DNA of 64,000 nucleotides from the NCBI RefSeq assembly GCF_002216795.1, contig NZ_CP022316.1, forward strand, positions 2,571,205 through 2,635,204. Reading direction: 5' to 3'. Positions within the stretch are counted from its first letter, which is position 1; the number at the start of each line of letters is the position of its first letter. A program made the position numbers and the translations under genes. Shown piece by piece: positions 1-64,000 of this stretch. The stretch comes from Brachybacterium avium. Its GTDB lineage: Bacteria > Actinomycetota > Actinomycetes > Actinomycetales > Dermabacteraceae. The notes under the pieces were generated by a model. That model had not been told where the DNA came from. It saw nothing but the letters and a program-made list of their open reading frames with translations, and did no database searches.

Positions 1-134
1 ACCCCGACACCCGCGCCCGCCGGGTCGAGGTCTCGATCGACAAGCTCCACAACGGGAAGCGCCGCCCCTGCTGCTTCGACCTCGCCTCCTGCACCGATCC
101 GGAGCTGGCCCGCAGCGGCAGGCTGAAGGACTGA
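1..134 (+). CDS. C-terminal end of an unidentified protein (truncated by window edge)
   Basis: An open frame runs in from the left edge (first full codon at base 3) and stops with TGA at 132-134, giving 43 residues. The piece is basic and contains two adjacent cysteines and a third further on. I recognise no family from so short a tail. The next gene starts 119 bases later on the same strand. Confidence 0.4.
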   Translation, partial: PDTRARRVEVSIDKLHNGKRRPCCFDLASCTDPELARSGRLKD

Positions 135-253
135 GCGCGGGGACCTAAGCCGGATTCAGCGCCGGAGGGTGATCTAGGGTACGAGGCGACGCGATGGCCT
201 CGACAGCGGGGCGCCATCGTCGTCCGTGCCGGCAGCCCCGCGGAGTATCAGCC

Positions 254-1201
254 ATGCACACCGCAGCTCAGCCGAACCACCACTCGCTCCCCGACGACCC
301 CACCGCACGCGACCTGGGTGTCGTGGTCGGATTCGACGGGTCACCGAACTCTGCGCTGGCGCTGGACTACGGGGCCGCTGTCGCCGCGCGCCGTGGCCGC
401 CCGCTCACCGTCGTCACCAGCTACCGGCCCGCGATCCCGGGATACCCCACCGACGACGAGCTGCCTCCGGACCCCGAGGACGTGGCGCGGAAGCGGCAGG
501 CCGAGACGGTGCTGGACGGGGCCGCAGAGCGGCTGACGGAGCACTCCGGCACGGTCTCCTATCTGGCCATCGAGGGGGACTCGGTCGGAACCCTCGCCGA
601 CCTCTCCGCGAAGGCGCACCTGGTGGTCGTCGGCGCCCGCGGGCGCGGCGGCTTCCTCGGCCGGGTGCTGGGGTCGGTGTCCACGGCGCTGCCCGCGCAC
701 GCGCAGTGCCCCACCGTGGTGGTCCCTGCTGAGCCGGAGCCCGGCGACGGTCCGGTGGTCGTCGGTGTCGATGGCTCGCAGCACGGGCGTCGTGCCGCGG
801 TGCGTGCGGCGCAGGAGGCCCTCGAACGCGGCACCTCGCTGGTGCTGGTGACCGCGATGCAGACGCCCGACAGCGGTGAGTACTGGTTCCCGCTGCCCCC
901 GGGCGATGCCGTGGAGCTCGTCGAGGAGCACCGGATCGAGCTCCAGGACGACCTGCAGCGGGAGGCCGCCCGGATCTCGGAGCAGGTGCCCGGCGTCGAG
1001 GTCACCGGGGAGGTCCGCAGGGGCGTGGCCGCTGCCGTGCTGCACGACGCCGGCCGCGGGGCGCAGCTGGTCGTCGTCGGCTCCCACGGTCGTGGCCGCG
1101 TGGCCAGCGCCCTGCTCGGCTCGGTCTCCCGAGCGATGCTGCACGGCGCCCGACGACCGGTCATGGTGGTGCCGCCGCTGGCGGAGGAGCGCGCGGAATG
1201 A
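254..1201 (+). CDS. Tandem-domain universal stress protein (UspA family)
   Basis: 315-residue protein of two consecutive Usp domains. Each begins with a beta-strand and an Asp of the type VVGFDGS or VVGVDGS, and each ends with the ATP-binding signature G-x2-G-x9-G-S (GARGRGGFLGRVLGS in the first half, GSHGRGRVASALLGS in the second), so both halves should bind nucleotide. Such cytoplasmic proteins accumulate under hypoxia, stationary phase or oxidative stress. I chose the ATG at 254, behind a GGAG, rather than the ATG at 194, because only this start aligns with the N-terminus of the paralogue that follows. A TAGGGT at 175-180 could be the -10 box. The next gene is a close paralogue 131 bases downstream. 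Confidence 0.9.
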   Translation: MHTAAQPNHHSLPDDPTARDLGVVVGFDGSPNSALALDYGAAVAARRGRPLTVVTSYRPAIPGYPTDDELPPDPEDVARKRQAETVLDGAAERLTEHSGTVSYLAIEGDSVGTLADLSAKAHLVVVGARGRGGFLGRVLGSVSTALPAHAQCPTVVVPAEPEPGDGPVVVGVDGSQHGRRAAVRAAQEALERGTSLVLVTAMQTPDSGEYWFPLPPGDAVELVEEHRIELQDDLQREAARISEQVPGVEVTGEVRRGVAAAVLHDAGRGAQLVVVGSHGRGRVASALLGSVSRAMLHGARRPVMVVPPLAEERAE

Positions 1202-1332
1202 CCGCCGGAGGACCTCCGTCCTGGGCATGACCTCCCGTCGGCCGTACGCTGGGAGGCGACGAGGATGGACTCGAGACTCGAGAGCGGGGCATCATCATCG
1301 TCTTCACCCGGTAGCCCCGTGGAGGAACTGCC

Positions 1333-2280
1333 ATGAACACCGACGGTCGCCCGGAGCAGCTCACGATCCCCTTCGACCTCGCCGCACGAGATCTCGGCAT
1401 CGTGGTCGCGTTCGACGGTTCGCCGAACTCCGAGCTGGCGCTGGACTACGGCGCCGGCGTCGCCGTTCGCCGTGGTGCGCCGCTCACCGTGATCACGGCG
1501 TACAAGACCCCCTTCCCGCTCTACGTCAACTACGCCTCGCTCCCGCCCTCGCACGAGGCGGAAGCCAGCGAGCGGGGTGCCGAGGACGTGCTGCAGGCCG
1601 CCGCGAAGCGCCTGGCCGACTACCGCGGTGAGGTCACGTACCTGACGATGGAGGGGGACTCCGTCGGTGCACTCGTCGATGCCTCTGCGAAGGCGCATCT
1701 GATGATCGTCGGCGCCCGCGGCCGGGGAGGCTTCCTCGGTCGAGTGCTGGGATCGGTGTCGATGGCGCTGCCGTCGCACGCGCAGTGCCCCACCGTGATG
1801 GTCCCGGTCAAGGCCGAGCTCGGCGATGGGCCGGTGGTCGTCGGCGTCGACGGCTCGGTCCACGGTCGCCGCGCCGCCCTGCACGCGGCGCAGGAGGCCC
1901 GCGAGCGCGGCACCTCCCTGGTGCTGGTGACTGCGATGCAGACGTCCGATACCGGCGACTACTGGTACCGGGTGCAGCCGCGCAGAGACGACGATCTCGT
2001 CGAGGGGCGTCGGGCCGAGCTCCAGGAGGAGCTGGAGAAGGAGGCCGCGTGGCTCTCCGAGCGCGTGCCCGGTGTGGAGATCTCGGGCGAGGTCCGCATC
2101 GGGACGCCCGGTGAGGTCCTCCACGACGCCGTGCCCGAGGCGCAGCTGATCGTGGTCGGATCCCATGGTCGCGGCGCCGTCGCCAGCGCGCTGCTCGGCT
2201 CGGTCTCGCGAGCGACGCTGCACCGGGCTCAGCGACCGGTCATGGTGGTCCCGCCGCTGGAGGATGAGCGGGTGGGGTGA
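1333..2280 (+). CDS. Tandem-domain universal stress protein, paralogue of the preceding gene
   Basis: 315 residues, the same length and architecture as the gene at 254-1201, and alignable along its whole length from ARDLGIVVAFDGSPNSELA to the GSHGRGAVASALLGS nucleotide-binding loop. The pair is a clear tandem duplication. The ATG at 1333 follows a good Shine-Dalgarno (GGAGGAA) with 6-base spacing. The 131-base gap contains a TACGCT (-10 type), so this copy probably has its own promoter. The stop codon abuts the stop codon of the convergent lipid kinase gene, the two forming TGATCA. Exact ligand and inducing condition cannot be read from the sequence. Confidence 0.9.
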   Translation: MNTDGRPEQLTIPFDLAARDLGIVVAFDGSPNSELALDYGAGVAVRRGAPLTVITAYKTPFPLYVNYASLPPSHEAEASERGAEDVLQAAAKRLADYRGEVTYLTMEGDSVGALVDASAKAHLMIVGARGRGGFLGRVLGSVSMALPSHAQCPTVMVPVKAELGDGPVVVGVDGSVHGRRAALHAAQEARERGTSLVLVTAMQTSDTGDYWYRVQPRRDDDLVEGRRAELQEELEKEAAWLSERVPGVEISGEVRIGTPGEVLHDAVPEAQLIVVGSHGRGAVASALLGSVSRATLHRAQRPVMVVPPLEDERVG

Positions 2281-3444
2281 TCAGCGCCGTGCGGAGTCCC
2301 CGTGCCCGGGGACCCGCAGGCGCAGCACCCCGGGATCGACGGTCGCGATCATGTGAGTGGCCTCGGCATCGCTGTCCCCGTCCAGCTGCACCGGCTGCGG
2401 CTTCATCGTGGTCACCTGGATGCCGGTGGTCAGGTACCGGTCCATGGTCGCGAGCTTCGGACCGAACCGCGGGGTGAGCTTCGGGTTCATGACTTGGGCC
2501 GCGACCTGGCTGAACCCGGCGGCGCCGCGCCAGCCGGCCACGACCACCTCGAGCCTCCCGTTGTCGATCGTCGCATCCGGCATCAGCACGAAGCCGCCGG
2601 GCAGCTTGCCGACGTTTCCCAGCAGCACGGTGCGCGCCTTGTGCGCATGGCGGCTCTCGTCGGGCAGCTGCACGACGACGTCCACCGAGCGGCCCAGGAT
2701 CGTGCGGATCCCGCCGAAGATGTAGGCGATCCAGCCGATGCGCTTCTTCATCTCCGGGTCGGTGTAGCCGATCATCTCCGCATCGGCCCCGAACCCGGCG
2801 ATCACGAGGAAGATCTGCCGCTCCGCGGCGCGCGCGGCGGCCAACGAGTCGCCGACGCGCAGCCAGCCGACATCGACCTGGCGGTCCGAGCCGGTCAGTG
2901 CGGCGACCATCGCCCCGGTCGGGTCCTCCAAGGGGATATCGACGTTGCGGGCCAGCAGGTTCCCGGTGCCGGAGGGGATGACGCCCATCCGGGTGTCGGT
3001 GCCCGCCAGCACGGAGGCGACCAGACGCACCGTCCCATCGCCGCCGGCGGCCATCACCAGATCGGCGCCGTCCGCGACGGCCTGCTGCGTCTGCCCCGTG
3101 CCGGGATCATCGATCGTGGTCTCGTAGAAGGCGACCTCGGCACCCTCGATGCGCTCCACCGCCTCGGTGATCTTCCGGCGGAAGGACTCGGTCTCCTTGA
3201 ACTTCGAGGGGTTCAGCACCACGGCGACCTTGCGCAGGGAGCCGTCATCGGCCGACGGGGGATCCGTCGCCCCGTCCTCCTGGCTGTCGGCATCGGCGGC
3301 GGTGTGCCGCTGGGTGGCTTCCTTCAGCGCGGCGAGCTCACGACGGTGGCGGCCCAGATGGCGCAGCACGATCACGAGCAGCACGATCGTGATCGCGGCG
3401 ATGACCACCGTGGTGATGCTCAGCAGCAGCAGAGTGAGGTCCAT
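2281..3444 (-). CDS. Membrane-anchored diacylglycerol/lipid kinase family protein
   Basis: 387 residues. One N-terminal transmembrane helix (about residues 3-28) is followed by a charged linker. A diacylglycerol-kinase catalytic domain comes next, opening with [10 protein letters not shown] and containing the GGDGT nucleotide-binding motif and the GTGNLLARN loop typical of DagK/YegS-type kinases. It should phosphorylate a lipid (diacylglycerol, sphingosine or a related alcohol) at the inner membrane face using ATP. The real substrate is unknown. The ATG lies six bases after TACTCT (3451-3456 on this strand) with no Shine-Dalgarno, so translation is probably leaderless. It is divergent from serS, with only 44 bases between the starts. 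Confidence 0.88.
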
Positions 3445-3488
3445 GTCGTCAGAGTAACGGCAGCGGCGTACGCGGGTACCCTGGAGGG
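3445..3488. promoter_or_regulatory. Back-to-back leaderless promoters for the lipid kinase and serS
   Basis: Rightward, TACCCT at 3477-3482 is six bases before the serS ATG. Leftward, TACTCT (minus strand, 3456-3451) is six bases before the kinase ATG. Both fit the actinobacterial TAnnnT -10 box, and in each case the expected transcription start falls on the A of the start codon. I see no clear -35 hexamers. Confidence 0.5.
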
Positions 3489-4760
3489 ATGATCGATCTG
3501 CGGCACCTGCGCGAGAACCCTGAAGCTGTCCGTGACGCCCAGCGGGCGCGTCGACGAGACCCCGCCGCCGTGGACGCGGTGCTGGAGGCCGACGTCCGCT
3601 GGCGCGAGACCACCGCGGCCTTCGAATCCGCGCGCGCCGAGCAGAAGGCCTTCGGCAAGCAGGTCGCCCAGGCGAAGGGCGAGCAGAAGCAGGCGCTGCT
3701 GGCCGAGGTCAAGCAGCTCGCGGCCGACGTGAAGCGGCTCGAGGCCGAGGCCGGCGAGGCCCTGACCGCCCGCGATGCGGCGCTGCGGGAGATCCCGAAC
3801 CTCTCCGAGGGCGCCCCCGAGGGTCTCGAGGACGACTTCACCGTGCGGGAGCACGTCGGCGAGGTCCCCCGCTTCGACCACCCGATCAAGGACCACCTCG
3901 AGATCGCTGAAGGTCTCAGGGCGATCGACATGGCTCGCGGCGCGAAGGTCTCCGGCGCCCGCTTCTACTTCCTGCGCGGCATCGGCGCCCAGCTGGAGCT
4001 GGCGATCCTGAACTCCGCCATCGACCAGGCCACGAACGCGGGGTTCACGCCGATGATCACCCCCACCCTGGTGCTGCCCGAATCGATGGAGGGCACCGGC
4101 TTCCTCGGCGAGCACGCCGATGAGGTCTACCACCTGGACAAGGGCGACGATCTCTACCTCGTCGGCACCAGCGAGGTGGCGCTGGCCGGCTACCACAAGG
4201 ACGAGATCATCGACCTCTCCGACGGCCCGCTGCGCTACGCCGGCTGGAGCGCCTGCTATCGCCGCGAGGCCGGCAGCTACGGCAAGGACACCCGCGGCAT
4301 CATCCGCGTCCACCAGTTCCACAAGGTGGAGATGTTCTCTTACTGCCGGATCGAGGACTCCTACGAGGAGCACGAGCGGCTGCTGGACTGGGAGCGGGAG
4401 ATGATGGCGCGCATCGACGTGCCCTACCGCATCATCGACACCGCCGCCGGGGATCTCGGCACTTCCGCAGCGCGCAAGTTCGACTGCGAGGCGTGGATGC
4501 CCAGCCAGGAGACCTACCGCGAGCTGACCTCCACCTCGAACACCACGCAGTTCCAGGCGCGCCGGCTGAACATCCGCGAGCGCACGGAGGACGGGCTGCG
4601 CCCGGTCGCCACCCTCAACGGGACGCTCGGCACCACCCGCTTCCTCGCGGCGATCCTCGAGAACCATCAGCAGGCCGACGGCTCGGTCGTGGTCCCCGAG
4701 GGGCTGCGTCCCTACCTCGGTGGGCGCGAGGTCTTCGAGGTCGTGGGGGGCGCAGCCTGA
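3489..4760 (+). CDS. serS: Seryl-tRNA synthetase
   Basis: 423 residues, the normal length. The N-terminal part (about residues 1-110) is a charged Ala/Glu/Lys-rich helical arm, the antiparallel coiled coil that grips the long variable arm of tRNA-Ser. The class II catalytic domain follows, with motif 2 ([15 protein letters not shown]) and motif 3 ([19 protein letters not shown]). It charges tRNA-Ser with serine in the cytoplasm. The start is supported by the synthetase N-terminus ([11 protein letters not shown]) and by a TACCCT six bases upstream (probable leaderless transcript), although a GGAGG also lies close to the ATG. Two of its tRNA substrates are encoded in this window. Confidence 0.97.
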
Positions 4761-4854
4761 GATGGCGTCGTCGTCCCCCTTCCGCCGCATGCGGGAAGTT
4801 CTTCGTCACCGATGGTTCACCCGTTCGTCGGGCGGCGATGCCACACTGCGTGAC

Positions 4855-5730
4855 ATGACAGGCACCTCCACCTCCACCTCGATCACCGATCGTGAGGCCA
4901 CCCGTGACCGCCTCCGGGAGCACCTGGCCGGGCTCGCAGGGCAGCAGCTGCTGATCGGGCTCGACGTCGACGGCACCCTCGTCGACCACGACGGTGCGAT
5001 GACCCCCCAGATGCACCGGGTCCTGCAGCGGGCCGCCGAGGAGCACACGGTCGTGATCGCGACCGGTCGCTCCCTCGGGGCGACGCTGCCGATCGTCGAG
5101 ACCGCCGGGATCACCCGCGGCTACGCGGTCTGCTCCAACGGCGCGGTCACCCTCGAGATGGATCCGGAGCTCCCGGGCGGGCACCGCATCATCGACACCC
5201 GCGCCTTCCAGCCCGGCCACGCGCTGCGCACCCTGCGGGAGGTGGCACCGGATGCGCACTACGCGGTGGAGATGTCCGACGGGACCTTCCGCTCGACCCC
5301 CGGATTCCAGGACGCGAGCTTCGGGGTCCAGGCGATCGAGAGCGATCTGGACGAGCTGATGGAGCTCGAGGCGGTGCGCGTGGTGGTGCACGTGCCGGAC
5401 CTCTCCCCGCAGGAGTTCTCGAAGGTCATCGCCGAATCCGGGGTGCACGGCGTCGAGTACTCGATCGGCTGGACCGCCTGGCTCGACATGGCCGCCCCCG
5501 GCATCTCCAAGGCCAGCGCCCTCGAGGTGCTGCGCGGGCGGCTCGGGATCGACCAGGCTCACACGGTCGCCGTCGGTGACGGCTTCAATGACGTCGAGAT
5601 GCTCACCTGGGCCGGCGTGGGTGTGGCCATGGGCCAGGCCCCGCAGGGCGTGAAGGACGTCGCAGATACCGTCACCGACTCGATCTATGAGGACGGCACC
5701 GTGCTCGTGCTGGAGCAGCTGCGGGGCTGA
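4855..5730 (+). CDS. HAD-superfamily (Cof-type) phosphatase
   Basis: 291 residues. HAD motif I is DVDGTLVDHDG (nucleophile Asp near residue 37), motif II is the ATGRS segment, and motif IV is GDGFNDVEML near the C-terminus, the signature of the Cof/YbiV class with a C2 cap. Substrates of this class are small sugar or nucleotide phosphates and this one is unassigned. The ATG at 4855 is preferred: a CACACT -10-like hexamer lies seven bases upstream, and the alternative upstream extension is low-complexity and overlaps the end of serS. The stop abuts the stop of the convergent oxidoreductase gene, again forming TGATCA. Confidence 0.85.
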   Translation: MTGTSTSTSITDREATRDRLREHLAGLAGQQLLIGLDVDGTLVDHDGAMTPQMHRVLQRAAEEHTVVIATGRSLGATLPIVETAGITRGYAVCSNGAVTLEMDPELPGGHRIIDTRAFQPGHALRTLREVAPDAHYAVEMSDGTFRSTPGFQDASFGVQAIESDLDELMELEAVRVVVHVPDLSPQEFSKVIAESGVHGVEYSIGWTAWLDMAAPGISKASALEVLRGRLGIDQAHTVAVGDGFNDVEMLTWAGVGVAMGQAPQGVKDVADTVTDSIYEDGTVLVLEQLRG

Positions 5731-6690
5731 TCAGCGCCGGCGTGCGGGCGGTGCCACCTCCAGGACGACCTTGCCCAGGTGGCCGCCTTCGCGCAGGATC
5801 GCATGCGCCCCCGCCGCCTGCTCGAGCGGGAGGCGGGCGTGGAGCGGGACCTGCAGCTCGCCCGAGGCCAGCAGCGGCCAGGCCAGCGCCTCGGTGGCCT
5901 CGAGGATCTGGTGCTTGGCCTCGGTGGGGCGCGAGCGCAGGGTGGTGCCGATGACCCGGCCGCGCTTGCCCATCAGCGTCCCGATCGGCAGCTCCCCGCT
6001 GGCCCCGCCGAGGGTGCCGATGATGACCAGGCGGCCGTGCTCGCGCAGCATCCCCACGTTGTCTGCGAGCATCGACCCGCCCACCACGTCGAGGATCACG
6101 TCCGCCCCGCCGGTCTCCCGGACCGCCGCCAGCAGATCGGTGGAGTGCCGGTTCCAGGCCATGTCCGCGCCCAGGGAGCGTGCCGTCGGGATCGCCCCGT
6201 CGGAGCCGACGGTGGTGAGCACGCGGGCTCCCAGGTGCCGGGCCAGCTGGATCGCGACCGTGCCGATGCCGCCGGTGCCGCCGTGGATCAGCACCGTCTC
6301 GCCCTCGGCGAGGCCGGCTTCGAGCACGAGGTTCGAGATCACGGTCGCGCAGGCCTCGATCACGCCCGCGGCCTCGACCAGGTCCCTCCCCGCGGGCGCG
6401 GGGAGCAGCTGCGGCTCCGGGACGGCGACCACCTCGGCGTAGCCGCCGCCGGCCAGCAGCGCCACGACCGGCTCGCCGGTGTCGCGGCGGTGGCCCGAGA
6501 TCTCCAGCCCCGGCAGCTCGGAGGCGCCGGGCGGCGGCGGGTACTTCCCGGCGACCTGCGCGAGATCGGCGCGATTCACTCCCGCACCGACCACGTCGAT
6601 GAGCACCTCGCCGGGGGCGGGGACCGGCTCGGGCAGCTCGGCGAGCTCGAGGCGGTGGTCCTCGGTGATGGTCATGGCGCGCATGGTCAC
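5731..6690 (-). CDS. NAD(P)H quinone oxidoreductase-like MDR-family dehydrogenase
   Basis: 319 residues, medium-chain dehydrogenase fold without a catalytic zinc signature. It has an N-terminal GroES-like domain (VGAGVNRADLAQVAGKYPPP), then a Rossmann fold with the loop GGTGGIGTVAIQLARHLGA. This matches the TP53I3/PIG3-type quinone oxidoreductases, which reduce quinones or alpha,beta-unsaturated carbonyls with NADPH. The GTG start at 6690 overlaps the TGA of the preceding dehydrogenase (GTGA overlap), and an internal ATG at 6684 is an alternative start. The two genes are therefore translationally coupled. Confidence 0.85.
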   Translation of the reverse strand: MTMRAMTITEDHRLELAELPEPVPAPGEVLIDVVGAGVNRADLAQVAGKYPPPPGASELPGLEISGHRRDTGEPVVALLAGGGYAEVVAVPEPQLLPAPAGRDLVEAAGVIEACATVISNLVLEAGLAEGETVLIHGGTGGIGTVAIQLARHLGARVLTTVGSDGAIPTARSLGADMAWNRHSTDLLAAVRETGGADVILDVVGGSMLADNVGMLREHGRLVIIGTLGGASGELPIGTLMGKRGRVIGTTLRSRPTEAKHQILEATEALAWPLLASGELQVPLHARLPLEQAAGAHAILREGGHLGKVVLEVAPPARRR

Positions 6691-7673
6691 TGATCCACCT
6701 CCACGACGGTGCGGCCGCGGACCTCACCGGCGAGGATCCGCGGGGCGTGGTCGATCACCTCGGAGAGCCCGATGGCGGTGGTCATGCCGTCCAGCAGCTC
6801 CGGATCGAGCTCGCCGGCCAGGGCGTCCCAGGCGCGCTCGCGCAGCGGCAGCGGGCACTGGACCGAGTTGATCCCGGCCAGCGTCACCCCGCGCAGGATG
6901 AAGGGCAGCACGGTCGCGGGCAGGTCCGGGCCCTGCGCCATCCCGTAGGCCGCGACGGTGCCACCCCAGGTGGTCTGGGCGAGGACGTTGGCGAGCGTGG
7001 TGCTGCCCACCCCGTCGATCGCCGCGGCGAAGCGCTGGGACTGCAGGGGGCGGCCCGGCTGCTCGGACAGCTCTCGCCGATCCAGCACCTCGGCGGCCCC
7101 GAGCTCGCGCAGGTACTCCCCGTTCTCCTCGGTCCGGCCGGTGGAGGCGAGCACCCGGAAGCCGCGGCCCGCCAGCAGGGCGACGGCGATCGAGCCGGCG
7201 CCGCCGGAGGCCCCAGTGACCAGGACGTCCCCGGATTCCGGCGTGACGCCCCCGTCCTCCAGGGCCAGCACCGCGAGCATCGCGGTGAAGCCCGCGGTGC
7301 CGATCGCGGCGGCGCGGTCGGGGGAGAGCGTCGCGGGCAGGCGCACCAGGGCGTCGGGGCGCACCCGGGCGCGGGTCGCGAAGCCGCCGTGGACCGATTC
7401 GCCGATCCCGTCGCCGTTGAGGATCACCAGGTCTCCGGCGGAGAAGCGCCCGTCGGCGGTTTCGGCGGCGTCGGTCACCCGGCCCACCAGGTCGATGCCG
7501 GGGATCAGGGGATGGGTGCGGGCGATGCCCGTGCCGGCCAGGGCCATGCCGTCCTTATAGTTCAGGCCGGAGGCCAGGACGTCGAGGCCGATGTCACCGC
7601 TCAGCAGCGACTCGTCGGCATCCTCGACCAGGCGCGGGGCCGCGCCCTCGGACTCGATCAGTACGGCGCGCAT
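6687..7673 (-). CDS. Acryloyl-CoA reductase/YhdH-like MDR-family oxidoreductase
   Basis: 328 residues. The N-terminus MRAVLIESEGAAPRL, the segment GLNYKDGMALAGTG and the Rossmann loop VTGASGGAGSIAVALLAGRG are typical of the AcuI/YhdH branch of quinone oxidoreductases, which reduce acryloyl-CoA-type enones with NADPH. I chose the ATG at 7673 because of its Shine-Dalgarno (GAGAGGAG) and because the family starts exactly here. It is the first gene of a two-gene operon with the related dehydrogenase downstream. The specific substrate is not determinable from sequence. Confidence 0.87.
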   Translation of the reverse strand: MRAVLIESEGAAPRLVEDADESLLSGDIGLDVLASGLNYKDGMALAGTGIARTHPLIPGIDLVGRVTDAAETADGRFSAGDLVILNGDGIGESVHGGFATRARVRPDALVRLPATLSPDRAAAIGTAGFTAMLAVLALEDGGVTPESGDVLVTGASGGAGSIAVALLAGRGFRVLASTGRTEENGEYLRELGAAEVLDRRELSEQPGRPLQSQRFAAAIDGVGSTTLANVLAQTTWGGTVAAYGMAQGPDLPATVLPFILRGVTLAGINSVQCPLPLRERAWDALAGELDPELLDGMTTAIGLSEVIDHAPRILAGEVRGRTVVEVDQ

Positions 7674-7875
7674 GGGGCGCTCCTCTCGCTCGGGCGGATG
7701 ACCCCAGCCTATGCGCCGCTCTCCTCCGCCGGCATCCAGCACGTTCCCGTGCACCCGCGATCCTCGTGGGTGAACCCGAGCGGCTGGCGGTATATGCATC
7801 ATGGGGAGCGGTCCCCATGGGCCGGTACCGTCATCCGCGGACGATCCAGATCGCATCGTCGGGAAGGACGGACCG

Positions 7876-8379
7876 ATGGCCGAGGTCTGGTATCGGGCGC
7901 TCAGGATCGGGTGGATCCGCACCGGCTTGGGATGCGTTGTGGGTTTCGCCTGTCTCATCATGCTCGGAGCCGGCGCTTGGCTGCTCACCCTGGATTCCGC
8001 CGCCGGGGTGCTGGGAGCGGTGATGTGCCTGATGGTCGTGCTGCTCATCGTTGCCATGGTGCTGATCGGCACCCGGCTCCAGTTCACCGTCGATGACGAG
8101 GGCCTCAGCGTGCTCCACTACTTCCGCTCCCACCGGTTCCCGTGGGCGGAGGTCGCCGTGATCGAGCAGAGCACCGCCTACTGGACCTCAGGGGCCGTGG
8201 TGGTGGTGCTCAAGAATCCCTCCGGGCACCGGATCACGGCGCTGGCGACCACGGACCGCATGGCGGTGTACCGCGGTGAGAACATCTTCAGTTGGGGCAG
8301 ACCGGCGTCGGAGCTGCGCCCGCCCACCCGGGCCGCCATCGCCGCACACCGACGCTGGCTCGCGGCCTCGGCACGGTGA
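7876..8379 (+). CDS. Membrane protein with bacterial PH-like domain
   Basis: 167 residues. Two hydrophobic helices near the N-terminus (about residues 14-35 and 42-62) are followed by a short beta-rich domain (FTVDDEGLSVLHYFRSHRFPWAEV) of the bacterial PH type found in small actinobacterial membrane proteins. Function unknown. The ATG at 7876 follows GGAAGGA, and the longer frame upstream is proline-rich filler. It has the same two-helix plus PH layout as the gene at 51725-52381, which looks like a distant paralogue. Confidence 0.75.
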   Translation: MAEVWYRALRIGWIRTGLGCVVGFACLIMLGAGAWLLTLDSAAGVLGAVMCLMVVLLIVAMVLIGTRLQFTVDDEGLSVLHYFRSHRFPWAEVAVIEQSTAYWTSGAVVVVLKNPSGHRITALATTDRMAVYRGENIFSWGRPASELRPPTRAAIAAHRRWLAASAR

Positions 8380-8439
8380 TCCCAGCCCCTTGAGCGGTGA
8401 GCTGGGACGGGAGGCGCCGCAACGGGCGGAGGAATCCTC

Positions 8440-8468
8440 TTGACGAGCCCTCGGTTCCATGGTTCATT
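8440..8468 (+). promoter_or_regulatory. Promoter of the GntR-ABC operon
   Basis: TTGACG at 8440-8445 is followed after 17 bases by TTCATT at 8463-8468, a fair -35/-10 pair. The -10 lies inside the inverted repeat described in the next entry, as expected for a promoter repressed by its own gene product. Confidence 0.5.
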
Positions 8469-8484
8469 AGTGGAGTAATGAACC
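8461..8484. promoter_or_regulatory. Perfect 9-bp inverted repeat, probable GntR operator
   Basis: GGTTCATTA (8461-8469), a six-base spacer, then TAATGAACC (8476-8484), a perfect palindrome. It lies 40 bases upstream of a YtrA-type gntR gene and overlaps its likely -10 box. YtrA-subfamily regulators typically bind such a site ahead of their own gntR-ABC operon, so autoregulation is the natural reading. Confidence 0.75.
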
Positions 8485-8523
8485 AACGAGCCGCCGGGGC
8501 GGCCGACGACCGGGGAGGCGCGT

Positions 8524-8877
8524 GTGCTGGACGAGACGAAGCCCCTCTACCTCGCGGTCGCGGAGCAGATCGAGGACGGGATCCTCGACGGCACTCATCA
8601 GGAGGACGCCCCGGTGCCCTCGACCAATGAGCTGGCCGCCTTCCTGCGGATCAATCCCGCCACCGCCGGCAAGGGACTGAACCTCCTCGCCGACGCCGGC
8701 GTGCTGGTCAAGCGGCGCGGGGTGGGCATGTTCGTGGCTCCCGGTGCCATCACTCGGCTGCGACAGCGCCGACGCGACGACTTCGCTCGCGACTACCTCG
8801 TCCCGCTGCTGCGCGAAGCCGCTCACCTGGGCATCGAGCCCCGAGAACTCACCGAGATGATGGAGGCCCTGCAATGA
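8524..8877 (+). CDS. GntR-family (YtrA-type) transcriptional regulator
   Basis: 117 residues. An N-terminal winged helix-turn-helix of GntR type (LYLAVAEQIEDGILDGT, then VPSTNELAAFLRINPATAGKGLNLL) is followed by only about 40 residues. This short helical dimerisation tail is the hallmark of the YtrA subfamily. These repressors are usually the first gene of an ABC-transporter operon and respond to cell-wall antibiotics or unknown small molecules. The start is GTG at 8524. The stop overlaps the next start (ATGA at 8874-8877), so the regulator and the ATPase are translationally coupled. The palindrome at 8461-8484 is the likely operator. Confidence 0.92.
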   Translation: MLDETKPLYLAVAEQIEDGILDGTHQEDAPVPSTNELAAFLRINPATAGKGLNLLADAGVLVKRRGVGMFVAPGAITRLRQRRRDDFARDYLVPLLREAAHLGIEPRELTEMMEALQ

Positions 8878-9752
8878 AGGCCATCGAGACCCGCAACCTC
8901 AGCAAGCACTTCCGGGACGTCGCCGCTCTCGAGGACGTCTCCCTCGACCTCGATGCGGGGCGGGTGCACGGCCTGCTGGGACGCAACGGCGCCGGCAAGA
9001 CCACCCTGATGAAGCTGCTCACCGGGCAGATCTTCGCCACCTCCGGCCAGATGCGGATGCTGGGGGAGGACCCGGTCGAGAACGCGCGGGTGCTCTCGCG
9101 GACCTGCTTCATCCAGGAGAGCCAGAAGTACCCCGACGGCTTCCGGCCGCGGGACGTGCTGCGCATCGCCGGGAGGCTCTATCCCGCCTGGGACGACGAG
9201 CTCGCCCGGGAGCTGGTCGCCGAGTTCCGGCTGCCGGAGAAGCGGGTCATCAAGAAGCTCTCGCGCGGTCAGCTCTCCGCCGTCGGCATCATCGTCGGCC
9301 TCGCCTCGCGGGCCCCGCTGACGTTCTTCGACGAGCCCTACCTGGGGCTGGACGCCGTGGCGCGGCGCCAGTTCTTCGACCACCTGCTGGCCGACTTCTC
9401 CGCCCACCCCCGCACCGTGATCCTCTCCACCCACCACATCGACGAGGTCTCCGACCTGCTCGAGCACGTGGTGCTGCTGGACGAGGGCCGGGTCGCGATC
9501 TCCGCCGAGACCGAGGAGCTGCGGAACGCGGCGATCGAGGTCTCTGGCCGGCTCGACGAGGTCACGGCCTTCATCGCCGGGGCCGACGTGCTCCACCACC
9601 AGGAGATCGGCTCGCTGGCCACTGCGGCCATCCATGCCGAACCCGGCAGCGCGGAGCGGGCCCGAGCGGCCGGCCTGCAGGTCGCCCCGGTATCCCTGCA
9701 GAACTACATCGTCCACCGGACCACCGCCGCGGCCACCGCGCCGGTGGCGTGA
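8874..9752 (+). CDS. ABC transporter ATP-binding protein
   Basis: 292 residues. Walker A GRNGAGKT (36-43), a Q-loop region, a degenerate signature KLSRGQ (129-134), Walker B TFFDEP (151-156) and a switch His in STHHIDE. The C-terminal 80 residues follow the YtrB/EcsA-like drug-export ATPase pattern. It should drive the membrane protein encoded immediately downstream. The start overlaps the stop of the GntR gene. Substrate unknown; by analogy with other gntR-ABC operons it may export a toxic amphiphile or peptide antibiotic. Confidence 0.93.
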   Translation: MKAIETRNLSKHFRDVAALEDVSLDLDAGRVHGLLGRNGAGKTTLMKLLTGQIFATSGQMRMLGEDPVENARVLSRTCFIQESQKYPDGFRPRDVLRIAGRLYPAWDDELARELVAEFRLPEKRVIKKLSRGQLSAVGIIVGLASRAPLTFFDEPYLGLDAVARRQFFDHLLADFSAHPRTVILSTHHIDEVSDLLEHVVLLDEGRVAISAETEELRNAAIEVSGRLDEVTAFIAGADVLHHQEIGSLATAAIHAEPGSAERARAAGLQVAPVSLQNYIVHRTTAAATAPVA

Positions 9753-9765
9753 GAGGAGAGCCGTC

Positions 9766-10482
9766 ATGCGCGCACGGAACGTCATCGACATGCACCTGGT
9801 CAATCGGATGCAGGCCTTCGGCTGGCCCCTGTTCGTCCTCGTCGTCGCCTTTACGATCGTCCTCTCTGTGGGCCTCATCGTCGGCTCCCAGGGGCCCGGG
9901 GCACAGGCCGGGATGTACGAGGGGATGCGGTGGAGCGGGGCGATCTTCGCCCTGCTGGGTCCGCTGATCGGCTACGGCTTCACCTCGATGGGCCAGTACT
10001 TCCCGCTGGCCCTCGGTCTGGGCCTGACCCGTCGGGAGTTCGCCGCGGGCCTGAGCGCGGTGTTCCTGGGCAACGCCGTCACCTACTCGGTGCTGATCAC
10101 GATCGGCAAGACGATCGAGAAGGCCACCGACGGGTTCGGCCTGCGGGTGAGATTCTTCGACGTGTTCTACACGGGCACCGGCGCCTCCTGGCAGACCCTG
10201 GTGCAGACCTTCCTGCTGATCCTGACGGTGCTGTTCCTCGGGGCGGCGATCACTGCGGCCTTCCTGCGCTTCGGCCAGGTCTTCTTCTGGTGCGCGGGCG
10301 CGGTCCTCGCGCTGATCGCCCTGGCAATCATCGCCGGACTGGTCCTCGTCGACGGTTTCGGCCGCGCGCTGCTGGACGTCCTCACGATGGGATGGGGGCC
10401 GTGGATGGGGGTGATCGCCCTCATCGGCGTGCTCTCGGCCGGAGTGTGGCTGATGCTGGTGCGGCGCACCCAGGTGGGCTGA
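9766..10482 (+). CDS. ABC transporter membrane subunit
   Basis: 238 residues with about six hydrophobic segments and no soluble domain, which fits a permease of a drug-export ABC system. The ATG at 9766 is preceded by GAGAGGAG, 13 bases after the ATPase stop. It completes a three-gene operon (regulator, ATPase, permease). I cannot assign a substrate. The stop codon is immediately followed by a 17-base palindrome. Confidence 0.85.
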   Translation: MRARNVIDMHLVNRMQAFGWPLFVLVVAFTIVLSVGLIVGSQGPGAQAGMYEGMRWSGAIFALLGPLIGYGFTSMGQYFPLALGLGLTRREFAAGLSAVFLGNAVTYSVLITIGKTIEKATDGFGLRVRFFDVFYTGTGASWQTLVQTFLLILTVLFLGAAITAAFLRFGQVFFWCAGAVLALIALAIIAGLVLVDGFGRALLDVLTMGWGPWMGVIALIGVLSAGVWLMLVRRTQVG

Positions 10483-10483
10483 G

Positions 10484-10500
10484 CCCGGTACAGTACCGGG
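10484..10500. repeat. Perfect palindrome between the ABC operon and tRNA-Ser
   Basis: CCCGGTACAGTACCGGG is an 8-bp perfect inverted repeat around a single central base. It begins two bases after the permease stop codon and 18 bases before the tRNA. It contains TACAGT (10489-10494), a possible -10 box for the tRNA gene. It could act as an operator or as a stem at the end of the ABC mRNA. Confidence 0.55.
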
Positions 10501-10517
10501 GGTGCCTCCGGGCATCG

Positions 10518-10605
10518 GGAGGGTTGTCAGAGCGGCCGAATGAGATGGTCTTGAAAACCATTGTGCAGTGACCCTGTACCGCGGGTTCGAATCCCGCACC
10601 CTCCG
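10518..10605 (+). tRNA. tRNA-Ser(UGA)
   Basis: The acceptor stem GGAGGGT (10518-10524) pairs with ACCCTCC (10598-10604), with discriminator G. The anticodon arm is ATGGT-CTTGAAA-ACCAT with anticodon TGA, and there is a long class II variable arm and a T-loop with GGTTCGAATCC. CCA is not encoded. The last 12 bases plus the next 4 are duplicated at 11216-11231. Confidence 0.97.
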
Positions 10606-10609
10606 CTCT
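10594..10609 (+). repeat. Left copy of 16-bp direct repeat (tRNA-Ser 3' end)
   Basis: CCGCACCCTCCGCTCT, covering the tRNA-Ser acceptor end and four following bases, is perfectly repeated at 11216-11231. The two copies bracket the collapsed IS481-type element exactly. Confidence 0.9.
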
Positions 10610-11215
10610 GTGGTGTCTCAGGACATCGTTCGCGGATGTCTTGGGACATCGTTCGCGAGGAGAAGGCTCCGGTGAGTGTTCACCGGGGTCTTTTTCGTTG
10701 TGGTTGGTACCCGCGGTCGGGGTCGATGGTGTGTTCGGCGAGTAGTTCTCCGGTGGCGAGGTCGATGACCATCGTGTCGGGGCCCTCGCGGATGATGCGG
10801 ACTCTCAGTCCGGCGTGGGCGCGGCCGATGCCGAGGTGGCGCATCGTGCCGGCGTAGCGCAGGGAGACTTTGCCGTGGGTGTCGACTCTGTCGGTGCGCA
10901 CGGAGTAGTCCCTCTGGCGGGTTCCTCCCACGGAGGCCTTCGGCGTGAGCCGGGGTCGAGGGCCTCGACGCCACCTTTGCGGTAGCGGGCCACGAGGATC
11001 TGTACCCAGCGCGGGGAGACGTGGAACTTCTGTGCGGCTTCGTTGGTGCTCATGCCCGCCTCGATGACGCTGAGCACTATCGCTGTGTTCTTCGACATGC
11101 TCCATCGTGCGAATGATGACGCGAGACACCAGCCCTCTACTACGGCCGATCATGACGACGCCGAGGTGCGAACGATGACGCGAGACAGGGGCGAACTATG
11201 TCTTGAGATCACACA
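10609..11215. mobile_element. Degenerate IS481-type insertion sequence beside tRNA-Ser
   Basis: A 607-base remnant bounded by a 15-16 bp direct repeat. The outermost ends are imperfect inverted repeats (TGTGGTGTCTCAGGACAT at 10609, mirrored by ATGTCTTGAGATCACACA ending at 11215). Inside are further copies. On the left are TGTCTCAGGACATCGTTCGC (10614-10633) and a near-copy at 10637-10656. On the right are two inverted copies ending GACGCGAGACA at 11109-11128 and 11168-11187. TGT...ACA ends with repeated subterminal motifs are usual for actinobacterial IS481 elements. Only the two ends of the transposase remain. Confidence 0.8.
10680..11098 (-). pseudogene. IS481-family transposase remnant, catalytic core deleted
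   Basis: The start codon at 11098 opens a normal N-terminal helix-turn-helix (NEAAQKFHVSPRWVQILVARY, ending GGVEALDPGSRRR). The frame then jumps to one encoding the family's C-terminal beta-barrel segment (GKVSLRYAGTMRHLGIGRAHAG ... ELLAEHTIDPDRGYQP), ending at 10680. The rve-type DDE catalytic domain that should lie between is absent, so an internal deletion of several hundred bases plus a frameshift has inactivated it. It cannot transpose, and at most the HTH could still bind the ends. Confidence 0.85.
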
Positions 11216-12123
11216 CCGCACCCTCCGCTCTCGGCCCGCGCCCAGGCCGTGACCTCTTCGGCCAGATCGCGGTCCAGCGCCGCCTCCGAGCGGCGCAGGA
11301 GCGTCGGCCGCCCCCGCAGGGCCCGGATGCCGTCGGGGCCGATGTAGGAGCCGGGCGGCAACGGCTGGGTGGCGGCGAAGAGCACCGGTGCGGCCCCCTG
11401 CGTCGCGGGCATGGCGAGCGGGCGGGTCACCTCGGTGATCATCCGGTCGAGCCGGGCGGAGCCGGTCGCGTTCTGCAGGTTCGTCAGCACCCAGCCGGGA
11501 TGGACCAGCTGCAGATCCACCGGCCCTGCCTGCTCCCGCAGCCGCTCCGCCAGCTCGAGCCCCCACAGCATGGTCACGAGCTTGGATCGTCCATAGGCGG
11601 CGGGCAGCGACCAGCCGCCGCGGGAGAAGTGAGGATCGGCCAGGTCGATCGCGCCGGCGGTGTGGGCATCGGACGCCGTCACCACGACCCGCTCACGCAC
11701 CAGCGGCAGCAGCAGATCCGTCAGCAGCAGGGGGGCCAGGGCGTTCACCCCCATCATCAGCTCGAAGCCGTCGGCCGAGACCTGACGGCGCCGGGTCACC
11801 AGGCCCGCGACATGGATCAGCAGGTCGATCCCGTGCTCGCCGGCGAGCTCCGTGATCCCGTGCGCCGCGGACCGGACCGAGTCGAGGTCCGCCAGATCCA
11901 GGTGGACCAGGCGGACCGCCTCCGGCCGGCCGGTCTCGCGCACGATCCGGGAGCGGACCACCTCTGCCTTGGCGCGATCGCGCACCGCCAGGATCAGCTC
12001 CGCGCCCCAGTGCGCGAGCTGGAGCGCCGCCTCGCGCCCGAGGCCGTCGCTCGCCCCCGTCATCACGACGGTGAGCCCCCGCAGATCCGGCGCGTGCAGA
12101 TGCTCCCAGCCCATGGCGTTCAT
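11209..12123 (-). CDS. Short-chain dehydrogenase/reductase
   Basis: 304 residues. The cofactor loop TGASDGLGRE is near residue 20, with an active-site region VVTASDAHT and the catalytic pair YGRSK. It resembles retinol-dehydrogenase/WWOX-like SDRs that use NADP(H). The substrate is unknown. The last residues (ESGGCGV) are encoded by the 16-bp tRNA-derived repeat, and the stop lies inside the IS481 end, so the present C-terminus was created by the insertion. The ATG at 12123 is taken as start, with 12114 as an in-frame alternative. Confidence 0.85.
   Translation of the reverse strand: MNAMGWEHLHAPDLRGLTVVMTGASDGLGREAALQLAHWGAELILAVRDRAKAEVVRSRIVRETGRPEAVRLVHLDLADLDSVRSAAHGITELAGEHGIDLLIHVAGLVTRRRQVSADGFELMMGVNALAPLLLTDLLLPLVRERVVVTASDAHTAGAIDLADPHFSRGGWSLPAAYGRSKLVTMLWGLELAERLREQAGPVDLQLVHPGWVLTNLQNATGSARLDRMITEVTRPLAMPATQGAAPVLFAATQPLPPGSYIGPDGIRALRGRPTLLRRSEAALDRDLAEEVTAWARAESGGCGV
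11216..11231 (+). repeat. Right copy of 16-bp direct repeat (tRNA-Ser 3' end)
   Basis: Perfect copy of 10594-10609. It can be read as a long target-site duplication of the IS481-type element or as an attR-like duplication of a tRNA integration site. Confidence 0.9.
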
Positions 12124-12225
12124 CGCGCCATCGTAGAGGTGCGGACGCGGACCGGCGGCGACACCCGCCCGCGTACCATGACGGGCACGATCCGACCGTT
12201 CGGCTTCCCGGAGGAGATGGCAGCG

Positions 12226-13944
12226 ATGGCCCAGTACACAGGTGTGGCAGTGAGCCCCGGCCGAGTGATCGGCACGATCCGGTCGATGGCCCCGCCGGTC
12301 GCCGAACCTCCTGCCGGGGAGAAGCTGGCCGAGGGGGCCGACGCCGCGACCGAGTCCGAGCGCATCCCCGTCGCGGCCGCCGCCGTGCAGGCCTCGCTGC
12401 TCCGGCTCGCCGAGCGCGCCTCCGGGGACGGGAAGAAGATCCTCGAGGCCACCGCACAGATGGCCGCGGATCCGTCCCTCACCCAGACGGCGCAGGGCTT
12501 CGTGACCTCCGGTGGGAAGTCCCCGGCGCGCGCCGTCTGGGAGGCCGGTGACCAGGTCGCCGCCATGCTCGAGGGCCTCGGCGGGTACATGGCCGAGCGC
12601 GCCACCGACGTGCGCGACGTGCGCGCCCGCATCGTCGCCGAGCTGCGCGGCGAGCAGGCGCCCGGGATCCCCGAGGTCGAGGACCCCTTCGTGCTCACCG
12701 CGATCGATCTGGCCCCCGCCGACACCGCGACCCTCGACCCGAGCCGGGTGCTGGCCCTGGTCACCTCCGACGGCGGCCCGCAGTCGCACACCGCGATCCT
12801 CGCCCGGCAGCTGGGCCTGCCCGCGATCGTCGCCGCCAAGGACATCCACGAGTTCGCCGACGGCACCGAGGTGTTCGTCGACGCCGGCTTCGGCACCGTC
12901 ACCGACGAGGTCACCGAGGAGCACCAGCGCCTCTCCGCCGCCTGGGCCGAGCTGCAGAAGAACCCGCTGACGTATGAAGGAGGGGGAGGGGTCCTCGCCG
13001 ATGGCACCCGCGTGCAGCTGCTGGCCAACATCGGCAGCGCCAAGGACGCCGCGACGGCGGCGGCCGCGAACGCCGACGGGGTGGGCCTGTTCCGCACCGA
13101 GTTCCTGTTCCTGGACCGTGAGGACGAGCCGAGCGTCCAGGAGCAGACCGCGGCCTATGCCGAGGCCTTCGCGCACCTGCCCGGCAAGAAGGTCGTGGTG
13201 CGCACGATCGACGCCGGCGCCGACAAGCCGCTGCCCTTCCTCACCGACGCCGACGAGCCGAACCCGGCGCTCGGCGTGCGCGCCTACCGCACCTCCTGGG
13301 AGAAGCGCTCGGTGCTGACCAACCAGCTCGACGCGATCGCCGCCGCCGCGGAGCAGTCCGAGGCGACGGCCTGGGTGATGGCGCCGATGATCGCGACCGT
13401 CGAGGAGACCGAGGACTTCATCGCCCTGTGCCGCGAGCGCGACCTCGCCCCGGCCGGGATCATGGTCGAGACCCCCGCGGCGGCGCTCACCGCGGATCGC
13501 CACCTCACCGCCTGCGATTTCGCCTCCATCGGCACCAATGACCTCACCCAGTACACGATGGCCGCGGACCGACAGCTCGGTTCCCTCGCCCATCTGAACA
13601 CTCCCTGGCAGCCGTCTGTGCTCGCGCTGGTGGGGGCTACCTGCGCCGGGGCCCGCGCTGCGGGCGGCGACCCGGAATCCTTCGGGGAGAGCGCGAACAA
13701 GCCCGTGGGCGTGTGCGGCGAGGCCGCCGGGGAGCCGGGCCTCGCGGTGGTGCTGGTGGGTCTGGGTGTGAACAGCCTGTCGATGACCCCGCGGTCCCTG
13801 CCCGCGGTGGCGAAGGTGCTCTCCACCGTGACCCTCGAGCAGGCCAAGGAGCGCGCGGCGAAGGCCCTCGCCGCCCGTACCGCGGACGACGCGATCAGCG
13901 CGGTCCGCGCCGGGCTGCCGATCCTCGGCGAGCTCGGCCTCTGA
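12226..13944 (+). CDS. ptsI: PTS enzyme I (phosphoenolpyruvate-protein phosphotransferase)
   Basis: 572 residues, full length. The N-terminal helical and phospho-histidine domain carries the active-site loop SDGGPQSHTAILARQ with the phosphorylated His at residue 188. The C-terminal PEP-binding TIM barrel shows GLFRTEFLFL, RTIDAGADKPLP, GTNDLTQYTMAADR and the Cys-containing VGVCGEA loop. It takes phosphate from PEP and passes it to HPr as the first step of PTS sugar uptake. The ATG at 12226 has GGAGGAG upstream. The gene converges on ptsH, with a strong hairpin between them. It has its own promoter region, separate from the mannitol genes. Confidence 0.96.
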   Translation: MAQYTGVAVSPGRVIGTIRSMAPPVAEPPAGEKLAEGADAATESERIPVAAAAVQASLLRLAERASGDGKKILEATAQMAADPSLTQTAQGFVTSGGKSPARAVWEAGDQVAAMLEGLGGYMAERATDVRDVRARIVAELRGEQAPGIPEVEDPFVLTAIDLAPADTATLDPSRVLALVTSDGGPQSHTAILARQLGLPAIVAAKDIHEFADGTEVFVDAGFGTVTDEVTEEHQRLSAAWAELQKNPLTYEGGGGVLADGTRVQLLANIGSAKDAATAAAANADGVGLFRTEFLFLDREDEPSVQEQTAAYAEAFAHLPGKKVVVRTIDAGADKPLPFLTDADEPNPALGVRAYRTSWEKRSVLTNQLDAIAAAAEQSEATAWVMAPMIATVEETEDFIALCRERDLAPAGIMVETPAAALTADRHLTACDFASIGTNDLTQYTMAADRQLGSLAHLNTPWQPSVLALVGATCAGARAAGGDPESFGESANKPVGVCGEAAGEPGLAVVLVGLGVNSLSMTPRSLPAVAKVLSTVTLEQAKERAAKALAARTADDAISAVRAGLPILGELGL

Positions 13945-14005
13945 GGCGCTGACCCGGGCCCGGTCCGCGCGCGCCCGGCGCCCTGCCCATCCCGCGACAC
14001 GCATG

Positions 14006-14053
14006 CCGAGACCCCCGATATCGTTCGCTGGTGAGCGATATCGGGGGTCTCGG
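14006..14053. terminator. Bidirectional hairpin between ptsI and ptsH
   Basis: An 18-base perfect stem, CCGAGACCCCCGATATCG (14006-14023) with its complement at 14036-14053, closes a 12-base loop TTCGCTGGTGAG. It lies between two convergent genes. A hairpin with the same GATMTCG stem core and nearly identical loop occurs at 60663-60700. There is no U-tract, which is common in high-GC actinobacteria. Confidence 0.75.
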
Positions 14054-14104
14054 TGCATCAAGCGGGGGTGTCGGCCGGGGTGTCGGCGGGGGCCGCTGAC
14101 CGGC

Positions 14105-14377
14105 TCACTCCTCGGCGTCGAGGTCCTTCTCCAGGAGATCGGCCAGGGCCTTCACCGACTCGTCGGCGCCCTCGCCCTCGGCGCGCAGGGTGACCTCATC
14201 GCCCTTGCCGGCGCCGAGGGTCATCAGCATCAGCATGCTCGAGGCCTGCACGGCGCTGCCGCCCGCCTTCTCGATGGTGACGGTCGCGGGCTGCTCCGCC
14301 GCGGCCTGGGCGAAGATGCCGGCGGGGCGGGCATGGAGCCCGGAGGAGCTGGCGATCTTGACGGTGCGCTCTGCCAT
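14105..14377 (-). CDS. ptsH: Phosphocarrier protein HPr
   Basis: 90 residues with the active-site motif GLHARPAG (phosphorylatable His15) and the helix region QASSMLMLMTLGAG (regulatory-type Ser near residue 46-47). It receives phosphate from enzyme I and passes it to sugar-specific EIIA domains, here very likely the mannitol EIICBA encoded upstream. The ATG at 14377 has AAAGG upstream; the longer frame to 14401 lacks conservation with HPr. It lies downstream of mtlA-mtlD on the same strand, 71 bases after mtlD, so it may be the last gene of that operon. Confidence 0.96.
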   Translation of the reverse strand: MAERTVKIASSSGLHARPAGIFAQAAAEQPATVTIEKAGGSAVQASSMLMLMTLGAGKGDEVTLRAEGEGADESVKALADLLEKDLDAEE

Positions 14378-14448
14378 GGTAAGTACCTTTCGTGGGCTCA
14401 CGTGCTGTGAGGGGAATATATCGTCTCAGGTGGTGGGCGGTGGTGGGC

Positions 14449-15590
14449 TCAGACTCCCGCGATGCGTGCGGCGATGAGCGCCCGCACCTCGGGATGCAGC
14501 GGATGGTCCGGGGCGAGGGAGGTGATCTCGAGCGTCGCGGCGTCGGCGTCCGTGGTGCGCAGCAGCTCCTGCAGGCGGTCCACCTCCTCGTCGCCCACGG
14601 GGGTGAAGGCCAGCGCCGCGGCGAAGGCGGACAGCAGTCCCTCGTGCTCCATCCCGCGCTCGGCGAGTGCGGCGGCCGGGCCGATGATGCGGTCCTCGCG
14701 CGAGAGCTTGCGCAGCGGCCCGCGCCCCACCCGCTCCACCGGATCCGGCAGGGCGGTGTTCGCGAAGCGGCCCAGCACCTTGCTGCGATAGGCGGCCATA
14801 TCGTCCTCGGAGAAGCCGTGCTGAGCGATCAGCAGCGAGGAGGTCTCCGCGAGCACGGTCTCCACCTCGATCGCGACCGCGGGATCACGGATCGCCTCGG
14901 CGATGGTGGCGTGGCCCGCCGCCCAGCCGTGCCAGGCGGTCGTCGCATGGCCGGTGTTGACGGTGAACAGCTTCCGCTCGATGTACGGGCCGAGGTCGTC
15001 GACCCAGGTGATCCCCGGGACGTCCGGTTCGTTCCCGCCGAAGGGCCCTCGCTCGACCGCCCACTCGAAGAAGTCCTCCACGGTGACGTCCAGACCCGCC
15101 CCGTCGGCCTGGACCGGCACGATCCGGTCCACCGCGGTGTTGGCGAACAGCGCCTTCTCCTCGAGGTCCTCGCCCTGGAAGTTCGCGCGGACCTCCTGCT
15201 CCAGCAGATCCGTCGCATTGATCGCGTTCTCGCAGGCCATCACGGCCAGCGGGGCGCCCCGGCGGGGCGGGCGGCGATCCCGGCGGCGATGTTCGGCGCG
15301 ACGAAGCGCAGGATGCGCGCGCCGACGGCCGTGGTGACGATGTCCGCGGAGGCGATCTCCTCGGTGAGCGTCTCCGGGTCCCGGGCGGAGTTCAGTGCCC
15401 GGAACCCGTCCACCACCGTGGTGGTGGGGTGCTGACCGACGGTGGTGACCGTGTAGGAGTCGGCCTCCTGGAGCTGCTGGACGAGGGCCTCGGCGACGTC
15501 GGAGAACACCACCTCGCAGCCCGCCTCGTGCAGCAGCAGGCCGACGAACCCGCGGCCGATGTTCCCGGCACCGAAATGTACTGCCTTCAT
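14449..15590 (-). pseudogene. mtlD: Mannitol-1-phosphate 5-dehydrogenase, split by one frameshift
   Basis: Two overlapping frames together make a normal MtlD. The first (15590-15240) has [14 protein letters not shown], the NAD-binding loop. The second (15243-14449) opens at MACENAINATDLLEQ, the conserved catalytic-domain start, and runs to the end. Adding one base in the C or G run at 15251-15260 restores a single 380-residue protein (the E. coli enzyme is 382). The first frame ends and the second begins at TGATG, so coupled translation of two halves is formally possible. A missing base in the sequence is more likely. It oxidises mannitol-1-phosphate to fructose-6-phosphate. It sits 7 bases after mtlA. 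Confidence 0.88.
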
Positions 15591-15597
15591 CGCTGGC

Positions 15598-17643
15598 TCA
15601 CTCCTTCGTATCGCCGAGGATCTCGAGGATCTCCTCGGTGGTGGTCGCGTCCTCGAGGCGCTGGACCTGTGCGGGGTCCGAGAAGGTCATGGCGACCTTC
15701 TGCAGCAGCTCGAGGTGCTCGTTGCCGACCCCGGCGATCCCGATCACGAAGGTGGTCGGGTTGCCGTTCCAGTCGATCCCCTCGGGATAGCGCACGAAGG
15801 ACATCGCCGAGCGCTGGATGCTGGACTTGGCCTCGCCCGTGCCGTGGGGGATCGCCAGGCCGTTGCCCATGAACGTCGAGACCGTCGCCTCGCGGTCGTG
15901 CATGGCGGCGACGTAGCCCTCGTCCACGGCCCCGGCGGCGACCAGCAGCGCGCCGGCCTCGTCGATGCCGGAGGCGGAGTCGCTCGCGGTGCCGGAGAGG
16001 ATGATCGAGTCGGCGGCGAGGATGGTCGCGGTACCAGGAGAGGCGGCGGTCGCCTCCTCCTGCGGAGGTCCGGCGGCCGGCCCGGGCCCCGTGTCGTCCG
16101 CATTCCGCTGCTGCACCAGCTGGACGACCTCGTCGTAGCGGGGGGAGTTCATGAACTGGTCCACGCTGACATGGACGGCGGAGCCGGTGCGCTGCTGGGC
16201 CCGGTCGGTGAGCTCCTTCTGGGTCACCACCACGTCCCATTCGTCGTCCAGGCTCGAGATCGCCTTGTTGGTGACCTCCACATCGTCGAAGCCGGCGGCG
16301 CGGACCTTCTTGCGCAGCACCGTCGCTCCCATCGCGGAGGAGCCCATGCCGGCGTCGCAGGCGAAGACGATCCTGTGGATCGGGCCGGTATGGCCGGAGG
16401 CGTCGGCCGCTGCGGCGGCACCGGCGCCCGCGCCGGTCAGAGCGCCGGCGACGGAGGACTTCTTGCCCTTCATCTGCTCCATCTTGGCGGTGGCGGCGGC
16501 GATGTCGCCGTCGTCCTGCTTACCGATCTTCAGGAACACGGCCGAGAGCACGAAGCTCACCGCGGCCGCGGCGAGGACGGAGAGCCCGATGCCCAGGTAG
16601 GAATCTCGGGCGGCCACCCCGAAGATCGCGAAGATCGAGCCGGGGGAGGCGGGTGCGATCAGGCCGGTGTGGAACACGGCGTTGACGAAGACGCCGGTCA
16701 TGCCGCCGCCGATCGCGGCGATGATGAGGATCGGCCGCATCAGCACGTAGGGGAAGTAGATCTCGTGGATGCCGCCGAAGAACTGGATGATCGCGGCGCC
16801 GGGGGCCGTGGCGCGGGCGGCGCCGCGGCCGAAGAAGGTGAAGGCGAGCAGGATGCCGACGCCGGGGCCGGGATTGGCCTCGAGCAGGAACAGGATGGAC
16901 TTGCCGTCCACGGCAGCCTCGGAGATGCCCAGCGGGGTGAGCACGCCGTGGTTGATCGCGTTGTTGAGGAAGAAGACCTTCGCCGGCTCGATGAGCAGGG
17001 ACACCAGCGGGAGCAGCCCGGCGTTCACCAGGCCGTTGACGCCGTTGGCCAGCAGGGTCATCAGCCCGTTCACCAGCGGGGCGAGGCCGAAGAACCCGGC
17101 CGCCAGGGCGATCAGCCCGAAGATGCCGGCCGAGAACATGTTCACGAGCATCTCGAAACCGGCCGGGATGTGGTCCTGCCACAGCCGGTCGAGCTTCTTC
17201 ATCACCCAGGCCGCCAGCGGCGCCATGATCATCGCGCCGATGAACATGTGGACCTCGCCCAGCGCGGCGAAGTCCGCCTCCGCATTGCCGTCGGCCAGCC
17301 ACTTCTCCAGCAGCTGCGCGTTCTCCTGGGCGATCAGCCAGTCGGAGCCGCCGATGACACCCATGGTGGCGATCACGCCGACCACGGCGCCGCGCGCCTC
17401 GTAGATCATGCGGCCGCCGGTGTTCGCGATCAGCAGCGGCAGCAGGTAGTGGATCATCGGGTCGACGACGCTCGCCAGCGGGGCGTTCGGAGTCCAGCCG
17501 TCGGGGATGAAGAATGCGGTCAACAGGCCCCACGCGATCAGCGCGGGGATGTTCGGCATCACCATGTTCGACAGGGAGGTGCCGACCTTCTGCAGGGCCA
17601 CGCGCGGGCTGAACCCGCTGGGTGCCTCGGTCGTAGTGCTCAT
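15598..17643 (-). CDS. mtlA: Mannitol PTS permease, fused EIICBA
   Basis: 681 residues. The EIIC membrane domain (about 1-350, many hydrophobic helices, starting [18 protein letters not shown]) is followed by a linker, then EIIB with active Cys428 in [14 protein letters not shown]. An Ala/Pro linker leads to EIIA with active His600 in [11 protein letters not shown]. The E. coli MtlA-type CBA order is complete in one chain, so no separate EIIA gene is needed. It imports mannitol and releases mannitol-1-phosphate in the cytoplasm. It is first in an operon with mtlD and probably ptsH. No mannitol-operon regulator is visible in the immediate neighbourhood. Confidence 0.95.
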
Positions 17644-17822
17644 GCCACATCCTCAGGGACGGCCGGGGCGCTGCGTGCCCCGACGGGGACGGCGCGCGTC
17701 GGACGACGCGCTGTGGCCAGTCGCGAGATCCAGAGGGGCCGGTGAAGGACCGAGAGGAGGTGCCCGGGTGGCCTGATCGCAGTGTAGTGCCGGGAACCGG
17801 CCGGTGAACAGCACGGACGGTG

Positions 17823-18461
17823 CTACTGGGTGGCCCGCCAGCGCCGATAGGACAGCAGCGTGAGCACGAGGACAGCGATCCAGGAGACCGCCACGGCGAT
17901 GCCGTTGACGAGCGTGGCATCCGCGATGAAGGCCCCGACCGCGATCAGCGAGACCTGGCCCGGCAGGGCGGAGACGGCGGTCGCGATGAGGAACTCGCGC
18001 CCGCTGATGCCCAGAGCGCCGCTGCCGTAGTTCACCGGCCAGTACGGGATCCCGGGCATCAGGCGCAGGGTGCACACCGCATAGAAGCCGCCGTCCTGGA
18101 GCCGCTCCTCGACCACCTCGGCATGGGAGCCGAGCATCCGCATCACGGTGTCCCGTCCCAGCAGCCGGGCGATCCCGTAGCCGCCGCAGCAGCCGAGCAC
18201 GACGCCGATCATCGACAGCAGGGTCCCCAGCGGCAGCCCGAAGATCATCCCTGCGGCGACCGCCATGATCGTCACCGGGATCGGCGTCACGGCGACGACC
18301 GCGTACAGGCCGATGAAGAAGAACGGCCCCCACAGCCCCAGCTCCGCGATCTCGGCCTGCATCTGATCCAGGGAGGGCAGGCGCACGTTCAGGGCGAGCC
18401 AGATCATCGCGAGCACGACGAGCACGAACGCCGCATTGCGCAGGATCGACGCCCAGGGCAC
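17823..18461 (-). CDS. DedA/TVP38-TMEM64-type membrane protein
   Basis: The visible frame from GTG at 18461 encodes 212 residues with four to six helices and the VTT-domain features TPIPVTIMAVAAGMIFG and RLMPGIPYWPVNY(G)SG, as in TVP38-like proteins thought to be lipid scramblases or small-ion transporters. The real start is probably the ATG at 18514, behind TAGGATCG. From there the frame reads MSEPADTTAERPSPTAG and is one base out at the C run 18463-18467. Adding a base joins it to VPWASILRN and gives 230 residues. The adjacent upstream gene is the monooxygenase. Confidence 0.75.
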   Translation of the reverse strand: MPWASILRNAAFVLVVLAMIWLALNVRLPSLDQMQAEIAELGLWGPFFFIGLYAVVAVTPIPVTIMAVAAGMIFGLPLGTLLSMIGVVLGCCGGYGIARLLGRDTVMRMLGSHAEVVEERLQDGGFYAVCTLRLMPGIPYWPVNYGSGALGISGREFLIATAVSALPGQVSLIAVGAFIADATLVNGIAVAVSWIAVLVLTLLSYRRWRATQ

Positions 18462-18574
18462 ACCCCCGCGGTCGGGGAGGGGCGCTCGGCGGTGGTGTCG
18501 GCGGGCTCGGACATCCCGCGATCCTACGGGGCGGGCGACGGGATCCCGACCAGCAGACCGCTGACCTCCGCGGT

Positions 18575-18886
18575 TCAGAGCCGGCCCTGGGCCTCCGTGC
18601 CCGCGGGGATCGGGGTCATCCGGGTGACGGTGGCCGGCTTCTCGATGAGCGCGGCGATGTCCTCGCGCAGCACCGCCACCTCGTCGCTGTCGCCGTGGGT
18701 GTCCAACGCCTCGGCCGAGGACCACTTCTCGATCATGGTGATCGTGCCGTCCTCGGCGTCATGGATCGCGTAGAGCTCGCAGCCCTGCTCGGTGTGGACG
18801 GCGGTGATGCCGCGGTGCATGGCCGCGGCCAGCTCCTGCTTCTTGCCGGGCCGGGGATGGAACACGGCGGTGACGACGACGGTCAT
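18575..18886 (-). CDS. Antibiotic biosynthesis monooxygenase (ABM) domain protein
   Basis: 103 residues, a single ferredoxin-like ABM domain (VVVTAVFHPRPGKKQEL, then EQGCELYAIHD and ITMIEKWSSAEALDTH). Dimers of this fold act as quinol-type monooxygenases (YgiN-like) or as haem- or metabolite-processing enzymes. The actual reaction is unknown. The ATG at 18886 follows GAGGAG. It stands between the DedA-like gene and an SDR gene on the same strand. Confidence 0.85.
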   Translation of the reverse strand: MTVVVTAVFHPRPGKKQELAAAMHRGITAVHTEQGCELYAIHDAEDGTITMIEKWSSAEALDTHGDSDEVAVLREDIAALIEKPATVTRMTPIPAGTEAQGRL

Positions 18887-18992
18887 GAGGACTCCTCGGG
18901 CGGTGCGGTCTCGGTCAACCCCATCCTGCCCGTCCTGCGCGTGCGCGGCCATCGCGTCCCAGCGGGAGGCCCGCTCAGCGGCAGTCCTCCGC

Positions 18993-19832
18993 TCAGTCCA
19001 GCCCCACGAGTTCGGCGCTGCGCTGCCAGAGCGCGGCGGCGAGCTCGGCGTCGTCGGCCTGGGGATTGACCTTCGCGGTGGGCCGGTCCTGGTCGTAGTA
19101 GCGCCCGGAGGTCCAGGTCGATCCGGGGGTCCCCGTGAGGAACCAGGCGAGGGTCGCACCGCCCTGCTCGGGACCGATCATCGGCACGAACCGGGAGAGC
19201 GGGGACTGGTAGAGCCAGCGCATCACGCTCCTCGACCCGGTGCCGAAGCTCGTGCGCACGATCCCGGGATGGAATGCCGCCGCGGAGAGTCCCTCGGCGT
19301 GGAACCTCGTGTGCAGGCTGCGGGTGAACAGCACGTTCGCGAGCTTCGCGTCGCCGTAAGCCTTCCGGGCGCTGAAATGACGGGTGTTGTCGAGGTCCTC
19401 GAGATCGAGGTGACCGAAGAATCGGTGCCCGATGCTCGAGGTGGCGATGACCGAGGCGCCGCCGGGGAGCAGGCGCGGCAGCAGCAGGTTCGTCAGCAGG
19501 AAGGGTGCGAGGTGGTTGATCTGGAAGGTCTTCTCATGGCCGTCCACGGTGGGCGTGCGCTCGCCGAAGATCCCCCCGGCATTGTTCGCCAGCGCGTCGA
19601 TGCCGTCCTCCCCGGTCGCCGCCGAGAGCTCCTCGGCCAGGCGCCGCACCTCGTCCAGCCGAGCGAAATCGGCCACGAAGTGCTCGGCGCCGAGCTCCTG
19701 TGCCAGGGCAGCGGTCTTCTCGGGAGAGCGGCCGACGAGGAGCAGCCGGTGACCGGGACCGGCCAGCTGCCGGGCCGCCGCGGCACCGATGCCGTCGGAG
19801 GCTCCGGTGATGACGAGAGTTCTGCGGTCCAT
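18993..19832 (-). CDS. Short-chain dehydrogenase/reductase
   Basis: 279 residues. The cofactor motif TGASDGIGAAAARQLA starts at residue 9, with NNAGG at about 90, active-site ATSSIGH and the catalytic pair YGDAK. The C-terminal extension of the WWOX/retinol-dehydrogenase-like group carries TWTSGRYYDQDRPT. It presumably uses NADP(H); substrate unknown. The ATG at 19832 has GAGGAGCC upstream. It is related in style to the SDR at 11209-12123 but not a recent duplicate. Confidence 0.87.
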   Translation of the reverse strand: MDRRTLVITGASDGIGAAAARQLAGPGHRLLLVGRSPEKTAALAQELGAEHFVADFARLDEVRRLAEELSAATGEDGIDALANNAGGIFGERTPTVDGHEKTFQINHLAPFLLTNLLLPRLLPGGASVIATSSIGHRFFGHLDLEDLDNTRHFSARKAYGDAKLANVLFTRSLHTRFHAEGLSAAAFHPGIVRTSFGTGSRSVMRWLYQSPLSRFVPMIGPEQGGATLAWFLTGTPGSTWTSGRYYDQDRPTAKVNPQADDAELAAALWQRSAELVGLD

Positions 19833-19896
19833 CGGTCTGGCTCCTCGGATCGGGCGGTCGCACCGCCGAGTGTTCCAGATCGGCACCGGGTGGACC

Positions 19897-20778
19897 TCAG
19901 GCGGACTTCTTGGTCCCGGACTTCTTCTTGGCCCCGGACTTCTTCTTGGAGCCGCCCGACGGCTTCGCGGGCTCGTCGGCCTTCTCGTCGCCGCGGCGGG
20001 AGCGGACGCTGCGCTCGAGCGCGTCCATCAGGCTGAGGACCCGACCGCCCTCCGGGGGATCCTGCTCCGCATCCTCCTCGCCGAAGGTCGCGTCGGTGTC
20101 GACGGAGTCGCCCTCCTCGAGCTTCGCCTCGACCAGCTCGCTCAGCTGCGCCTGGTACTCGTCGGTGAACTGCTCGGGCTCGAAATCCCCGCTGAACTGC
20201 TCGACCAGCGCAGCGGCCATCGTCATCTCCTTCTCGGAGACCTTCGACGTCCTGGGAGCGAGGTCGACCTCCTTGAGGTCCGCGGGCCAGCGCAGGGTCT
20301 GCAGCGCGAGCATGTCGTCATGGACCCGCAGCACGCCCAGGCGGGTCTTGGTGCGCAGCGTGAAGGTGACGATCGCCGTGCGCTCGGTCTTCTCCAGGGT
20401 GCGCCGCAGCAGCACGTACGCCTTCCCCGAGCGGCCCACCGGCTCGAGGAAGTACGAGGTGCCCAGCAGGATCGGATCCACCTGGTCCGAGGGCACGAAC
20501 TGCACCACATCGATCTCGTCGTTGTCCTCCGCGGGCAGGTCGGCGAGCTCCTCATCGGTGAGCACGACCGTCTTGTCGCCGTCGTCATAGGCCTTGTCGA
20601 TGTGCTCGTAGTCGATCTCCCGCCCGCACACCTCGCAGGTGCGCTGGTACCGGATCCGGCCGTGGTCCTCGTCGTGGACCTGGTGGAAGGAGAGGTCGTG
20701 CGAGCGCGTCGCCCCGTAGAGCTTCACCGGCACGTTCACGAGGCCGAAGGTGATCTCACCGCTCCATATCGCACGCAT
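19897..20778 (-). CDS. ku: Bacterial Ku, non-homologous end-joining protein
   Basis: 293 residues. Starts MRAIWSGEITFGLVNVPVKLY, the invariant Ku N-terminus, with the ring-forming beta-barrel core and a C-terminal tail very rich in Lys/Gly/Ser (SKKKSGAKKKSGTKK). Such tails help Ku thread onto DNA and recruit LigD. The homodimer binds double-strand ends. A cysteine pair (CEVCGR) is present near residue 50, as in several actinobacterial Ku proteins. It is divergent from ligD with 92 bases between the starts, so the two NHEJ genes probably share a regulatory region. Confidence 0.96.
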   Translation of the reverse strand: MRAIWSGEITFGLVNVPVKLYGATRSHDLSFHQVHDEDHGRIRYQRTCEVCGREIDYEHIDKAYDDGDKTVVLTDEELADLPAEDNDEIDVVQFVPSDQVDPILLGTSYFLEPVGRSGKAYVLLRRTLEKTERTAIVTFTLRTKTRLGVLRVHDDMLALQTLRWPADLKEVDLAPRTSKVSEKEMTMAAALVEQFSGDFEPEQFTDEYQAQLSELVEAKLEEGDSVDTDATFGEEDAEQDPPEGGRVLSLMDALERSVRSRRGDEKADEPAKPSGGSKKKSGAKKKSGTKKSA

Positions 20779-20870
20779 GCCCCATCACACCATGCGGCCC
20801 GGGCCTCCGGCCAGGAGCACGCGGTCGCCCGCCCCGTGACGGATCGCGTGATCGGGGGCACAGTGGAGCC

Positions 20871-23325
20871 ATGGCCAGCAGAGAGCAGATGGTCGAGGTC
20901 GAGGGGCGCACGCTGCGGATCTCCCACCTCGACAAGATCCTGTACCCCGAGACGGGCACCACCAAGGGCGAGGTGATCGACTACTACCACCGGATCGCGC
21001 CGGTGATGCTCCCGCAGGCCACCAGGCGCCCGGCGACCCGGAAGCGCTGGGTGGACGGGGTCGGCACCGCCGAGGAGCCGGGGAAGGCGTTCTTCCGCAA
21101 GGACCTCGAGGACCACGCTCCCGACTGGGTGCCGCGCGCGGACATCCAGCACAGCGACGGGACCTCGAGCTATCCGCTGCTGGACGAGACCGCGGTGCTG
21201 GTCTGGCTCGCCCAGCTCGCCGCCCTCGAGATCCATACCCCGCAGTGGCGCTTCGACGCGCAGCTCGATCCCGCACCGCCCGACCGGTTGGTCCTCGACC
21301 TCGACCCCGGTGAGGGCGCCGGACTGGCCGACTGCGCGCGCGTCGCCCACTGGTGCCGCGAGATCCTCACCGGGATGGGGCTGGAGGCATATCCGGTGAC
21401 CTCCGGCTCCACGGGCATCCACCTGTATGCGCCGCTCGAGGGCACCTCGAGCGCCGAGGAGGTCTCCCAGGTCGCCCACGAGCTCGCGCGAGCCCTCGAA
21501 CAGGACCACCCGGACGACGTCGTCAGCGCGCAGAAGAAGTCTCAGCGCACCGGCAGGGTGCTCGTGGACTGGTCGCAGAACAACGGCAGCAAGACCACCG
21601 TGTGCCCCTACTCCCTGCGCGGACGGCTGCGACCCACCGTCGCCGCGCCGCGCACCTGGGAGGAGATCGAGGATCCGGAGCTGGACCACCTGGAGCTGGC
21701 CGAGGTGCTCGAGCGGGTCGAGGCGGGCGCGGACCCGCTCGCCCCGCTGGGCATCGCCCCGGGGGCCTCCCCGGCACCGGGTCCGGACCGGCTGGAGGTG
21801 TACCGCTCCAAGCGGGACCCGGACCGGACCCCGGAGCCGGTCCCCGGCACCGACGCCGCGCGGGACGCGCTGGAGGCGGAGGCACCGATGTTCGTGATCC
21901 AGGAGCACCACGCCTCCCGCCTGCACTGGGACTTCCGGCTCCAGCATCACGGGGTGCTGGTCTCCTGGGCGGTGCCCAAGGGGCCTCCGCTGGAGACCGC
22001 CGTGAACCGCCTCGCCGTGCAGACCGAGGACCATCCGCTGGAGTACGGCACCTTCGAGGGCGCCATCCCGCAGCACGAGTACGGCGGCGGCGACGTCACC
22101 ATCTGGGACACCGGCACCATCGAGATCGAGCAGTGGCGCGAGGGGAGGAGGTGATCGTCGTCTGCCACGGTGCGGCCGACGGCGGCCTGGGTGGCGTCCC
22201 GCGACGCTTCGCCTTCCTCCGCACCGGCGGTCTCGACCGCGGGTCCCGTTCCACCGCGGCGACGGCGACGGCGAAGGACAACTGGCTGCTGCACCTGATG
22301 AAGGACCAGCCGGAGGCCGCGCCCGAGGCCGACACCGGGAGCGATCCGGACCAGCCGATCGCGCCGATGCTCGCCACGCTCGGTCGGCGCAGCGACATCC
22401 GGGAGGAGGACGACTGGACCTTCGAGATGAAGTGGGACGGCGTCCGCGTCATCGCGACGGTCGCCGAGGGTGCGGTGCGGCTCACCAGCCGCGGCGGCGA
22501 GGACATGGCCGCGAGCTTCCCCGAGCTCGCCGAGCTCCACGAGGCCGTGGGGGCCGATCTGCGCACGGCGGGCGCGACCGTGCTCGACGGGGAGATCGTC
22601 GCCCTGGACCGCCGCGACCGGCCCTCCTTCTCCCGTCTGCAGCAGCGGCTGGGACTCACCCGGGAGCGGGACGTCGAGCGGGTGCGGCACGAGGTGGAGG
22701 TCCACGTGATGCTCTTCGACCTGCTCGTGCGCGGCGGGGAGTCGCTGCTGGGCCGCCCCTATCGTGAACGCCGCGAGGCGCTGTTCGAGACGGTCCGCGC
22801 CACCGAGCACGTGCAGTGCCCTCCAGCGGACCACGGGGACGTGGCACAGGCGATCGAGCTGTCGCAGACCCTCCAGCTCGAGGGGGTGATGGCGAAGCGG
22901 GAGTCCGGCGTGTACCGGCCCGGCAAGCGCTCGCGCACCTGGATCAAGCTCAAGAACGCCCACCATCAGGAGGTGGTGGTGATCGGCTGGCGCCACGGCA
23001 GGGGTGAGCGCGCCGGCGGCATCGGCTCGCTCCTGGTCGCGGTGCCCGACGCCGAGGGGAGCTGCGCTACGCGGGCCGGGTCGGCACCGGCTTCACCGAG
23101 CGGGACCTCGAGCAGATCATGGACCGCCTGCGCTCCCGTGCCCGCAGGACGCCGCCGGCGGGGGACGTGCCCGCCGCGGACCGGCGCGACGCCGAATGGG
23201 TGCGGGCGGATCTGGTGGCCGAGGTCCGGCACACCGAGCGCACCGGGGCCGACCGGCTGCGCCACCCCGTCTGGCGGGGCTGGCGGCCCGACAAGGAGGC
23301 CGCGGAGGTGCAGTGGGAGGCATGA
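20871..23325 (+). pseudogene. ligD: LigD (polymerase-phosphoesterase-ligase) with two frameshifts
   Basis: Three consecutive frame segments reconstruct one 818-residue protein in POL-PE-LIG order. The primase-like polymerase (about 1-290; DLDPGEGAG, SGSTGIHLYAPL) is followed by the 3'-phosphoesterase (HHASRLHWDFRL, YGTFEGAIPQHEYGGG) and the ATP-dependent ligase (EMKWDGVR with the adenylated Lys; LEGVMAKR). The breaks are at GAGGGGAG around 22142-22145 and at an identical GAGGGGAG around 23056-23059. One extra G at each restores REGEEVIVVCHG and DAEGELRYAGR. All domains are otherwise complete, so the gene is probably functional. It works with the divergent Ku in end joining. Confidence 0.9.
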
Positions 23326-23758
23326 GGGACGAGAGCGCTTGGCCCGGCGCGCGGCCGAGAATCGTCCGGTGGGTCACATCGTGGTCGGAGCACCCGGCGC
23401 CATGCCGTAGTCTGGTCGGGCACGGCGCAGGATGCCTCCCCGGAGGCGACCGACGACGGTCGCGCACCTCCGAAGAAATTGGGAATTCATCACCTCCTCC
23501 GCACTGCCCCCGTATGACGCGGCGCTCGCCGTCCCCGCTGAGCGCTCCACCCCTTCCTGGCTCCGAGCCGATGGTGACATCGCTGTGCTCGCCGGAGGGT
23601 CCCCCACGGCCTGCGGGCCCCAGATCAGCCGCACCGGCGACGTCCTGTCGTCGGCCGCGGCTCAGGCAGCCCCAGCGGCTGCACCCCATCCGCGGCGGCG
23701 CCGTCGTCACGGATACCCGGGCCACGAATGTGGTTCACGACTACGAAGGAATATCGCC
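23326..23758 (+). other. Gene-free stretch, probable long 5' leader of the cold-shock gene
   Basis: No convincing gene in 433 bases. TAGTCT at about 23410-23415 could be a -10 box, which would give a leader of some 340 bases. Long structured leaders are typical of cold-shock mRNAs, but I found no recognisable cold box or riboswitch. Confidence 0.35.
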
Positions 23759-23962
23759 ATGGCTACTGGCATCGTCACCTGGTTCAACTCCGACAAGGGC
23801 TACGGCTTCATCGCCCCCGAGGACGGCTCCGCCGATGTGTTCGCGCACTTCAGCGCCATCGCCGGCACCGGCCGTCGCGACCTCGAGGAGAACCAGCGCG
23901 TGGAGTTCGAGACCGAGCAGGGCCCCAAGGGCATGCAGGCAGTGAACATCCGCGGAATCTGA
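23759..23962 (+). CDS. Cold-shock protein (CspA family)
   Basis: 67 residues, a single cold-shock OB-fold domain. RNP1 is [11 protein letters not shown] and RNP2 is DVFAHFSAI, the aromatic patch that binds single-stranded RNA/DNA, and the protein begins [10 protein letters not shown] as usual. It acts as an RNA chaperone. The ATG at 23759 follows GAAGGAA at proper spacing. It is monocistronic: a long upstream leader and two hairpins downstream. Confidence 0.97.
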
Positions 23963-23970
23963 GCGTTCCG

Positions 23971-24040
23971 GCCGCTCCACGGAGCGGCTGCGTGATCCAG
24001 GCGCCCGTCGCCTCCGGCATCAGCCGGAGGAGGCGGGCGT
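23971..24040 (+). terminator. Two hairpins after the cold-shock gene
   Basis: GCCGCTCC (23971-23978) pairs with GGAGCGGC (23981-23988). A second, longer stem GCGCCCGTCGCCTCCGG (24001-24017) folds onto 24024-24040 with a six-base loop. They lie 8 and 38 bases past the stop codon and probably terminate the transcript. Confidence 0.65.
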
Positions 24041-24091
24041 CCTCGCGTCCGCTCCCAGCGCGCTCCGGGCCGGTGCTGTCACCATGTGCGG

Positions 24092-24811
24092 ATGGACCTG
24101 CGCACCCTCGGACATGAGATCGCGGAACGGCTGCTGCCCGACGCCGCCCCCGCCACCGGCTGGTGGGTGCCGGCCGCGCTGCTGGTGGCGCTCGTGGTGG
24201 TGGCGCTGCCGCCCGCCTGGCGCCTCGCCCGGCTCGCGGTGACCATCGTCCACGAGCTCGGCCACGCGAGTGTCGGGATCCTGCTGGGACGCCGATTCAC
24301 CGGCTTCGTGGTCAGCGCGGACATGTCCGGCCACGCCGTCACCGTCGGCCCCCGTCGCGGATTCGGCCGCGTGGCCTCCACCTGGGCCGGGTACCCGGCG
24401 CCCGCGCTGGTGGGTGCGGTGCTGGTCCAGATCGCCCTGCACGGCTGGGCGCCCACCGCCCTGTTCGCCGCACTGGTGGTGCTCGTGCTCTCGGTGGTCT
24501 TCACCCGCACCCTGCACACCCTGGCGGCCGTGCTCGGCACCGCCGCAGCAGTGGGGGCGCTGTGGTGGTGGGGGAGCCCGGTGCTCACCGCCGTGCTCAC
24601 CCTCGCCGGCGGCGTGTTCCTGCTGCTGGGCGCCTGGCGGCACCTCGGCGCCGTGATCCGCCGCGGCGGCCGCGGCGACGATCCCGCCCAGCTCGCCGCC
24701 CTGACACCGGTGCCGGGATGGGGGTGGACGCTGTGCTTCGCCGTGGTGCTCGCGGCCTGCACCTGGTGGGCGTGGACGGCGCTCGCCCCGCACCTCCTGG
24801 ACCTGATCTGA
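24092..24811 (+). CDS. M50-like membrane metallopeptidase
   Basis: 239 residues, mostly hydrophobic with about six helices. The zinc motif HELGH is at about residues 54-58, followed by a GRRFTGFVVSADMSGH segment. This fits the Peptidase_M50B group of small intramembrane proteases rather than the larger RseP type (no PDZ domain). Substrate unknown. The ATG at 24092 is six bases after CACCAT and could be leaderless; GTG at 24086 is an alternative. Confidence 0.78.
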   Translation: MDLRTLGHEIAERLLPDAAPATGWWVPAALLVALVVVALPPAWRLARLAVTIVHELGHASVGILLGRRFTGFVVSADMSGHAVTVGPRRGFGRVASTWAGYPAPALVGAVLVQIALHGWAPTALFAALVVLVLSVVFTRTLHTLAAVLGTAAAVGALWWWGSPVLTAVLTLAGGVFLLLGAWRHLGAVIRRGGRGDDPAQLAALTPVPGWGWTLCFAVVLAACTWWAWTALAPHLLDLI

Positions 24812-24890
24812 GGCTGCGCCCCCGGGCGTGACAGGCGGGCGCTCCCGACGGATGATCGGGGCAGAGGCCGCACTGTCGGAGGTGAGCGTC

Positions 24891-26348
24891 GTGGAATGGA
24901 GCAGCTGGCTCGGGCTGCTGGACGGGCACGAGTACACGATCGCCCGGGAGGTGATCCAGCGCGGGGTCGCTGCGGTGTTCGTCCTCGCCTTCGGCTCCAC
25001 CTTCCATCAGTTCCCGGTGCTGCTGGGCGAGCGGGGGCTGCTGCCGGTGCCCGACTTCCTCGCACGCGCCGGCGATCGCGCGGGGCCCACGCTCTTCCGG
25101 TGGCGCCGCACCCCGTACAGCGACCGCCTGCTGCGGGCGATGTGCCTGGCGGGAATGCTGCTCGGCGCCCTGACCGTGCTGGGAGTGCCGCAGCAGGGAC
25201 CGGCCTGGACCATGATCGTGGTGTTCGGGGCGATGTGGGGGATGTACCTCTCGATCCATTCCGTGGGCCAGGTGTTCTACGGCTTCGGCTGGGAGTCGAT
25301 GCTGCTGGAGTGCGGGTTCCTCGTCGGCTTCCTCGGCTCCCACGCGGTCGCGCCGCCGCTGCTGATCCTGTTCTTCCTGCGCTGGATGCTGCTGCGCCTG
25401 GAGTTCGGCGCCGGCATGATCAAACTGCGGGGAGATGCCTCCTGGCGCGATCTCACCGCGATGGACCATCACCATCAGACCCAGCCGATGCCCGGTCCGC
25501 TCAGCCGCCTCGCGCATCTCATGCCGCGCTGGTGGCACCGACTCGAGGTGCTGGGCAGCCATGCCGTGCAGCTGGGGGTGGTCTGGCTGGTGCTGCTGCC
25601 CCAACCGGTCGCGTCGATCGCCGCGGCGGCGGTGATCCTCACCCAGCTGTTCCTGGTGCTCACCGGCAACTACGCGTGGCTGAACTGGCTCACCATCGTG
25701 GTGGCGTTCTCCGCGATCAGCGATCCCTTCCTGCGCTGGATGGTGGGCGGGCCCTGGCCGGGGTTCGGGGCGCCGACGCCCGGTGCGGCCTCGCCGCTGT
25801 GGTGGCAGCTGCTGATCCTGGCCGTGTTCGCCCTGCTCGTGGTCCTCTCCTGGGCGCCGCTGCGGAACCTGTTCTCCTCCCGCCAGCTGATGAACGCGAG
25901 CTTCAACCGCTTCCACCTGGTCAACGCCTACGGCGCGTTCGGCTCCATGACCGAGCGCCGGTACGAGGTGGTCATCGAGGGGACCCGCGCCGAGGACCCC
26001 GACGTCGCCGAGGAGGAGGAGTGGGTGCCCTTCGAGTTCCGCGGCAAGCCGGGTGACGTGCGGCGGCGCTCGCGGCAGTTCGCCCCCTACCACCTGCGGC
26101 TGGACTGGCAGATGTGGTTCCTCGCTCTGCGCCCCGGTGCCGAGCGGTGGTTCGTGGCGCTGCTGGAGAGGCTGCGGGACGGTGACCCCGGGGTGCGGCG
26201 TCTGCTGCGCATCGACCCCTTCGCGGGCGAGGCGCCGACGGGGATCCGGGTGCGCCTGTTCGAGTACCGGTACACGACCCGGCAGGAACGGCGGGAGACC
26301 GGTGACTGGTGGGTGCGCACCGAGCTGGGGCAGCTGGCGCGGCTGTGA
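24891..26348 (+). CDS. Lipase maturation factor (LMF1) family membrane protein
   Basis: 485 residues. Several transmembrane helices in the first ~330 residues are followed by a soluble C-terminal region. Family-typical segments are visible: GWESMLLECGFL, RWMLLRLEFGAGMIKLRGD with the SWRDLTAMDHHHQTQPMPGPLS stretch near it, and near the C-terminus the QMWF-L block with an RLRDGDPGVRRLL segment. Eukaryotic LMF1 helps fold lipases in the ER; the bacterial role is undefined. The start is set to GTG 24891 because GGAGGTGA stands five bases upstream. Confidence 0.82.
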   Translation: MEWSSWLGLLDGHEYTIAREVIQRGVAAVFVLAFGSTFHQFPVLLGERGLLPVPDFLARAGDRAGPTLFRWRRTPYSDRLLRAMCLAGMLLGALTVLGVPQQGPAWTMIVVFGAMWGMYLSIHSVGQVFYGFGWESMLLECGFLVGFLGSHAVAPPLLILFFLRWMLLRLEFGAGMIKLRGDASWRDLTAMDHHHQTQPMPGPLSRLAHLMPRWWHRLEVLGSHAVQLGVVWLVLLPQPVASIAAAAVILTQLFLVLTGNYAWLNWLTIVVAFSAISDPFLRWMVGGPWPGFGAPTPGAASPLWWQLLILAVFALLVVLSWAPLRNLFSSRQLMNASFNRFHLVNAYGAFGSMTERRYEVVIEGTRAEDPDVAEEEEWVPFEFRGKPGDVRRRSRQFAPYHLRLDWQMWFLALRPGAERWFVALLERLRDGDPGVRRLLRIDPFAGEAPTGIRVRLFEYRYTTRQERRETGDWWVRTELGQLARL

Positions 26349-26360
26349 TCCCCTGAGCCC

Positions 26361-27377
26361 TCAGAGGTACAGCGTCGCCACCCGGACCAGCAGCGCGACG
26401 AGGCCCAGCGACGGCAGGAACGTCACCGCGAGCCACATCTTGCGGTAGGAGAGGACCGCGAGGAACTCCCGCAGGGTGGCGCTGGGGACGTAGTAGAACG
26501 CCGTCGGCCCGCCCACGGCCTCGTCCTCGAATCCCAGGGAACGAGCCAGCAGTGCGGCACGGAACGCGTGATACCTGCTGGTGGCGACGATGTACGGCCC
26601 GTCGATGCCGGCCTCCTCGAAGATCCGGTGGGAGAGGGTGAGGTTCTCCTGCGTGGTGCGGGACTCGGTCTCGGCCACGACCCGGTCCTGCGGCACCCCG
26701 GCCTCCTCGACGAGGTACTCGGCCATCGCCGCGCCCTCGGCCCGGGGCTCGTCCTCACCACGGCCGCCGGAGGGCACCAGCAGCGGATCCAGGCCGAGGC
26801 CCAGCAGCCGCTCCCGCTCGGCGACCGCACGATCCAGCCGGTTGCGCAGCAGCCGGCTCACGCTGCCGTGGATCAGGCCGGATCCATGGATGATCACGCC
26901 CTCGGCGGGCAGTCGCTTCGGGAACAGCTGGTAGGGGATCGAGGCGCACAGGAACACCAGGAACGCGATCCCCAGGTGCAGCGAGAGCAGGGCCAGCAGC
27001 GCCCCGGCACCGAGGCCGAGCGGGGTGAGGGAGAACATCAGCACCCCGGCGGCCACCGGCGCTCCCAGCAGCGCCAGGCCCACCAGCCCCGAGAGCAGGT
27101 TCCCCAGGGACCTGCCCTCCTTGCGCACCATGGTCAGCCCGTTCCACACCATGAACACCCCGAGCGCGATCACCCCCAGCAGCGCCAGCGCCGTCCCGGT
27201 GAGCACCAGCACTTCACCCAGGGGCACGGTGGTCTCCACCAGCAGGGTCAGCGTGGACGTGCTCGAGTACAGCGCGATCAGCAGCAGCACCCCGTTGCGC
27301 ACCCGTCGGCGGTCCCGACGGAAGACCAGCAGGTACACCGCCCACCAGAAAGCGGTCCCGATCAGCGATCCCAGCAT
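26361..27377 (-). CDS. YdcF-like (DUF218) membrane protein
   Basis: 338 residues. About five transmembrane helices in the first 160 residues precede a DUF218/YdcF domain. The domain begins GVIIHGSGLIHG and continues with LLVPSGGRGEDEPRAEGAAMAEYL and ESRTTQENLTLS, the Rossmann-like core with its conserved acidic residues. A hydrophobic C-terminus follows. SanA/YdcF proteins affect envelope permeability; biochemistry is unsettled. The ATG at 27377 has AGGAGCTGTGG upstream. It is convergent with the LMF-like gene, 12 bases apart. Confidence 0.85.
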   Translation of the reverse strand: MLGSLIGTAFWWAVYLLVFRRDRRRVRNGVLLLIALYSSTSTLTLLVETTVPLGEVLVLTGTALALLGVIALGVFMVWNGLTMVRKEGRSLGNLLSGLVGLALLGAPVAAGVLMFSLTPLGLGAGALLALLSLHLGIAFLVFLCASIPYQLFPKRLPAEGVIIHGSGLIHGSVSRLLRNRLDRAVAERERLLGLGLDPLLVPSGGRGEDEPRAEGAAMAEYLVEEAGVPQDRVVAETESRTTQENLTLSHRIFEEAGIDGPYIVATSRYHAFRAALLARSLGFEDEAVGGPTAFYYVPSATLREFLAVLSYRKMWLAVTFLPSLGLVALLVRVATLYL

Positions 27378-27462
27378 CCACAGCTCCTCTCGGCGGGCGA
27401 CGTCCCATCCTCACACGTCGGACACTCCGGAGGCGTCGGGCGGGGTGCGGGAGCGCGGATCC

Positions 27463-28899
27463 TCAGCGCATCGCGGGGGCCCCGGCGAAGGCTGTCAGGT
27501 GTCGGCCCAGGTGCGCGGCCAGCACCTCGCTGTGGCGCTCCTGGTGCGCGGCGACCACGGAGAGGAAGCGTTCGTGGAGCGGGATGCCGGAGGGATCGGT
27601 CGCATTCAGCGAGTCCCCGTAGCCCACGTGCAGGATCTGCCGGGCATCCTCCGAGCGGATCAGCTCCAGCAGATCCACCCCCTCCAGCGAGGCGGGGGTG
27701 CGGTCCTCATGGGCCGAGACCTGGTAGCTCGCCCGGGCCTGTGCATAGGAGGCGCGGGAGACGCCCCAGATCCTCGAGAACAGCTCCTCGTCGTGCGCGG
27801 CGACGACCTCGAGGCCGCACAGGTAACTGGTGCCGGAGGTCTTCAGGTGCACCAGCCCTTCGGTGGCCTCGACGCACAGCGGGTAGATCGAGAACTTGTC
27901 GGAGCCGGTGTGCAGCGAGATCTTGTAGCCGCCGAACTGCTCGGCGATCGCATGGTGCGCCTCGAGGTTGCTCCGCAGCTCCTCGACATCGCCTCGGAAC
28001 TCCACCCCCTTCTCGAAGCCGTCGACGTAGCGCGGGGCGAAGCTGGACCACGAGGCGCCCAGGCGGCGCAGCTCGGAGGCCAGGTAGTAGTGCTCGAAGA
28101 GGGTGGTCTCCCAGGCGGTCTCATCGACCGCGATCTCGATCTCGATCTCCTGCTGCGCGGCCCCGGTGGCGTGCCGGAACAGCCGCATCGCCTCGACCAC
28201 GGCCCGGCCGTACTTCACCGCCGCGATGAGGACGTCCTGTTCGGTGACCTCGATCTGCGTACGGCCGACGTCCAGCGTCATCCCCGCATAGCGCCGGCGG
28301 AGATCCTCCAGGGAGTCCTCGAGCTGGTCCCAGGGGAGCGCCTCGGCATCCGCGGCGGTGACCCCGGCGGTCACATCGGCGACCAGGTCGCCCGGATCCA
28401 GGGTGAACATCACGAAACCGGCCTCGAGGCCGCGGTCGATGCCCTCGGTGGTCTTGATGTGGTCGCAGTCGGCGCCGAAGCCCCGGTCCCAGCCGGCCTC
28501 GACGAGGCCGAAGACGGCATCGTCCATGACGGAGCGGGCACTGCGCCCCAGGCGGTCCATCTCGCGGATCGACTGCTGGGCGAGGACCGGCATCACTCCC
28601 GTGCCCGCGGTCGCGAAGGCGCGGGCCTGGCCGGGGGTGGCCAGGCCCGTGCGGTCGCCGGTGCCCACGGAGGTGCGGTGGTGGCTGATCAGCTGGGGGC
28701 GCAGGCATGGCAGCGCGGCCTGCAGTGCGGTGGCGTTCGCGGTGGTCAGCGGGCCGGTGAGGACGTAGCCGTCGCCGGAGGAGGCGGACGTGCCCTCGAA
28801 GGGCGCCAGGGTCTCGGCCGTCGCGGCGTCCAGGCGCAGGGAGCGGGCGGAGCCCTCGTAGCGGATGCTCGCGGCGAGGGCGTCGGTGCGCAGGGTCAT
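27463..28899 (-). CDS. uxaE: Tagaturonate epimerase family protein
   Basis: 478 residues, matching the UxaE family: an N-terminal region with the HHRTSVGTGDRTGLATPGQ segment, then GADCDHIKTTEGIDRGLEAGF and the C-terminal SLHTGSDKFSIYPL. UxaE-type enzymes interconvert tagaturonate and fructuronate, linking galacturonate catabolism to the glucuronate branch. Family membership is clear but the activity has been shown for few members. The ATG at 28899 is used. It is divergent from a LacI-type regulator, with a canonical LacI-family operator 64 bases upstream, so control by that regulator is likely. No other uronate genes are in the window. Confidence 0.85.
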   Translation of the reverse strand: MTLRTDALAASIRYEGSARSLRLDAATAETLAPFEGTSASSGDGYVLTGPLTTANATALQAALPCLRPQLISHHRTSVGTGDRTGLATPGQARAFATAGTGVMPVLAQQSIREMDRLGRSARSVMDDAVFGLVEAGWDRGFGADCDHIKTTEGIDRGLEAGFVMFTLDPGDLVADVTAGVTAADAEALPWDQLEDSLEDLRRRYAGMTLDVGRTQIEVTEQDVLIAAVKYGRAVVEAMRLFRHATGAAQQEIEIEIAVDETAWETTLFEHYYLASELRRLGASWSSFAPRYVDGFEKGVEFRGDVEELRSNLEAHHAIAEQFGGYKISLHTGSDKFSIYPLCVEATEGLVHLKTSGTSYLCGLEVVAAHDEELFSRIWGVSRASYAQARASYQVSAHEDRTPASLEGVDLLELIRSEDARQILHVGYGDSLNATDPSGIPLHERFLSVVAAHQERHSEVLAAHLGRHLTAFAGAPAMR

Positions 28900-28963
28900 C
28901 GGGGTCTCCGTCCCGGCGGGGTGGGGGACACCGTCGGCCCCGCCGGCCACCCACACCATGGAA

Positions 28964-28977
28964 TGTAAACGATTGCA
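28964..28977. promoter_or_regulatory. LacI-family operator upstream of uxaE
   Basis: TGTAAACGATTGCA fits the LacI/CcpA-type consensus with a central CG dyad (TGNNANCGNTNNCA-like, imperfect palindrome). It lies between uxaE and the divergent lacI-type gene. A second dyad, GCAACT-N5-AGTTGC (29025-29041), lies closer to the regulator gene, downstream of a TTGACG (29002-29007), and may be an autoregulatory site. Confidence 0.7.
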
Positions 28978-29064
28978 TAGATGTGTACAGGATGGAAGGG
29001 GTTGACGCCGGGTGCGATACGCTCGCAACTGCAAAAGTTGCAGCAGAAGCGGGAGGGGTGGGAG

Positions 29065-30057
29065 ATGGCAGTGACGCTCAAGGACGTCGCCGCGCACGCC
29101 GGGGTGTCCGTCGCGACCGCCTCTCGGGCATTCCAGCGCCCCGAGATGGTCGGCCGGGATGCCCTGGCGCGAGTCCGGGACGCCACGGAGGTGCTCGGCT
29201 ACACCCCGAACCGCACCGCCCGCGCCCTGGTCACCGGTCGTGCGGGGGTGTACGGCGTGATCGTCCCCGACCTCGAGAACCCCTTCTTCCCGGCAGTGCT
29301 CAAGGGGGCCCAGGCCCGTGCCCACGAACTCGGTGCGCAGCTGCTGATCACCGATGCGGGGGAGTCGCCCGAGGGGGAGCTGCCCCTGGTGCGCACCCTC
29401 GCGCCGCAGGTCGACGGCATCCTGCTGTGCTCGAGCCGGATGGACGAGGAGTCGCTGCACGAAGCCGCCGCGCTCACCCGTCTCAGCCTGGTCAACCGGG
29501 TCTCTCCCCGACTGCCCGGGGTCTTCGCGGATCCGGAGCCCGGCATCCCCGCCGCGGTGCAGCACCTGCGACGCATGGGGCACCGGCGGATCGGCTACGT
29601 CGGCGGACCCCTCCGCAGCCGCTCCGACCAGGTGCGGCGCGAAGCCATCGCCCGGATCTGCGCAGCGGCGGGACTGGACTGGATCGAGATCGGCTCCTTC
29701 CCGCCCACGGCCGACGGCGGTCGCCGCGGTGCCGAGGCCCTGCTGCGGACCGACGCCACCGCGGTGCTCGTCTACAACGATCTGATGGCGCTCGCGCTGA
29801 TGGAGCGCCTGCACGGCTGGGGCGTCCGCGTCCCCGAGCAGATCAGCCTGGTGGGCTGGGACGACATCCCCTTCTCCAGCATGGTGACCCCGGGGCTGGC
29901 GACCGTGCGGGTGCCGCGCTACGACATGGGGGCCACCGCGATCGATCTGCTGCACGGGGCCGACGAGGCCGGCCGGCCGGCGAGGGTCGGCCTGCCCACC
30001 CAGTTCGTGCCCCGCGGATCCATCGCCCGCGCCACCGCAGAGGACGCGCAGGCGTGA
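29065..30057 (+). CDS. LacI-family transcriptional regulator
   Basis: 330 residues. N-terminal HTH VTLKDVAAHAGVSVATASRAF with hinge helix TARALVTGRAG, then a periplasmic-binding-type effector domain (YGVIVPDLENPFFPAVLKG, HRRIGYVGG, VGWDDIPFSS). A sugar or sugar-acid effector is likely. With uxaE divergent and a LacI-type operator between the two, a uronate intermediate is the natural guess. The ATG at 29065 has GGGAGGGGTGGGAG upstream. Confidence 0.92.
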   Translation: MAVTLKDVAAHAGVSVATASRAFQRPEMVGRDALARVRDATEVLGYTPNRTARALVTGRAGVYGVIVPDLENPFFPAVLKGAQARAHELGAQLLITDAGESPEGELPLVRTLAPQVDGILLCSSRMDEESLHEAAALTRLSLVNRVSPRLPGVFADPEPGIPAAVQHLRRMGHRRIGYVGGPLRSRSDQVRREAIARICAAAGLDWIEIGSFPPTADGGRRGAEALLRTDATAVLVYNDLMALALMERLHGWGVRVPEQISLVGWDDIPFSSMVTPGLATVRVPRYDMGATAIDLLHGADEAGRPARVGLPTQFVPRGSIARATAEDAQA

Positions 30058-30076
30058 GTTCGCCTACGCTCCCTCC

Positions 30077-30754
30077 ATGAGCGCTCTGACCACCCCGCTC
30101 GGGGACCTTGCCGGCGTCGGCCGCCCGGCCGTCCGTGCCCTGGCCGCCCACGGACTGCACACCGTCGGCGATCTGGCGGGGCGCGATTGGCCGGAGCTGG
30201 CGCAGCTGCACGGCGTCGGTCCCGCGGCCGGACGCCGGCTGCAGGCGGCGCTCGCCGAGCACGGCGCCACGATGCAGGACCCGCCCGCCCCGCAGGCGCG
30301 CCGGGCCGTGATCACCCCGGGGGCGACCGGGACCGGCGCGAGCGACCTGAAGACCCACGCCACCACCGCCGACCCGGCCGAGCACGTGGCCGGGCTCGAG
30401 CCCCGCCGTCGCCGCGACGGGGAGGCGCTGCTGGAGATCTTCGGGGCGGCCACCGGCGCGAGCGCGACCATGTGGGGGCCCAGCATGATCGGCTACGGCG
30501 AGGTCCACTACCGCTACGCCACCGGGCGGGAGGGAGACACCTTCCAGCTCGGCTTCAGCCCGCGCAAGGCCGAGCTCGCGCTCTACGGGTTGCAGGGCTT
30601 CCCTCACTCCGAGGAGCTGCTGGAGCGGCTCGGGAGGCACCGTCGCGGAGCCGGCTGCCTCTGGGTGCGCTCGCTGGAGGGGATCGATCTCGAGGTGCTG
30701 CGCGAGCTGATCGCGCATGCGTGGACGCACGGACCCGACGGCGCCGGGCCGTGA
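30077..30754 (+). CDS. Helix-hairpin-helix domain fused to a DUF1801 domain
   Basis: 225 residues. Residues 1-60 form a helix-hairpin-helix-type region (LAGVGRPAVRALAAHGLHTVGDLAG, then LHGVGPAAGRRL), which usually contacts DNA. A Thr/Ala-rich linker follows. From about residue 95 the sequence is DUF1801/YdhG-like (RRRDGEALLEIFGAATG, MWGPSMIGYGEVHYRY, LGFSPRKAELALY). DUF1801 relatives include proposed iron-binding proteins; no function is firmly known. The start is leaderless by sequence: TACGCT at 30065-30070, then six bases, then ATG. Confidence 0.75.
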   Translation: MSALTTPLGDLAGVGRPAVRALAAHGLHTVGDLAGRDWPELAQLHGVGPAAGRRLQAALAEHGATMQDPPAPQARRAVITPGATGTGASDLKTHATTADPAEHVAGLEPRRRRDGEALLEIFGAATGASATMWGPSMIGYGEVHYRYATGREGDTFQLGFSPRKAELALYGLQGFPHSEELLERLGRHRRGAGCLWVRSLEGIDLEVLRELIAHAWTHGPDGAGP

Positions 30755-30886
30755 CGCTCCGCTCACCGAGGCAGGGCCGGATGCATCGAGGACCGGTTGC
30801 GGCCTACTGTGCTCCGGGAGCTCTCGGGAGCCGCGCCGCAGCCGCGGGCGGTCAGGAGCTCCCGGTCAGTCGGGGAGAGGACGGCG

Positions 30887-32632
30887 ATGGGTCTGTCGAC
30901 AGCTGAGCGCCCGCGCGCCGAACGGCTTCTGTTCGCCCGCCGCCGCTCGAAGGCGGGCGTGGTGATCCTCGGGGTCGGCGCGCTGATGGTGGTCGTGTAC
31001 TCGGTGGTGTTCAAGCTGCTGATGGCGCACGAGGTCACGGACCATTCCTGGGCCACGGCTGTGTACTGGACCGTCACCACCATGTCCACCCTGGGGTACG
31101 GCGATGTCACCTTCACCTCGGACCTGGGCCGGCTGTTCTCCATGTTCGTGCTGCTCAGCGGGATCGTCTACATCCTGGTGCTGCTGCCCTTCTACGTGAT
31201 CCAGTACGTCGTCACCCCGTGGCTGGACCGGCGCCGCGCCGCCCGGACACCGCGGCGGGTCCCGCCGGCCCTGCGGGACCACGTGCTGCTGGTGGGGTCC
31301 GACGCCGTCACCCAGGCCTTCGCCGCCCGGGCCGAGCGCTGCCAGGTCCCGGCCGTCCTGGTCCTCGAGGACATCGCCCTCGCCGGGGAGCTGCATGATC
31401 AGGGGCGGCAGGTGGTCGTCGGCCCCCTCGACTCCGCGATGACGTACCGCAGCGCCGGAGCCGCCCGAGCACGGCTGGTGATCTCCACCCTCTCCGACAC
31501 CGCGAACACGAACGTCGCCTTCACCGTGAGGCAGGCCGCCGCCAAGGTGCCCGTCGCGGTGACCGCGTCGAAACCGGTCTCCGTGGACGTGCTCGATCTC
31601 GCCGGCGCCGACCACGTGCTCGAGCTCGGCCAGGTGCTGGGGCGCGAGATGGCCTCCCGCGTGCTGGGATCGACCGGGCGGTTCCACGCCATCGGCAGCT
31701 TCGGCACCACGATCATCGCCGAGGCGGCAGTCCGCGGCACCAGCCTGGTGGGGCTGACCCTGGGGGAGGCCCTGCCCCTGCTGCGCTCCCGGGTGCGGAT
31801 CCTGGCGATCATGCGCAAGGGACGGCTGCGGGCGATGACCCCGGATCTGCGGATCACCGATGCGACCGTGCTGGTGCTCGCCGGCCAGGAGGAGGACCTC
31901 GCCCGGTACGACGAGCAGTTCCAGAGCGGGGAGATCTCCGAGGACCCGGTCGTGATCCTCGGCGGCGGCCGGGTCGGTCGCGCCGCGTCCCGTGCGCTGA
32001 GCGATGAGGGGGTGCCCAACACGATCGTCGAGCTCGAGCCCGGGCGGGTCGAGAACTCGTACTCGGTGCTCGAGGGGACCGCGAGCTACGCGGTGGTCGC
32101 GGGCGATGCCGCCGATCAGCGGGTGCTGCGCCGGGCGGGGCTCGAGACCGCCTCGGCCGTGCTGGTCACGCCGCGCGACGACGATCTGAACGTCTATCTC
32201 ACGCTGTTCTGCCGTCGGCTGCGTCCCGAGCTGCAGATGGTCTCGCGGGCCACCTACGAGCGCAACGTCGCCACGCTCTATCGCGCCGGGGCGGACAGCG
32301 TGCTCTCCTACGCCACCATCGGCGCGACCGACCTGTGGAACCGTGCCGGGCTCAGCCACCGGGTGCTGGTCGCCGAGGGCAATGAGCTGTTCCTGGTACC
32401 GCGGCCCGCTTCGCTGGCGCGCCGGTCGGTGCGCGACGACGAGGTGCGCCGGCGCACCGGCTGCCATATCGTCGCCGTCCTCGATGAGGACGGCACCCTG
32501 GGCTACGACACCGAGTCCATCCCCTCGGCCCCCGTGCAGCTGCTGCTGCTCGGTGACCGGCACGCCGAGCGCCGCTTCCGCGAGACCTACCTCGGACGGC
32601 GCCGGCTGGGCCGACGGCCGGGCCGACGATAG
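30887..32632 (+). CDS. Voltage-independent potassium channel with two RCK/TrkA domains
   Basis: 581 residues. TM1 is at about 24-45, the pore helix and selectivity filter TLGYGD at 68-73, and TM2 at about 83-108: a two-TM K+ channel. Two NAD-binding RCK (TrkA-N) domains follow, the first beginning VLLVGSDAVTQAFAARA and the second VVILGGGRVGRAASRAL, each followed by a TrkA-C-like segment. The second RCK has the classical GGGRVG glycine loop while the first is altered (GSDAVT), so nucleotide sensing may be asymmetric. The ATG at 30887 has GGGGAGAGGA upstream. Confidence 0.9.
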   Translation: MGLSTAERPRAERLLFARRRSKAGVVILGVGALMVVVYSVVFKLLMAHEVTDHSWATAVYWTVTTMSTLGYGDVTFTSDLGRLFSMFVLLSGIVYILVLLPFYVIQYVVTPWLDRRRAARTPRRVPPALRDHVLLVGSDAVTQAFAARAERCQVPAVLVLEDIALAGELHDQGRQVVVGPLDSAMTYRSAGAARARLVISTLSDTANTNVAFTVRQAAAKVPVAVTASKPVSVDVLDLAGADHVLELGQVLGREMASRVLGSTGRFHAIGSFGTTIIAEAAVRGTSLVGLTLGEALPLLRSRVRILAIMRKGRLRAMTPDLRITDATVLVLAGQEEDLARYDEQFQSGEISEDPVVILGGGRVGRAASRALSDEGVPNTIVELEPGRVENSYSVLEGTASYAVVAGDAADQRVLRRAGLETASAVLVTPRDDDLNVYLTLFCRRLRPELQMVSRATYERNVATLYRAGADSVLSYATIGATDLWNRAGLSHRVLVAEGNELFLVPRPASLARRSVRDDEVRRRTGCHIVAVLDEDGTLGYDTESIPSAPVQLLLLGDRHAERRFRETYLGRRRLGRRPGRR

Positions 32633-32665
32633 GCTGGCGGCACACCCTTCGTCCTCAGGAGATCC

Positions 32666-33142
32666 ATGTCGCCCGCACCCGTGAAGCTCGCCGTCGGGGA
32701 TGCCGCCCCCGCCCTGGATCTGCCCACCGCCGGAGGCGGCCGCGTGGACCTCGCCGCGCTCGCCGGCGCCCCGGCCCTGCTGTGGTTCTATCCGGCGGCG
32801 AACACCTCGCTGTGCACGAAGCAGGCCTGTGACCTGCGTGACAATCACCAGATGTTCTTGGATGCCGGCTATCGCGTGATCGGGGTGTCCCCGGATCCCG
32901 TGGCGGAGCTGGACCGCTTCGTCGCCGAGCAGGACCTCCCGTACACCCTCGCCTCCGACGAGTCGCACCAGGTGATGGAGGCCTACGGGGCCTGGGGGGA
33001 GAAGAACATGTACGGCAAGCTGGTCCAGGGCACGATCCGCTCGACCTTCGCGCTCGACGCCGAGGGCGTGCTGACCTTCGTGAAGTACCGCGTCGGCACC
33101 CCGAAGCACATCGCGCTGCTGCAGGAGAAGCTCGGCCTGTGA
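32666..33142 (+). CDS. Peroxiredoxin, Bcp/PrxQ type
   Basis: 158 residues, thioredoxin fold. Peroxidatic Cys50 and resolving Cys55 are five residues apart in the FYPAANTSLCTKQACDLRD segment, the atypical two-Cys arrangement of Bcp. The position before the peroxidatic Cys is Leu where Gly is common. It reduces hydrogen and organic peroxides with thioredoxin-type reductants. The ATG at 32666 has AGGAGATCC upstream. TAGGCT at 32630-32635, overlapping the channel's stop, is a possible -10 box. Confidence 0.93.
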   Translation: MSPAPVKLAVGDAAPALDLPTAGGGRVDLAALAGAPALLWFYPAANTSLCTKQACDLRDNHQMFLDAGYRVIGVSPDPVAELDRFVAEQDLPYTLASDESHQVMEAYGAWGEKNMYGKLVQGTIRSTFALDAEGVLTFVKYRVGTPKHIALLQEKLGL

Positions 33143-33183
33143 GGCCGCTGGCGCAAGTGTGACGTGATCTGCGTGCTCTCGCT

Positions 33184-33212
33184 TTGGAGCACTCCGCTCG
33201 CTCCCGTATGCT
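33184..33212 (+). promoter_or_regulatory. Promoter of tRNA-Ser(GCU)
   Basis: TTGGAG (33184-33189), 17-base spacer, TATGCT (33207-33212); the tRNA begins 33 bases after the -10 box. Confidence 0.55.
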
Positions 33213-33244
33213 GGCTCGGCGTGCCGCGCACGAGTGCGGTGCCA

Positions 33245-33333
33245 GGAGACGTGGCAGAGCGGCCGAATGCGCTCCCCTGCTAAGGGAGTAGGCGACCAAA
33301 ATCGCCTCGGAGGTTCAAATCCTCTCGTCTCCG
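33245..33333 (+). tRNA. tRNA-Ser(GCU)
   Basis: The acceptor stem GGAGACG (33245-33251) pairs with CGTCTCC (33326-33332), with discriminator G. The anticodon arm is CTCCC-CTGCTAA-GGGAG with anticodon GCT, and there is a long class II variable arm and T-loop GGTTCAAATCC. CCA is not encoded. Confidence 0.97.
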
Positions 33334-33341
33334 CCGACGAA

Positions 33342-33382
33342 AAGGCCCCTCACCTGCGATGATGTCGCGGGGGAGGGGCCTT
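33342..33382. terminator. Bidirectional hairpin after tRNA-Ser(GCU)
   Basis: AAGGCCCCTC (33342-33351) is complementary to GAGGGGCCTT (33373-33382), a 10-bp perfect stem. It has A-rich bases on the left and TT on the right, so it could serve both the tRNA and the convergent GntR gene. Confidence 0.75.
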
Positions 33383-33400
33383 CGGCGATGGCGGCCGGTG

Positions 33401-34189
33401 TCACTGGTCGGTCAGCGTCGTCCACTCCGGGCCATCGGACTCCAGCAGATCGGGATCGCGCACCACCCGTTGCGTGTGCTCGCCGCTGCGCAGTCGTCCC
33501 GCCAGCTCCTGCAGCGTCTCGCGCAGCACGGCGCGCGCACGGGAGCCGTCGCCCGCGGACAGGGCGTCGAGGAGCTTCTCGTGCGCCGTGGTGATGTCGG
33601 CGCGGACGCCGAAGCCGAGCGGATCGGAGAAGCTCCCCATCCGGGTGAGGATCACGATCGTGCTCATGGCGGAGACCAGGAAGCGGTTCCGGGCGATCTC
33701 GGCGAGCTGCTGGTGCAGATCGAGGTCGGCATTGCCGGCCTCGATCACCTCCTCGGCGGCGAGCGCCTGCCGGGTCCGCTCCAGGGTGTCCCTCAGCGGT
33801 GCCAGCAGCTCCTGCACCGCGGGGGCGTCGTCGGCGGCGCGCAGCGCGGTGATCCGGTCGGCAACGATCGAGGCGGCCTGCATCTCGATGCCCAGTCGGT
33901 AGTCGATGAAATCCGACATCGTCTCGGCATCCATCCTGGTCACGAACAGGCCGCGTCCCGGGATCTGGGTCAGCAGACCGTCGCGGACCAGGCGCTGGCA
34001 GGCCTCGCGCAGCGAGGAGCGGGAGATGCCCATCTGCTTGGAGACCTGGACCTCGGGGATGGTGTCACCGGGGCGGAGGTCGCCGAAATAGATCGCATTG
34101 CGCAGTTCGAGCTCGGCCTGGTCGATGATCGAGGGTCGACGGATCGGCTGCATCATCGGCAGCTGGACCGTCTCCTGACGAGGGCGCAT
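33401..34189 (-). CDS. GntR-family regulator with FCD domain
   Basis: 262 residues. The winged HTH (LRNAIYFGDLRPGDTIPEVQVSKQMGISRSSLREACQRLV) is followed by an all-helical FCD effector domain, in which the metal-binding-type Asp/His residues can be picked out (e.g. LDLHQQLAEIARN and the TTAHEKLLDAL segment). FCD regulators bind small carboxylates or amino acids. The ATG at 34189 has AGGAGG upstream. It is divergent from ehuBCDA, which it probably controls. Confidence 0.9.
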   Translation of the reverse strand: MRPRQETVQLPMMQPIRRPSIIDQAELELRNAIYFGDLRPGDTIPEVQVSKQMGISRSSLREACQRLVRDGLLTQIPGRGLFVTRMDAETMSDFIDYRLGIEMQAASIVADRITALRAADDAPAVQELLAPLRDTLERTRQALAAEEVIEAGNADLDLHQQLAEIARNRFLVSAMSTIVILTRMGSFSDPLGFGVRADITTAHEKLLDALSAGDGSRARAVLRETLQELAGRLRSGEHTQRVVRDPDLLESDGPEWTTLTDQ

Positions 34190-34509
34190 GGAATCCTCCT
34201 GGTCTCGTGCGCGAAGAGCGCGCGGGGCGTCATCTAATCATCTGTCCTCGGTGCGACGACGCCAGCCCCGCAGGGAGTCATCGCCATCACATTCCTCCTG
34301 CCGGGGACGGGCGGACGTGGGGCCGCGAGGCGGGCAGAGGTGGATCACGACCCCATTACGAAACTCGCCGGTGCGAGCCCGTCGTGCCGTGGTGCGATTA
34401 GCGTGGGCGGTGATCCGATCTGCTGATCGCCGGATTGTCCGACACGTGTAGTGTCTCAGGGCACTGTCGATTCCGCAGATCACGCGACATACGCCAAGGG
34501 AGCATTTCC
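34190..34509. promoter_or_regulatory. Regulatory gap between gntR and ehuB, with a TGTC-C-GACA dyad
   Basis: 320 bases without a gene. At 34436-34444 lies TGTCCGACA, a perfect 4+1+4 dyad of the kind bound by many FCD-type GntR proteins. It overlaps a second dyad, GACAC-GTGTA-GTGTC (34441-34455). These sit about 65 bases before ehuB and are the best operator candidates. No terminator or RNA is evident elsewhere in the gap. Confidence 0.5.
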
Positions 34510-35433
34510 ATGCAGAACCGCCGCAGCTTCATCCGAGGGAGCGGTCTCGTCCTGTCGGCCGCCGCACTGGGCGGCCTCGCCGCCTGCAGCCGCACCAGCA
34601 CCGGGGGCGGGGACTCCGGCGGCAGCGACGGCGGTGGTGGCGGCGGCGACCTGCTGAGCAAGCTGCAGGACGCCGGGAAGATCACCGTCGGCTTCGCCGG
34701 CGAGGCACCGTACAGCTTCGAGGACGGCGGCGAGCTCCAGGGCGCGACCGTCGCCATGCACCGCGAGATCTTCGGTGAGCTGGGCATCGACACCGTCGAG
34801 GGCAAGCTCACCGACTGGGGCTCGCTCATCCCGGGCCTGAACGCCGGCCAGTTCGACGCGGTCAGCGCCGGCATGTCGATCCTCCCGGACCGCTGTGCCC
34901 AGGCCGCCTTCAGCGAGCCCGAGTTCCAGTACACCACCGCACTCATGGTCCCCACGGGCAACCCGGACGGGCTGAAGGACATGCAGTCCTTCGTGGACTC
35001 CGGTCTGACCGTCGCCACCATGTCCGGTGCGATCGAGTCCAGCTACGCGGAGGATCTCGGCCTGGACAGCATCGAGGTCGGCGGCCCGCAGGACGGCGTG
35101 GACGCGCTCAAGGCCGGCAACGCCGCAGCCTTCGCCCTCACCGCCATCTCGCTGAACTGGCTGGCCGACAACACCGTCGACGACGTCGAGGTGACCGACA
35201 GCTTCGTTGCCGAGATCGACGGGGTCAAGCAGGTCGGCGCCGGCGGCACCGTGTTCCGCAAGGAGGACACCTCCCTGCTGGATGCCTACAACGAGAAGCT
35301 CGCCGAGATCATCGCCGATCCCGAGCGCTACCTCTCGATCGTCGGCGACTACGGGTTCACCAAGGAGGAGCTGCCGCCCGAGGACATGACCACCGAGATC
35401 CTCTGTTCCGGTGACCTCTCGTCCCTGCAGTGA
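34510..35433 (+). CDS. ehuB: Ectoine/hydroxyectoine-type ABC substrate-binding lipoprotein
   Basis: 307 residues. Twin-arginine-like N-terminus (NRRSFIRGSG) with a hydrophobic core and lipobox GGLAAC, so probably a Tat-exported lipoprotein. A Gly/Ser linker follows, then the amino-acid-binding fold (ITVGFAGEAPYSFEDGG). The segment GSLIPGLNAGQFDAVSAGMSI plus PDRCAQAAFSEP is the EhuB signature. It captures ectoine or hydroxyectoine outside the membrane, as osmoprotectant or nutrient. The ATG at 34510 has AGGGAGC upstream. First gene of ehuBCDA. Confidence 0.85.
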   Translation: MQNRRSFIRGSGLVLSAAALGGLAACSRTSTGGGDSGGSDGGGGGGDLLSKLQDAGKITVGFAGEAPYSFEDGGELQGATVAMHREIFGELGIDTVEGKLTDWGSLIPGLNAGQFDAVSAGMSILPDRCAQAAFSEPEFQYTTALMVPTGNPDGLKDMQSFVDSGLTVATMSGAIESSYAEDLGLDSIEVGGPQDGVDALKAGNAAAFALTAISLNWLADNTVDDVEVTDSFVAEIDGVKQVGAGGTVFRKEDTSLLDAYNEKLAEIIADPERYLSIVGDYGFTKEELPPEDMTTEILCSGDLSSLQ

Positions 35434-35518
35434 TCCCGTGCTCCATCGATGACGTCGTCCCGGCACGAGCCCTCGCGGGCCGTGCCGGGCCGTTCGTCGC
35501 CCGAGAGGTGATTCCCCG

Positions 35519-36295
35519 ATGGATGGAGTGATCGGCTTTATCCAGGATCTCGGCCCGAACCTCCAGCTGGTGCTGGACCGGATGCCGATGATCCTCGACG
35601 GCGTCACGATCACGTTGCTGGCCAGCGTGCTGGGCGCCGCACTCGCGCTGTTCATCGCGTTCGCCTTCGGACTCGCGCTGCTCGCGAAGAACGTGCTCGT
35701 GCGCGGCGTGGCGAGGGTGTTCGTGGAGTTCTTCCGCGGCACCTCGCTCGTGGTGCAGCTGTTCTGGCTGGCGTTCGTGCTCCCACAGCTGCCCTACCCC
35801 CTGGGCTTCCAGCTCGATCCGCTGCTGGTCGGCGTGCTCGCCCTGGGCCTGAACTACGGGGCCTATGCGGCGGAGGTCGTGCGCGGCTCGATCGGCTCGG
35901 TGCCCACGGGGCAGTACGAGGCGATCAGCGCGCTCAGCCTGAGCCCGGCCCGCGGCATGTTCCGCATCGTGATCCCCCAGGCCTGGGCCCTGATGCTCCC
36001 GTCGCTGTCGAACCTGTGGATCCAGCTGCTCAAGGGCAGCGCCATCGTCGGCACGGTGACCCTGTACGACCTCTTCTTCCAGGTCGAGCAGCTGCGTGAC
36101 CGGACCGGCACCTGGTTCGCCTATTCCTTCGCACTGCTGGCCTACTACCTGATCGCCTGGCTGATCGTGATCCTCATGAACGGTCTGGAGATCCGGGCCA
36201 AGCACCAGATCGGGCGCGGCCCGGCCCTGAAGGACTCGTGGCGTTCGCTCTTCCGGGCGCCCGGCAGCACCCCGGCAGGAGGTGGGGCGGCATGA
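35519..36295 (+). CDS. ehuC: Ectoine-type ABC permease, EhuC
   Basis: 258 residues, polar amino-acid-type permease with about five helices. The family N-terminus ILDGVTITLLASVLG is followed by FVEFFRGTSLVVQLFW, and the EAA-type loop reads GQYEAISALSLSPARGMFRIVIPQA. It forms the channel with EhuD. The C-terminus overlaps the ehuD start by four bases (ATGA), so the two subunits are coupled. Confidence 0.85.
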   Translation: MDGVIGFIQDLGPNLQLVLDRMPMILDGVTITLLASVLGAALALFIAFAFGLALLAKNVLVRGVARVFVEFFRGTSLVVQLFWLAFVLPQLPYPLGFQLDPLLVGVLALGLNYGAYAAEVVRGSIGSVPTGQYEAISALSLSPARGMFRIVIPQAWALMLPSLSNLWIQLLKGSAIVGTVTLYDLFFQVEQLRDRTGTWFAYSFALLAYYLIAWLIVILMNGLEIRAKHQIGRGPALKDSWRSLFRAPGSTPAGGGAA

Positions 36296-36951
36296 ACCCG
36301 AACTCGTCCTGGTGGGATTGGGACCACGCTGCGGCAGTCCTGCCCTCACTGCTGCTCGACGGTTTCAAGATCACCGTCCTGGCCACCGTCCTGGGAACCC
36401 TCATCGCCCTGGTGCTGGGACTCATCGTCGCGATCATCCGGCGCAGTGCGCCGCCGCTCATCAACGCTCCGGTCACGTGGGTGGTCGAGTTCATCCGGAT
36501 GACGCCGCTGGTGGTCCAGCTGGTGTTCGCGAACCTCGTGCTCTCGCAGTACATCAACTCGACGCTCGCGATCGGGATCTGCGTGCTCGGCGTCCATTAC
36601 ACGACCTACATGGCCGAGGTGTACCGCGCCGGCATCGACTCGGTGCCCACCGGGCAGTGGGAGGCGGCCACGGCCCTCTCCCTGCCGCGCGTGCGGACCT
36701 GGCGCGCGGTGGTCATCCCGCAGGCGATCCGCAACACCCTGCCGGCGCTCGGCAACTACGCGATCTCCATGTTCAAGGAGACCCCGTTCTTCGTCGTGAT
36801 CTACATCCCGGAGCTCGTGCGGGTCGCGCAGAACTACGGCTCGCACAACTTCCGCTACACCGAGGCGATCACCCTGGCCGGCCTGATCTTCCTGGCCGCC
36901 AGCTACCCCACCTCGCTCCTGATCCGACGACTGGAGAAGAAACTTGCCTGA
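36292..36951 (+). CDS. ehuD: Ectoine-type ABC permease, EhuD
   Basis: 219 residues, second permease of the pair: LLLDGFKITVLATVLGT, then EFIRMTPLVVQLVF and the EAA-loop GQWEAATALSLPRVRTWRAVVIPQA. The ATG at 36292 overlaps the ehuC stop. Its own end overlaps the ehuA start by eight bases, again indicating a tightly coupled operon. Confidence 0.85.
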   Translation: MNPNSSWWDWDHAAAVLPSLLLDGFKITVLATVLGTLIALVLGLIVAIIRRSAPPLINAPVTWVVEFIRMTPLVVQLVFANLVLSQYINSTLAIGICVLGVHYTTYMAEVYRAGIDSVPTGQWEAATALSLPRVRTWRAVVIPQAIRNTLPALGNYAISMFKETPFFVVIYIPELVRVAQNYGSHNFRYTEAITLAGLIFLAASYPTSLLIRRLEKKLA

Positions 36952-37741
36952 GAACACAGCCCCGACCGGCACGGCGGACGTGCCCCACATCGAGTTCCGC
37001 GACGTGGTCAAGAAGTTCGGCGACAACACCGTGCTGGACGACCTGAACTTCACCGTCACCAAGGGTGAGCGCGTCACGCTGATCGGGCCCTCCGGCTCGG
37101 GCAAGACGACCATCCTGCGTCTGGTGATGACCCTAGAGGAACTCACCGGCGGGTACATCCACATCGGTGGGACGCCGCTGCAGTACCAGGAGCAGGGCGG
37201 CAAGCGCGTGCGGATCTCGGACAAGCGCCGCCGCCGCACGACCACCGACATCGGCATGGTCTTCCAGCACTTCAACCTGTTCCCCAACATGACCGTGATG
37301 GAGAACATCATCGAGGCCCCGGTCAACGTGATGGGGCTGAAGAAGGCCGAGGCGGAGGCCAAGGCCGAGGCCCTGCTCGACAAGGTGGGCATGGCGTGGA
37401 AGAAGGATGCCCGTCCCAATGAGCTCTCCGGCGGTCAGCAGCAGCGCATCGCGATCGCGCGGGCCCTGGCCATGGATCCCGAGATCCTGCTGCTGGACGA
37501 GGTCACCTCGGCGCTGGACCCGGAGCTGGTGGGCGAGGTGCTCGCGGTGCTCAAGGACATCGCCGCCGAGACCGACATCTCCATGCTGATCGTGACTCAC
37601 GAGATGCAGTTCGCCCGAGACGTCTCCGACCGCGTGATGATGTTCGACCAGGGCTCCGTCATCGAGGAGGGCCTGCCGGACAAGATCTTCAGCGAGCCGG
37701 AGAACCAGCGCACCCAGGACTTCCTGCGCGCCGTGCTCTGA
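36944..37741 (+). CDS. ehuA: Ectoine-type ABC transporter ATPase, EhuA
   Basis: 265 residues. Walker A GPSGSGKTT near residue 48, Q-loop, signature LSGGQQQRIAIARAL, Walker B ILLLDEVTSALDPE and switch His in VTHEMQFARDVSDR: a complete polar-amino-acid-type ATPase. The start is TTG at 36944, inside the end of ehuD, with GGAGAAG upstream; no better start fits the family N-terminus. It powers the EhuCD channel. Confidence 0.88.
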   Translation: MPENTAPTGTADVPHIEFRDVVKKFGDNTVLDDLNFTVTKGERVTLIGPSGSGKTTILRLVMTLEELTGGYIHIGGTPLQYQEQGGKRVRISDKRRRRTTTDIGMVFQHFNLFPNMTVMENIIEAPVNVMGLKKAEAEAKAEALLDKVGMAWKKDARPNELSGGQQQRIAIARALAMDPEILLLDEVTSALDPELVGEVLAVLKDIAAETDISMLIVTHEMQFARDVSDRVMMFDQGSVIEEGLPDKIFSEPENQRTQDFLRAVL

Positions 37742-37884
37742 CGGCGTGAGGCTGTCCGCCGACTGTCCCCGAGAGATGCGGCGGCGGCTCCCGCTGTAGT
37801 CTGTCCCCGTTCGTTCCGCGCCGACGCGGTCGCCCTGAGTGCTGTCGGCGGCCGCCTGCCGGTGTGCCGACCCCAGGAGGCCCT

Positions 37885-40713
<2,829 letters not shown>

Positions 40714-40730
40714 TCCGCCGCACGACGAGC

Positions 40731-40777
40731 ACGAGCTCCGGCCCATCTTCCGTCACGGAAGGTGGGCCGGAGCTCGT
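40731..40777. terminator. Long hairpin between ppc and a GNAT gene
   Basis: ACGAGCTCCGGCCCA (40731-40745) pairs with TGGGCCGGAGCTCGT (40763-40777), a 15-bp perfect stem, and the inner CTTCC/GGAAG extends it. It stands between convergent genes and can end both transcripts. Confidence 0.8.
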
Positions 40778-40801
40778 TCTCGTGCCGGGGGAGCGGAGCG
40801 C

Positions 40802-41359
40802 TCAGCGCAGGTGGCGCTCCATGACGTCCATACCGAGGCCGGCGACCTTGAGCCACTCGGGATCGCCCGCGAACGGCACCGCCCGGCCGACAGGGGTGAA
40901 GCCGTGGCGTCGGTACCAGTCCTGCAGCTCGGGCCGGCCCTGCAGCACCTGGATCTGCAGCACCTGCGCACCGATGCCGCGCAGCAGCTCGACCTGGGCC
41001 TCGAGCAGACGGCCGCCGTACCCGCGGGATTGGACCGCGGGATGGACCGCGAACAGACCCAGCTCCGCCCGGCCGGCCCCGTCGACCCCCATCGGCTCGC
41101 AGCGCGTGTAGCAGCAGCCGGCGAGCTCTCCTCCGCTTTCGGCCACCAGCAGCGTGACCTGCGGATCGGCGAGCATCGCACGGACCTCGTCGGCATCGGT
41201 GCGGCGGCCGTCCACGAGATGCGCCTCTGTGGTCCAGCCGCCCTCGCCCCGGTAGGCCGCGTGGATCAGCTCGAGGAGCTCGGGGATGTCGTCTGCGGCG
41301 GCAGCACGCAGCGTCACCTCGGTGGCCTGCTGGCCCCCGAGTGCCTGCCGAGCGGTCAT
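40802..41359 (-). CDS. GNAT-family N-acetyltransferase
   Basis: 185 residues, one GNAT domain: VTLRAAAADDIPELLELIHAAYRGE at the start, the acetyl-CoA loop with HPAVQSRGYGGRLLEAQ (Q/R-x-x-G-x-G/A type), and the DWYRRHGFTPVGR end. It acetylates an unknown amine. The ATG at 41359 overlaps the stop of the upstream App1-like gene (ATGA), so the pair is coupled. Confidence 0.85.
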   Translation of the reverse strand: MTARQALGGQQATEVTLRAAAADDIPELLELIHAAYRGEGGWTTEAHLVDGRRTDADEVRAMLADPQVTLLVAESGGELAGCCYTRCEPMGVDGAGRAELGLFAVHPAVQSRGYGGRLLEAQVELLRGIGAQVLQIQVLQGRPELQDWYRRHGFTPVGRAVPFAGDPEWLKVAGLGMDVMERHLR

Positions 41360-42462
41360 GAGGAGATCCTTCCGGTGCGCTCGAGCTCGGCGAGCAGCCC
41401 GTGCCCGTCCGGCGCCTCCAGGCTGAGCGGCGCCGCAGGGCGGTGCGCGGAGTGCTCGCGCGGCCGTCGGGAGCCGTGGGCGAGCAGCTGCTCGGGTTCG
41501 GTGAGCTGACGGATCAGCACGGAGTCGACCTGGTCCGGGTGGTGGGCGGAGAACTCCGCGTAGATCGAGGGGTCGTGCTGGCCGTCGTCCCCGACCAGGA
41601 TCCAGCGCATCGTCGGGAACTCCGCCGCCAGCTGTGCGAGGGCCCGGTGCTTGTGATCGGGGCCGGAGCGGAAGAACCCGGTGTTGGTGGGGCCCCAGTC
41701 TGTGAGCAGCAGCGGGCCGTCGGGATAGCCGTTGCGGTAGAGGAAGCGCTTCAGGACGGGGAACACGTTCCAGGCCCCGGTGGAGAGGTAGAAGACGGGC
41801 ATCATCGGATGCTCCCGCGCCAGGCGCTGATAGAGCATCGGCATCCCGGGCACCACCTGGCGCGAGGACTGGTGGATGACGAAGGCGTTCCAGAAGGCGA
41901 GCAGGGGCCGCGGCAGCCAGGTCACCATCACGGTGTCGTCGATGTCGCTGACCAGCCCCACCTCGGCCGCGTCCGGGACCACGGTGATGTCCGCAGTCAC
42001 CTCGTTGCCGGGGGCGGTCCACAGCACCGCTTCGTGATGCCCCGGGGGCAGCGCCACCTCGAGCTCGGCATCGACGATGCCGGCACGGTCGGCGCGCACC
42101 GTGAACTGCTGGTCACCGAGCAGCACCTGGACCGTGCGGTGCGGGGCGACCTGGGAGGCGAAGTTCCGCCAGCCGCGCACCGCCATCGTGCGCATGTCGT
42201 GGACCGGCTGGTCGTGGAAGTCAGCCGGGGTGCCGGGGGAGGCGTAGAGCACCTTGGCCAGCACCCGCACCCGAGCGCCCGAGCCGAAGCCGTGGAACGG
42301 CTGCAGGCGCAGATCCCAGTGGAGGCGGCGCAGCGTGGTGCCCACGACGGCGTTCTTGACGTCCTCGATCCGTGCGGCCCAGTGCGGGCGGTCGGTGTGG
42401 GACCGTGAGGCGACGGCGCGGAGCGCACCGCGCGCCGACGTGAGGCTGGACGAGAGGCCCAC
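41356..42462 (-). CDS. App1-like phosphatase (DUF2183)
   Basis: 368 residues. The N-terminal ~160 residues form a beta-rich region. The catalytic part begins GLVSDIDDTVMVTWLPRP, the DxDxT-type HAD nucleophile motif, and includes FYLSTGAWNVFPVLKRFL and the ILVGDDGQHDPSIYAEF metal-binding motif. Yeast App1 is a phosphatidate phosphatase; bacterial members are presumed lipid or phosphoester phosphatases. The start is GTG at 42462. It lies in a three-gene minus-strand cluster with two GNAT genes. Confidence 0.88.
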   Translation of the reverse strand: MGLSSSLTSARGALRAVASRSHTDRPHWAARIEDVKNAVVGTTLRRLHWDLRLQPFHGFGSGARVRVLAKVLYASPGTPADFHDQPVHDMRTMAVRGWRNFASQVAPHRTVQVLLGDQQFTVRADRAGIVDAELEVALPPGHHEAVLWTAPGNEVTADITVVPDAAEVGLVSDIDDTVMVTWLPRPLLAFWNAFVIHQSSRQVVPGMPMLYQRLAREHPMMPVFYLSTGAWNVFPVLKRFLYRNGYPDGPLLLTDWGPTNTGFFRSGPDHKHRALAQLAAEFPTMRWILVGDDGQHDPSIYAEFSAHHPDQVDSVLIRQLTEPEQLLAHGSRRPREHSAHRPAAPLSLEAPDGHGLLAELERTGRISS

Positions 42463-42468
42463 CGGGTC

Positions 42469-42954
42469 TCAGACGCCGCGGGCCATCTTCAACCAGGCAC
42501 CGTCCGGATCGTCCTCGATGATCTCCCAGCGGTCACCCGTGTCGGAGAAGCCCAGGGCCTCGTACAGCGCGCGAGCGCCCTCGTTATCGGGGCCGACGTA
42601 CAGGGTGACGGTGTCGGCGCCGTCCTCGCCCGCCCAGGCGAAGACCGCCTCGGCGAGCTTGCCGGCGATGCCCGAGTGGCGGGAGTTCGGCGTGACCCAC
42701 ATGGCCTGGAGCTCGCGCTCGTTGGCGGGGGAGTCCTGCTCGTGGCGCGCGGCGACGACAGCCACCGGCTGATCGTCCTCGAGGGCCAGGAACCAGGCCG
42801 CGTCCTGCACTCGCTGTTCCCAGACGGAGTCCTCGTACGTGGATTCCTTCTCCCAGCTCTGCCCGAAGGCGGCAGGATCCGTACTGAGGGACCGGAGACG
42901 GATCTCGCGCACGAGCGACCAGTCGTCGTCGTGGGCGCGGATGATTTCGGCCAT
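42469..42954 (-). CDS. GNAT-family N-acetyltransferase
   Basis: 161 residues. IIRAHDDDWSLVREIRLRSL at the start, then WVTPNSRHSGIAGKLAEAVFAWA (acetyl-CoA loop) and NEGARALYEALGFSDTG at the end, the common GNAT pattern for small amine or protein N-terminal acetylation. The substrate is unknown. The ATG at 42954 has GGAGGACACCC upstream. First gene of the GNAT-App1-GNAT cluster, six bases before the next. Confidence 0.87.
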   Translation of the reverse strand: MAEIIRAHDDDWSLVREIRLRSLSTDPAAFGQSWEKESTYEDSVWEQRVQDAAWFLALEDDQPVAVVAARHEQDSPANERELQAMWVTPNSRHSGIAGKLAEAVFAWAGEDGADTVTLYVGPDNEGARALYEALGFSDTGDRWEIIEDDPDGAWLKMARGV

Positions 42955-43110
42955 GGGTGTCCTCCTGAGCCGTCGTTGCGTGGTCACGGGCCGTCGAGCC
43001 CGGGCGATCATGCTTCCGCGTTGCCGCAGGCACCGCATGCAGTCAGCCCCCAGTGTACGTTCCCGAGCAGTTCGGCGCTCCCAACCTTCGGACCTTGACA
43101 CAATGGGGGT

Positions 43111-43629
43111 ATGGAGCCCCTTCGTCTGCTGACCGTCTGCACTGGCAATGTGTGCCGTTCCCCGGCCGCCGCCGTGATGCTCCGCACCGCCCTCGAGGAG
43201 GCCGGCCTGACGGAGAGCATCGAGGTGGGCTCCGCCGGCACCAGCTGGGAGGCCGAGGGAATGCCGATGGACGACCGCACCGTGCTCGCCCTCGAGCGCG
43301 CCGGATATGCGCGGCCCTTCGAGCACGTGGCGCGGACCATCCATCTCACCGAGCTGCTGGCCTGGGACCTGGTGCTGCCGATGACCGCCGACCATGCCCA
43401 GCGGATGCGCCGGATGGTGGAGCAGGCTCCGCCGGGAGCCCCTGTTCCCGAGATCCGGATGTGGCGGCGCTTCGAGCCGGGCGTCGCGCCGGACGCCCCC
43501 GCGACGGAGCTCGCGGTCGAGGACCCCTGGTACGAGGGTCAGCGTGCCTTCGACAGGACGATCCGGCACATGCGTCAGAGCGTTCCCGGCATCATCAGGC
43601 GGGCGCAGGAGCTGCTCGCCGAACGGTGA
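43111..43629 (+). CDS. Low-molecular-weight protein tyrosine phosphatase
   Basis: 172 residues. The P-loop CTGNVCRS (nucleophile Cys10, Arg16) is at the N-terminus. The general-acid Asp is in VEDPWYEG, where the common DP motif is followed by Trp-Tyr. In actinobacteria such phosphatases act on tyrosine-phosphorylated kinases for exopolysaccharide or on metabolic enzymes. No partner kinase is adjacent. The start is a possible leaderless ATG: CACAAT at 43099-43104, then six bases. Confidence 0.92.
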   Translation: MEPLRLLTVCTGNVCRSPAAAVMLRTALEEAGLTESIEVGSAGTSWEAEGMPMDDRTVLALERAGYARPFEHVARTIHLTELLAWDLVLPMTADHAQRMRRMVEQAPPGAPVPEIRMWRRFEPGVAPDAPATELAVEDPWYEGQRAFDRTIRHMRQSVPGIIRRAQELLAER

Positions 43630-43648
43630 GCCGGCGTGCCCCGCACGC

Positions 43649-44946
43649 TCAGCGGGGGCCGCGACGGCTGAGCAGGGTGGCGCCGACGAATCCGGCCGTG
43701 GTGAGGAAGCCGATCCCCAGCACGATCAGGATGACCTGGCGCATCTGACCGACCGTGGAGTCGGAGTTCTCGGAGATCGCGTCGAACAGACGGACCACCG
43801 GCCCGGCCTCCGTCGTCTCCGCGGTGCTCACGGCGGGCTCGGACGCGCTCGGGGGAGGGCTCGACTCCTCCCCGGCGCCGCCGGCGGCCTCGCTGCTCTC
43901 ATCGGTGCTGGCGGAAGTGACCGTGGGGTCTCCACCGGGGCGGAGGTGGGGTCGGCGGGAGCGCTGTCCGGGGCCGGGGGAGTCGTCTCCCGCTGTGCGG
44001 GCGGCTGCGCGTGCTCGCTCTGCGTCGGCTGCGGGTCGCTCGGCTCGGGCTGGACTGGCTCAGGCTGGACGGGCTCCGGCACCGCCGTCGTGGGCTCCGG
44101 CTCAGTCGTGGGTTCGGGCGCTGGGGTCGTGGACTCCGGCTCAGTCGTAGTTTCGGGCTGCTCCGTGGTGGGGGCTTCCGTGGTCGGAGCATCCGTAGTG
44201 GACTCCGGCGACTCGGACTCGTCCGGAGTCTCCTCCGGGTCGGGGTCGGTCTCGTTCGGAGTTTCTGTGGGCTTATCTGAGGAGTTCTCACCCTCCTCGG
44301 AGGCGTCTCCGGTGGGGACGTCGTCGCCCGGCGTCGCGTCGGAGTCTCCGGCTGGAGGGACCTCCGGGGGCGTCACGGACTGGGCGGGCACCTCGGTCGG
44401 TAGCAGCGAGGGCTCGTCCGTCTCGGTGGGCACCTCGGTCGGTGCCGACGGAACTTCGTCGGTCGGCTCGGCAGTCTCGGTGGGCTCAACTGGCTTCGTC
44501 GGCTCGGCAGTCTCGGTGGGCTCTGCAGTGTCCGTCGGGTCCGTCGTGGGGTCGTCGGAGGACTGCCCCGAGTCGTCCGTGGGTGAGCTGCTGTCGCTCT
44601 CGCCCTCGGCGTCGTTCTCGTTCCCGCCTTCGACGTCGTCCTCATCGTTCTCGTCCCCGTCGTCCCCGCAGTTCTCGCGGCTCTCGCGCAGCAGGTGGGG
44701 GGCGGGTCCGGGCGTGCAGTGGTCGTGCTCGCCCGCGGTCTCGGAATCGCTCGGCGACGGGCTCGCGACGATGTCGTCGGCGGCTCCCGTGTCATCGGAG
44801 TCTGCGGACGGCTCTTCGTCGGCCACGGACTGTGTGGCCGGGGCGGGATCGCGGTCGGTCATCTCGGCGAGAGCAGGGGCGGCCGCGAAGGGGACCGTCA
44901 CGGCGATGGCTGCTGAATACGTGCACAGGCGCGCGCGCAGGCGCAT
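43649..44946 (-). pseudogene. Secreted acidic Pro/Thr/Glu-rich wall protein with C-terminal anchor, one frameshift
   Basis: Reconstructed length 432 residues. It has a signal peptide (RLRARLCTYSAAIAVTVPFA, cleavage near ALA), then about 340 residues dominated by Pro, Thr, Glu, Ser and Asp with repeats of the kind PTETAEPT and EPTTEPEPTT. The C-terminal transmembrane helix (QVILIVLGIGFLTTAGFVGA) ends RRGPR. The frame is broken at the G run 43925-43928, and one added base joins VETP to TVTSASTDES. The layout is that of a stalk-like surface protein spanning the cell wall, though without an LPxTG motif. Probably intact in the real genome. Adhesion or wall-spacer role is inference. The ATG at 44946 has AGGAGAGGGG upstream. 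Confidence 0.75.
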
Positions 44947-45249
44947 AGGCGTGGTCCCCCCTCTCCTAGTCGCGAGCTCGACAGCTGCGGTCGGTGATGT
45001 CTCCGGTGGGTCCGACGGAGCACAATACCCTACGGAAACTTTACTTTCGACCCCATGGTTCACCCGGGGATTCGACCGCGCAAGGGCGCTGTGCGGGGCG
45101 CCACGCACCCGCGGCAGACGCCGTGTTGACGTCTTCTTGGTCTGAATTTTACTAGCGACCTGCGTGAACACTGTTCCTGCGACCCCGGCGCCGGGTGCAC
45201 GAACACCGGACCCCGCTGAGCAGGATCCGGTGTTCCAGGCGCGATCGGA
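44947..45249. other. Intergenic region with a hairpin after pgm
   Basis: 303 bases without a gene. GAACACCGGA (45201-45210) pairs with TCCGGTGTTC (45226-45235), 15 bases downstream of the pgm stop, and may be its terminator. The segment 45020-45060 is comparatively AT-rich (GGAAACTTTACTTTCGA) and probably holds the promoter of the secreted-protein gene. Confidence 0.5.
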
Positions 45250-46890
45250 TCAGTCGGCGAGGACCTCGTCCACGAGAGCCTTCGCGGCGTCCTGCACCTG
45301 TCCCAGATGCTCCTCGCCCCGGAAGGACTCGGCGTAGATCTTGTAGATGTCCTCGGTGCCGGAGGGGCGGGCCGCGAACCAGGCCGACTCCGTGGACACC
45401 TTCAGGCCACCGATCGCGCCCCCGGCAGGGGCTTCGGTGATCGCCGAGACGATCGGCTCCCCGGCCAGTTCGGTCGCGCTGACCTGCTCGGCGCTGAGCG
45501 CCTTCAGCTTCGCCTTCTGCTCACGGTTGGCGGGGGCGTCCACGCGCGCATAGGCGCTGGTGCCGAACTCCTCGACCAGCTCGGCATGCAGTGTGCTGGG
45601 AGAGCGGCCGGTGACCGCGAGGATCTCCGAGGCCAGCAGCGCGAGGATGATGCCGTCCTTGTCGGTGGTCCACACCGAGCCGTCGTGCCGCAGGAACGAA
45701 GCACCGGCGCTCTCCTCGCCGCCGAAGCCGACGGAGGAGTCGATCAGCCCGGGCACGAACCATTTGAAACCCACCGGTACCTCGTACAGCTCCCGACCCA
45801 GCGAGCTGACGACGCGGTCGATCAGGCTGGAGGAGACGAGCGTCTTGCCCACCTTGGCCGTGGCGGGCCAGTGGGGGCGGTGTGCGAACAGGTAGCGGAT
45901 CGCGGTGGCGAGGTAGTCGTTGGGGCTCATCAGCCCGCCGTCGGGGGTGACGATGCCATGGCGGTCCGCATCCGCATCGTTGCCGGTGGCGATGTCGTAC
46001 TCGTCGCGCTTCTCCAGCAGCGACGCCATCGCCCACGGGCTCGAGCAGTCCATGCGGATCTTCCCGTCCCGGTCCAGGGTCATGAACGACCAGCGGGGAT
46101 CGACCTCGGGATTGACCACGGTGAGATCGAGATCGTGCATCTCCCCGATCTCCGCCCAGTAGTCGACCGCCGCGCCGCCCAGCGGATCCGCGCCGATGCG
46201 GACCCCGGCCCGACGGATGGCCTCGAGGTCGATGACGTTCGGGAGATCCTGCACATAGGTATGGAGGTAGTCATAGCGCTCAGCATCCTGCAGCGCCTTC
46301 TGCCGGCTGTGACGGCGGACGCCCCGCAGGCCTGCGGCGAGGAGCTCGTTCGCACGATCGGCGATCCAGGAGGTCGCGTCGGTGTCCGCCGGGCCGCCAT
46401 GGGGCGGGTTGTACTTGAAGCCGCCGTCACGGGGAGGGTTGTGACTGGGGGTGACCACGATGCCGTCGGCCCGCCCGGGGTCGTTCGCCGAGCGGCCCCG
46501 GTTGTGGACCAGGATCGCGTGGGAGATCGCCGGGGTGGGGGTGAAGCCGTCCAGTGCGTCCACCTGGGCGGCGACGTCGTTGGCGGACAGCACCTCGAGC
46601 GCGGTGTCGAAGGCGGGGCGGGAGAGCGCGTGGGTGTCGCGGCCGATGAACAGCGGCCCACGGATGCCCTGGGCGGCCCGGTACTCGACGATCGCCTGCG
46701 TGGTCGCGGCGATGTGGTCCTCGTTGAAGGCCACATCGAGCGAGGAGCCGCGGTGCCCGGAGGTGCCGAAGGCGACGGCCTGGTCGGGATCCGCGGGGTC
46801 CGGATGGTTGTCGTAGTACGCGTCGAGGAGAGCGTCGACGTCGACGAGGTCCTCCTCCAGTGCCTTCAGGCCTGCACGGGGGTGCATCAT
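45250..46890 (-). CDS. pgm: Phosphoglucomutase (alpha-D-glucose phosphate-specific)
   Basis: 546 residues. N-terminal domain with [15 protein letters not shown], the phosphoserine loop [17 protein letters not shown], the metal-binding [11 protein letters not shown], the sugar-binding loop FGGEESAG and the C-terminal phosphate-binding [15 protein letters not shown]. This is the bacterial Pgm type of about 545 residues. It interconverts glucose-1- and glucose-6-phosphate for glycogen and wall precursors. The first ATG at 46890 has GGAG with six-base spacing. Confidence 0.97.
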
Positions 46891-46997
46891 CACCACTCCA
46901 TCCTCGAGGGTCGGGTTCCTGCCCCACACTCTAGGGCAGGGCAGGACCTCACCGCCGAGGTGCGCCTACCTGCTGAGACGGCGCGTGACGGCGCGCC

Positions 46998-47740
46998 TCA
47001 GCGGCGGCGTGAGCGCACCAGCAGCACGATCCCGACGATCGTGAGCACCAGGCCGACCAGCCCTGAGATCAGCCCGATGATCGGGCCGATCAGCAGCGGC
47101 GCCGCCATCCCGAACAGGCTGTACGGGCCGAGATAGGCCGGGGCGTCCGTGCCGGTGCAGGAGATCGTCACCGTGGTGTCCTCGAGGACGGCGACCCCGA
47201 TCTTCTGCTCGTACCGGGAGCCGTCCCCGAAGGTGACCGAGGAGGCGCTGGGCACCACGCTCAGCGCGCCGGGCTGGGAGCCCTCAGCGGTGCATTCGGC
47301 GCCGGCGGCATCCTCCTGGGGCACATACACGATGAGCATCTCGTTCGCGGAGACATCGATCTCGCTGCTGTCCGCGCCGATCACCGTCGGCCCGGAGGCG
47401 GCGTCCCCGGCGAGCGAGCCCACGGACCACACGATCCCGCCGATGGTCGCGGCGGGACCGATCACCAGCAGCAGCACCAGACCGATGATCAACGGCAGCA
47501 GCCCGCGCCGGCGACGGGGGAGGGATCCGGCGCACCGGAGGCCGGCAGCGGGCCCGTTTGCGGCCCGTACGACGTCGCGCCGAAGCCGTCGGGTGCGTCG
47601 TATCCGTGATACCCACCGGGAGCGGGGGTCGACGGGGCGCCGTAAGACGGCGCGGCGTCGGGGGCGGGGGTGGTCGGCCCCGGCAGTCCGTAGCTGGGAC
47701 GCCTGCGCGGGGCGGGCGTCGTGGACTCACCGTCGGACAT
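46998..47740 (-). pseudogene. Small two-helix membrane protein with Pro/Tyr/Gly-rich N-terminus, one frameshift
   Basis: Reconstructed length 247. The N-terminal ~75 residues are Pro/Tyr/Gly/Ala-rich (RRPSYGLPGPTTPAP), typical of cytosolic tails in actinobacterial membrane proteins. A helix (GLVLLLVIGPAATIGGIVW) follows. The extracellular domain of about 100 residues has two cysteines (ECTAEGSQP, TISCTGTD) that may form a disulfide, and two C-terminal hydrophobic stretches complete the chain. The frame breaks at the G run 47516-47520; one extra base gives PDPSPRRRRGLLPLIIGL. Function unknown. Confidence 0.65.
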
Positions 47741-47825
47741 CAGGACTCCTTCGCGATTCGGATCCCCTCAGCGTAGTGGCCGTTCCTCCGAGGATCCGGG
47801 GATCGCCGGCTCGGGACCGGATCGC

Positions 47826-48841
47826 TCAGGACGCGGTGAGCTCCAGTGCGATCTCGAGCAGCGCGGCGCCGACGGCGGCCGTGGCCAGCGGGGTGGCCAG
47901 CCAGGTCAGCACGATGTGCAGCGCGACCCGCCAGCGCACATTGCGCAGGCCCTTCGCAGCGCCCGCCCCCACGACGCTGGAGGCCAGGGCGTGGGAGGTG
48001 GAGACGGGGGAGCTGACCCCGAACAGGCTCAGCGACATCGTCGTCGCGGCGGAGATCTCCGCCGCGAGCCCCTGGGCGACCGTGAGATCGGTGAGCCTGC
48101 GGCCCAGGGTGCGGATGATCCGGTGCCCCCGATCAGGGTGCCGGCACCCATGGCGACCGCGATCGCGACCATCATCCCCATCATCCCCGCCGGCGCGGCG
48201 CCGGTCGCGGCGGCCGCGACCGCGACCACAGCCAGCGGCAGGCGCGAGTCATTGATCCCGTGCCCGGTGGCGACCGCCCCGGCGGAGAGGGTCTGGGCGA
48301 AGCGGAGATGACCCCGCTGCAGCCGCTCGTGCCGTCCCAGCCGGAGCAGGCCGTGCATCAGCGCGAAGGCCAGCCCCGCCGACAGCAGCGGGCCCACCAG
48401 GGAGACCAGCAGGATGATGCCGAGCTGCCCCCAGGCCGCGGTCGCACCGCTGACGAGGGTGACGCCGAGCGTGGCCCCGAGGAAGGCGTGCCAGGTGGAG
48501 GCCGGCATCCCCAACCGCCAGGTCACCAGATCCCAACCGATGGTCGCGAGCATGATCGCGAGCAGAGCGAGGCCGAGCCGGTCAGGATCGTCAGCCGTCG
48601 CCTCGGTGAGAGGGACCATCCCGAGCAGATGCACCGCCCACTCCATCGTGACCACGAGCAGAGCCATCCCCAGCAGAGCCCCGAGCAGGTTCAGCAGCGC
48701 GGCCATCGCCAGCGCCGTCGACTCCCGCAGGGTCCTCGTGGTGATCGTGGTGGAGACGGCGTTGGACGCGTCGTGGACCCCGTTGACGTACGCCATCACC
48801 AGCGCCGTGAGGACGACCAGCACCAGCAGGGTCGAGGTCAC
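47826..48841 (-). pseudogene. PiT-family inorganic phosphate transporter, one frameshift
   Basis: Reconstructed length 338, with the PiT signatures in both halves: YVNGVHDASNAVSTTI near the N-terminus and TGHGINDSRLPLAVV in the middle. The C-terminal SSPVSTSHALASSVVGAGAAKG is the second duplicated motif. The frame is broken at the C run 48126-48130, where one added base restores LIGGHRIIRTLGRRLTDLT. The GTG start at 48841 directly follows the stop of the upstream DUF47 gene (TGAGTG). It imports phosphate by proton or sodium symport. The two genes make the standard DUF47-PiT pair. Confidence 0.88.
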
Positions 48842-49477
48842 TCAGGAATCCTTGACCCGCAGCAGGTCCGCGATCCGTGCGCTGCGCTCCTGCAGGATGA
48901 TGGTCTCGCGGATCGACTCGGCGACATCGTGCAGCGGGAGCAGCTCCTGAGCCGAGCCGCCGCGCGCATAGAGCTCCCCGAGCGCACGCCGCACCAGTCG
49001 GTCCCCCTGCCGCTTGAGCTTGCGCACCTGCTCGTAGTGATCCCCCAGATCCCGCACTCGTGACAGCTTCCAGGTGACCGCCACCGTCAGCTCCGCGGCG
49101 CGCTCGACGCCCTCGGCGGCCTCCAGCAGCGGGGTGGGCAGAGCACTCACCTCGGAGATGAGCAGCAGCTCCGAGGTGTGCTCCATCGAGTCCAGGGTGT
49201 CGGAGATGGTCAGGGCGAAGTCGTAGAGCAGCTCCGCCTCGTAGGGCGTGATCAGGGAATGGGCGAGCCGCTGGGCGATGCGGCGGCACAGCTCCTCGGC
49301 GACAGTCGACTGCTCATGCAGTCGAGGAACCAGGCGGGTGCGTTCGCGGTATCCATGACCGAGGAGCGTGGAGTGGGTGTCGGCCGCCTGGACCAGCAGC
49401 TCGGCGAGCTCCGCGAAGAGGTCGTACAGGGGGCGCTCGCTGCGCTGGGGGAAGAAGCGGGCGAGGAACTGCGCCAT
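48842..49477 (-). CDS. DUF47 (PhoU-like) phosphate-transport regulator
   Basis: 211 residues, almost wholly helical. AQFLARFFPQRSERPLYDLFAELA at the start and the acidic clusters ESIRETIILQERSARIADLLRV fit the DUF47/PhoU-like fold that accompanies PiT transporters and modulates phosphate flux. The ATG at 49477 has AGGAGGCGACC upstream, and the gene is directly followed by the pit gene. Cytoplasmic, peripheral to the membrane. Confidence 0.9.
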   Translation of the reverse strand: MAQFLARFFPQRSERPLYDLFAELAELLVQAADTHSTLLGHGYRERTRLVPRLHEQSTVAEELCRRIAQRLAHSLITPYEAELLYDFALTISDTLDSMEHTSELLLISEVSALPTPLLEAAEGVERAAELTVAVTWKLSRVRDLGDHYEQVRKLKRQGDRLVRRALGELYARGGSAQELLPLHDVAESIRETIILQERSARIADLLRVKDS

Positions 49478-49705
49478 CTCGGTCGCCTCCTCGCGCCACC
49501 GGGCGCCTGATGTCGCTGCGCCGCCGGAGCGGGACGGACTTGTTCATGAAGCTGGGGCGCCGGACCGGGATGCGCCTGTCGGCGCGAAGGCCGCTCGAAG
49601 CGGCAAATGTTGGAGCCCGGGGCAACCGCGGCCCGGCGCGCTCCCATCGTAGGGCACGACCGGACGGGTGATGCAAGCCGGCGCCGTGCCCTGATGGCGT
49701 GGGCC

Positions 49706-50332
49706 TCAGTCCAGGAGCCCTGCCTCCGCCTGCCGTCCGGCGGCGGTCAGCTCCTCCCCGGTGCTGAGCAGCCGCTCGGCCTGCCGGGTGCGGGCGTCAC
49801 CGGAGTCCTCGTCGGCCAGCTGCGCGGTGCCGTGCGCCACGATCATGGCCACCGCCCCGGCACGCCGCAGCGCCATCCCGAGATCGCCGGTGAACGCCCC
49901 GCGCAGGATCTCGTCCATGGTGCGACGGACCTGTCCGACGTCCGGCGGCTCTGCGAAGCCGGAGAGGTAGCGCAGCCCGGGCACGGTGCGCGACCCCGCC
50001 CGATAACGGCGCACGACGTCGTCGCCGCTGTCCTGCGACCAGGTGTGCAGCACGTACAGCCGCCACAGCGCGCCGGGCAGGGAGGTGGCAGGAGCACCTG
50101 ACCACAGGGCCGCGAGATCGGTCAGCCCGTCCTCTGCCGCCAGCGCCACCACCCGCTCGACGACCTCGGGATCCGCGCTGCGGAAGACCCCGTCGAGCAG
50201 GGCCCGGGCAGAGTCGTACGCGAGGTCGGAGGAGGTCGCGGGGTCGGGCTCGCCCGGGATCGCCTCGGCGACCGAGGCGTACAGCGGGGCCGGCCGACGG
50301 AATCGGGGAGCGGAGGAGCCGTGCGAGGACAT
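49706..50332 (-). CDS. Hypothetical helical actinobacterial protein
   Basis: 208 residues, predominantly helical and acidic, with no signal or transmembrane segment. I recognise no catalytic motif; segments such as DVGQVRRTMDEILRGAFTGDLGMALRR may be conserved. I use ATG 50332 because TAGTGT (50345-50340) lies seven bases upstream, the leaderless pattern seen elsewhere here; GTG at 50341 is an alternative. Before the IS110 insertion it would have been divergent, by about 53 bases, from the PH-domain gene now at 51725. Confidence 0.65.
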   Translation of the reverse strand: MSSHGSSAPRFRRPAPLYASVAEAIPGEPDPATSSDLAYDSARALLDGVFRSADPEVVERVVALAAEDGLTDLAALWSGAPATSLPGALWRLYVLHTWSQDSGDDVVRRYRAGSRTVPGLRYLSGFAEPPDVGQVRRTMDEILRGAFTGDLGMALRRAGAVAMIVAHGTAQLADEDSGDARTRQAERLLSTGEELTAAGRQAEAGLLD

Positions 50333-50397
50333 GCTCCGCACACTACGCGCTGATCCTGAGCCACCGCATTACGCTGGGCCCAGTGTGAGGCTTGCTG

Positions 50398-50580
50398 GTG
50401 CCGCGGATGTCGCGGTGGTTGGATCCTTTCCATCCGGTGATTGGCTCTTACGCTGGCTGCCGTTCTTCGTTGAACTGGCCTTCATGGGTATTGCCGTCGC
50501 CGGGTGGGAAGGACCGGCCGGCGTGACTTGATAGGAGCGTGCAGCTGCCCCACTGAGGTTTGTCCGCCGACCGGCCCGAC
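50398..50580 (+). ncRNA. Candidate IS110 bridge RNA with target- and donor-binding loops
   Basis: By hand folding there is a 5' stem-loop (CCGCG 50401-50405 with CGCGG 50411-50415) and a small hairpin (50421-50435). The target loop has stem GGTGATTGGC (50436-50445) with GCCGTCGCC (50493-50501), 13-nt open sides, and an apical stem 50459-50465/50472-50479. The donor loop has stem 50511-50523 with 50565-50577 plus GAC/GTC. The target-loop left side TTACGCTGG (50448-50456) equals the left flank (50369-50377). Its right side TCATGGGTAT (50482-50491) is complementary to the right flank (51719-51728). Donor-loop ATAGGAG (50531-50537) equals the right end at 51712-51718. CACTG (50551-50555) is complementary to the left end at 50381-50385. 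Confidence 0.75.
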
Positions 50581-50618
50581 CGTTCGACCCCCACTCGAAT
50601 ACAAGGGAGGCAGTGACC

Positions 50619-51710
50619 ATGGTGGTCCTGATCGGCGCTGACGTCCACAAGAACTCACACACCTTCGTCGCGGTCGACGCGGCGGGCAAGCAGATCGGGC
50701 AGATCACTGTCCGCGCGACTCATAGCGGTCACGAGAAGGCCTACCGATGGGCCAGGAAGTCCTTCATCGAGCAGGACCGCCAGTGGGGGGTGGAGGACTG
50801 TCGCCACCTCACCGGTCTGCTCGAACGCGATCTCCTTGCCCATGGAGAGCCCGTGGTCAGGGTGCCGGCGAAGCTGATGGCACGCCAACGCGCCACAGCG
50901 CGCACTCGCGGGAAGTCCGACCCGATCGATGCTCTCGCCGTCGCGCGGGCGATGGCCCGCGAGGACGATCTGCCGACCGCGTTCACCGATGAGCAGGCAC
51001 GAGAGGTCAAGCTGGTCCTGGCGCGTCGTGAGGACCTGGTCGCGGAGCGGACCCGGGTGATCAACCGCCTGCGCTGGCACCTGCACGAGCTCGACCCCGA
51101 AGTCGACCCGGCACCACGCGCGCTGACCCATCGACCGGCTCAGGAACGAGTGCGGGAGCTGGTCGAGGCGAGCGAGGGGATCGTCGCGGAGATCGCGGGC
51201 ATGGTCCTGGCCGACCTCGAACGGCTCTGCTCCTCGATCAGCGAGCTGGATGCGCGGCTGCGTGTCATGGTCCGGGAGGTGGAGCCGGTGCTGTTGGAGA
51301 TCCCCGGCTGCGCGGAGCTGTCGGCCGCGAAGATCCTCGCCGAGACCGCCGGGATCGAACGGTTCGCGAACGAGGGGAAGTACGCGATGTTCGCCGGCTG
51401 CGCTCCGATCCCGGTCTGGTCAGGCAAGACCGAGGGGAGAGTCCGTCTGAACAGGGGCGGGAATCGTCAGTTGAATTGCGCGATCCACCGCATCGCCCTC
51501 ACTCAAGTCCGTCTCGAAGGACCCGGTAAGGAGTACTACGACCGGCTCCGCGAACAGGGCAAGACCGTGATGGAAGCCCTCCGCTGCTTGAAGAGCGCGA
51601 TCGCCCGCCGCATCTGGCGCGCTCTCACCCGTGCCCACGCCGAAGCCCTCGCCACCACCCCGATCCCACTGAACCCCACCTCAACGACTTGCGTACCGCA
51701 AGCCGCTTGA
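50619..51710 (+). CDS. IS110-family DEDD transposase/recombinase
   Basis: 363 residues from ATG 50619 (GGGAGG with 8-base spacing; GTG at 50613 is too close to it). The N-terminal RuvC-like DEDD domain has acidic residues D8 (GADVHKN), E59 (VEDCRHL), D101 and D104 (KSDPIDALAVARA), the spacing typical of the family. A coiled-coil linker follows. The C-terminal Tnp domain starts LLEIPGCAELSAAKILAETAG and includes FAGCAPIPVWSGKTEGRVRLNRGGNRQL, whose Ser-Gly is the position of the catalytic serine. No frameshift or truncation: it looks active. Its left non-coding end should supply the guide RNA. Confidence 0.93.
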   Translation: MVVLIGADVHKNSHTFVAVDAAGKQIGQITVRATHSGHEKAYRWARKSFIEQDRQWGVEDCRHLTGLLERDLLAHGEPVVRVPAKLMARQRATARTRGKSDPIDALAVARAMAREDDLPTAFTDEQAREVKLVLARREDLVAERTRVINRLRWHLHELDPEVDPAPRALTHRPAQERVRELVEASEGIVAEIAGMVLADLERLCSSISELDARLRVMVREVEPVLLEIPGCAELSAAKILAETAGIERFANEGKYAMFAGCAPIPVWSGKTEGRVRLNRGGNRQLNCAIHRIALTQVRLEGPGKEYYDRLREQGKTVMEALRCLKSAIARRIWRALTRAHAEALATTPIPLNPTSTTCVPQAA

Positions 51711-51712
51711 CA
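51707..51712 (+). promoter_or_regulatory. TTGACA at the right end of the IS110 element (junction -35)
   Basis: An exact -35 consensus faces out of the element. In the linear insertion it has no fitting -10 before the next gene. In a circularised element it would point into the left end, 17 bases before CTTGCT (50391-50396), and could drive the bridge RNA and the transposase. Confidence 0.4.
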
Positions 51713-51724
51713 TAGGAGATACCC

Positions 51725-52381
51725 ATGACCATCCCCCGGCAGATCGGACCCGAGACCGGCCCGCGCACGGCCCTGCCCGACTACAGCCGCAGCAGCGCCA
51801 CCGTCGAGCGCATGGTCGCCGCGCTGCACCAGGCCCCCGGGAGGAAGCGCGGGGCCGCGGGGTCCGTGCGCGCTCTTCTTCCCGCCGCGGCCGTGCGGGA
51901 CACGATGCTGCGGGCGATCATCTCCGCCGTGCTGCTCGGCGGCGTGCTGATCGCCGGTGTCGTGATCGCGCTGCTGCTCGTCTCTCTCCCGGAGGGGCGC
52001 TCCCCGGGGATCGGGCTGCTGATGCTGCTGCTCGCACTGGGCGCGCTGGCGGTGATCCTGCTGCTGCTCGGTCTCCGCTTCGGGATCGTCGCGCTGGGCA
52101 CGGCCCGCTCCCGCGTCGAGATCTCCGAGGAGGGGCTGCACGTGATCGGAGGCATCGGCTCCCGCCGGGTCCCCTGGCGCGACATCGTCGCGGTCGAATC
52201 CCGGGTGGTCCACCCCGTGCACTGGCTCACCGCAGCACTGCGGCTGCGGGATGGCTCCCGCGTGGTGATGCCCGCCTTCGACCGGCACGTGTGGACCTAC
52301 TCCCAGGCATCGGGGCAGGACATTCGCACCCTGCGCATCGAACTGCGCCGGAGGGAGCAGGCCGCCGGTCGCCGCTTCTGA
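51725..52381 (+). CDS. Membrane protein with bacterial PH-like domain
   Basis: 218 residues. A hydrophilic N-terminal ~65 residues precede two helices (about 66-90 and 98-122), then a PH-like beta domain (ARSRVEISEEGLHVIGGIGSRRVPWRDIVAVE). Same layout as the gene at 7876-8379, with the shared pattern RxPWxxIxxVE, so likely paralogues of unknown function. The ATG is now preceded by TAGGAGATACCC, of which the first part belongs to the IS110 end. It may be co-transcribed with the transposase, 14 bases upstream. Confidence 0.78.
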   Translation: MTIPRQIGPETGPRTALPDYSRSSATVERMVAALHQAPGRKRGAAGSVRALLPAAAVRDTMLRAIISAVLLGGVLIAGVVIALLLVSLPEGRSPGIGLLMLLLALGALAVILLLLGLRFGIVALGTARSRVEISEEGLHVIGGIGSRRVPWRDIVAVESRVVHPVHWLTAALRLRDGSRVVMPAFDRHVWTYSQASGQDIRTLRIELRRREQAAGRRF

Positions 52382-52422
52382 GCGAGCCCGTCGGGAACCG
52401 GGCGGGAAGAGGGAACTGCGGC

Positions 52423-53112
52423 TCAGGCGGTCGCGGTTCCCGGGGCGCGGCTGATGCCGTCCTCCCACAGTGCGCGAGAGGTCTCGGCGACCGCCTCGGC
52501 ACTGACGTCGGAGATGCTCAGGACACCCTCTTCGTCCAGGGGGAGATGGCCGGACTTCCAGTTGCCGTCCGCCTCCACATGGAACATCAGGGGGGTCGGA
52601 TCATCCGGGGCGGCGACGTCCGTGCGGCGCAGCGAGACGGTGCGCTGGTTGCCGCCCTCGAGGAAGGCCAGGACGATGTCGGCGACCGCGTCGGGCACCT
52701 GCTCCGGACCGGGCAGCGCGGTGACCACGAAGGAGTCCAGCTCGTCCTGCGTGAGCATGATGATCGCCTCGTTGGCCTTGATGATGAAGGCCATGCGCAT
52801 CGCCTCGTCCTCGGCCAGGGCGATCCCCAGCCAGCGGTCGGCGGCGGTCAGCGTGGTCGCGATGACCTGGCCCTCCTCGCCCAGCAGCCACTGGCCGTCC
52901 TCGGAGCGCTCCACCTTCCCGCGGGCGCGGAGCCCGGAGGAGACCGCCGCGGTGACGAACTCCTTCGCGGAGTCCGGGGCGCTGCGCAGTCCCACCTGGT
53001 CACGGGTGATCCGCCCGTTCTCCGTGTCGCGCAGGCCCAGCATGAAGTCGATCTCGTACGCGGTGTAGATCGTGACCTGCTCATCGGTCTCGGCGGTCGT
53101 GGTCTCGCTCAT
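52423..53112 (-). CDS. Hypothetical soluble alpha/beta protein
   Basis: 229 residues, acidic, no signal or membrane segment. Features: YTAYEIDFMLGLRDTENGRITRDQVGL at the N-terminus, then a repeated helix-strand pattern and LMFHVEADGNWKSG late on. I do not recognise the family; a weak resemblance to actinobacterial secretion-associated (ESX accessory) proteins cannot be supported by motif. The ATG at 53112 is about five bases from GGGGATCC on this strand. Divergent from the ROK regulator. Confidence 0.6.
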   Translation of the reverse strand: MSETTTAETDEQVTIYTAYEIDFMLGLRDTENGRITRDQVGLRSAPDSAKEFVTAAVSSGLRARGKVERSEDGQWLLGEEGQVIATTLTAADRWLGIALAEDEAMRMAFIIKANEAIIMLTQDELDSFVVTALPGPEQVPDAVADIVLAFLEGGNQRTVSLRRTDVAAPDDPTPLMFHVEADGNWKSGHLPLDEEGVLSISDVSAEAVAETSRALWEDGISRAPGTATA

Positions 53113-53239
53113 GGATCCCCCTGGAAGATGTGATCCGACCGCCGGGCACGGCGACCGGAAGATGTGACACCGGAAGCATGTCAGAAACCGTCCGGTCGCT
53201 CCACCGGCCCTGTCATGGAGGCGCGGATAAGCTCGCAGC

Positions 53240-54418
53240 ATGCACAGGGACGATCACACGGGCTCCGACGCCGCGGCGGCCGGCGGACCCGCGACCGGTG
53301 AGCTCGGCGGGGAGAGCACCCGCGCGGTCTACCGGGACCTGCTGCGTTTCGGACCCCGCTCGCGCAGCGAGCTGTCGCAGCGACTGCGAATGTCGGCCCC
53401 GACGGTCACCCGCGTCACCCGGGACCTGCTCGAGCGCGAGCTGCTGCACCCGCTCACCGCTGTGCCGCGCGCCAAGGGCCGCCCCCATGAGCCGCTGGAT
53501 GTCGAGGAGAACCGCGGACCCCGATTCATCGGGGTCAAGGTCACCGCCGACGAGGTCCACGCGGTGGTGACCACGGTGCGTGCCAGCGTCCTCGAAGAGC
53601 TGGTGCTGCCGCTGGAGAGCACCGTACCGGACAGGCTGCAGGAGACCATCCTGGTCGCTGTCGAGGCGATGATCGGCGCGCATCCGAACGTGGTCGGCAT
53701 CGGGGTGGGACTGGGCGGACTGGTCGCCGAGCGGCGCACCGTGCTGTCCTCGCACCTGCTGGGCTGGCGGCAGCCCGTCGAGCTCGCCGCCGCGCTCGAG
53801 GAGCGGGTGTCGGTCCCGGTGGTTGTCGAGAACGACCTGGTCGCGATGGTGGACGGCCTGCACTGGTTCGGGATCGGGCGCGCCTACGACTCCTTCGCAG
53901 TGCTCACCGTCGGCGCCGGGGTCGGGATCGCCACCGTGATCGACGGGCGGGTGATCCGCGGTCACCACCACATGGCCGGGCTCACCGGCCGCTTCCCCGT
54001 CGGCGCCGGCCCGGAGGGTGCACCGGTGGCGATCCGCGAGCTGGCCAGCACCGCGGCGGTGGTCCGTCGCGCCCGCGATCAGGGGGTGCTCGGGCCGGCC
54101 GAGGGCATCGAGCAGCTGCGCGGCCTGATCGGGGGCGGAGACCCTGGTGCGCTCGTGGTCGCGACCGAGATGGCGCGTGTGCTCGCCGCGGCGGCCGTCG
54201 GCCTGGTCGCCGTGATCGACCCCGAGGCGATCGTGCTCGGCGGTGAGAACGTGGACCTGGTGCGGGCTGCGGCCCCGGCCTTCGAGGACACCCTCCGTCA
54301 GGGATCGGCCAGGGCCCAGCGAGCACCCGTGGTGCGCACGCTCAGCGGCGACTTCGACGAGTGGGCGCGCGGGGTCGCCGTGATCGCGATCCAGGAATTC
54401 GCCGGGGCCGAGATCTAG
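53240..54418 (+). CDS. ROK-family transcriptional regulator
   Basis: 392 residues. The N-terminal winged HTH (about 28-85; SRSELSQRLRMSAPTVTRVTRDLLE) is followed by the two-lobed ROK fold with GVGLGGLV and GAGVGIATVIDG nucleotide/sugar-site segments. The zinc-binding CxCGxxGC motif usual in ROK proteins is replaced by GRFPVGAGPEGAPVAI, with no cysteine, so effector binding may differ. It starts leaderless: TAAGCT (53228-53233), six bases, ATG. It converges on the sugar ABC operon at 54471-57758 and is its most likely regulator. Confidence 0.88.
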   Translation: MHRDDHTGSDAAAAGGPATGELGGESTRAVYRDLLRFGPRSRSELSQRLRMSAPTVTRVTRDLLERELLHPLTAVPRAKGRPHEPLDVEENRGPRFIGVKVTADEVHAVVTTVRASVLEELVLPLESTVPDRLQETILVAVEAMIGAHPNVVGIGVGLGGLVAERRTVLSSHLLGWRQPVELAAALEERVSVPVVVENDLVAMVDGLHWFGIGRAYDSFAVLTVGAGVGIATVIDGRVIRGHHHMAGLTGRFPVGAGPEGAPVAIRELASTAAVVRRARDQGVLGPAEGIEQLRGLIGGGDPGALVVATEMARVLAAAAVGLVAVIDPEAIVLGGENVDLVRAAAPAFEDTLRQGSARAQRAPVVRTLSGDFDEWARGVAVIAIQEFAGAEI

Positions 54419-54470
54419 GAGCCCAGCAGCCTCCCCGGCCCGCCCCGACGGCTCCGACGCTCTGGAGAGC

Positions 54471-55880
54471 TCACTCGAACAGCGCGTTGACCCGGTCGTT
54501 GTACGCGGCGAAGTCCGCTCCATCGATCTCCCGCATCCAGCACCGGTCGAATGCCCTCTGCATGATCGTCATGATCGAGGCGGAGTTCTCCACGAGCGGG
54601 AACAGTCCGGTCTCACCGTTGGCGACCCGGTCGGTGAACGGTGTGACGTCCAGGCCCTCCGCGGCGTACGACTCGATGGCAGCCGCGGTCCCCGCGTCGG
54701 TGGAGGGGAAGAACGGGGCGCGCTCGCCGATCAGCTGCTGCGCCTCATCCGAGGCGAGGAAACCGATCAGCCGGGCCGCCTCCTCCTTCTTCTCCGACTG
54801 CGCGGAGATCGAGTCGCCCAGGCCGTTGAACATCGAGACCGGGTGGCCGACGGGACCGGCCGGCAGCGGAGCGATTCCCAGCTCCATGCCTTCCATGTTG
54901 TTGAACGTGGTGATCATCCAGGAGCCCGCCAGGGCGAGCGCTGCGACGCCGGACTGCACCTGGGTCTGGGCGGGACTGGAGTCCCCGAACATGCCGAAAG
55001 GGGGGAAGAAGCCCTTGTCGACCAGTCCGAAGTACCAGTCCATGGTCGCAACGAACCGCTCGTCGTCGTAGTTGAAGTGCGTGCCCCAGGTTTCGGCATC
55101 GGTGAAGGTCCACCCGGTCGAGAGGGCGAAAGGCGACCAGGACGACTGCCCGACATAGTCGATCTCGCCGCCGCCGGCCATGCCGTAGCGGACCACGTTC
55201 TTCGGGTCGAACCCGTCCTCGTCGCCGCGCACGCCGTTCGCGTCGATACTGAGACGGGCGAGCATCTTCTCGAAGCTGCCGCCGTCCTCGGGGTTCCAGT
55301 CCAGGTCCTGGAGGTCGTCGGGGGACAGGCCTTCCTCCTCGAGCATCGCCGTGTCGTACATCACTGCGATGGTGTCGTAGTCCTTGGGTATTCCGTAGCG
55401 CGTGCCGTCCTGGCCGGTCCACAGCTCCTGCAGGCCTTCCTGGAACTGCTCGGGCGGGATCTCGTCGAGCGGACCCAGGCCATCCAGCGGAGAGATCACG
55501 CCGAGCTTGAGGAACTCCGGGTAGCGCGCGAGGTGGTCCGTGAAGGCGTCCGGCCCGGCCTCCGCCACGAAGCTGGCCGTCAGCTTCGTCCAGTAGTCGT
55601 CCCAGCCCAGCTGGGTGACCCGCACGAAGACGTCGGGGTTCTTCTGCATGAACAGGTCGATGGCGGCGGAGTAGGCGGGCAGCTGATTGGCGTCCCACAG
55701 CCAGTAATCGATCTGGGTCGCCCCGGCGGGGGCTGAGGTCCCGCCGCACGAGGCGAGGCCGGCGGTCCCGGTAGCGAGGGCGGCGGAGCCCTGCAGGAGG
55801 CGACGGCGGGACAGGACGGCCCCCGAGCGCGGGGAGGGAACGGTGCGAGTGGCATGTGCACGGTGGAGCGGAGAGTTCAT
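54471..55880 (-). CDS. Sugar ABC transporter substrate-binding lipoprotein
   Basis: 469 residues. Tat-type signal (SRRRLLQGSAALATG) with a lipobox ending LASC, then an extracellular-solute-binding family 1 fold (YWLWDANQLPAYSAAIDLFMQKNPD, LARYPEFLKLGVISPLDGL). It captures a sugar or oligosaccharide; the specific ligand is not determinable. The ATG at 55880 has GAGGTG upstream. Last gene of a permease-permease-SBP operon; no ATPase gene is linked, so a shared MsiK-like ATPase must serve it. Confidence 0.9.
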   Translation of the reverse strand: MNSPLHRAHATRTVPSPRSGAVLSRRRLLQGSAALATGTAGLASCGGTSAPAGATQIDYWLWDANQLPAYSAAIDLFMQKNPDVFVRVTQLGWDDYWTKLTASFVAEAGPDAFTDHLARYPEFLKLGVISPLDGLGPLDEIPPEQFQEGLQELWTGQDGTRYGIPKDYDTIAVMYDTAMLEEEGLSPDDLQDLDWNPEDGGSFEKMLARLSIDANGVRGDEDGFDPKNVVRYGMAGGGEIDYVGQSSWSPFALSTGWTFTDAETWGTHFNYDDERFVATMDWYFGLVDKGFFPPFGMFGDSSPAQTQVQSGVAALALAGSWMITTFNNMEGMELGIAPLPAGPVGHPVSMFNGLGDSISAQSEKKEEAARLIGFLASDEAQQLIGERAPFFPSTDAGTAAAIESYAAEGLDVTPFTDRVANGETGLFPLVENSASIMTIMQRAFDRCWMREIDGADFAAYNDRVNALFE

Positions 55881-55890
55881 CTGGGGCACC

Positions 55891-56829
55891 TCACTTGATC
55901 CCGCTGAAGCCGATGGAGTTGACGATCTTCTTCGCGAACAGCGCGAAGAGGATCAGCATGGGGGCGGCCGCGATCAGCGTGGCGGCCATCAGGCCCGACC
56001 AGTCCGGACCGGTGCCGGGGGCCTGGGCGCGGAAGACGCCGAGGGCGACGGTGAGCACGCGGGACTGATCGGTGTAGGAGACCATCAGCGCCCAGAAGTA
56101 CTCGTTCCACGCAGTCATGTACGTCAGCAGCGCGAGGGTCGCCAGGGGCGCGGTGGACAGCGGCAGCACGAGAGTGAAGAAGACCCGCACCTTGCTGGCA
56201 CCGTCGATGAGGGCGGCCTCCTCGACCTCACGGGAGATGTTGTTGAAGAACTGCCGCAAGAAGAAGATCGCGAAGCTCGAGATGAACAGCGTCGGGAGCA
56301 TGACGCCCAGCAGGGTGTCCACCAGGCCCAGGTTCTTGATCAGGATGAAGTTGGGCAGCAGGGTGAAGATCTGCGGGATCATCAGTGAGCCCAGGAAGAT
56401 CAGGAACACGATCTCGCGGCCGCGCCAGCGCAGCCGGGAGAAGGCATAGGCTGCCATCGCGCAGGAGAACGTCTGCACCACGGTGATGAAGGTCGCGACG
56501 ATCACGGAGTTCAGCAGATAGCGCCAGAAATTGATGGAGGCGCCGCTGCCGCCCTGGGAGATCGCGGTCTCCACGTCCTGCATGCCGAAGACTCGCTCGA
56601 AGCCGCCGGTGTTCAGTCCCACCGGGAGCAGGCTGCTCGGATCCGTGGCCAGGGCGTTGTTGCTCGACAGCGCGGTGCGCAGCATCCAGTAGAAAGGGAA
56701 CAGGGTGATCAGCAGGAAGATCACCATCACGCCCCAGGCCGCGATCTTCCCCCAGGAAAAGCGGCGGCGGGGGGTGGAGGCGGCGGGACGCTGCGTGATC
56801 TCGGTGTCGGGGTGTGCGGTGGTGGTCAT
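55891..56829 (-). CDS. Sugar ABC transporter permease (MalG-like)
   Basis: 312 residues with six helices: MVIFLLITLFPFYWMLRTAL as TM1, the EAA motif EEAALIDGASKVRVFFTLVLPLS, and the terminal VNSIGFSGIK typical of MalG-type subunits. It pairs with the permease encoded just upstream to form the channel. The ATG at 56829 is 14 bases after the upstream stop. Confidence 0.9.
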   Translation of the reverse strand: MTTTAHPDTEITQRPAASTPRRRFSWGKIAAWGVMVIFLLITLFPFYWMLRTALSSNNALATDPSSLLPVGLNTGGFERVFGMQDVETAISQGGSGASINFWRYLLNSVIVATFITVVQTFSCAMAAYAFSRLRWRGREIVFLIFLGSLMIPQIFTLLPNFILIKNLGLVDTLLGVMLPTLFISSFAIFFLRQFFNNISREVEEAALIDGASKVRVFFTLVLPLSTAPLATLALLTYMTAWNEYFWALMVSYTDQSRVLTVALGVFRAQAPGTGPDWSGLMAATLIAAAPMLILFALFAKKIVNSIGFSGIK

Positions 56830-56843
56830 GGCGTCCTCTCCGC

Positions 56844-57758
56844 TCAGTCCAGGTCCGAGTGGCCGGCTCGGCTGAGCCAGTACTGGGTGAACGTGACGAT
56901 CATCAGGATCAGCAGCAGCGCGACCGACAGCGCTGAGGCGTAGCCGAACTCGTACTCGGCGAAGGCGTTCTGGTAGATGTACATCTGGAGCACGCGCGAG
57001 GCGTCGGCCGGACCGCCCTGCGTCGTCACCGAGACGGTGTCGAACACCTGGAACGAGCCGATGATCGTCATGATCAGCACCAGCGCCAGGATCGGACGCA
57101 GCAGTGGCAACGTGATGTGGCGGAACTGCGTGATCTCGCCGGCTCCCTCGGTGCGGGCCGCTTCGTAGAGGTGTCCGGGGATGGATTGCAGGCCCGCGAA
57201 CAGCAGAAGCGCCGTGTAGCCCATGTGCCGCCACACGTTCACCAGGGCGATCGTGGGGATCACCCACGACTCGTCGGCCCAGAAGGAGACGGGGTCGAAG
57301 CCGATCCACTGCAGGAAGATGTTGAAGACGCCGAGCTGGGTGTCCAGGATCCACAGGAACACGATCGCCGCCACCACGTTGGAGACCAGGTACGGGGCCA
57401 GCACCAGCGAACGCAGCATGGTGGACTGGGTCAGACGCTGCATGAGCACGGCGATCACCAGCGCCACCACCGTCTGCACCCCGATGTTGATGGCGACGTA
57501 CAGGATCGTCACGCGCAGTGATGTCCAGAAGATCGGGTCGGACAGCAGCTCCTGGTAGTTGGCCAACCCCACCCACTGGGGCGGGGTCAGCGTCGTGTAC
57601 TCCGTGAAGGAGTAGTAGATGCCCGTCAGCAGCGGCCAGACGAGGAACACCAGCAGGCCGACGGAAGCGGGCGCGATGAAGAGCAGCGCGAGCTTCGTGT
57701 CGTCCTTCCGGCGGCGCCTCACGGGGGCCGACCGCGTCGACGTCGTCGCGGTGGACAT
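56844..57758 (-). CDS. Sugar ABC transporter permease (MalF-like)
   Basis: 304 residues. A basic N-terminus (RRRRKDD), TM1 LALLFIAPASVGLLVFLVWP, then the EAA motif YEAARTEGAGEITQFRHITLPLLRP. First gene of the permease-permease-SBP operon. The ATG at 57758 has GAAGGTAGCT upstream. Probably controlled by the convergent ROK regulator at 53240. Confidence 0.9.
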   Translation of the reverse strand: MSTATTSTRSAPVRRRRKDDTKLALLFIAPASVGLLVFLVWPLLTGIYYSFTEYTTLTPPQWVGLANYQELLSDPIFWTSLRVTILYVAINIGVQTVVALVIAVLMQRLTQSTMLRSLVLAPYLVSNVVAAIVFLWILDTQLGVFNIFLQWIGFDPVSFWADESWVIPTIALVNVWRHMGYTALLLFAGLQSIPGHLYEAARTEGAGEITQFRHITLPLLRPILALVLIMTIIGSFQVFDTVSVTTQGGPADASRVLQMYIYQNAFAEYEFGYASALSVALLLILMIVTFTQYWLSRAGHSDLD

Positions 57759-58047
57759 AGCTACCTTCTTTCGGTGAGGGACGGGCGCGTTGCACGGAAC
57801 CGCTCTGCGCACGGCACCGCGCCTCGTGCGGTGGGAATGGCGCCGACAGAGACCCGACACGGGGACATCAATGGCCTCCAGGACTGTGCGGCACGAGGGT
57901 CGGGATCGTGAGAACCCTCATGTTACTAAAAGTATGAAAATAAATGGTGCTCCGTCAAGTGCCGTCTCGCCAGATGCTCACCCTGCACCGACCGACGGGC
58001 ACCCTCGCTACCCTGACCCTCTACCCGACCAGGCCAGGAGCCCCCGA
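57759..58047. promoter_or_regulatory. Divergent promoter region of the sugar ABC operon and aminotransferase
   Basis: 289 bases. The unusually AT-rich stretch 57920-57950 contains the dyad TACT-AAA-AGTA (57924-57934), a plausible operator for the ROK regulator, with TACTTT on the minus strand as a possible -10. On the plus strand TACCCT (58009-58014) could be the -10 of the aminotransferase gene. Confidence 0.45.
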
Positions 58048-59259
58048 ATGATCTTCACCCAGTCCTCGAAGCTGCGCGACGTGTGCTACGAGATCCGAGG
58101 GCCGGTGCCCGCGGAGGCCGCCCGGATGGAGGCCGAGGGCCACAAGATCATCAAGCTCAACATCGGCAACCCGGCACCGTTCGGCTTCGAAGCGCCCGAC
58201 GAGCTCCTGGTCGACATGATCCGTACCCTGCCCACGGCACAGGGCTACTCGGACTCCAGGGGCATCGTCTCCGCGCGCAGGGCGGTCGCGCAGTACTACC
58301 AGACCAAGGGAATGCCGGGGATGGAGCTCGACGACATCTACCTCGGCAACGGCGTCTCGGAGCTGATCCAGATGGTCTGCCAGGCGCTCGTGGACGACGG
58401 GGACGAGGTGCTCGTCCCCGCACCCGACTACCCGCTGTGGACCGCTTCGGTGGCGCTCGCCGGCGGGCGCGCGGTGCACTACCGCTGCGACGAGGAGGAG
58501 CAGTGGTGGCCCGACGTCTCCGACATCGCGGACAAGGTCACCGAGCGGACCAAGGCGATCGTGGTGATCAACCCCAACAACCCCACCGGGGCGGTGTACC
58601 CCGAGCACGTGCTGCGGGAGATCGTCGAGGTCGCCCGGAAGCACGGGCTGATGATCCTGGCCGACGAGATCTACGACAAGATCCTCTACGACGACGCGGT
58701 CCACACCCACATCGCCAAGCTCGCTCCTGACCTGCTGACCATCACCTTCAACGGCCTGTCCAAGGCCTATCGGGTGGCTGGTTTCCGGGCCGGATGGATG
58801 GCGCTGTACGGACCCCAGGATCATGCGACGAACTTCATCGAGGGGTTGGACGTGCTCTCGAACATGCGCCTGTGCCCCAACGTCCCGGCCCAGCATGTGA
58901 TCGCCACGGCGCTCGGCGGCCACCAGAGCGTGCAGGAGCTGCTGCTGCCCGGCGGGCGGCTGCGTGAGCAGCGTGACGTCGCCTTCGAAGGGCTCAGCGC
59001 GATCGACGGGGTCAGCGTGGTCAAGGCGAGCGGCGCGCTGTACATGTTCCCGAAGATCGATCGCGAGATGTATCGGATCGAGGACGATGAGCAGTTCGCC
59101 TATGACCTGCTGCGCTCGAAGAAGCTGCTGGTCAACCACGGTACGGGGTTCAACTATCCGGCCCCTGACCACCTGCGCCTGGTCACCCTGCCGTCGACCG
59201 ACCTGCTCACCGACGCCATGGACCGCATCGCCGACCACCTCGCGTCGATCCGCCGCTGA
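58048..59259 (+). CDS. PLP-dependent aminotransferase, AlaA type
   Basis: 403 residues, fold-type I aminotransferase. The N-terminus SSKLRDVCYEIRGPV and the segments HKIIKLNIGNPAPFGF and GYSDSRGIVSARRAVAQYY are those of AlaA-like glutamate-pyruvate aminotransferases. PLP lysine is in FNGLSKAYRVAGFRAGW, with INPNNPTG and LADEIYDKI upstream. It interconverts pyruvate and alanine with glutamate. The ATG at 58048 has AGGAG upstream. Confidence 0.93.
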   Translation: MIFTQSSKLRDVCYEIRGPVPAEAARMEAEGHKIIKLNIGNPAPFGFEAPDELLVDMIRTLPTAQGYSDSRGIVSARRAVAQYYQTKGMPGMELDDIYLGNGVSELIQMVCQALVDDGDEVLVPAPDYPLWTASVALAGGRAVHYRCDEEEQWWPDVSDIADKVTERTKAIVVINPNNPTGAVYPEHVLREIVEVARKHGLMILADEIYDKILYDDAVHTHIAKLAPDLLTITFNGLSKAYRVAGFRAGWMALYGPQDHATNFIEGLDVLSNMRLCPNVPAQHVIATALGGHQSVQELLLPGGRLREQRDVAFEGLSAIDGVSVVKASGALYMFPKIDREMYRIEDDEQFAYDLLRSKKLLVNHGTGFNYPAPDHLRLVTLPSTDLLTDAMDRIADHLASIRR

Positions 59260-59619
59260 GCGGTGCGCGGGAGAGCGGCCTGCGCAGACGTGCCCAGCCC
59301 TCCCGCGCCCGGCGGAGCCGCTGTTCGACCGGCTCTGCTCGGCGCCGCTCGGCGCCGGCATCGCCACGCAGCTCGAGTGCTTCCATTCCGCCTGTTTCCC
59401 CCACCAGCGGGGGAGATCGAGGGAATGGGCAGGCGTGCCGCTGACTCGGCCACTCCTGCGCTCCCCGGCCCGGCTGCGTGCGTTCCTGCGTGCGCGCGAC
59501 GCCCGGGTGATCCGTGGCAGCAGCCGGCCGCCCCGGGTCCGGTCCTCCCCAGCAGCGCGCTGTCCACATCAAAGGGCCGATAGCCGTGCGGGGTGGCTGG
59601 TGGGGCCTACCGTCCCCGT
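59260..59619. other. Intergenic region without recognised feature
   Basis: 360 bases. Small GC-rich dyads such as GGCGCC at 59340-59353 are present, but I see no gene, tRNA or convincing terminator. TACCGT at 59608-59613 is the -10 box of the following gene. Confidence 0.4.
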
Positions 59620-60564
59620 ATGGGCGACAGAGCATGGAACGAGAACAGGGTTCCCGGCAGCGCCGGCAGGAGCCGCGTCTCGGTGCCACCGAAGCGAGTC
59701 TTCACCCGCCAGGGATTGCGCCGGATGGGGGTGAGCGAACGACGGATCTCGTCGGGGGAGTTCCTGCGGGTCCTTCCGGGCTGCTATACCCGTCGGGACG
59801 CTCCGGCTGACCTCCGGGCCGTCGCGCGGACCGCTCACCGCCGCGTCGTCCCCGACTCGGTGCTCTGCCACGTCACCGCGGCGGAGCTGCTCGGCCTGCC
59901 GCTGCCCCACCAACACTCCTGGAGCGGCGGTGCCGCGGTCCACGTGCGGGTCGAGCCGAAGGCCAAACGCCGTTCAGCGAAGAGGCTGGTCGTCCATGTC
60001 CGCACGGGTCGGCCTCAGATCCGGCACGACGGCCTCGTGCTCGACTGGCCGGTCGATGTGCTGCTCGACCTGGCAGCTCTGCTGTCGCACGATGAGCTCG
60101 TCGCCTGCGTCGATGCTCTGGGCTCACGAATGCGCGATCGGCTGCGGCTTCCGGTCGAGACGATCCGCATCGAAGCGCAGTCCCTGCGGGGGCCGGGAGT
60201 CCGTGCCCTCCGGGCCGCGGCCGCAGAGGCTCGTGACTGGGTGGACTCCCCGCAGGAGACCAGGACCCGTCTGATGCTGCGGCGCGCCGGGTACGCGGAG
60301 CCGATGACGAATCACCGTGTCTGGGACGGAGTGAAGCGCAAGGCGTACTACCTGGACCTCTCCTATCCGGAGCGCAGGATCGCGATCGAGTACGACGGCA
60401 AGCACCACTTCACGCCGGAGCAGGCCCGAAAGGATCACGGCAAGGATGCGACGCTGCACCGCGGCGGATGGACGGTGCTCCGGATCCTCGCCGAGGATCT
60501 CGAGGACCCGGCATCGTTCTTCGCACTGCTCGACGAAGCTCTGGGAAACGCGGGATCGAGCTGA
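59620..60564 (+). CDS. AbiEi-like N-terminus with C-terminal DUF559 (Vsr-like) domain
   Basis: 314 residues. An N-terminal HTH-like segment (VFTRQGLRRMGVSERRISSGEFLRVLPGCYTRRD) resembles the winged helix of AbiEi-type antitoxins. The middle is basic. The C-terminal ~100 residues are DUF559-like, with the PD-(D/E)XK-type core YLDLSYPERRIAIEYDGKHHF and then the GGWTVLRILAEDL strand, related to very-short-patch endonucleases. Common as lone genes in actinobacteria; function unproven. Leaderless start: TACCGT (59608-59613), six bases, ATG. Confidence 0.8.
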   Translation: MGDRAWNENRVPGSAGRSRVSVPPKRVFTRQGLRRMGVSERRISSGEFLRVLPGCYTRRDAPADLRAVARTAHRRVVPDSVLCHVTAAELLGLPLPHQHSWSGGAAVHVRVEPKAKRRSAKRLVVHVRTGRPQIRHDGLVLDWPVDVLLDLAALLSHDELVACVDALGSRMRDRLRLPVETIRIEAQSLRGPGVRALRAAAAEARDWVDSPQETRTRLMLRRAGYAEPMTNHRVWDGVKRKAYYLDLSYPERRIAIEYDGKHHFTPEQARKDHGKDATLHRGGWTVLRILAEDLEDPASFFALLDEALGNAGSS

Positions 60565-60662
60565 GAACCGCGACGCGCTCGGTGGCGCTCGGAAAGACGG
60601 CCGCCCGGCGTGCGCGAGCGGCGCGTGCCGGGCGGTGCACACAGGGTGGCGCGCACGGCCGA

Positions 60663-60700
60663 TCCCCCGATCTCGTTCACTGGTGAGCGAGATCGGGGGA
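60663..60700. terminator. Bidirectional hairpin resembling that at 14006
   Basis: TCCCCCGATCTCG (60663-60675) pairs with CGAGATCGGGGGA (60688-60700) around loop TTCACTGGTGAG. It lies between convergent genes. Compared with 14006-14053 the stem has a compensatory change (ATAT to ATCT/AGAT) and the loop differs by one base. Confidence 0.75.
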
Positions 60701-60818
60701 GCGGGCGAACAGCTGCGGCGTGGCCCGGTCGGTGGCCCGGTCGGCGGGGCGAGCGGCCCGGTCGGCGGAGCGGGCGGCCCGAGCTGCGGCCGGCCCGGGC
60801 AGCGCCGGGCGCGGCGGA

Positions 60819-62285
60819 TCAGGCGTGGGAGGGCTGGTTCACCGCGTCCCGGGAGACGCGCACCATCTCCTCGCGCTCGACGACCTTGACGCGGGCACGG
60901 GGCTCCCCGTCGGCATCCACCGCGGAGGCGCCGAGGCTCTTCTCGTGCTCGTCCAGCGCGGCCCAGCCCTCCCAGGTCGTGTACTGGACGCCGCGGTCCT
61001 CGAGCAGGTGCAGGATCGCCTCGTCCTCCCGCTCGGGAGCGGGGGTGAGGGCCCCGGACTCGATGTCCTCGACCAGGCTGGCGATGGTCTCGAGGGCGTC
61101 GGACTTGGTCGCGCCGATCAGGCCCACGGGGCCGCGCTTGATCCAGCCGTTGGCGTAGACGCCGGGGATCACGGCGCCGTCGGCCCCGGTGACGCGGCCG
61201 GCCTCATTGGTGATCACGCCGCGACGTGCGTCGTAGGGGATGCCCGGCAGCTCCGAGCCGTGGTAGCCGACGGCACGGTAGACGGCGCCGAGGTCGTAGT
61301 CGACCATCTCGCCGGTGCCCTCGACGTTGCCCTCGGCATCCAGGCGGGTGCGCTCGAAACGCATCCCGGTGACGGCTCCGTCCTCGCCGAGCACCTCGAC
61401 GGGACGGTGCCAGAAATGCAGGTGGAGGCGCCGGCGCACGGGATTGCCCTCGCGGTCCGTCGGCTCCTCGCCGGCGGCCTCGCGGCGCTGCTGCTCCTCG
61501 AGCCAGCCCATGAAGATCTTCACGACCTGATCGGTGCGCTTATCGGCCCTGATGGCCTCCCACTCCGCCTCGGTGATCTGCTCCAGATCGCGCGGGTCCG
61601 TCACGACCTGCAGACCCTGGGGATGAGCGAGCTCGCGGGCCTCGAGCGGGGAGAACTTGGTCTGGGCCGGGCCGCGGCGGCCGAAGATGTGCACATCGGT
61701 GGTCGCGGCGGCCTGCAGGCCTGCATACACATTGGCGGGGATCTCGGTGCGCAGCAGCTCCTCGGCACTCTTGGACAGCACCCGTGCCACGTCGAGCGCC
61801 ACGTTTCCGTTGCCGATCACCGCGACCTTCTCGGCGTCCAGCTCCCAGGTGCGGGGGTAGTCCGGATTGCCGTCGTACCAGGCCACGAAGTCGGCGGCAC
61901 CGTGGGAGCCGGCGAGCTCGACGCCGGGGATGTCGAGGCCGGCATCCTTGAGGGCGCCGGTGGCGAAGACGACCGCATCGTAGTGGCGGCGCAGGTCCTC
62001 GATCGTGAGGTCGGTGCCGAACTCGACATCGCCCAGGAAGCGGATGTCACCGCGGCCCAGGATGCGATGCAGCGCGGTGATGATCCCCTTGATCCGCGGA
62101 TGGTCGGGGGCGACGCCGTAGCGGATCAGGCCGAAGGGTGCCGGGAGGCGGTCGAACAGGTCGATGGAGACCTCGAGCTCCCCGTTCTTGACCTGCTTGT
62201 TCTTCAGCATCGTCTCGGCGGCGTACACGCCGGCGGGGCCGGAGCCGATCACGGCCAGACGGAAGGGCTGCTGGGAGAAGGACAT
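60819..62285 (-). CDS. fprA: Ferredoxin/NADP+ reductase, FprA-like
   Basis: 488 residues. FAD motif VIGSGPAGVYAAETML at the N-terminus and the adrenodoxin-reductase-type segment LPAPFGLIRYGVAPDHP. The NADP motif is VIGNGNVALDVARVL, followed by FGRRGPAQTKFSPLEARELA. It matches mycobacterial FprA, which passes electrons from NADPH to ferredoxin for P450 and other reactions. The ATG at 62285 follows GAGGTGAG. It converges on the DUF559-like gene. Confidence 0.93.
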   Translation of the reverse strand: MSFSQQPFRLAVIGSGPAGVYAAETMLKNKQVKNGELEVSIDLFDRLPAPFGLIRYGVAPDHPRIKGIITALHRILGRGDIRFLGDVEFGTDLTIEDLRRHYDAVVFATGALKDAGLDIPGVELAGSHGAADFVAWYDGNPDYPRTWELDAEKVAVIGNGNVALDVARVLSKSAEELLRTEIPANVYAGLQAAATTDVHIFGRRGPAQTKFSPLEARELAHPQGLQVVTDPRDLEQITEAEWEAIRADKRTDQVVKIFMGWLEEQQRREAAGEEPTDREGNPVRRRLHLHFWHRPVEVLGEDGAVTGMRFERTRLDAEGNVEGTGEMVDYDLGAVYRAVGYHGSELPGIPYDARRGVITNEAGRVTGADGAVIPGVYANGWIKRGPVGLIGATKSDALETIASLVEDIESGALTPAPEREDEAILHLLEDRGVQYTTWEGWAALDEHEKSLGASAVDADGEPRARVKVVEREEMVRVSRDAVNQPSHA

Positions 62286-62475
62286 CTCACCTCGGTCTCG
62301 TGGCGCATCGCGTCGCGCCGGGTCGGATGCGGTGCGGGCGGCTGCGGTCCACGCGCCGCGCTTCGCGCCGTACAGATTTCCGCACCACTCTATACGCGAA
62401 ATTCGATGCAGCCCCGGCCACTGTGAGCTGGCCGACGTGCTGCAGCGGTGCGGACGGGTGGGGCCGGTGCGGTGC

Positions 62476-63507
62476 TCACTCCGGGCTGCTGCCGGCCGGC
62501 GGCTCGGGCACCACGCCGACGGCGACGTCCAGGGTGCTGGTCGCCCCGGGCGGGCCGACGACGATCCCCTTCAGCGGGGGCACGTCCGCGTAGTCCCGTC
62601 CCCAGGCGGTGGTCACGAAGCGCTGGTCCACGAAGGTGCGGTTGGTGGGGTCGATGTCCACCCAGCCGGTGCCCGGGACCAGCACGCTCAGCCAGGCATG
62701 GGAGGCGGCCGAGCCGATCATCTCCCCGACCGGGGCGGTGCCCAGTGCGCCCTCGGCCGACGGGGCGGTGCGCAGGTAACCGGAGACGTACCGGGCCGCG
62801 AGCCCGGCGGCGCGCACCGCGGCCACGCCCACGTGCGAGAAGTCCTGGCAGACCCCGTGCCGGGCGGCGAGCACCTCTTCGAGGGTCGAGGAGGCGGTGG
62901 TCGCGGCGGAGTCGTAGGTGAAGTCGGTGTGGATCAGGGCGGTGAGATCGGCCAGGCACTCACCGATCGCGCGACCGGGCGTGAACACCTCGGTGGAGAT
63001 CTCCCGTGCCGCGGTGCCGGTCGGGATCCGCGGCGAGGGATGGATGAAGTCCAGGCTCGCCTCCGGCAGCAGCGCCCCCCAGTGCTCGGGCAGGCACTGC
63101 TCCCAGGGCCGGGACATGGGCTCGATCGGGTAGCGGCGTTCGGCGACCGTGACCCGCGCATGGGAGTGGACGTCCAGCTGCGTGTGGGGGGCGTCGACCA
63201 GCAGATAGGTCGAGGAGTTCCCGTAGAAGTCGGTGTGCGCGGTGAGCCGGGCGGGGACCGGGTCGACGACCACCTCGTGCGAGAGCACTCGCTGATGGGG
63301 AGTGGCGCGCGGCTCGATGTGCGCGCGGCCGTAGTTGCGCGAGACCGGCTTGGCGTAGTGGTAGGAGGTGAGGTGGTGGACGCGGTAGTGGAGCGGCTCG
63401 GCCGCGGTCTCCTCCTCCTCCCGCAGTGGCAGCAGTGGGCGGCGGCGCGGCGAGTCCGCCGGGCGCGCGTCCGCGGCGGTGTCGACGGCGTGCTCGTTCT
63501 CAGACAT
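62476..63507 (-). CDS. Transglutaminase-like cysteine peptidase domain protein
   Basis: 343 residues. The N-terminal beta-rich domain (RVHHLTSYHYAKPVSRNYGRAHIEPR) is followed by the transglutaminase core with the catalytic triad Cys (HGVCQDFSHV), His (SHAWLSVLV) and Asp (DIDPTNRTF). No signal peptide, so cytoplasmic. This type is regularly encoded beside alpha-E and circularly permuted ATP-grasp proteins, as here, in a conserved peptide-modifying cluster of unknown product. The ATG at 63507 overlaps the end of the alpha-E gene by eight bases. Confidence 0.88.
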   Translation of the reverse strand: MSENEHAVDTAADARPADSPRRRPLLPLREEEETAAEPLHYRVHHLTSYHYAKPVSRNYGRAHIEPRATPHQRVLSHEVVVDPVPARLTAHTDFYGNSSTYLLVDAPHTQLDVHSHARVTVAERRYPIEPMSRPWEQCLPEHWGALLPEASLDFIHPSPRIPTGTAAREISTEVFTPGRAIGECLADLTALIHTDFTYDSAATTASSTLEEVLAARHGVCQDFSHVGVAAVRAAGLAARYVSGYLRTAPSAEGALGTAPVGEMIGSAASHAWLSVLVPGTGWVDIDPTNRTFVDQRFVTTAWGRDYADVPPLKGIVVGPPGATSTLDVAVGVVPEPPAGSSPE

Positions 63508-64000
63508 CGTCGATCCCCCATCTCGAGGTGGATTCCGAAGGGTGGAAGAAACGGTTCTCGAGCGCGGTGGCGAGCTCTCGCAGGGTGTCCATCGCGGCGT
63601 CGGCCTCCTCCAGCAGTGCGGTCGGTGCGCCATCGGCCGCCTCCCCGCCCAGCGGGCGCAGCAGCTCTCGTGCCTCCCAGCCGCCGATGCGGGAGCGCAG
63701 CGCGATCAGGGGTGAGCGCAGCTCCGGTGAGGGCGCCACATCCGGCAACCGGTCCAGCGCCAGTCCCAGCCGCTCCAGCTGGAAGGCGATCGAGCGCGGC
63801 AGGGTGGTGTCGGTCAGCAGCAGCTCCAGCAGCAGCTCCGGTTGGATCGCGGCGTGATAGGCGCGACGGTACGAAGCGCCGCTCTCCGTGACCAGCGCGA
63901 GCGCCCCGGCGATCGTGGCCTCGGCCGTCCGGGTGCGCCGGTGGCCGAGGGTCGCCCGGAGCAGGGCCAGCAGGCCCATGGTCCGCTCGATCTTGCGCCC
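63500..64000 (-). CDS. C-terminal part of an alpha-E domain protein (truncated by window edge)
   Basis: The frame continues through the right edge; 166 codons are visible. All-helical, with IERTMGLLALLRATLGH and GASYRRAYHAAIQPELLLELLLTD followed by PRSIAFQLERL, the alpha-E (A_alpha_E) signature. The upstream start is not in the window. It overlaps the transglutaminase-like gene by eight bases and probably belongs to the same operon; an ATP-grasp partner would be expected further right. Confidence 0.85.
   Translation of the reverse strand, partial: GRKIERTMGLLALLRATLGHRRTRTAEATIAGALALVTESGASYRRAYHAAIQPELLLELLLTDTTLPRSIAFQLERLGLALDRLPDVAPSPELRSPLIALRSRIGGWEARELLRPLGGEAADGAPTALLEEADAAMDTLRELATALENRFFHPSESTSRWGIDDV

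Follow-up and report, generated by a model that had tools for sequence, protein, structure and literature searches.

The tRNA-Ser(TGA) locus and its insertion

The window, i.e. the whole 64-kb stretch of DNA analysed here, contains a tRNA-Ser(TGA) gene that is directly followed by a short IS481-type element enclosed between direct repeats (Table 1). An earlier note on this DNA had described the tRNA as preserved, and the gene is indeed intact. The 16-mer CCGCACCCTCCGCTCT, reported in the same note, is present at 10594-10609, reaching from inside the tRNA gene across its end, and again at 11216-11231. With up to two mismatches allowed, these are the only two sites in the window, against 0.21 expected by chance, and two such sites were reached in only 1 of 100 shuffles of the window. 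The interval between the repeats starts with TGTGGTGTCTCAGGACATCG and finishes with ...TGTCTTGAGATCACACA, which together form an imperfect terminal inverted repeat with TGTG...CACA termini and T10609 as the left terminus. Since the TGT...ACA ends thus begin with T10609, the element measures 607 bp and the duplication 15 bp; the 16th matching base of the repeat is a coincidence, and the length given earlier is to be shortened by one base.

Table 1. Features of the tRNA-Ser(TGA) locus, in positions of the window
Feature	Position	Strand	Basis or remark
tRNA-Ser(TGA), intact, target gene	10518-10606	+	ARAGORN; Rfam tRNA match
T-arm motif GGTTCGAATC (tRNA positions 52-61), proposed recognition sequence	10584-10593	+	abuts the duplication upstream
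Left 15-bp target site duplication (tRNA positions 62-73 and 3 trailer bases)	10594-10608	+	
Non-autonomous IS481-type element, 607 bp, TGT...ACA ends	10609-11215	.	five genome copies
Left (tRNA-facing) end: terminal inverted repeat	10609-10657	+	repeat search
Two ~21-bp repeats in left end	10614-10634, 10637-10657	+	repeat search
Intrinsic-terminator-like hairpin reading out of the tRNA	10659-10696	+	clade-wide comparison
Transposase C-terminus remnant (query residues about 308-410), one stop	10671-10970	-	
Transposase N-terminus remnant (HTH; query residues about 18-93)	10862-11101	-	
Right end: repeats and terminal repeat ending ACA	11107-11215	-	repeat search
Two 22-bp repeats in right end	11107-11128, 11166-11187	-	repeat search
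Right 15-bp target site duplication	11216-11230	+	

The element retains remnants of the N-terminal HTH and the C-terminal region of an IS481 transposase, with the catalytic core between them deleted. No integrase was found within the 607 bp.

Multiple copies and empty sites

A genome search recovered five copies of the element in the genome of the host, a member of the Brachybacterium group, all of 607 bp and 99-100% identical, and all situated at tRNA 3' ends, namely those of Ser-TGA (the window copy), Ser-CGA, Gly-CCC, Leu-GAG and Thr-TGT. Each copy is bracketed by its own perfect 15-bp duplication, which starts directly past the T-loop sequence GGTTCRANTC; random insertion would place all five at such sites with a probability of about 2e-26. 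In two close relatives the site is empty: the tRNA runs into the same downstream DNA with a single copy of the repeat, in one at 92% over 800 bp with no gap and in the other at 90%. Two copies of the 16-mer in element-free relatives, an arrangement that the earlier note had regarded as telling against its account, did not occur; only one copy is present.

The four sister copies likewise lack the catalytic core, so that none of the five possesses the one intact transposase ORF of an autonomous element, and a search of the host's own genome for an intact transposase or helper found none. The absence of both the core and an intact genomic copy marks the 607-bp form as a non-autonomous derivative. 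Its general organization is MITE-like, in that it is short, keeps both ends, encodes no functional transposase and is present as near-identical copies with individual duplications. The description of the interval as a collapsed IS481-type element is therefore apt with regard to the family, as the HTH and C-terminal remnants attest, but not to the history, because the same deleted form has moved to five sites and hence did not collapse in place. As judged from the sequences, it was presumably moved in trans by a full-length transposase, the helper now being absent; related intact elements exist within the genus. Another deletion derivative, similarly built but distinct and about 563 bp long, is found at a tRNA-Pro gene in B. 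timonense.

Intact relatives and affinities of the transposase

A full-length relative (L043, 425 aa) lies at tRNA-Ser(GGA) in B. timonense, with a second copy at tRNA-Ala(CGC). It scores 256 bits against the NCBIfam IS481 model NF033577 (cut-off 224) and matches the Pfam domains rve and rve_3. Three acidic residues, D160, D219 and E264, are invariant in the alignment (A2), and the AlphaFold model of L043 (mean pLDDT 76) is closest to IstA, TnsB, MuA and the retroviral integrases. The relatives span about 1.27-1.49 kb end to end, which leaves room for the transposase ORF only; accessory genes, such as TnsA, TnsC and TniQ or those of CRISPR-Cas systems, are accordingly lacking. The window element has the TGT...ACA termini with inverted repeats that typify the IS481 family. 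Duplications in this family range from 2 to 15 bp and lie close to 15 bp in several members (PMC10045372); the 15 bp of the five copies fall within this range, and the 15-16 bp of the relatives extend slightly above it.

A transposase clade associated with tRNA 3' ends

Loci related to the element were gathered by genus, order and phylum searches and from a named genome collection. The intact relatives form one well-supported transposase clade spread across Actinomycetota, Chloroflexota and other lineages. A single branch, with 99% SH-aLRT support from a quick tree method, holds all the T-arm elements and, besides the off-target ones, L147-L149 as its only tRNA-less rows. Named members include Brachybacterium, Corynebacterium, Helcobacillus, Demequina, Sinomonas, Microbacterium, Mycobacterium, Nonomuraea and Tissierella; Chloroflexota metagenome-assembled genomes are also represented, although such assignments may include contamination.

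ARAGORN detected a tRNA at 89 of the 124 distinct loci of the clade. It lies on the same side and strand in all 89 and elsewhere in none, its 3' end invariably facing the C-terminal end of the transposase, which is encoded on the opposite strand. Seven loci of the 124 are without flank, and 28 are without a detected tRNA within 350 bp, some loci first scored as lacking a tRNA being located at contig edges. When these 28 were read by hand, about 12 proved to adjoin the 3' half of a tRNA, with the motif correctly spaced, about 10 were tandem insertions or had a tRNA 3' end within the other duplication, and about 5 were off-target or unclear. About 25 isoacceptors are found among the targets.

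Several individual loci merit mention. L147, L148 and L149 form a side branch within the clade with no nearby tRNAs, a possible case of loss of the target preference. L204, L224 and L257 have clade elements inserted in tandem at one tRNA end, so that a site already taken seems able to accept a further insertion. The left end of a different family member (L301, in genome G018) occupies the same tRNA-Ser(TGA) position in another species of the genus, indicating that this site has been hit repeatedly. L302 (NZ_CP012477.1, an Arthrobacter megaplasmid) has a perfect 15-bp duplication and adjoins a fragment that comprises just the 3' half of a tRNA, the complete gene being absent. Two apparent cases were set aside: L278, which the tree script had labelled as tRNA-linked only on account of a tRNA-Glu about 390 bp away, was left out of the clade counts, and L299, despite a nearby tRNA, falls in another IS481 group, the proximity probably being a coincidence.

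Target motif and length of the duplication

Duplications were called blind to the motif. Sixty-four were obtained in the clade, 58 of them of 15-16 bp, and in 56 of the 64 the ten bases upstream are an exact GGTTCRANTC. The remainder comprise two that match at 9 of 10 positions, four tandem insertions and two others without a match. Among other IS481 elements, used as a control, none of 18 duplications is preceded by a match of at least 7 of 10, even though these duplications are also mostly of 15-16 bp; the long stagger is therefore probably older than the tRNA habit. The 15-16 bp duplications that the earlier note had proposed to seek in IS481 relatives are thus present, and in this clade they lie as a rule at tRNA 3' ends.

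In two off-target insertions an approximate version of the motif is found at the usual distance, GGTTCAGTTC in L137 and GGGTCAAGTC in L210, and at least two further clade members (L191 and L195) are at sites without a recognisable motif. The host chromosome contains 51 GGTTCRANTCC sites, 37 of them in tRNAs. With 14 of the 51 outside, the motif does not by itself fully explain the near-exclusive use of tRNAs, for which selection or further contacts would be needed in addition. The window's other tRNA gene, Ser(GCT) at 33245-33335, has the same T-loop motif and is without an element.

A second IS481 lineage (L174, L286, L291, L293, L294 and L295, with transposases 31-35% identical) is also found at tRNA 3' ends, in the opposite orientation; in L174 and L293 a 16-bp duplication starts about 8 nt before the tRNA end.

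A terminator-like hairpin at the tRNA-facing end

A terminator-like hairpin was detected by a looser rule within the first 130 bp of the tRNA-facing end in 85 of 100 clade ends, as against 3 of 18 control ends; shuffled ends also score (37 of 100), so that the difference is partly compositional and a terminator is supported rather than proven. A strict terminator rule, which misses GC-rich hairpins, recovered 55 of 106 ends. The hairpin might in addition terminate transcription of the transposase gene arriving from the opposite side. At six loci (L182, L183, L184, L185, L186 and L301) the tRNA-facing end alone is left at a tRNA, in most cases with the hairpin intact. Such leftover ends in relatives within the genus were possibly retained as the terminator of the tRNA; the left-end remnants at tRNAs give a hint of bias toward the terminator end in a search that itself favoured left ends.

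Mode of insertion and alternative explanations

Taken together, the position and duplication, the five copies, the empty sites, the fixed orientation and the clade-wide specificity point to a non-autonomous, MITE-like deletion derivative of an IS481 element, probably inserted in trans by a full-length transposase that recognises the tRNA T-loop and cuts with a 15-16 bp stagger. We assign this reading a probability of roughly 0.9. The transpososome would recognise the conserved T-loop GGTTCRANTC (positions 52-61) of tRNA genes, the transposase itself probably reading it as DNA, and would cut one strand straight after the motif and the other strand 15 or occasionally 16 bases further downstream. 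The left end would then be joined right past the mature tRNA 3' end, and gap repair would copy the 15 bases and regenerate the tRNA. tRNA positions 62-76 amount to 15 nt; a 15-bp stagger hence spans exactly the stretch between T-loop and CCA end, and the mature tRNA is rebuilt. What is left of the transposase gene is convergent to the tRNA in every copy, an orientation probably fixed by the different number and arrangement of repeats at the two ends of the element, and the tRNA-facing hairpin could substitute for the terminator that has been pushed away.

The earlier note had offered two accounts of the locus, an unusually long duplication made by the insertion sequence within a tRNA gene, and the scar left by an integrative island at the tRNA, into which the insertion sequence moved afterwards. 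The former is upheld by the five different 15-bp duplications at five tRNAs, by the single-copy empty site in close relatives and by the 15-16 bp rule of the transposase clade; what it overlooked is that tRNA ends are the specific target of the element. The latter, under which the repeats would be attL and attR of a tyrosine recombinase and the island content would have been lost before a copy arrived, is suggested by the resemblance of the repeat to att sites at a tRNA 3' end, by the frequent use of tRNA genes by islands and by some clade members that adjoin an incomplete tRNA, its 3' half only, and may mark the junction of an island. It is nonetheless very improbable, given that the element fills the space between the two repeats exactly and contains no integrase, that the repeats around the same element differ from tRNA to tRNA, and that the empty sites of relatives are contiguous. 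Spread of the five copies between tRNA loci by homologous recombination or gene conversion, rather than transposition, might be imagined from their near-identity and the similarity of the adjoining tRNA 3' ends; we regard it as the least probable account, because each copy has the 15 bases of its own tRNA on both sides, where a donor repeat would be expected, and because the T-arm is all that the target tRNAs have in common.

Selection is a further possibility. If insertion were broad and copies survived only at tRNA ends, the harmlessness of a site at which the tRNA is rebuilt would account for the pattern, and the few clade members elsewhere (L191, L195, L137 and L210) would be its exceptions. 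The base-exact position, the single orientation in all 89 loci and the constant upstream motif all make this very improbable; moreover, IS481 relatives that make an equally long duplication of 15-16 bp persist at many non-tRNA sites, and L137 and L210 keep their near-matches at the same spacing. More plausible, though still doubtful, is a variant of the preferred reading in which the tRNA transcript, RNA polymerase or a cruciform of the T-stem directs the transposase beyond the DNA sequence. Being an inverted repeat, the T-stem could extrude, and none of the 14 motif sites outside tRNAs carries an element, all five copies being at tRNAs. On the other hand, insertions next to truncated tRNAs of which only the 3' part is present (L302 and others) argue against such a cue, unless the fragments post-date the insertions, and the near-cognate non-tRNA sites of L137 and L210 suggest that the DNA sequence is enough.

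Relationship to known systems and implications

The transposase shares with the IS481 family (NF033577) the DDE architecture of an HTH, an rve core and a C-terminal domain, together with TGT...ACA ends; it differs in that nearly every insertion is at a tRNA T-arm and in one orientation, and the window copy further in having lost the transposase core. Simple insertion sequences are usually thought to have loose or short target preferences. The word tRNA is absent from a survey of the IS481 family (PMC10045372), and no earlier report of tRNA targeting by IS481 elements was found in the searchable literature, a body that leaves out most subscription papers and ISfinder. The branch that targets tRNA 3' ends is thus apparently undescribed.

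The known bacterial transposons with tRNA genes as targets depend on TnsD/TniQ or on crRNAs (PMC11406308). The Tn7-like elements and CASTs resemble the present clade in their related DDE enzymes, TGT/ACA ends, controlled orientation and use of tRNA genes as safe sites. Whereas they find the tRNA gene by separate targeting proteins or crRNAs, a single protein appears to serve here, with many tRNAs used per element, exact insertion at the 3' end and a 15-16 bp duplication. The Dada DNA transposons of animals (PMC3706591, PMC8869645) show a comparably strict specificity for tRNA and small-RNA genes, but are eukaryotic, target multicopy small-RNA genes and are unrelated in the evidence gathered here. 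Genomic islands and prophages integrated by tyrosine recombinases likewise use the tRNA 3' end, and the direct repeat that results from their integration keeps the tRNA complete. They do so by conservative, integrase-mediated recombination at one tRNA, with the att homology carried by the element, while in the present case the repeat derives from the target and varies from site to site; neither an integrase gene nor att repeats homologous to one tRNA are present. Direct repeats of tRNA 3' ends are therefore by themselves no proof of an integrase-borne island.

We consider it probable that a single-protein DDE lineage came to target tRNA 3' ends almost universally by recognising the T-loop at the DNA level, that it exploits an older 15-bp stagger for insertion that is scarless for the tRNA and supplies a terminator, and that a second IS481 lineage arrived at tRNA 3' ends independently, in the opposite orientation. 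If true, this would furnish a possible tool for DNA delivery to safe sites and a compact, one-protein model for target choice in the superfamily that includes TnsB, IstA, MuA and the retroviral integrases.

What the first reader, a model, noticed from the sequence alone, without database searches (positions are those of the whole stretch)
50398..50580. Candidate IS110 bridge RNA whose four guides match both chromosomal flanks and both element ends
The non-coding left end of the IS110 element folds by eye into a 5' stem-loop, then two internal-loop hairpins. Left side of loop one, TTACGCTGG (50448-50456), is identical to the left flank (50369-50377). Right side, TCATGGGTAT (50482-50491), is the exact reverse complement of the right flank ATACCCATGA (51719-51728), with a further U-G pair and CC opposite the GG core. 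Left side of loop two, ATAGGAG (50531-50537), equals the right end of the element. Right side, CACTG plus a bulged A then GG (50551-50558), pairs with the left end, with G-U pairs to the core. Identity on the 5' side and complementarity on the 3' side is the known bridge-RNA logic. I know of no description of this particular element.
Basis: partly seen in the sequence, partly recalled or inferred. Interest (0 to 1): 0.92.

Follow-up and report, generated by a model that had tools for sequence, protein, structure and literature searches.

The report
RNA-guided transposon targets leaderless gene starts
A small bacterial jumping gene carries a guide RNA that reads like the -10 box and start codon of genes whose messages have no leader, so it slips in exactly between promoter and gene; its relatives have changed the guide many times but kept this kind of target.

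Summary
Its anatomy needs correcting, and the corrected version is more interesting. The element (about 50380-51722) is an IS110-group insertion sequence with four copies in its genome. Its left end encodes a covarying two-loop bridge RNA: 53 pairs, 97.5% of cells paired, 22 pairs with changes on both sides.

Empty sites in same-genus genomes show that the target is a leaderless promoter plus start codon: 59 of 59 usable orthologues of three target genes have TANNNT 6-7 nt before the start codon. The left target guide copies this -10 box. Of 60 distinct places examined without selection, 42 have such a guide; all 42 flanks carry TANNNT (40 by script, 2 with duplicated left ends by eye), against 0 of 18 places with other guides. 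Over 15 distinct guides, 44 of 45 variable bases match the flank (shuffled mean 16.6). The right guide reads the start codon.

New variant of a known kind. Capture of the host promoter and donation of a ribosome-binding site are inferred, not shown. IS900 is a published precedent for start-codon targeting.

The parts
50369..50379 (+). Left target half: TTACGCTGG + GC, the -10 box TACGCT of the former leaderless promoter of the gene at 51725
   Evidence: Empty sites in same-genus orthologues; 24 of 24 usable orthologues have TANNNT 6-7 nt before the start codon
50380..51722 (+). IS110-group element, exchange points as inferred; the shared bases CA lie at 50381-50382 and 51724-51725
   Evidence: Four-copy alignment and copies of a relative that differ at the base before C(A/G)TG
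50381..50590 (+). Bridge-RNA region as aligned (A1); structured part about 50400-50581
   Evidence: Consensus structure and pair counts
50400..50416 (+). 5' stem-loop of the bridge RNA
   Evidence: Helix 1, columns mapped by hand to the window
50448..50456 (+). Left target guide TTACGCTGG in loop one
   Evidence: Covaries with the left flank in relatives
50482..50491 (+). Right target guide (TCA/TG, antisense to CATGA) continuing into a stretch antisense to the element's last bases ATAC plus the next C
50531..50537 (+). Left donor guide ATAGGAG in loop two, equal to the right end of the element
   Evidence: invariant in the 22 aligned relatives
50551..50558 (+). Right donor guide; CACTGA is antisense to TCAGTG, the left end of the other copies
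50613..51710 (+). Recombinase gene (ATG start 50619, 363 aa), DEDD_Tnp_IS110 and Transposase_20 domains
51707..51712 (+). TTGACA, possible -35 box in the circle junction (speculative); overlaps the recombinase stop codon 51708-51710
   Evidence: Sequence; conserved in printed right ends
51715..51718 (+). GGAG, Shine-Dalgarno-like, six bases before the host start codon; also part of the donor site
   Evidence: present in relatives that do not sit at gene starts too
51723..51728 (+). Right target half CCATGA with the host start codon ATG at 51725-51727
51725..52381 (+). Host gene (218 aa, bacterial PH domain) whose leaderless promoter was split off by the insertion

Best explanation
This is an IS110-group insertion sequence with a bridge RNA in its left end. 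The 5' side of the target-binding loop carries a copy of the -10 box TANNNT of a leaderless promoter; the 3' side is antisense to the start codon CATG. The circular element is inserted, in one orientation, right next to the start codon of a leaderless gene, and the gap between the two halves of the site may vary. The second loop reads the element's own ends. Shown by sequence: element limits, RNA structure, guide-target covariation, the leaderless look of the empty sites, and GGAG six bases before the start codon in the right junction. Inferred: pairing during recombination; that the captured promoter transcribes bridge RNA and recombinase from the first bases of the element; and that the right end gives the decapitated gene a ribosome-binding site so that it is translated from the longer message.
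For: Four copies at four sites with one guide. Empty sites TANNNT-N6/7-ATG in 59 of 59 usable orthologues, Shine-Dalgarno-like tetramer in 1 of 59. Unselected table: 42 places with a TANNN(T/C) guide; all 42 have TANNNT at the flank (40 by script; L207 and L043 have duplicated left ends and were read at the outer copy); 0 of 18 places with other guides. Background 25 of 8200 shifted windows. Variable bases: 116 of 123 over 41 insertions, 44 of 45 over 15 distinct NNN (shuffled 16.6, 0 of 100,000). At least 17 changes of NNN on the transposase tree. Right guide follows start-codon type. 33 of 34 readable right junctions have an open frame of at least 80 codons beginning at the junction start codon. 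RNA structure.
Against: No experiment. L018 has no start codon at its right junction and matches its guide in only 1 of 3 variable bases; six of 41 insertions miss one or more variable bases. The donor-loop stem is nearly invariant (8 of 11 pairs never vary, none with change on both sides), so covariation supports mainly the target loop. The left guide stops short of the exchange point, unlike IS621. GGAG occurs in relatives that target other sites, so its use by the host gene may be incidental. Only 2 further perfect sites TACGCTGNNNNCATG exist in this genome, against 2 for the reversed control pattern.
Confidence: 0.9

Rival explanations
1. Ordinary bridge-RNA element whose target happens to be a common, harmless motif. 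TANNNT and start codon are kept only because such sites are abundant and insertion there spares coding sequence; there is no promoter capture and no use of GGAG by the host gene.
For: TANNNTGNNNNCATG occurs 99 times in this genome against 13 for the reversed control; GGAG is part of the donor site also in relatives with other targets; relatives do retarget to other sites.
Against: TA...T stayed while NNN changed at least 17 times, which keeps the promoter feature; the element ends lie just where a host transcript would begin and where translation of the host gene would be restored.
Confidence: 0.5
2. The box in the loop is not a guide but an internal promoter of the element that resembles host promoters; the flank matches reflect general -10 consensus only.
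For: TANNNT is the general actinobacterial -10 motif (PMC3160421, PMC3898074; passages).
Against: The consensus says nothing about NNN, yet NNN agrees in 44 of 45 positions over 15 distinct guides; relatives with non-promoter guides also match their flanks (by eye); the box lies in the internal loop of a covarying hairpin.
Confidence: 0.02
3. Chance matches in a GC-rich left end.
For: Single matches of this length do arise in 6-11 of 2000 shuffles.
Against: 0 of 2000 shuffles give both; the match pattern repeats over the relatives.
Confidence: 0.01

Closest known systems
IS621 and other IS110-group bridge RNAs (Durrant et al. 2024, PMC11208160; Hiraizumi et al. 2024, PMC11208158; passages read)
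   Same: Recombinase family; bridge RNA in the left end; 5' stem-loop, target loop and donor loop; [quoted passage not shown] some pairing with the other DNA (handshake) next to the exchange point
   Different: Target is a leaderless promoter plus start codon; the left guide stops short of the exchange point and the gap varies; shared bases are CA, not CT; the handshake-like stretch seems longer (about 4-5 bases against 2)
ISEc21 and IS1111-type seekRNAs (Siddiquee et al. 2024, PMC11187229; passages read)
   Same: Natural redirection of guides between relatives; non-coding region upstream of the gene in the IS110 type
   Different: ISEc21 targets a conserved region of IS3-family transposase genes; in the passages I saw no promoter or start-codon target is described
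IS900 (Conde et al. 2021, PMC8141618; passages read)
   Same: IS110 family; gapped target with a start codon, published motif CATGNNNNNNTCTCCTT
   Different: The other half of the motif reads (my reading) as a Shine-Dalgarno sequence on the opposite strand, not as a -10 box; no bridge RNA was examined for it here

Membership tests
IS110 family | Recombinase with DEDD (RuvC-like) and Transposase_20 domains | tested here: met
   Pfam PF01548 and PF02371 above gathering scores; NCBIfam NF033542 187.8 bits against cut-off 140; sequence match to solved ISCro4 and IS621
IS110 family | Catalytic DEDD residues and nucleophilic serine | tested here: inconclusive
   Candidate motifs by eye at D8, E59, D101/D104 and S268 (positions); only the serine region is well aligned to ISCro4
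IS110 family | No target duplication, no long terminal inverted repeats, directional insertion | tested here: met
   Flanks against empty sites: no bases lost or gained by eye; same orientation relative to the host gene at all four sites; inverted repeats not separately scanned
Bridge-RNA (IS110-group) system | Structured RNA with target and donor loops in the left end | tested here: met
   17 of 394 class genomes hold the model
Bridge-RNA (IS110-group) system | Target-loop guides covary with target flanks | tested here: met
Bridge-RNA (IS110-group) system | Core dinucleotide included in all four guide pairings, as in IS621 | tested here: not met
   Left guides end before the exchange point by a variable gap; in the relatives L254-L257 and L268 the left guide does reach it
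Bridge-RNA (IS110-group) system | RNA expressed, bound by the recombinase and needed for recombination | not testable with these tools
   Needs RNA sequencing and recombination assays
IS1111 group | Guide RNA in the right end and long subterminal inverted repeats | tested here: not met
   The structured RNA is in the left end; the right end reaches only 12 nt past the stop codon; subterminal repeats not scanned

The most novel reading that the evidence does not exclude
RNA-programmed promoter capture: the bridge RNA is held by selection to leaderless promoters because each insertion places the element's first bases at a host transcription start, so that the host promoter transcribes guide RNA and recombinase, while the element's GGAG turns the leaderless host gene into a Shine-Dalgarno gene and keeps it alive. 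The left half of the site is read across a gap of variable length, a recognition mode unlike that of IS621.
Probability: 0.35. Interest if true: 0.87.

Novelty: new variant of a known kind. Interest (0 to 1): 0.74.

Why it matters
It shows natural bridge RNAs aimed at a functional class of site, the transcription and translation start of leaderless genes, with at least 17 natural guide changes that keep that logic. This gives a ready data set for guide rules, mismatch and spacing tolerance and handshake pairing. It offers a testable idea of how a transposon can enter a gene's control region without silencing it. It also points to compact actinobacterial recombinases that insert just upstream of start codons, and suggests testing IS900's known start-codon preference in the same terms.

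Tried and rejected
GG core (reader): rejected. Full 10-nt right target: rejected, ATAC is element. First loop rewritten at each insertion: rejected, four copies share one guide. GGAG as a special adaptation to gene-start targeting: weakened, relatives with other right-hand targets have it too. Phage carriers: no match at E 1e-40. Plasmid relatives exist at under 60% identity in 45 records; not followed. A circle-junction promoter TTGACA-N17-(C/G)AGG(G/C)T is only suggested by conserved columns. The consensus fold pairs part of the left donor guide (helix 7), possibly an alternative pairing.

Selection of rows: the 41 insertions came from 63 loci given. Thirty of these I chose by eye, looking at right ends and left-end type; 33 were the stretches fetched, which cover the genomes hit except the window's own. 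Nine of the 63 gave no landmark (L015, L078, L258, L259, L260, L269, L279, L280, L281), 54 gave rows; three were dropped as repeats of one place (L270, L282, L283), one lacked a left flank (L208), nine have other guides (L254-L257, L265-L267, L268, L278). Because of that choice I repeated the table without selection: 197 loci, 98 without landmarks, one without flank, 60 distinct places, 42 with the guide type, 18 without. The script found the flank box in 40 of 42. The two misses, L207 and L043, have a duplicated left end; at the outer copy they read TAGAGT (guide TAGAGT) and TACCAT (guide TAGCAT). Variable bases exact in 34 of 42 by script. L073 is in the table but not in alignment A1. The tree is a quick one with 11 of 43 inner branches open. 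One search used only orthologues aligned from residue 1 with at least 60 nt upstream and an ATG or GTG start (24, 28 and 7).

Full report
WHAT IS THERE. The gene 50613-51710 encodes a 363-aa protein (from the ATG at 50619) with Pfam DEDD_Tnp_IS110 and Transposase_20 domains and passes NCBIfam's IS110 cut-off. The element occurs four times in the 3.57-Mb genome at 99-100% identity; one copy is frameshifted. The genome lies in the same order as Micrococcaceae bacterium RIT 802: locus L206 of a same-order genome is the same sequence as L016 of that record. The four copies fix the ends: the shared part runs from CAGTGTGAGG to GGAGATACCCATG. Near-identical copies of a relative in one genome (L044, L046, L047, L058) differ at the base before C(A/G)TG at the right (T, A, G, G), so that base comes from the target. 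By analogy the element here is 50380-51722.

EMPTY SITES. Orthologues of the gene right of the window copy were found in 26 of 38 genomes of the genus, its own included. Upstream of the start codon they read, for example, CCGCACTAGGCTGAGTCC-ATGACC, where the window has CCGCATTACGCTGGGC at the left junction and CCATGACC at the right. By eye this gives TACGCT-GGGCCC-ATG, the same six-base spacing, so nothing was lost or duplicated. Over orthologues of three target genes (the window gene, the gene at L003, and that at L107 in a same-genus genome), 59 of 59 usable upstream regions have TANNNT ending 6 or 7 nt before the start codon, and 1 of 59 has a Shine-Dalgarno-like tetramer. This is the published signature of leaderless genes in Actinobacteria (PMC3160421, passages; PMC3898074, passages). 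TANNNTGNNNNCATG occurs 99 times in this genome against 13 for the reversed control.

THE RNA. Twenty-two distinct left ends of relatives, chosen for this left-end type, align over 221 columns and give a consensus of 53 pairs: a 5' stem-loop, a target loop and a donor loop. Of 1159 cells 97.5% pair; 22 pairs show changes on both sides (shuffled mean 9.8, 0 of 500; slid versions 2-5). The target-loop stem carries most of this (11 of 14 pairs); the donor-loop stem hardly varies and says little. A model of the RNA finds it in 17 of 394 genomes of the class, up to six times in one genome.

THE GUIDES. In 41 insertions with a guide of the form NTANNN(T/C), 41 left flanks have TANNNT ending 4 (1), 5 (28), 6 (9), 7 (2) or 8 (1) bases before the CA of the junction. 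The three middle bases agree with the guide in 116 of 123 positions; all three agree in 35 of 41. With one insertion per distinct NNN (15) they agree in 44 of 45, shuffled mean 16.6, 0 of 100,000. Windows further upstream have the box in 25 of 8200. Because 30 of the 63 starting loci had been chosen by eye, I repeated the table on all 197 transposon loci held: 60 distinct places, 42 with this guide type and 18 with others. The box is at the flank in 40 of 42 by script and in the other two when a duplicated left end is read at its outer copy, against 0 of 18. One genome has four insertions with guide TAGATTGG and all four flanks read TAGATTGG (L261-L264). On a quick transposase tree of 53 rows NNN changed at least 17 times and the target class at least 3 times, while T, A and the last T are invariant in the 22 aligned guides.

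On the right, guides with CATG sit at ATG in 21 of 26 and GTG in 5; guides with CACG or CACC at ATG in 1 of 6 and GTG in 5 (Fisher p 0.006; four of the six are copies of one element, and one CATC guide was left out). The same guide continues into four bases antisense to the element's own last four, 33 of 36 positions over nine distinct right guides (shuffled mean 23.2, 6 of 100,000). This resembles the handshake guides of IS621 (PMC11208158, passages), extended. Of 34 promoter-type insertions with a readable right end, 33 have an open frame of at least 80 codons starting at the junction start codon; L018 has none. Six of seven such proteins tested have Pfam domains; the seventh (L003) has none but has relatives in 31 of 38 genomes of the genus, its own included.

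NATURAL RETARGETING. Relatives with the same donor loop have other guides that match other flanks right up to the junction: CAAACCGACT (L254-L257), CCTACGCGTCT (L268), and CAGACACT in L265, with L266 and L267 differing at the third base (by eye). Further groups sit at quite different right-hand sequences. In those three cases the left guide reaches the exchange point, as in IS621, where the core is included in every guide pairing (PMC11208160, passages). In the leaderless-promoter type it stops short, and the gap varies as the natural distance from -10 box to start codon does.

HOW IT PROBABLY WORKS. [quoted passage not shown] exchange follows next to CA. The insertion leaves the host -10 box 4-8 bases before the CA at the element's left end, so host transcription would start about there and run through bridge RNA, recombinase and host gene. 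The right end puts GGAG six bases before the host start codon, just after the recombinase stop codon, so the decapitated leaderless gene would gain a ribosome-binding site. None of these last steps is shown. GGAG is part of the donor site and occurs in relatives that do not sit at gene starts, so a use for the host gene may be incidental.

WHAT IS KNOWN. Bridge RNAs and seekRNAs of the IS110 family are published (PMC11208160, PMC11208158, PMC11187229; passages). 'Start codon' does not occur in the main text of the first and in the third only about curating transposase sequences. IS900 has the published target motif CATGNNNNNNTCTCCTT (PMC8141618, passages), which I read as start codon plus Shine-Dalgarno on the opposite strand. 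The phrase 'IS900 targets translation initiation' occurs once in each of two papers (listing only); I recall it as the title of Doran et al. 1997. Searches for IS110 with leaderless, with start codon and with ribosome binding site, and for bridge RNA with IS110, listed no paper on this theme as far as titles and abstract starts show; the library lacks most subscription papers and all bioRxiv preprints. Durrant et al. show predicted guides for ISAar29, whose name suggests an Arthrobacter host (recalled); the figure is not held and one search found no other paper naming it, so I cannot exclude that it belongs to this clade.

VERDICT. A real bridge RNA with a corrected anatomy. The new point is that its guides, and those of a clade of relatives, read leaderless gene starts.

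Noticed in passing
L003 (G000:C1:1674077-1675413): One of the four copies in the genome has a one-base deletion that splits the recombinase frame.
   Followed up: no
L254-L257, L265-L268: Relatives with the same donor loop but other guides sit at other kinds of site; their guides match those flanks by eye.
   Followed up: partly
L202, L203, L211, L212, L214-L218, L025, L027, L031, L034, L035: A group of relatives shares a right-hand sequence like GGAGCATCG(C/G)(G/C)GA(G/A)CTCGACC, perhaps a conserved coding site in another mobile element.
   Followed up: no
L033, L039, L041, L042, L054 and similar: Another group has a shorter left end and right-hand sequences GGAGC(A/T)A, mostly followed by a G-rich stretch.
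   Followed up: no
L207 and L043 left ends: The outer part of the left end is duplicated in tandem, 24 bases in L207 and about 37 in L043.
   Followed up: no
L018 right junction: The one promoter-type insertion with a readable right end but no start codon there; its guide also fits the left flank poorly, so it may be rearranged.
   Followed up: no
window 51707-51712 with 50387-50392: In the circle the ends would make TTGACA-N17-GAGGCT; A and T at -10 positions 2 and 6 are invariant in the 22 aligned left ends. A possible junction promoter.
   Followed up: no
G000:C1:1555327-1555884: A distant IS110-type sequence (30% identity over part) elsewhere in the genome.
   Followed up: no
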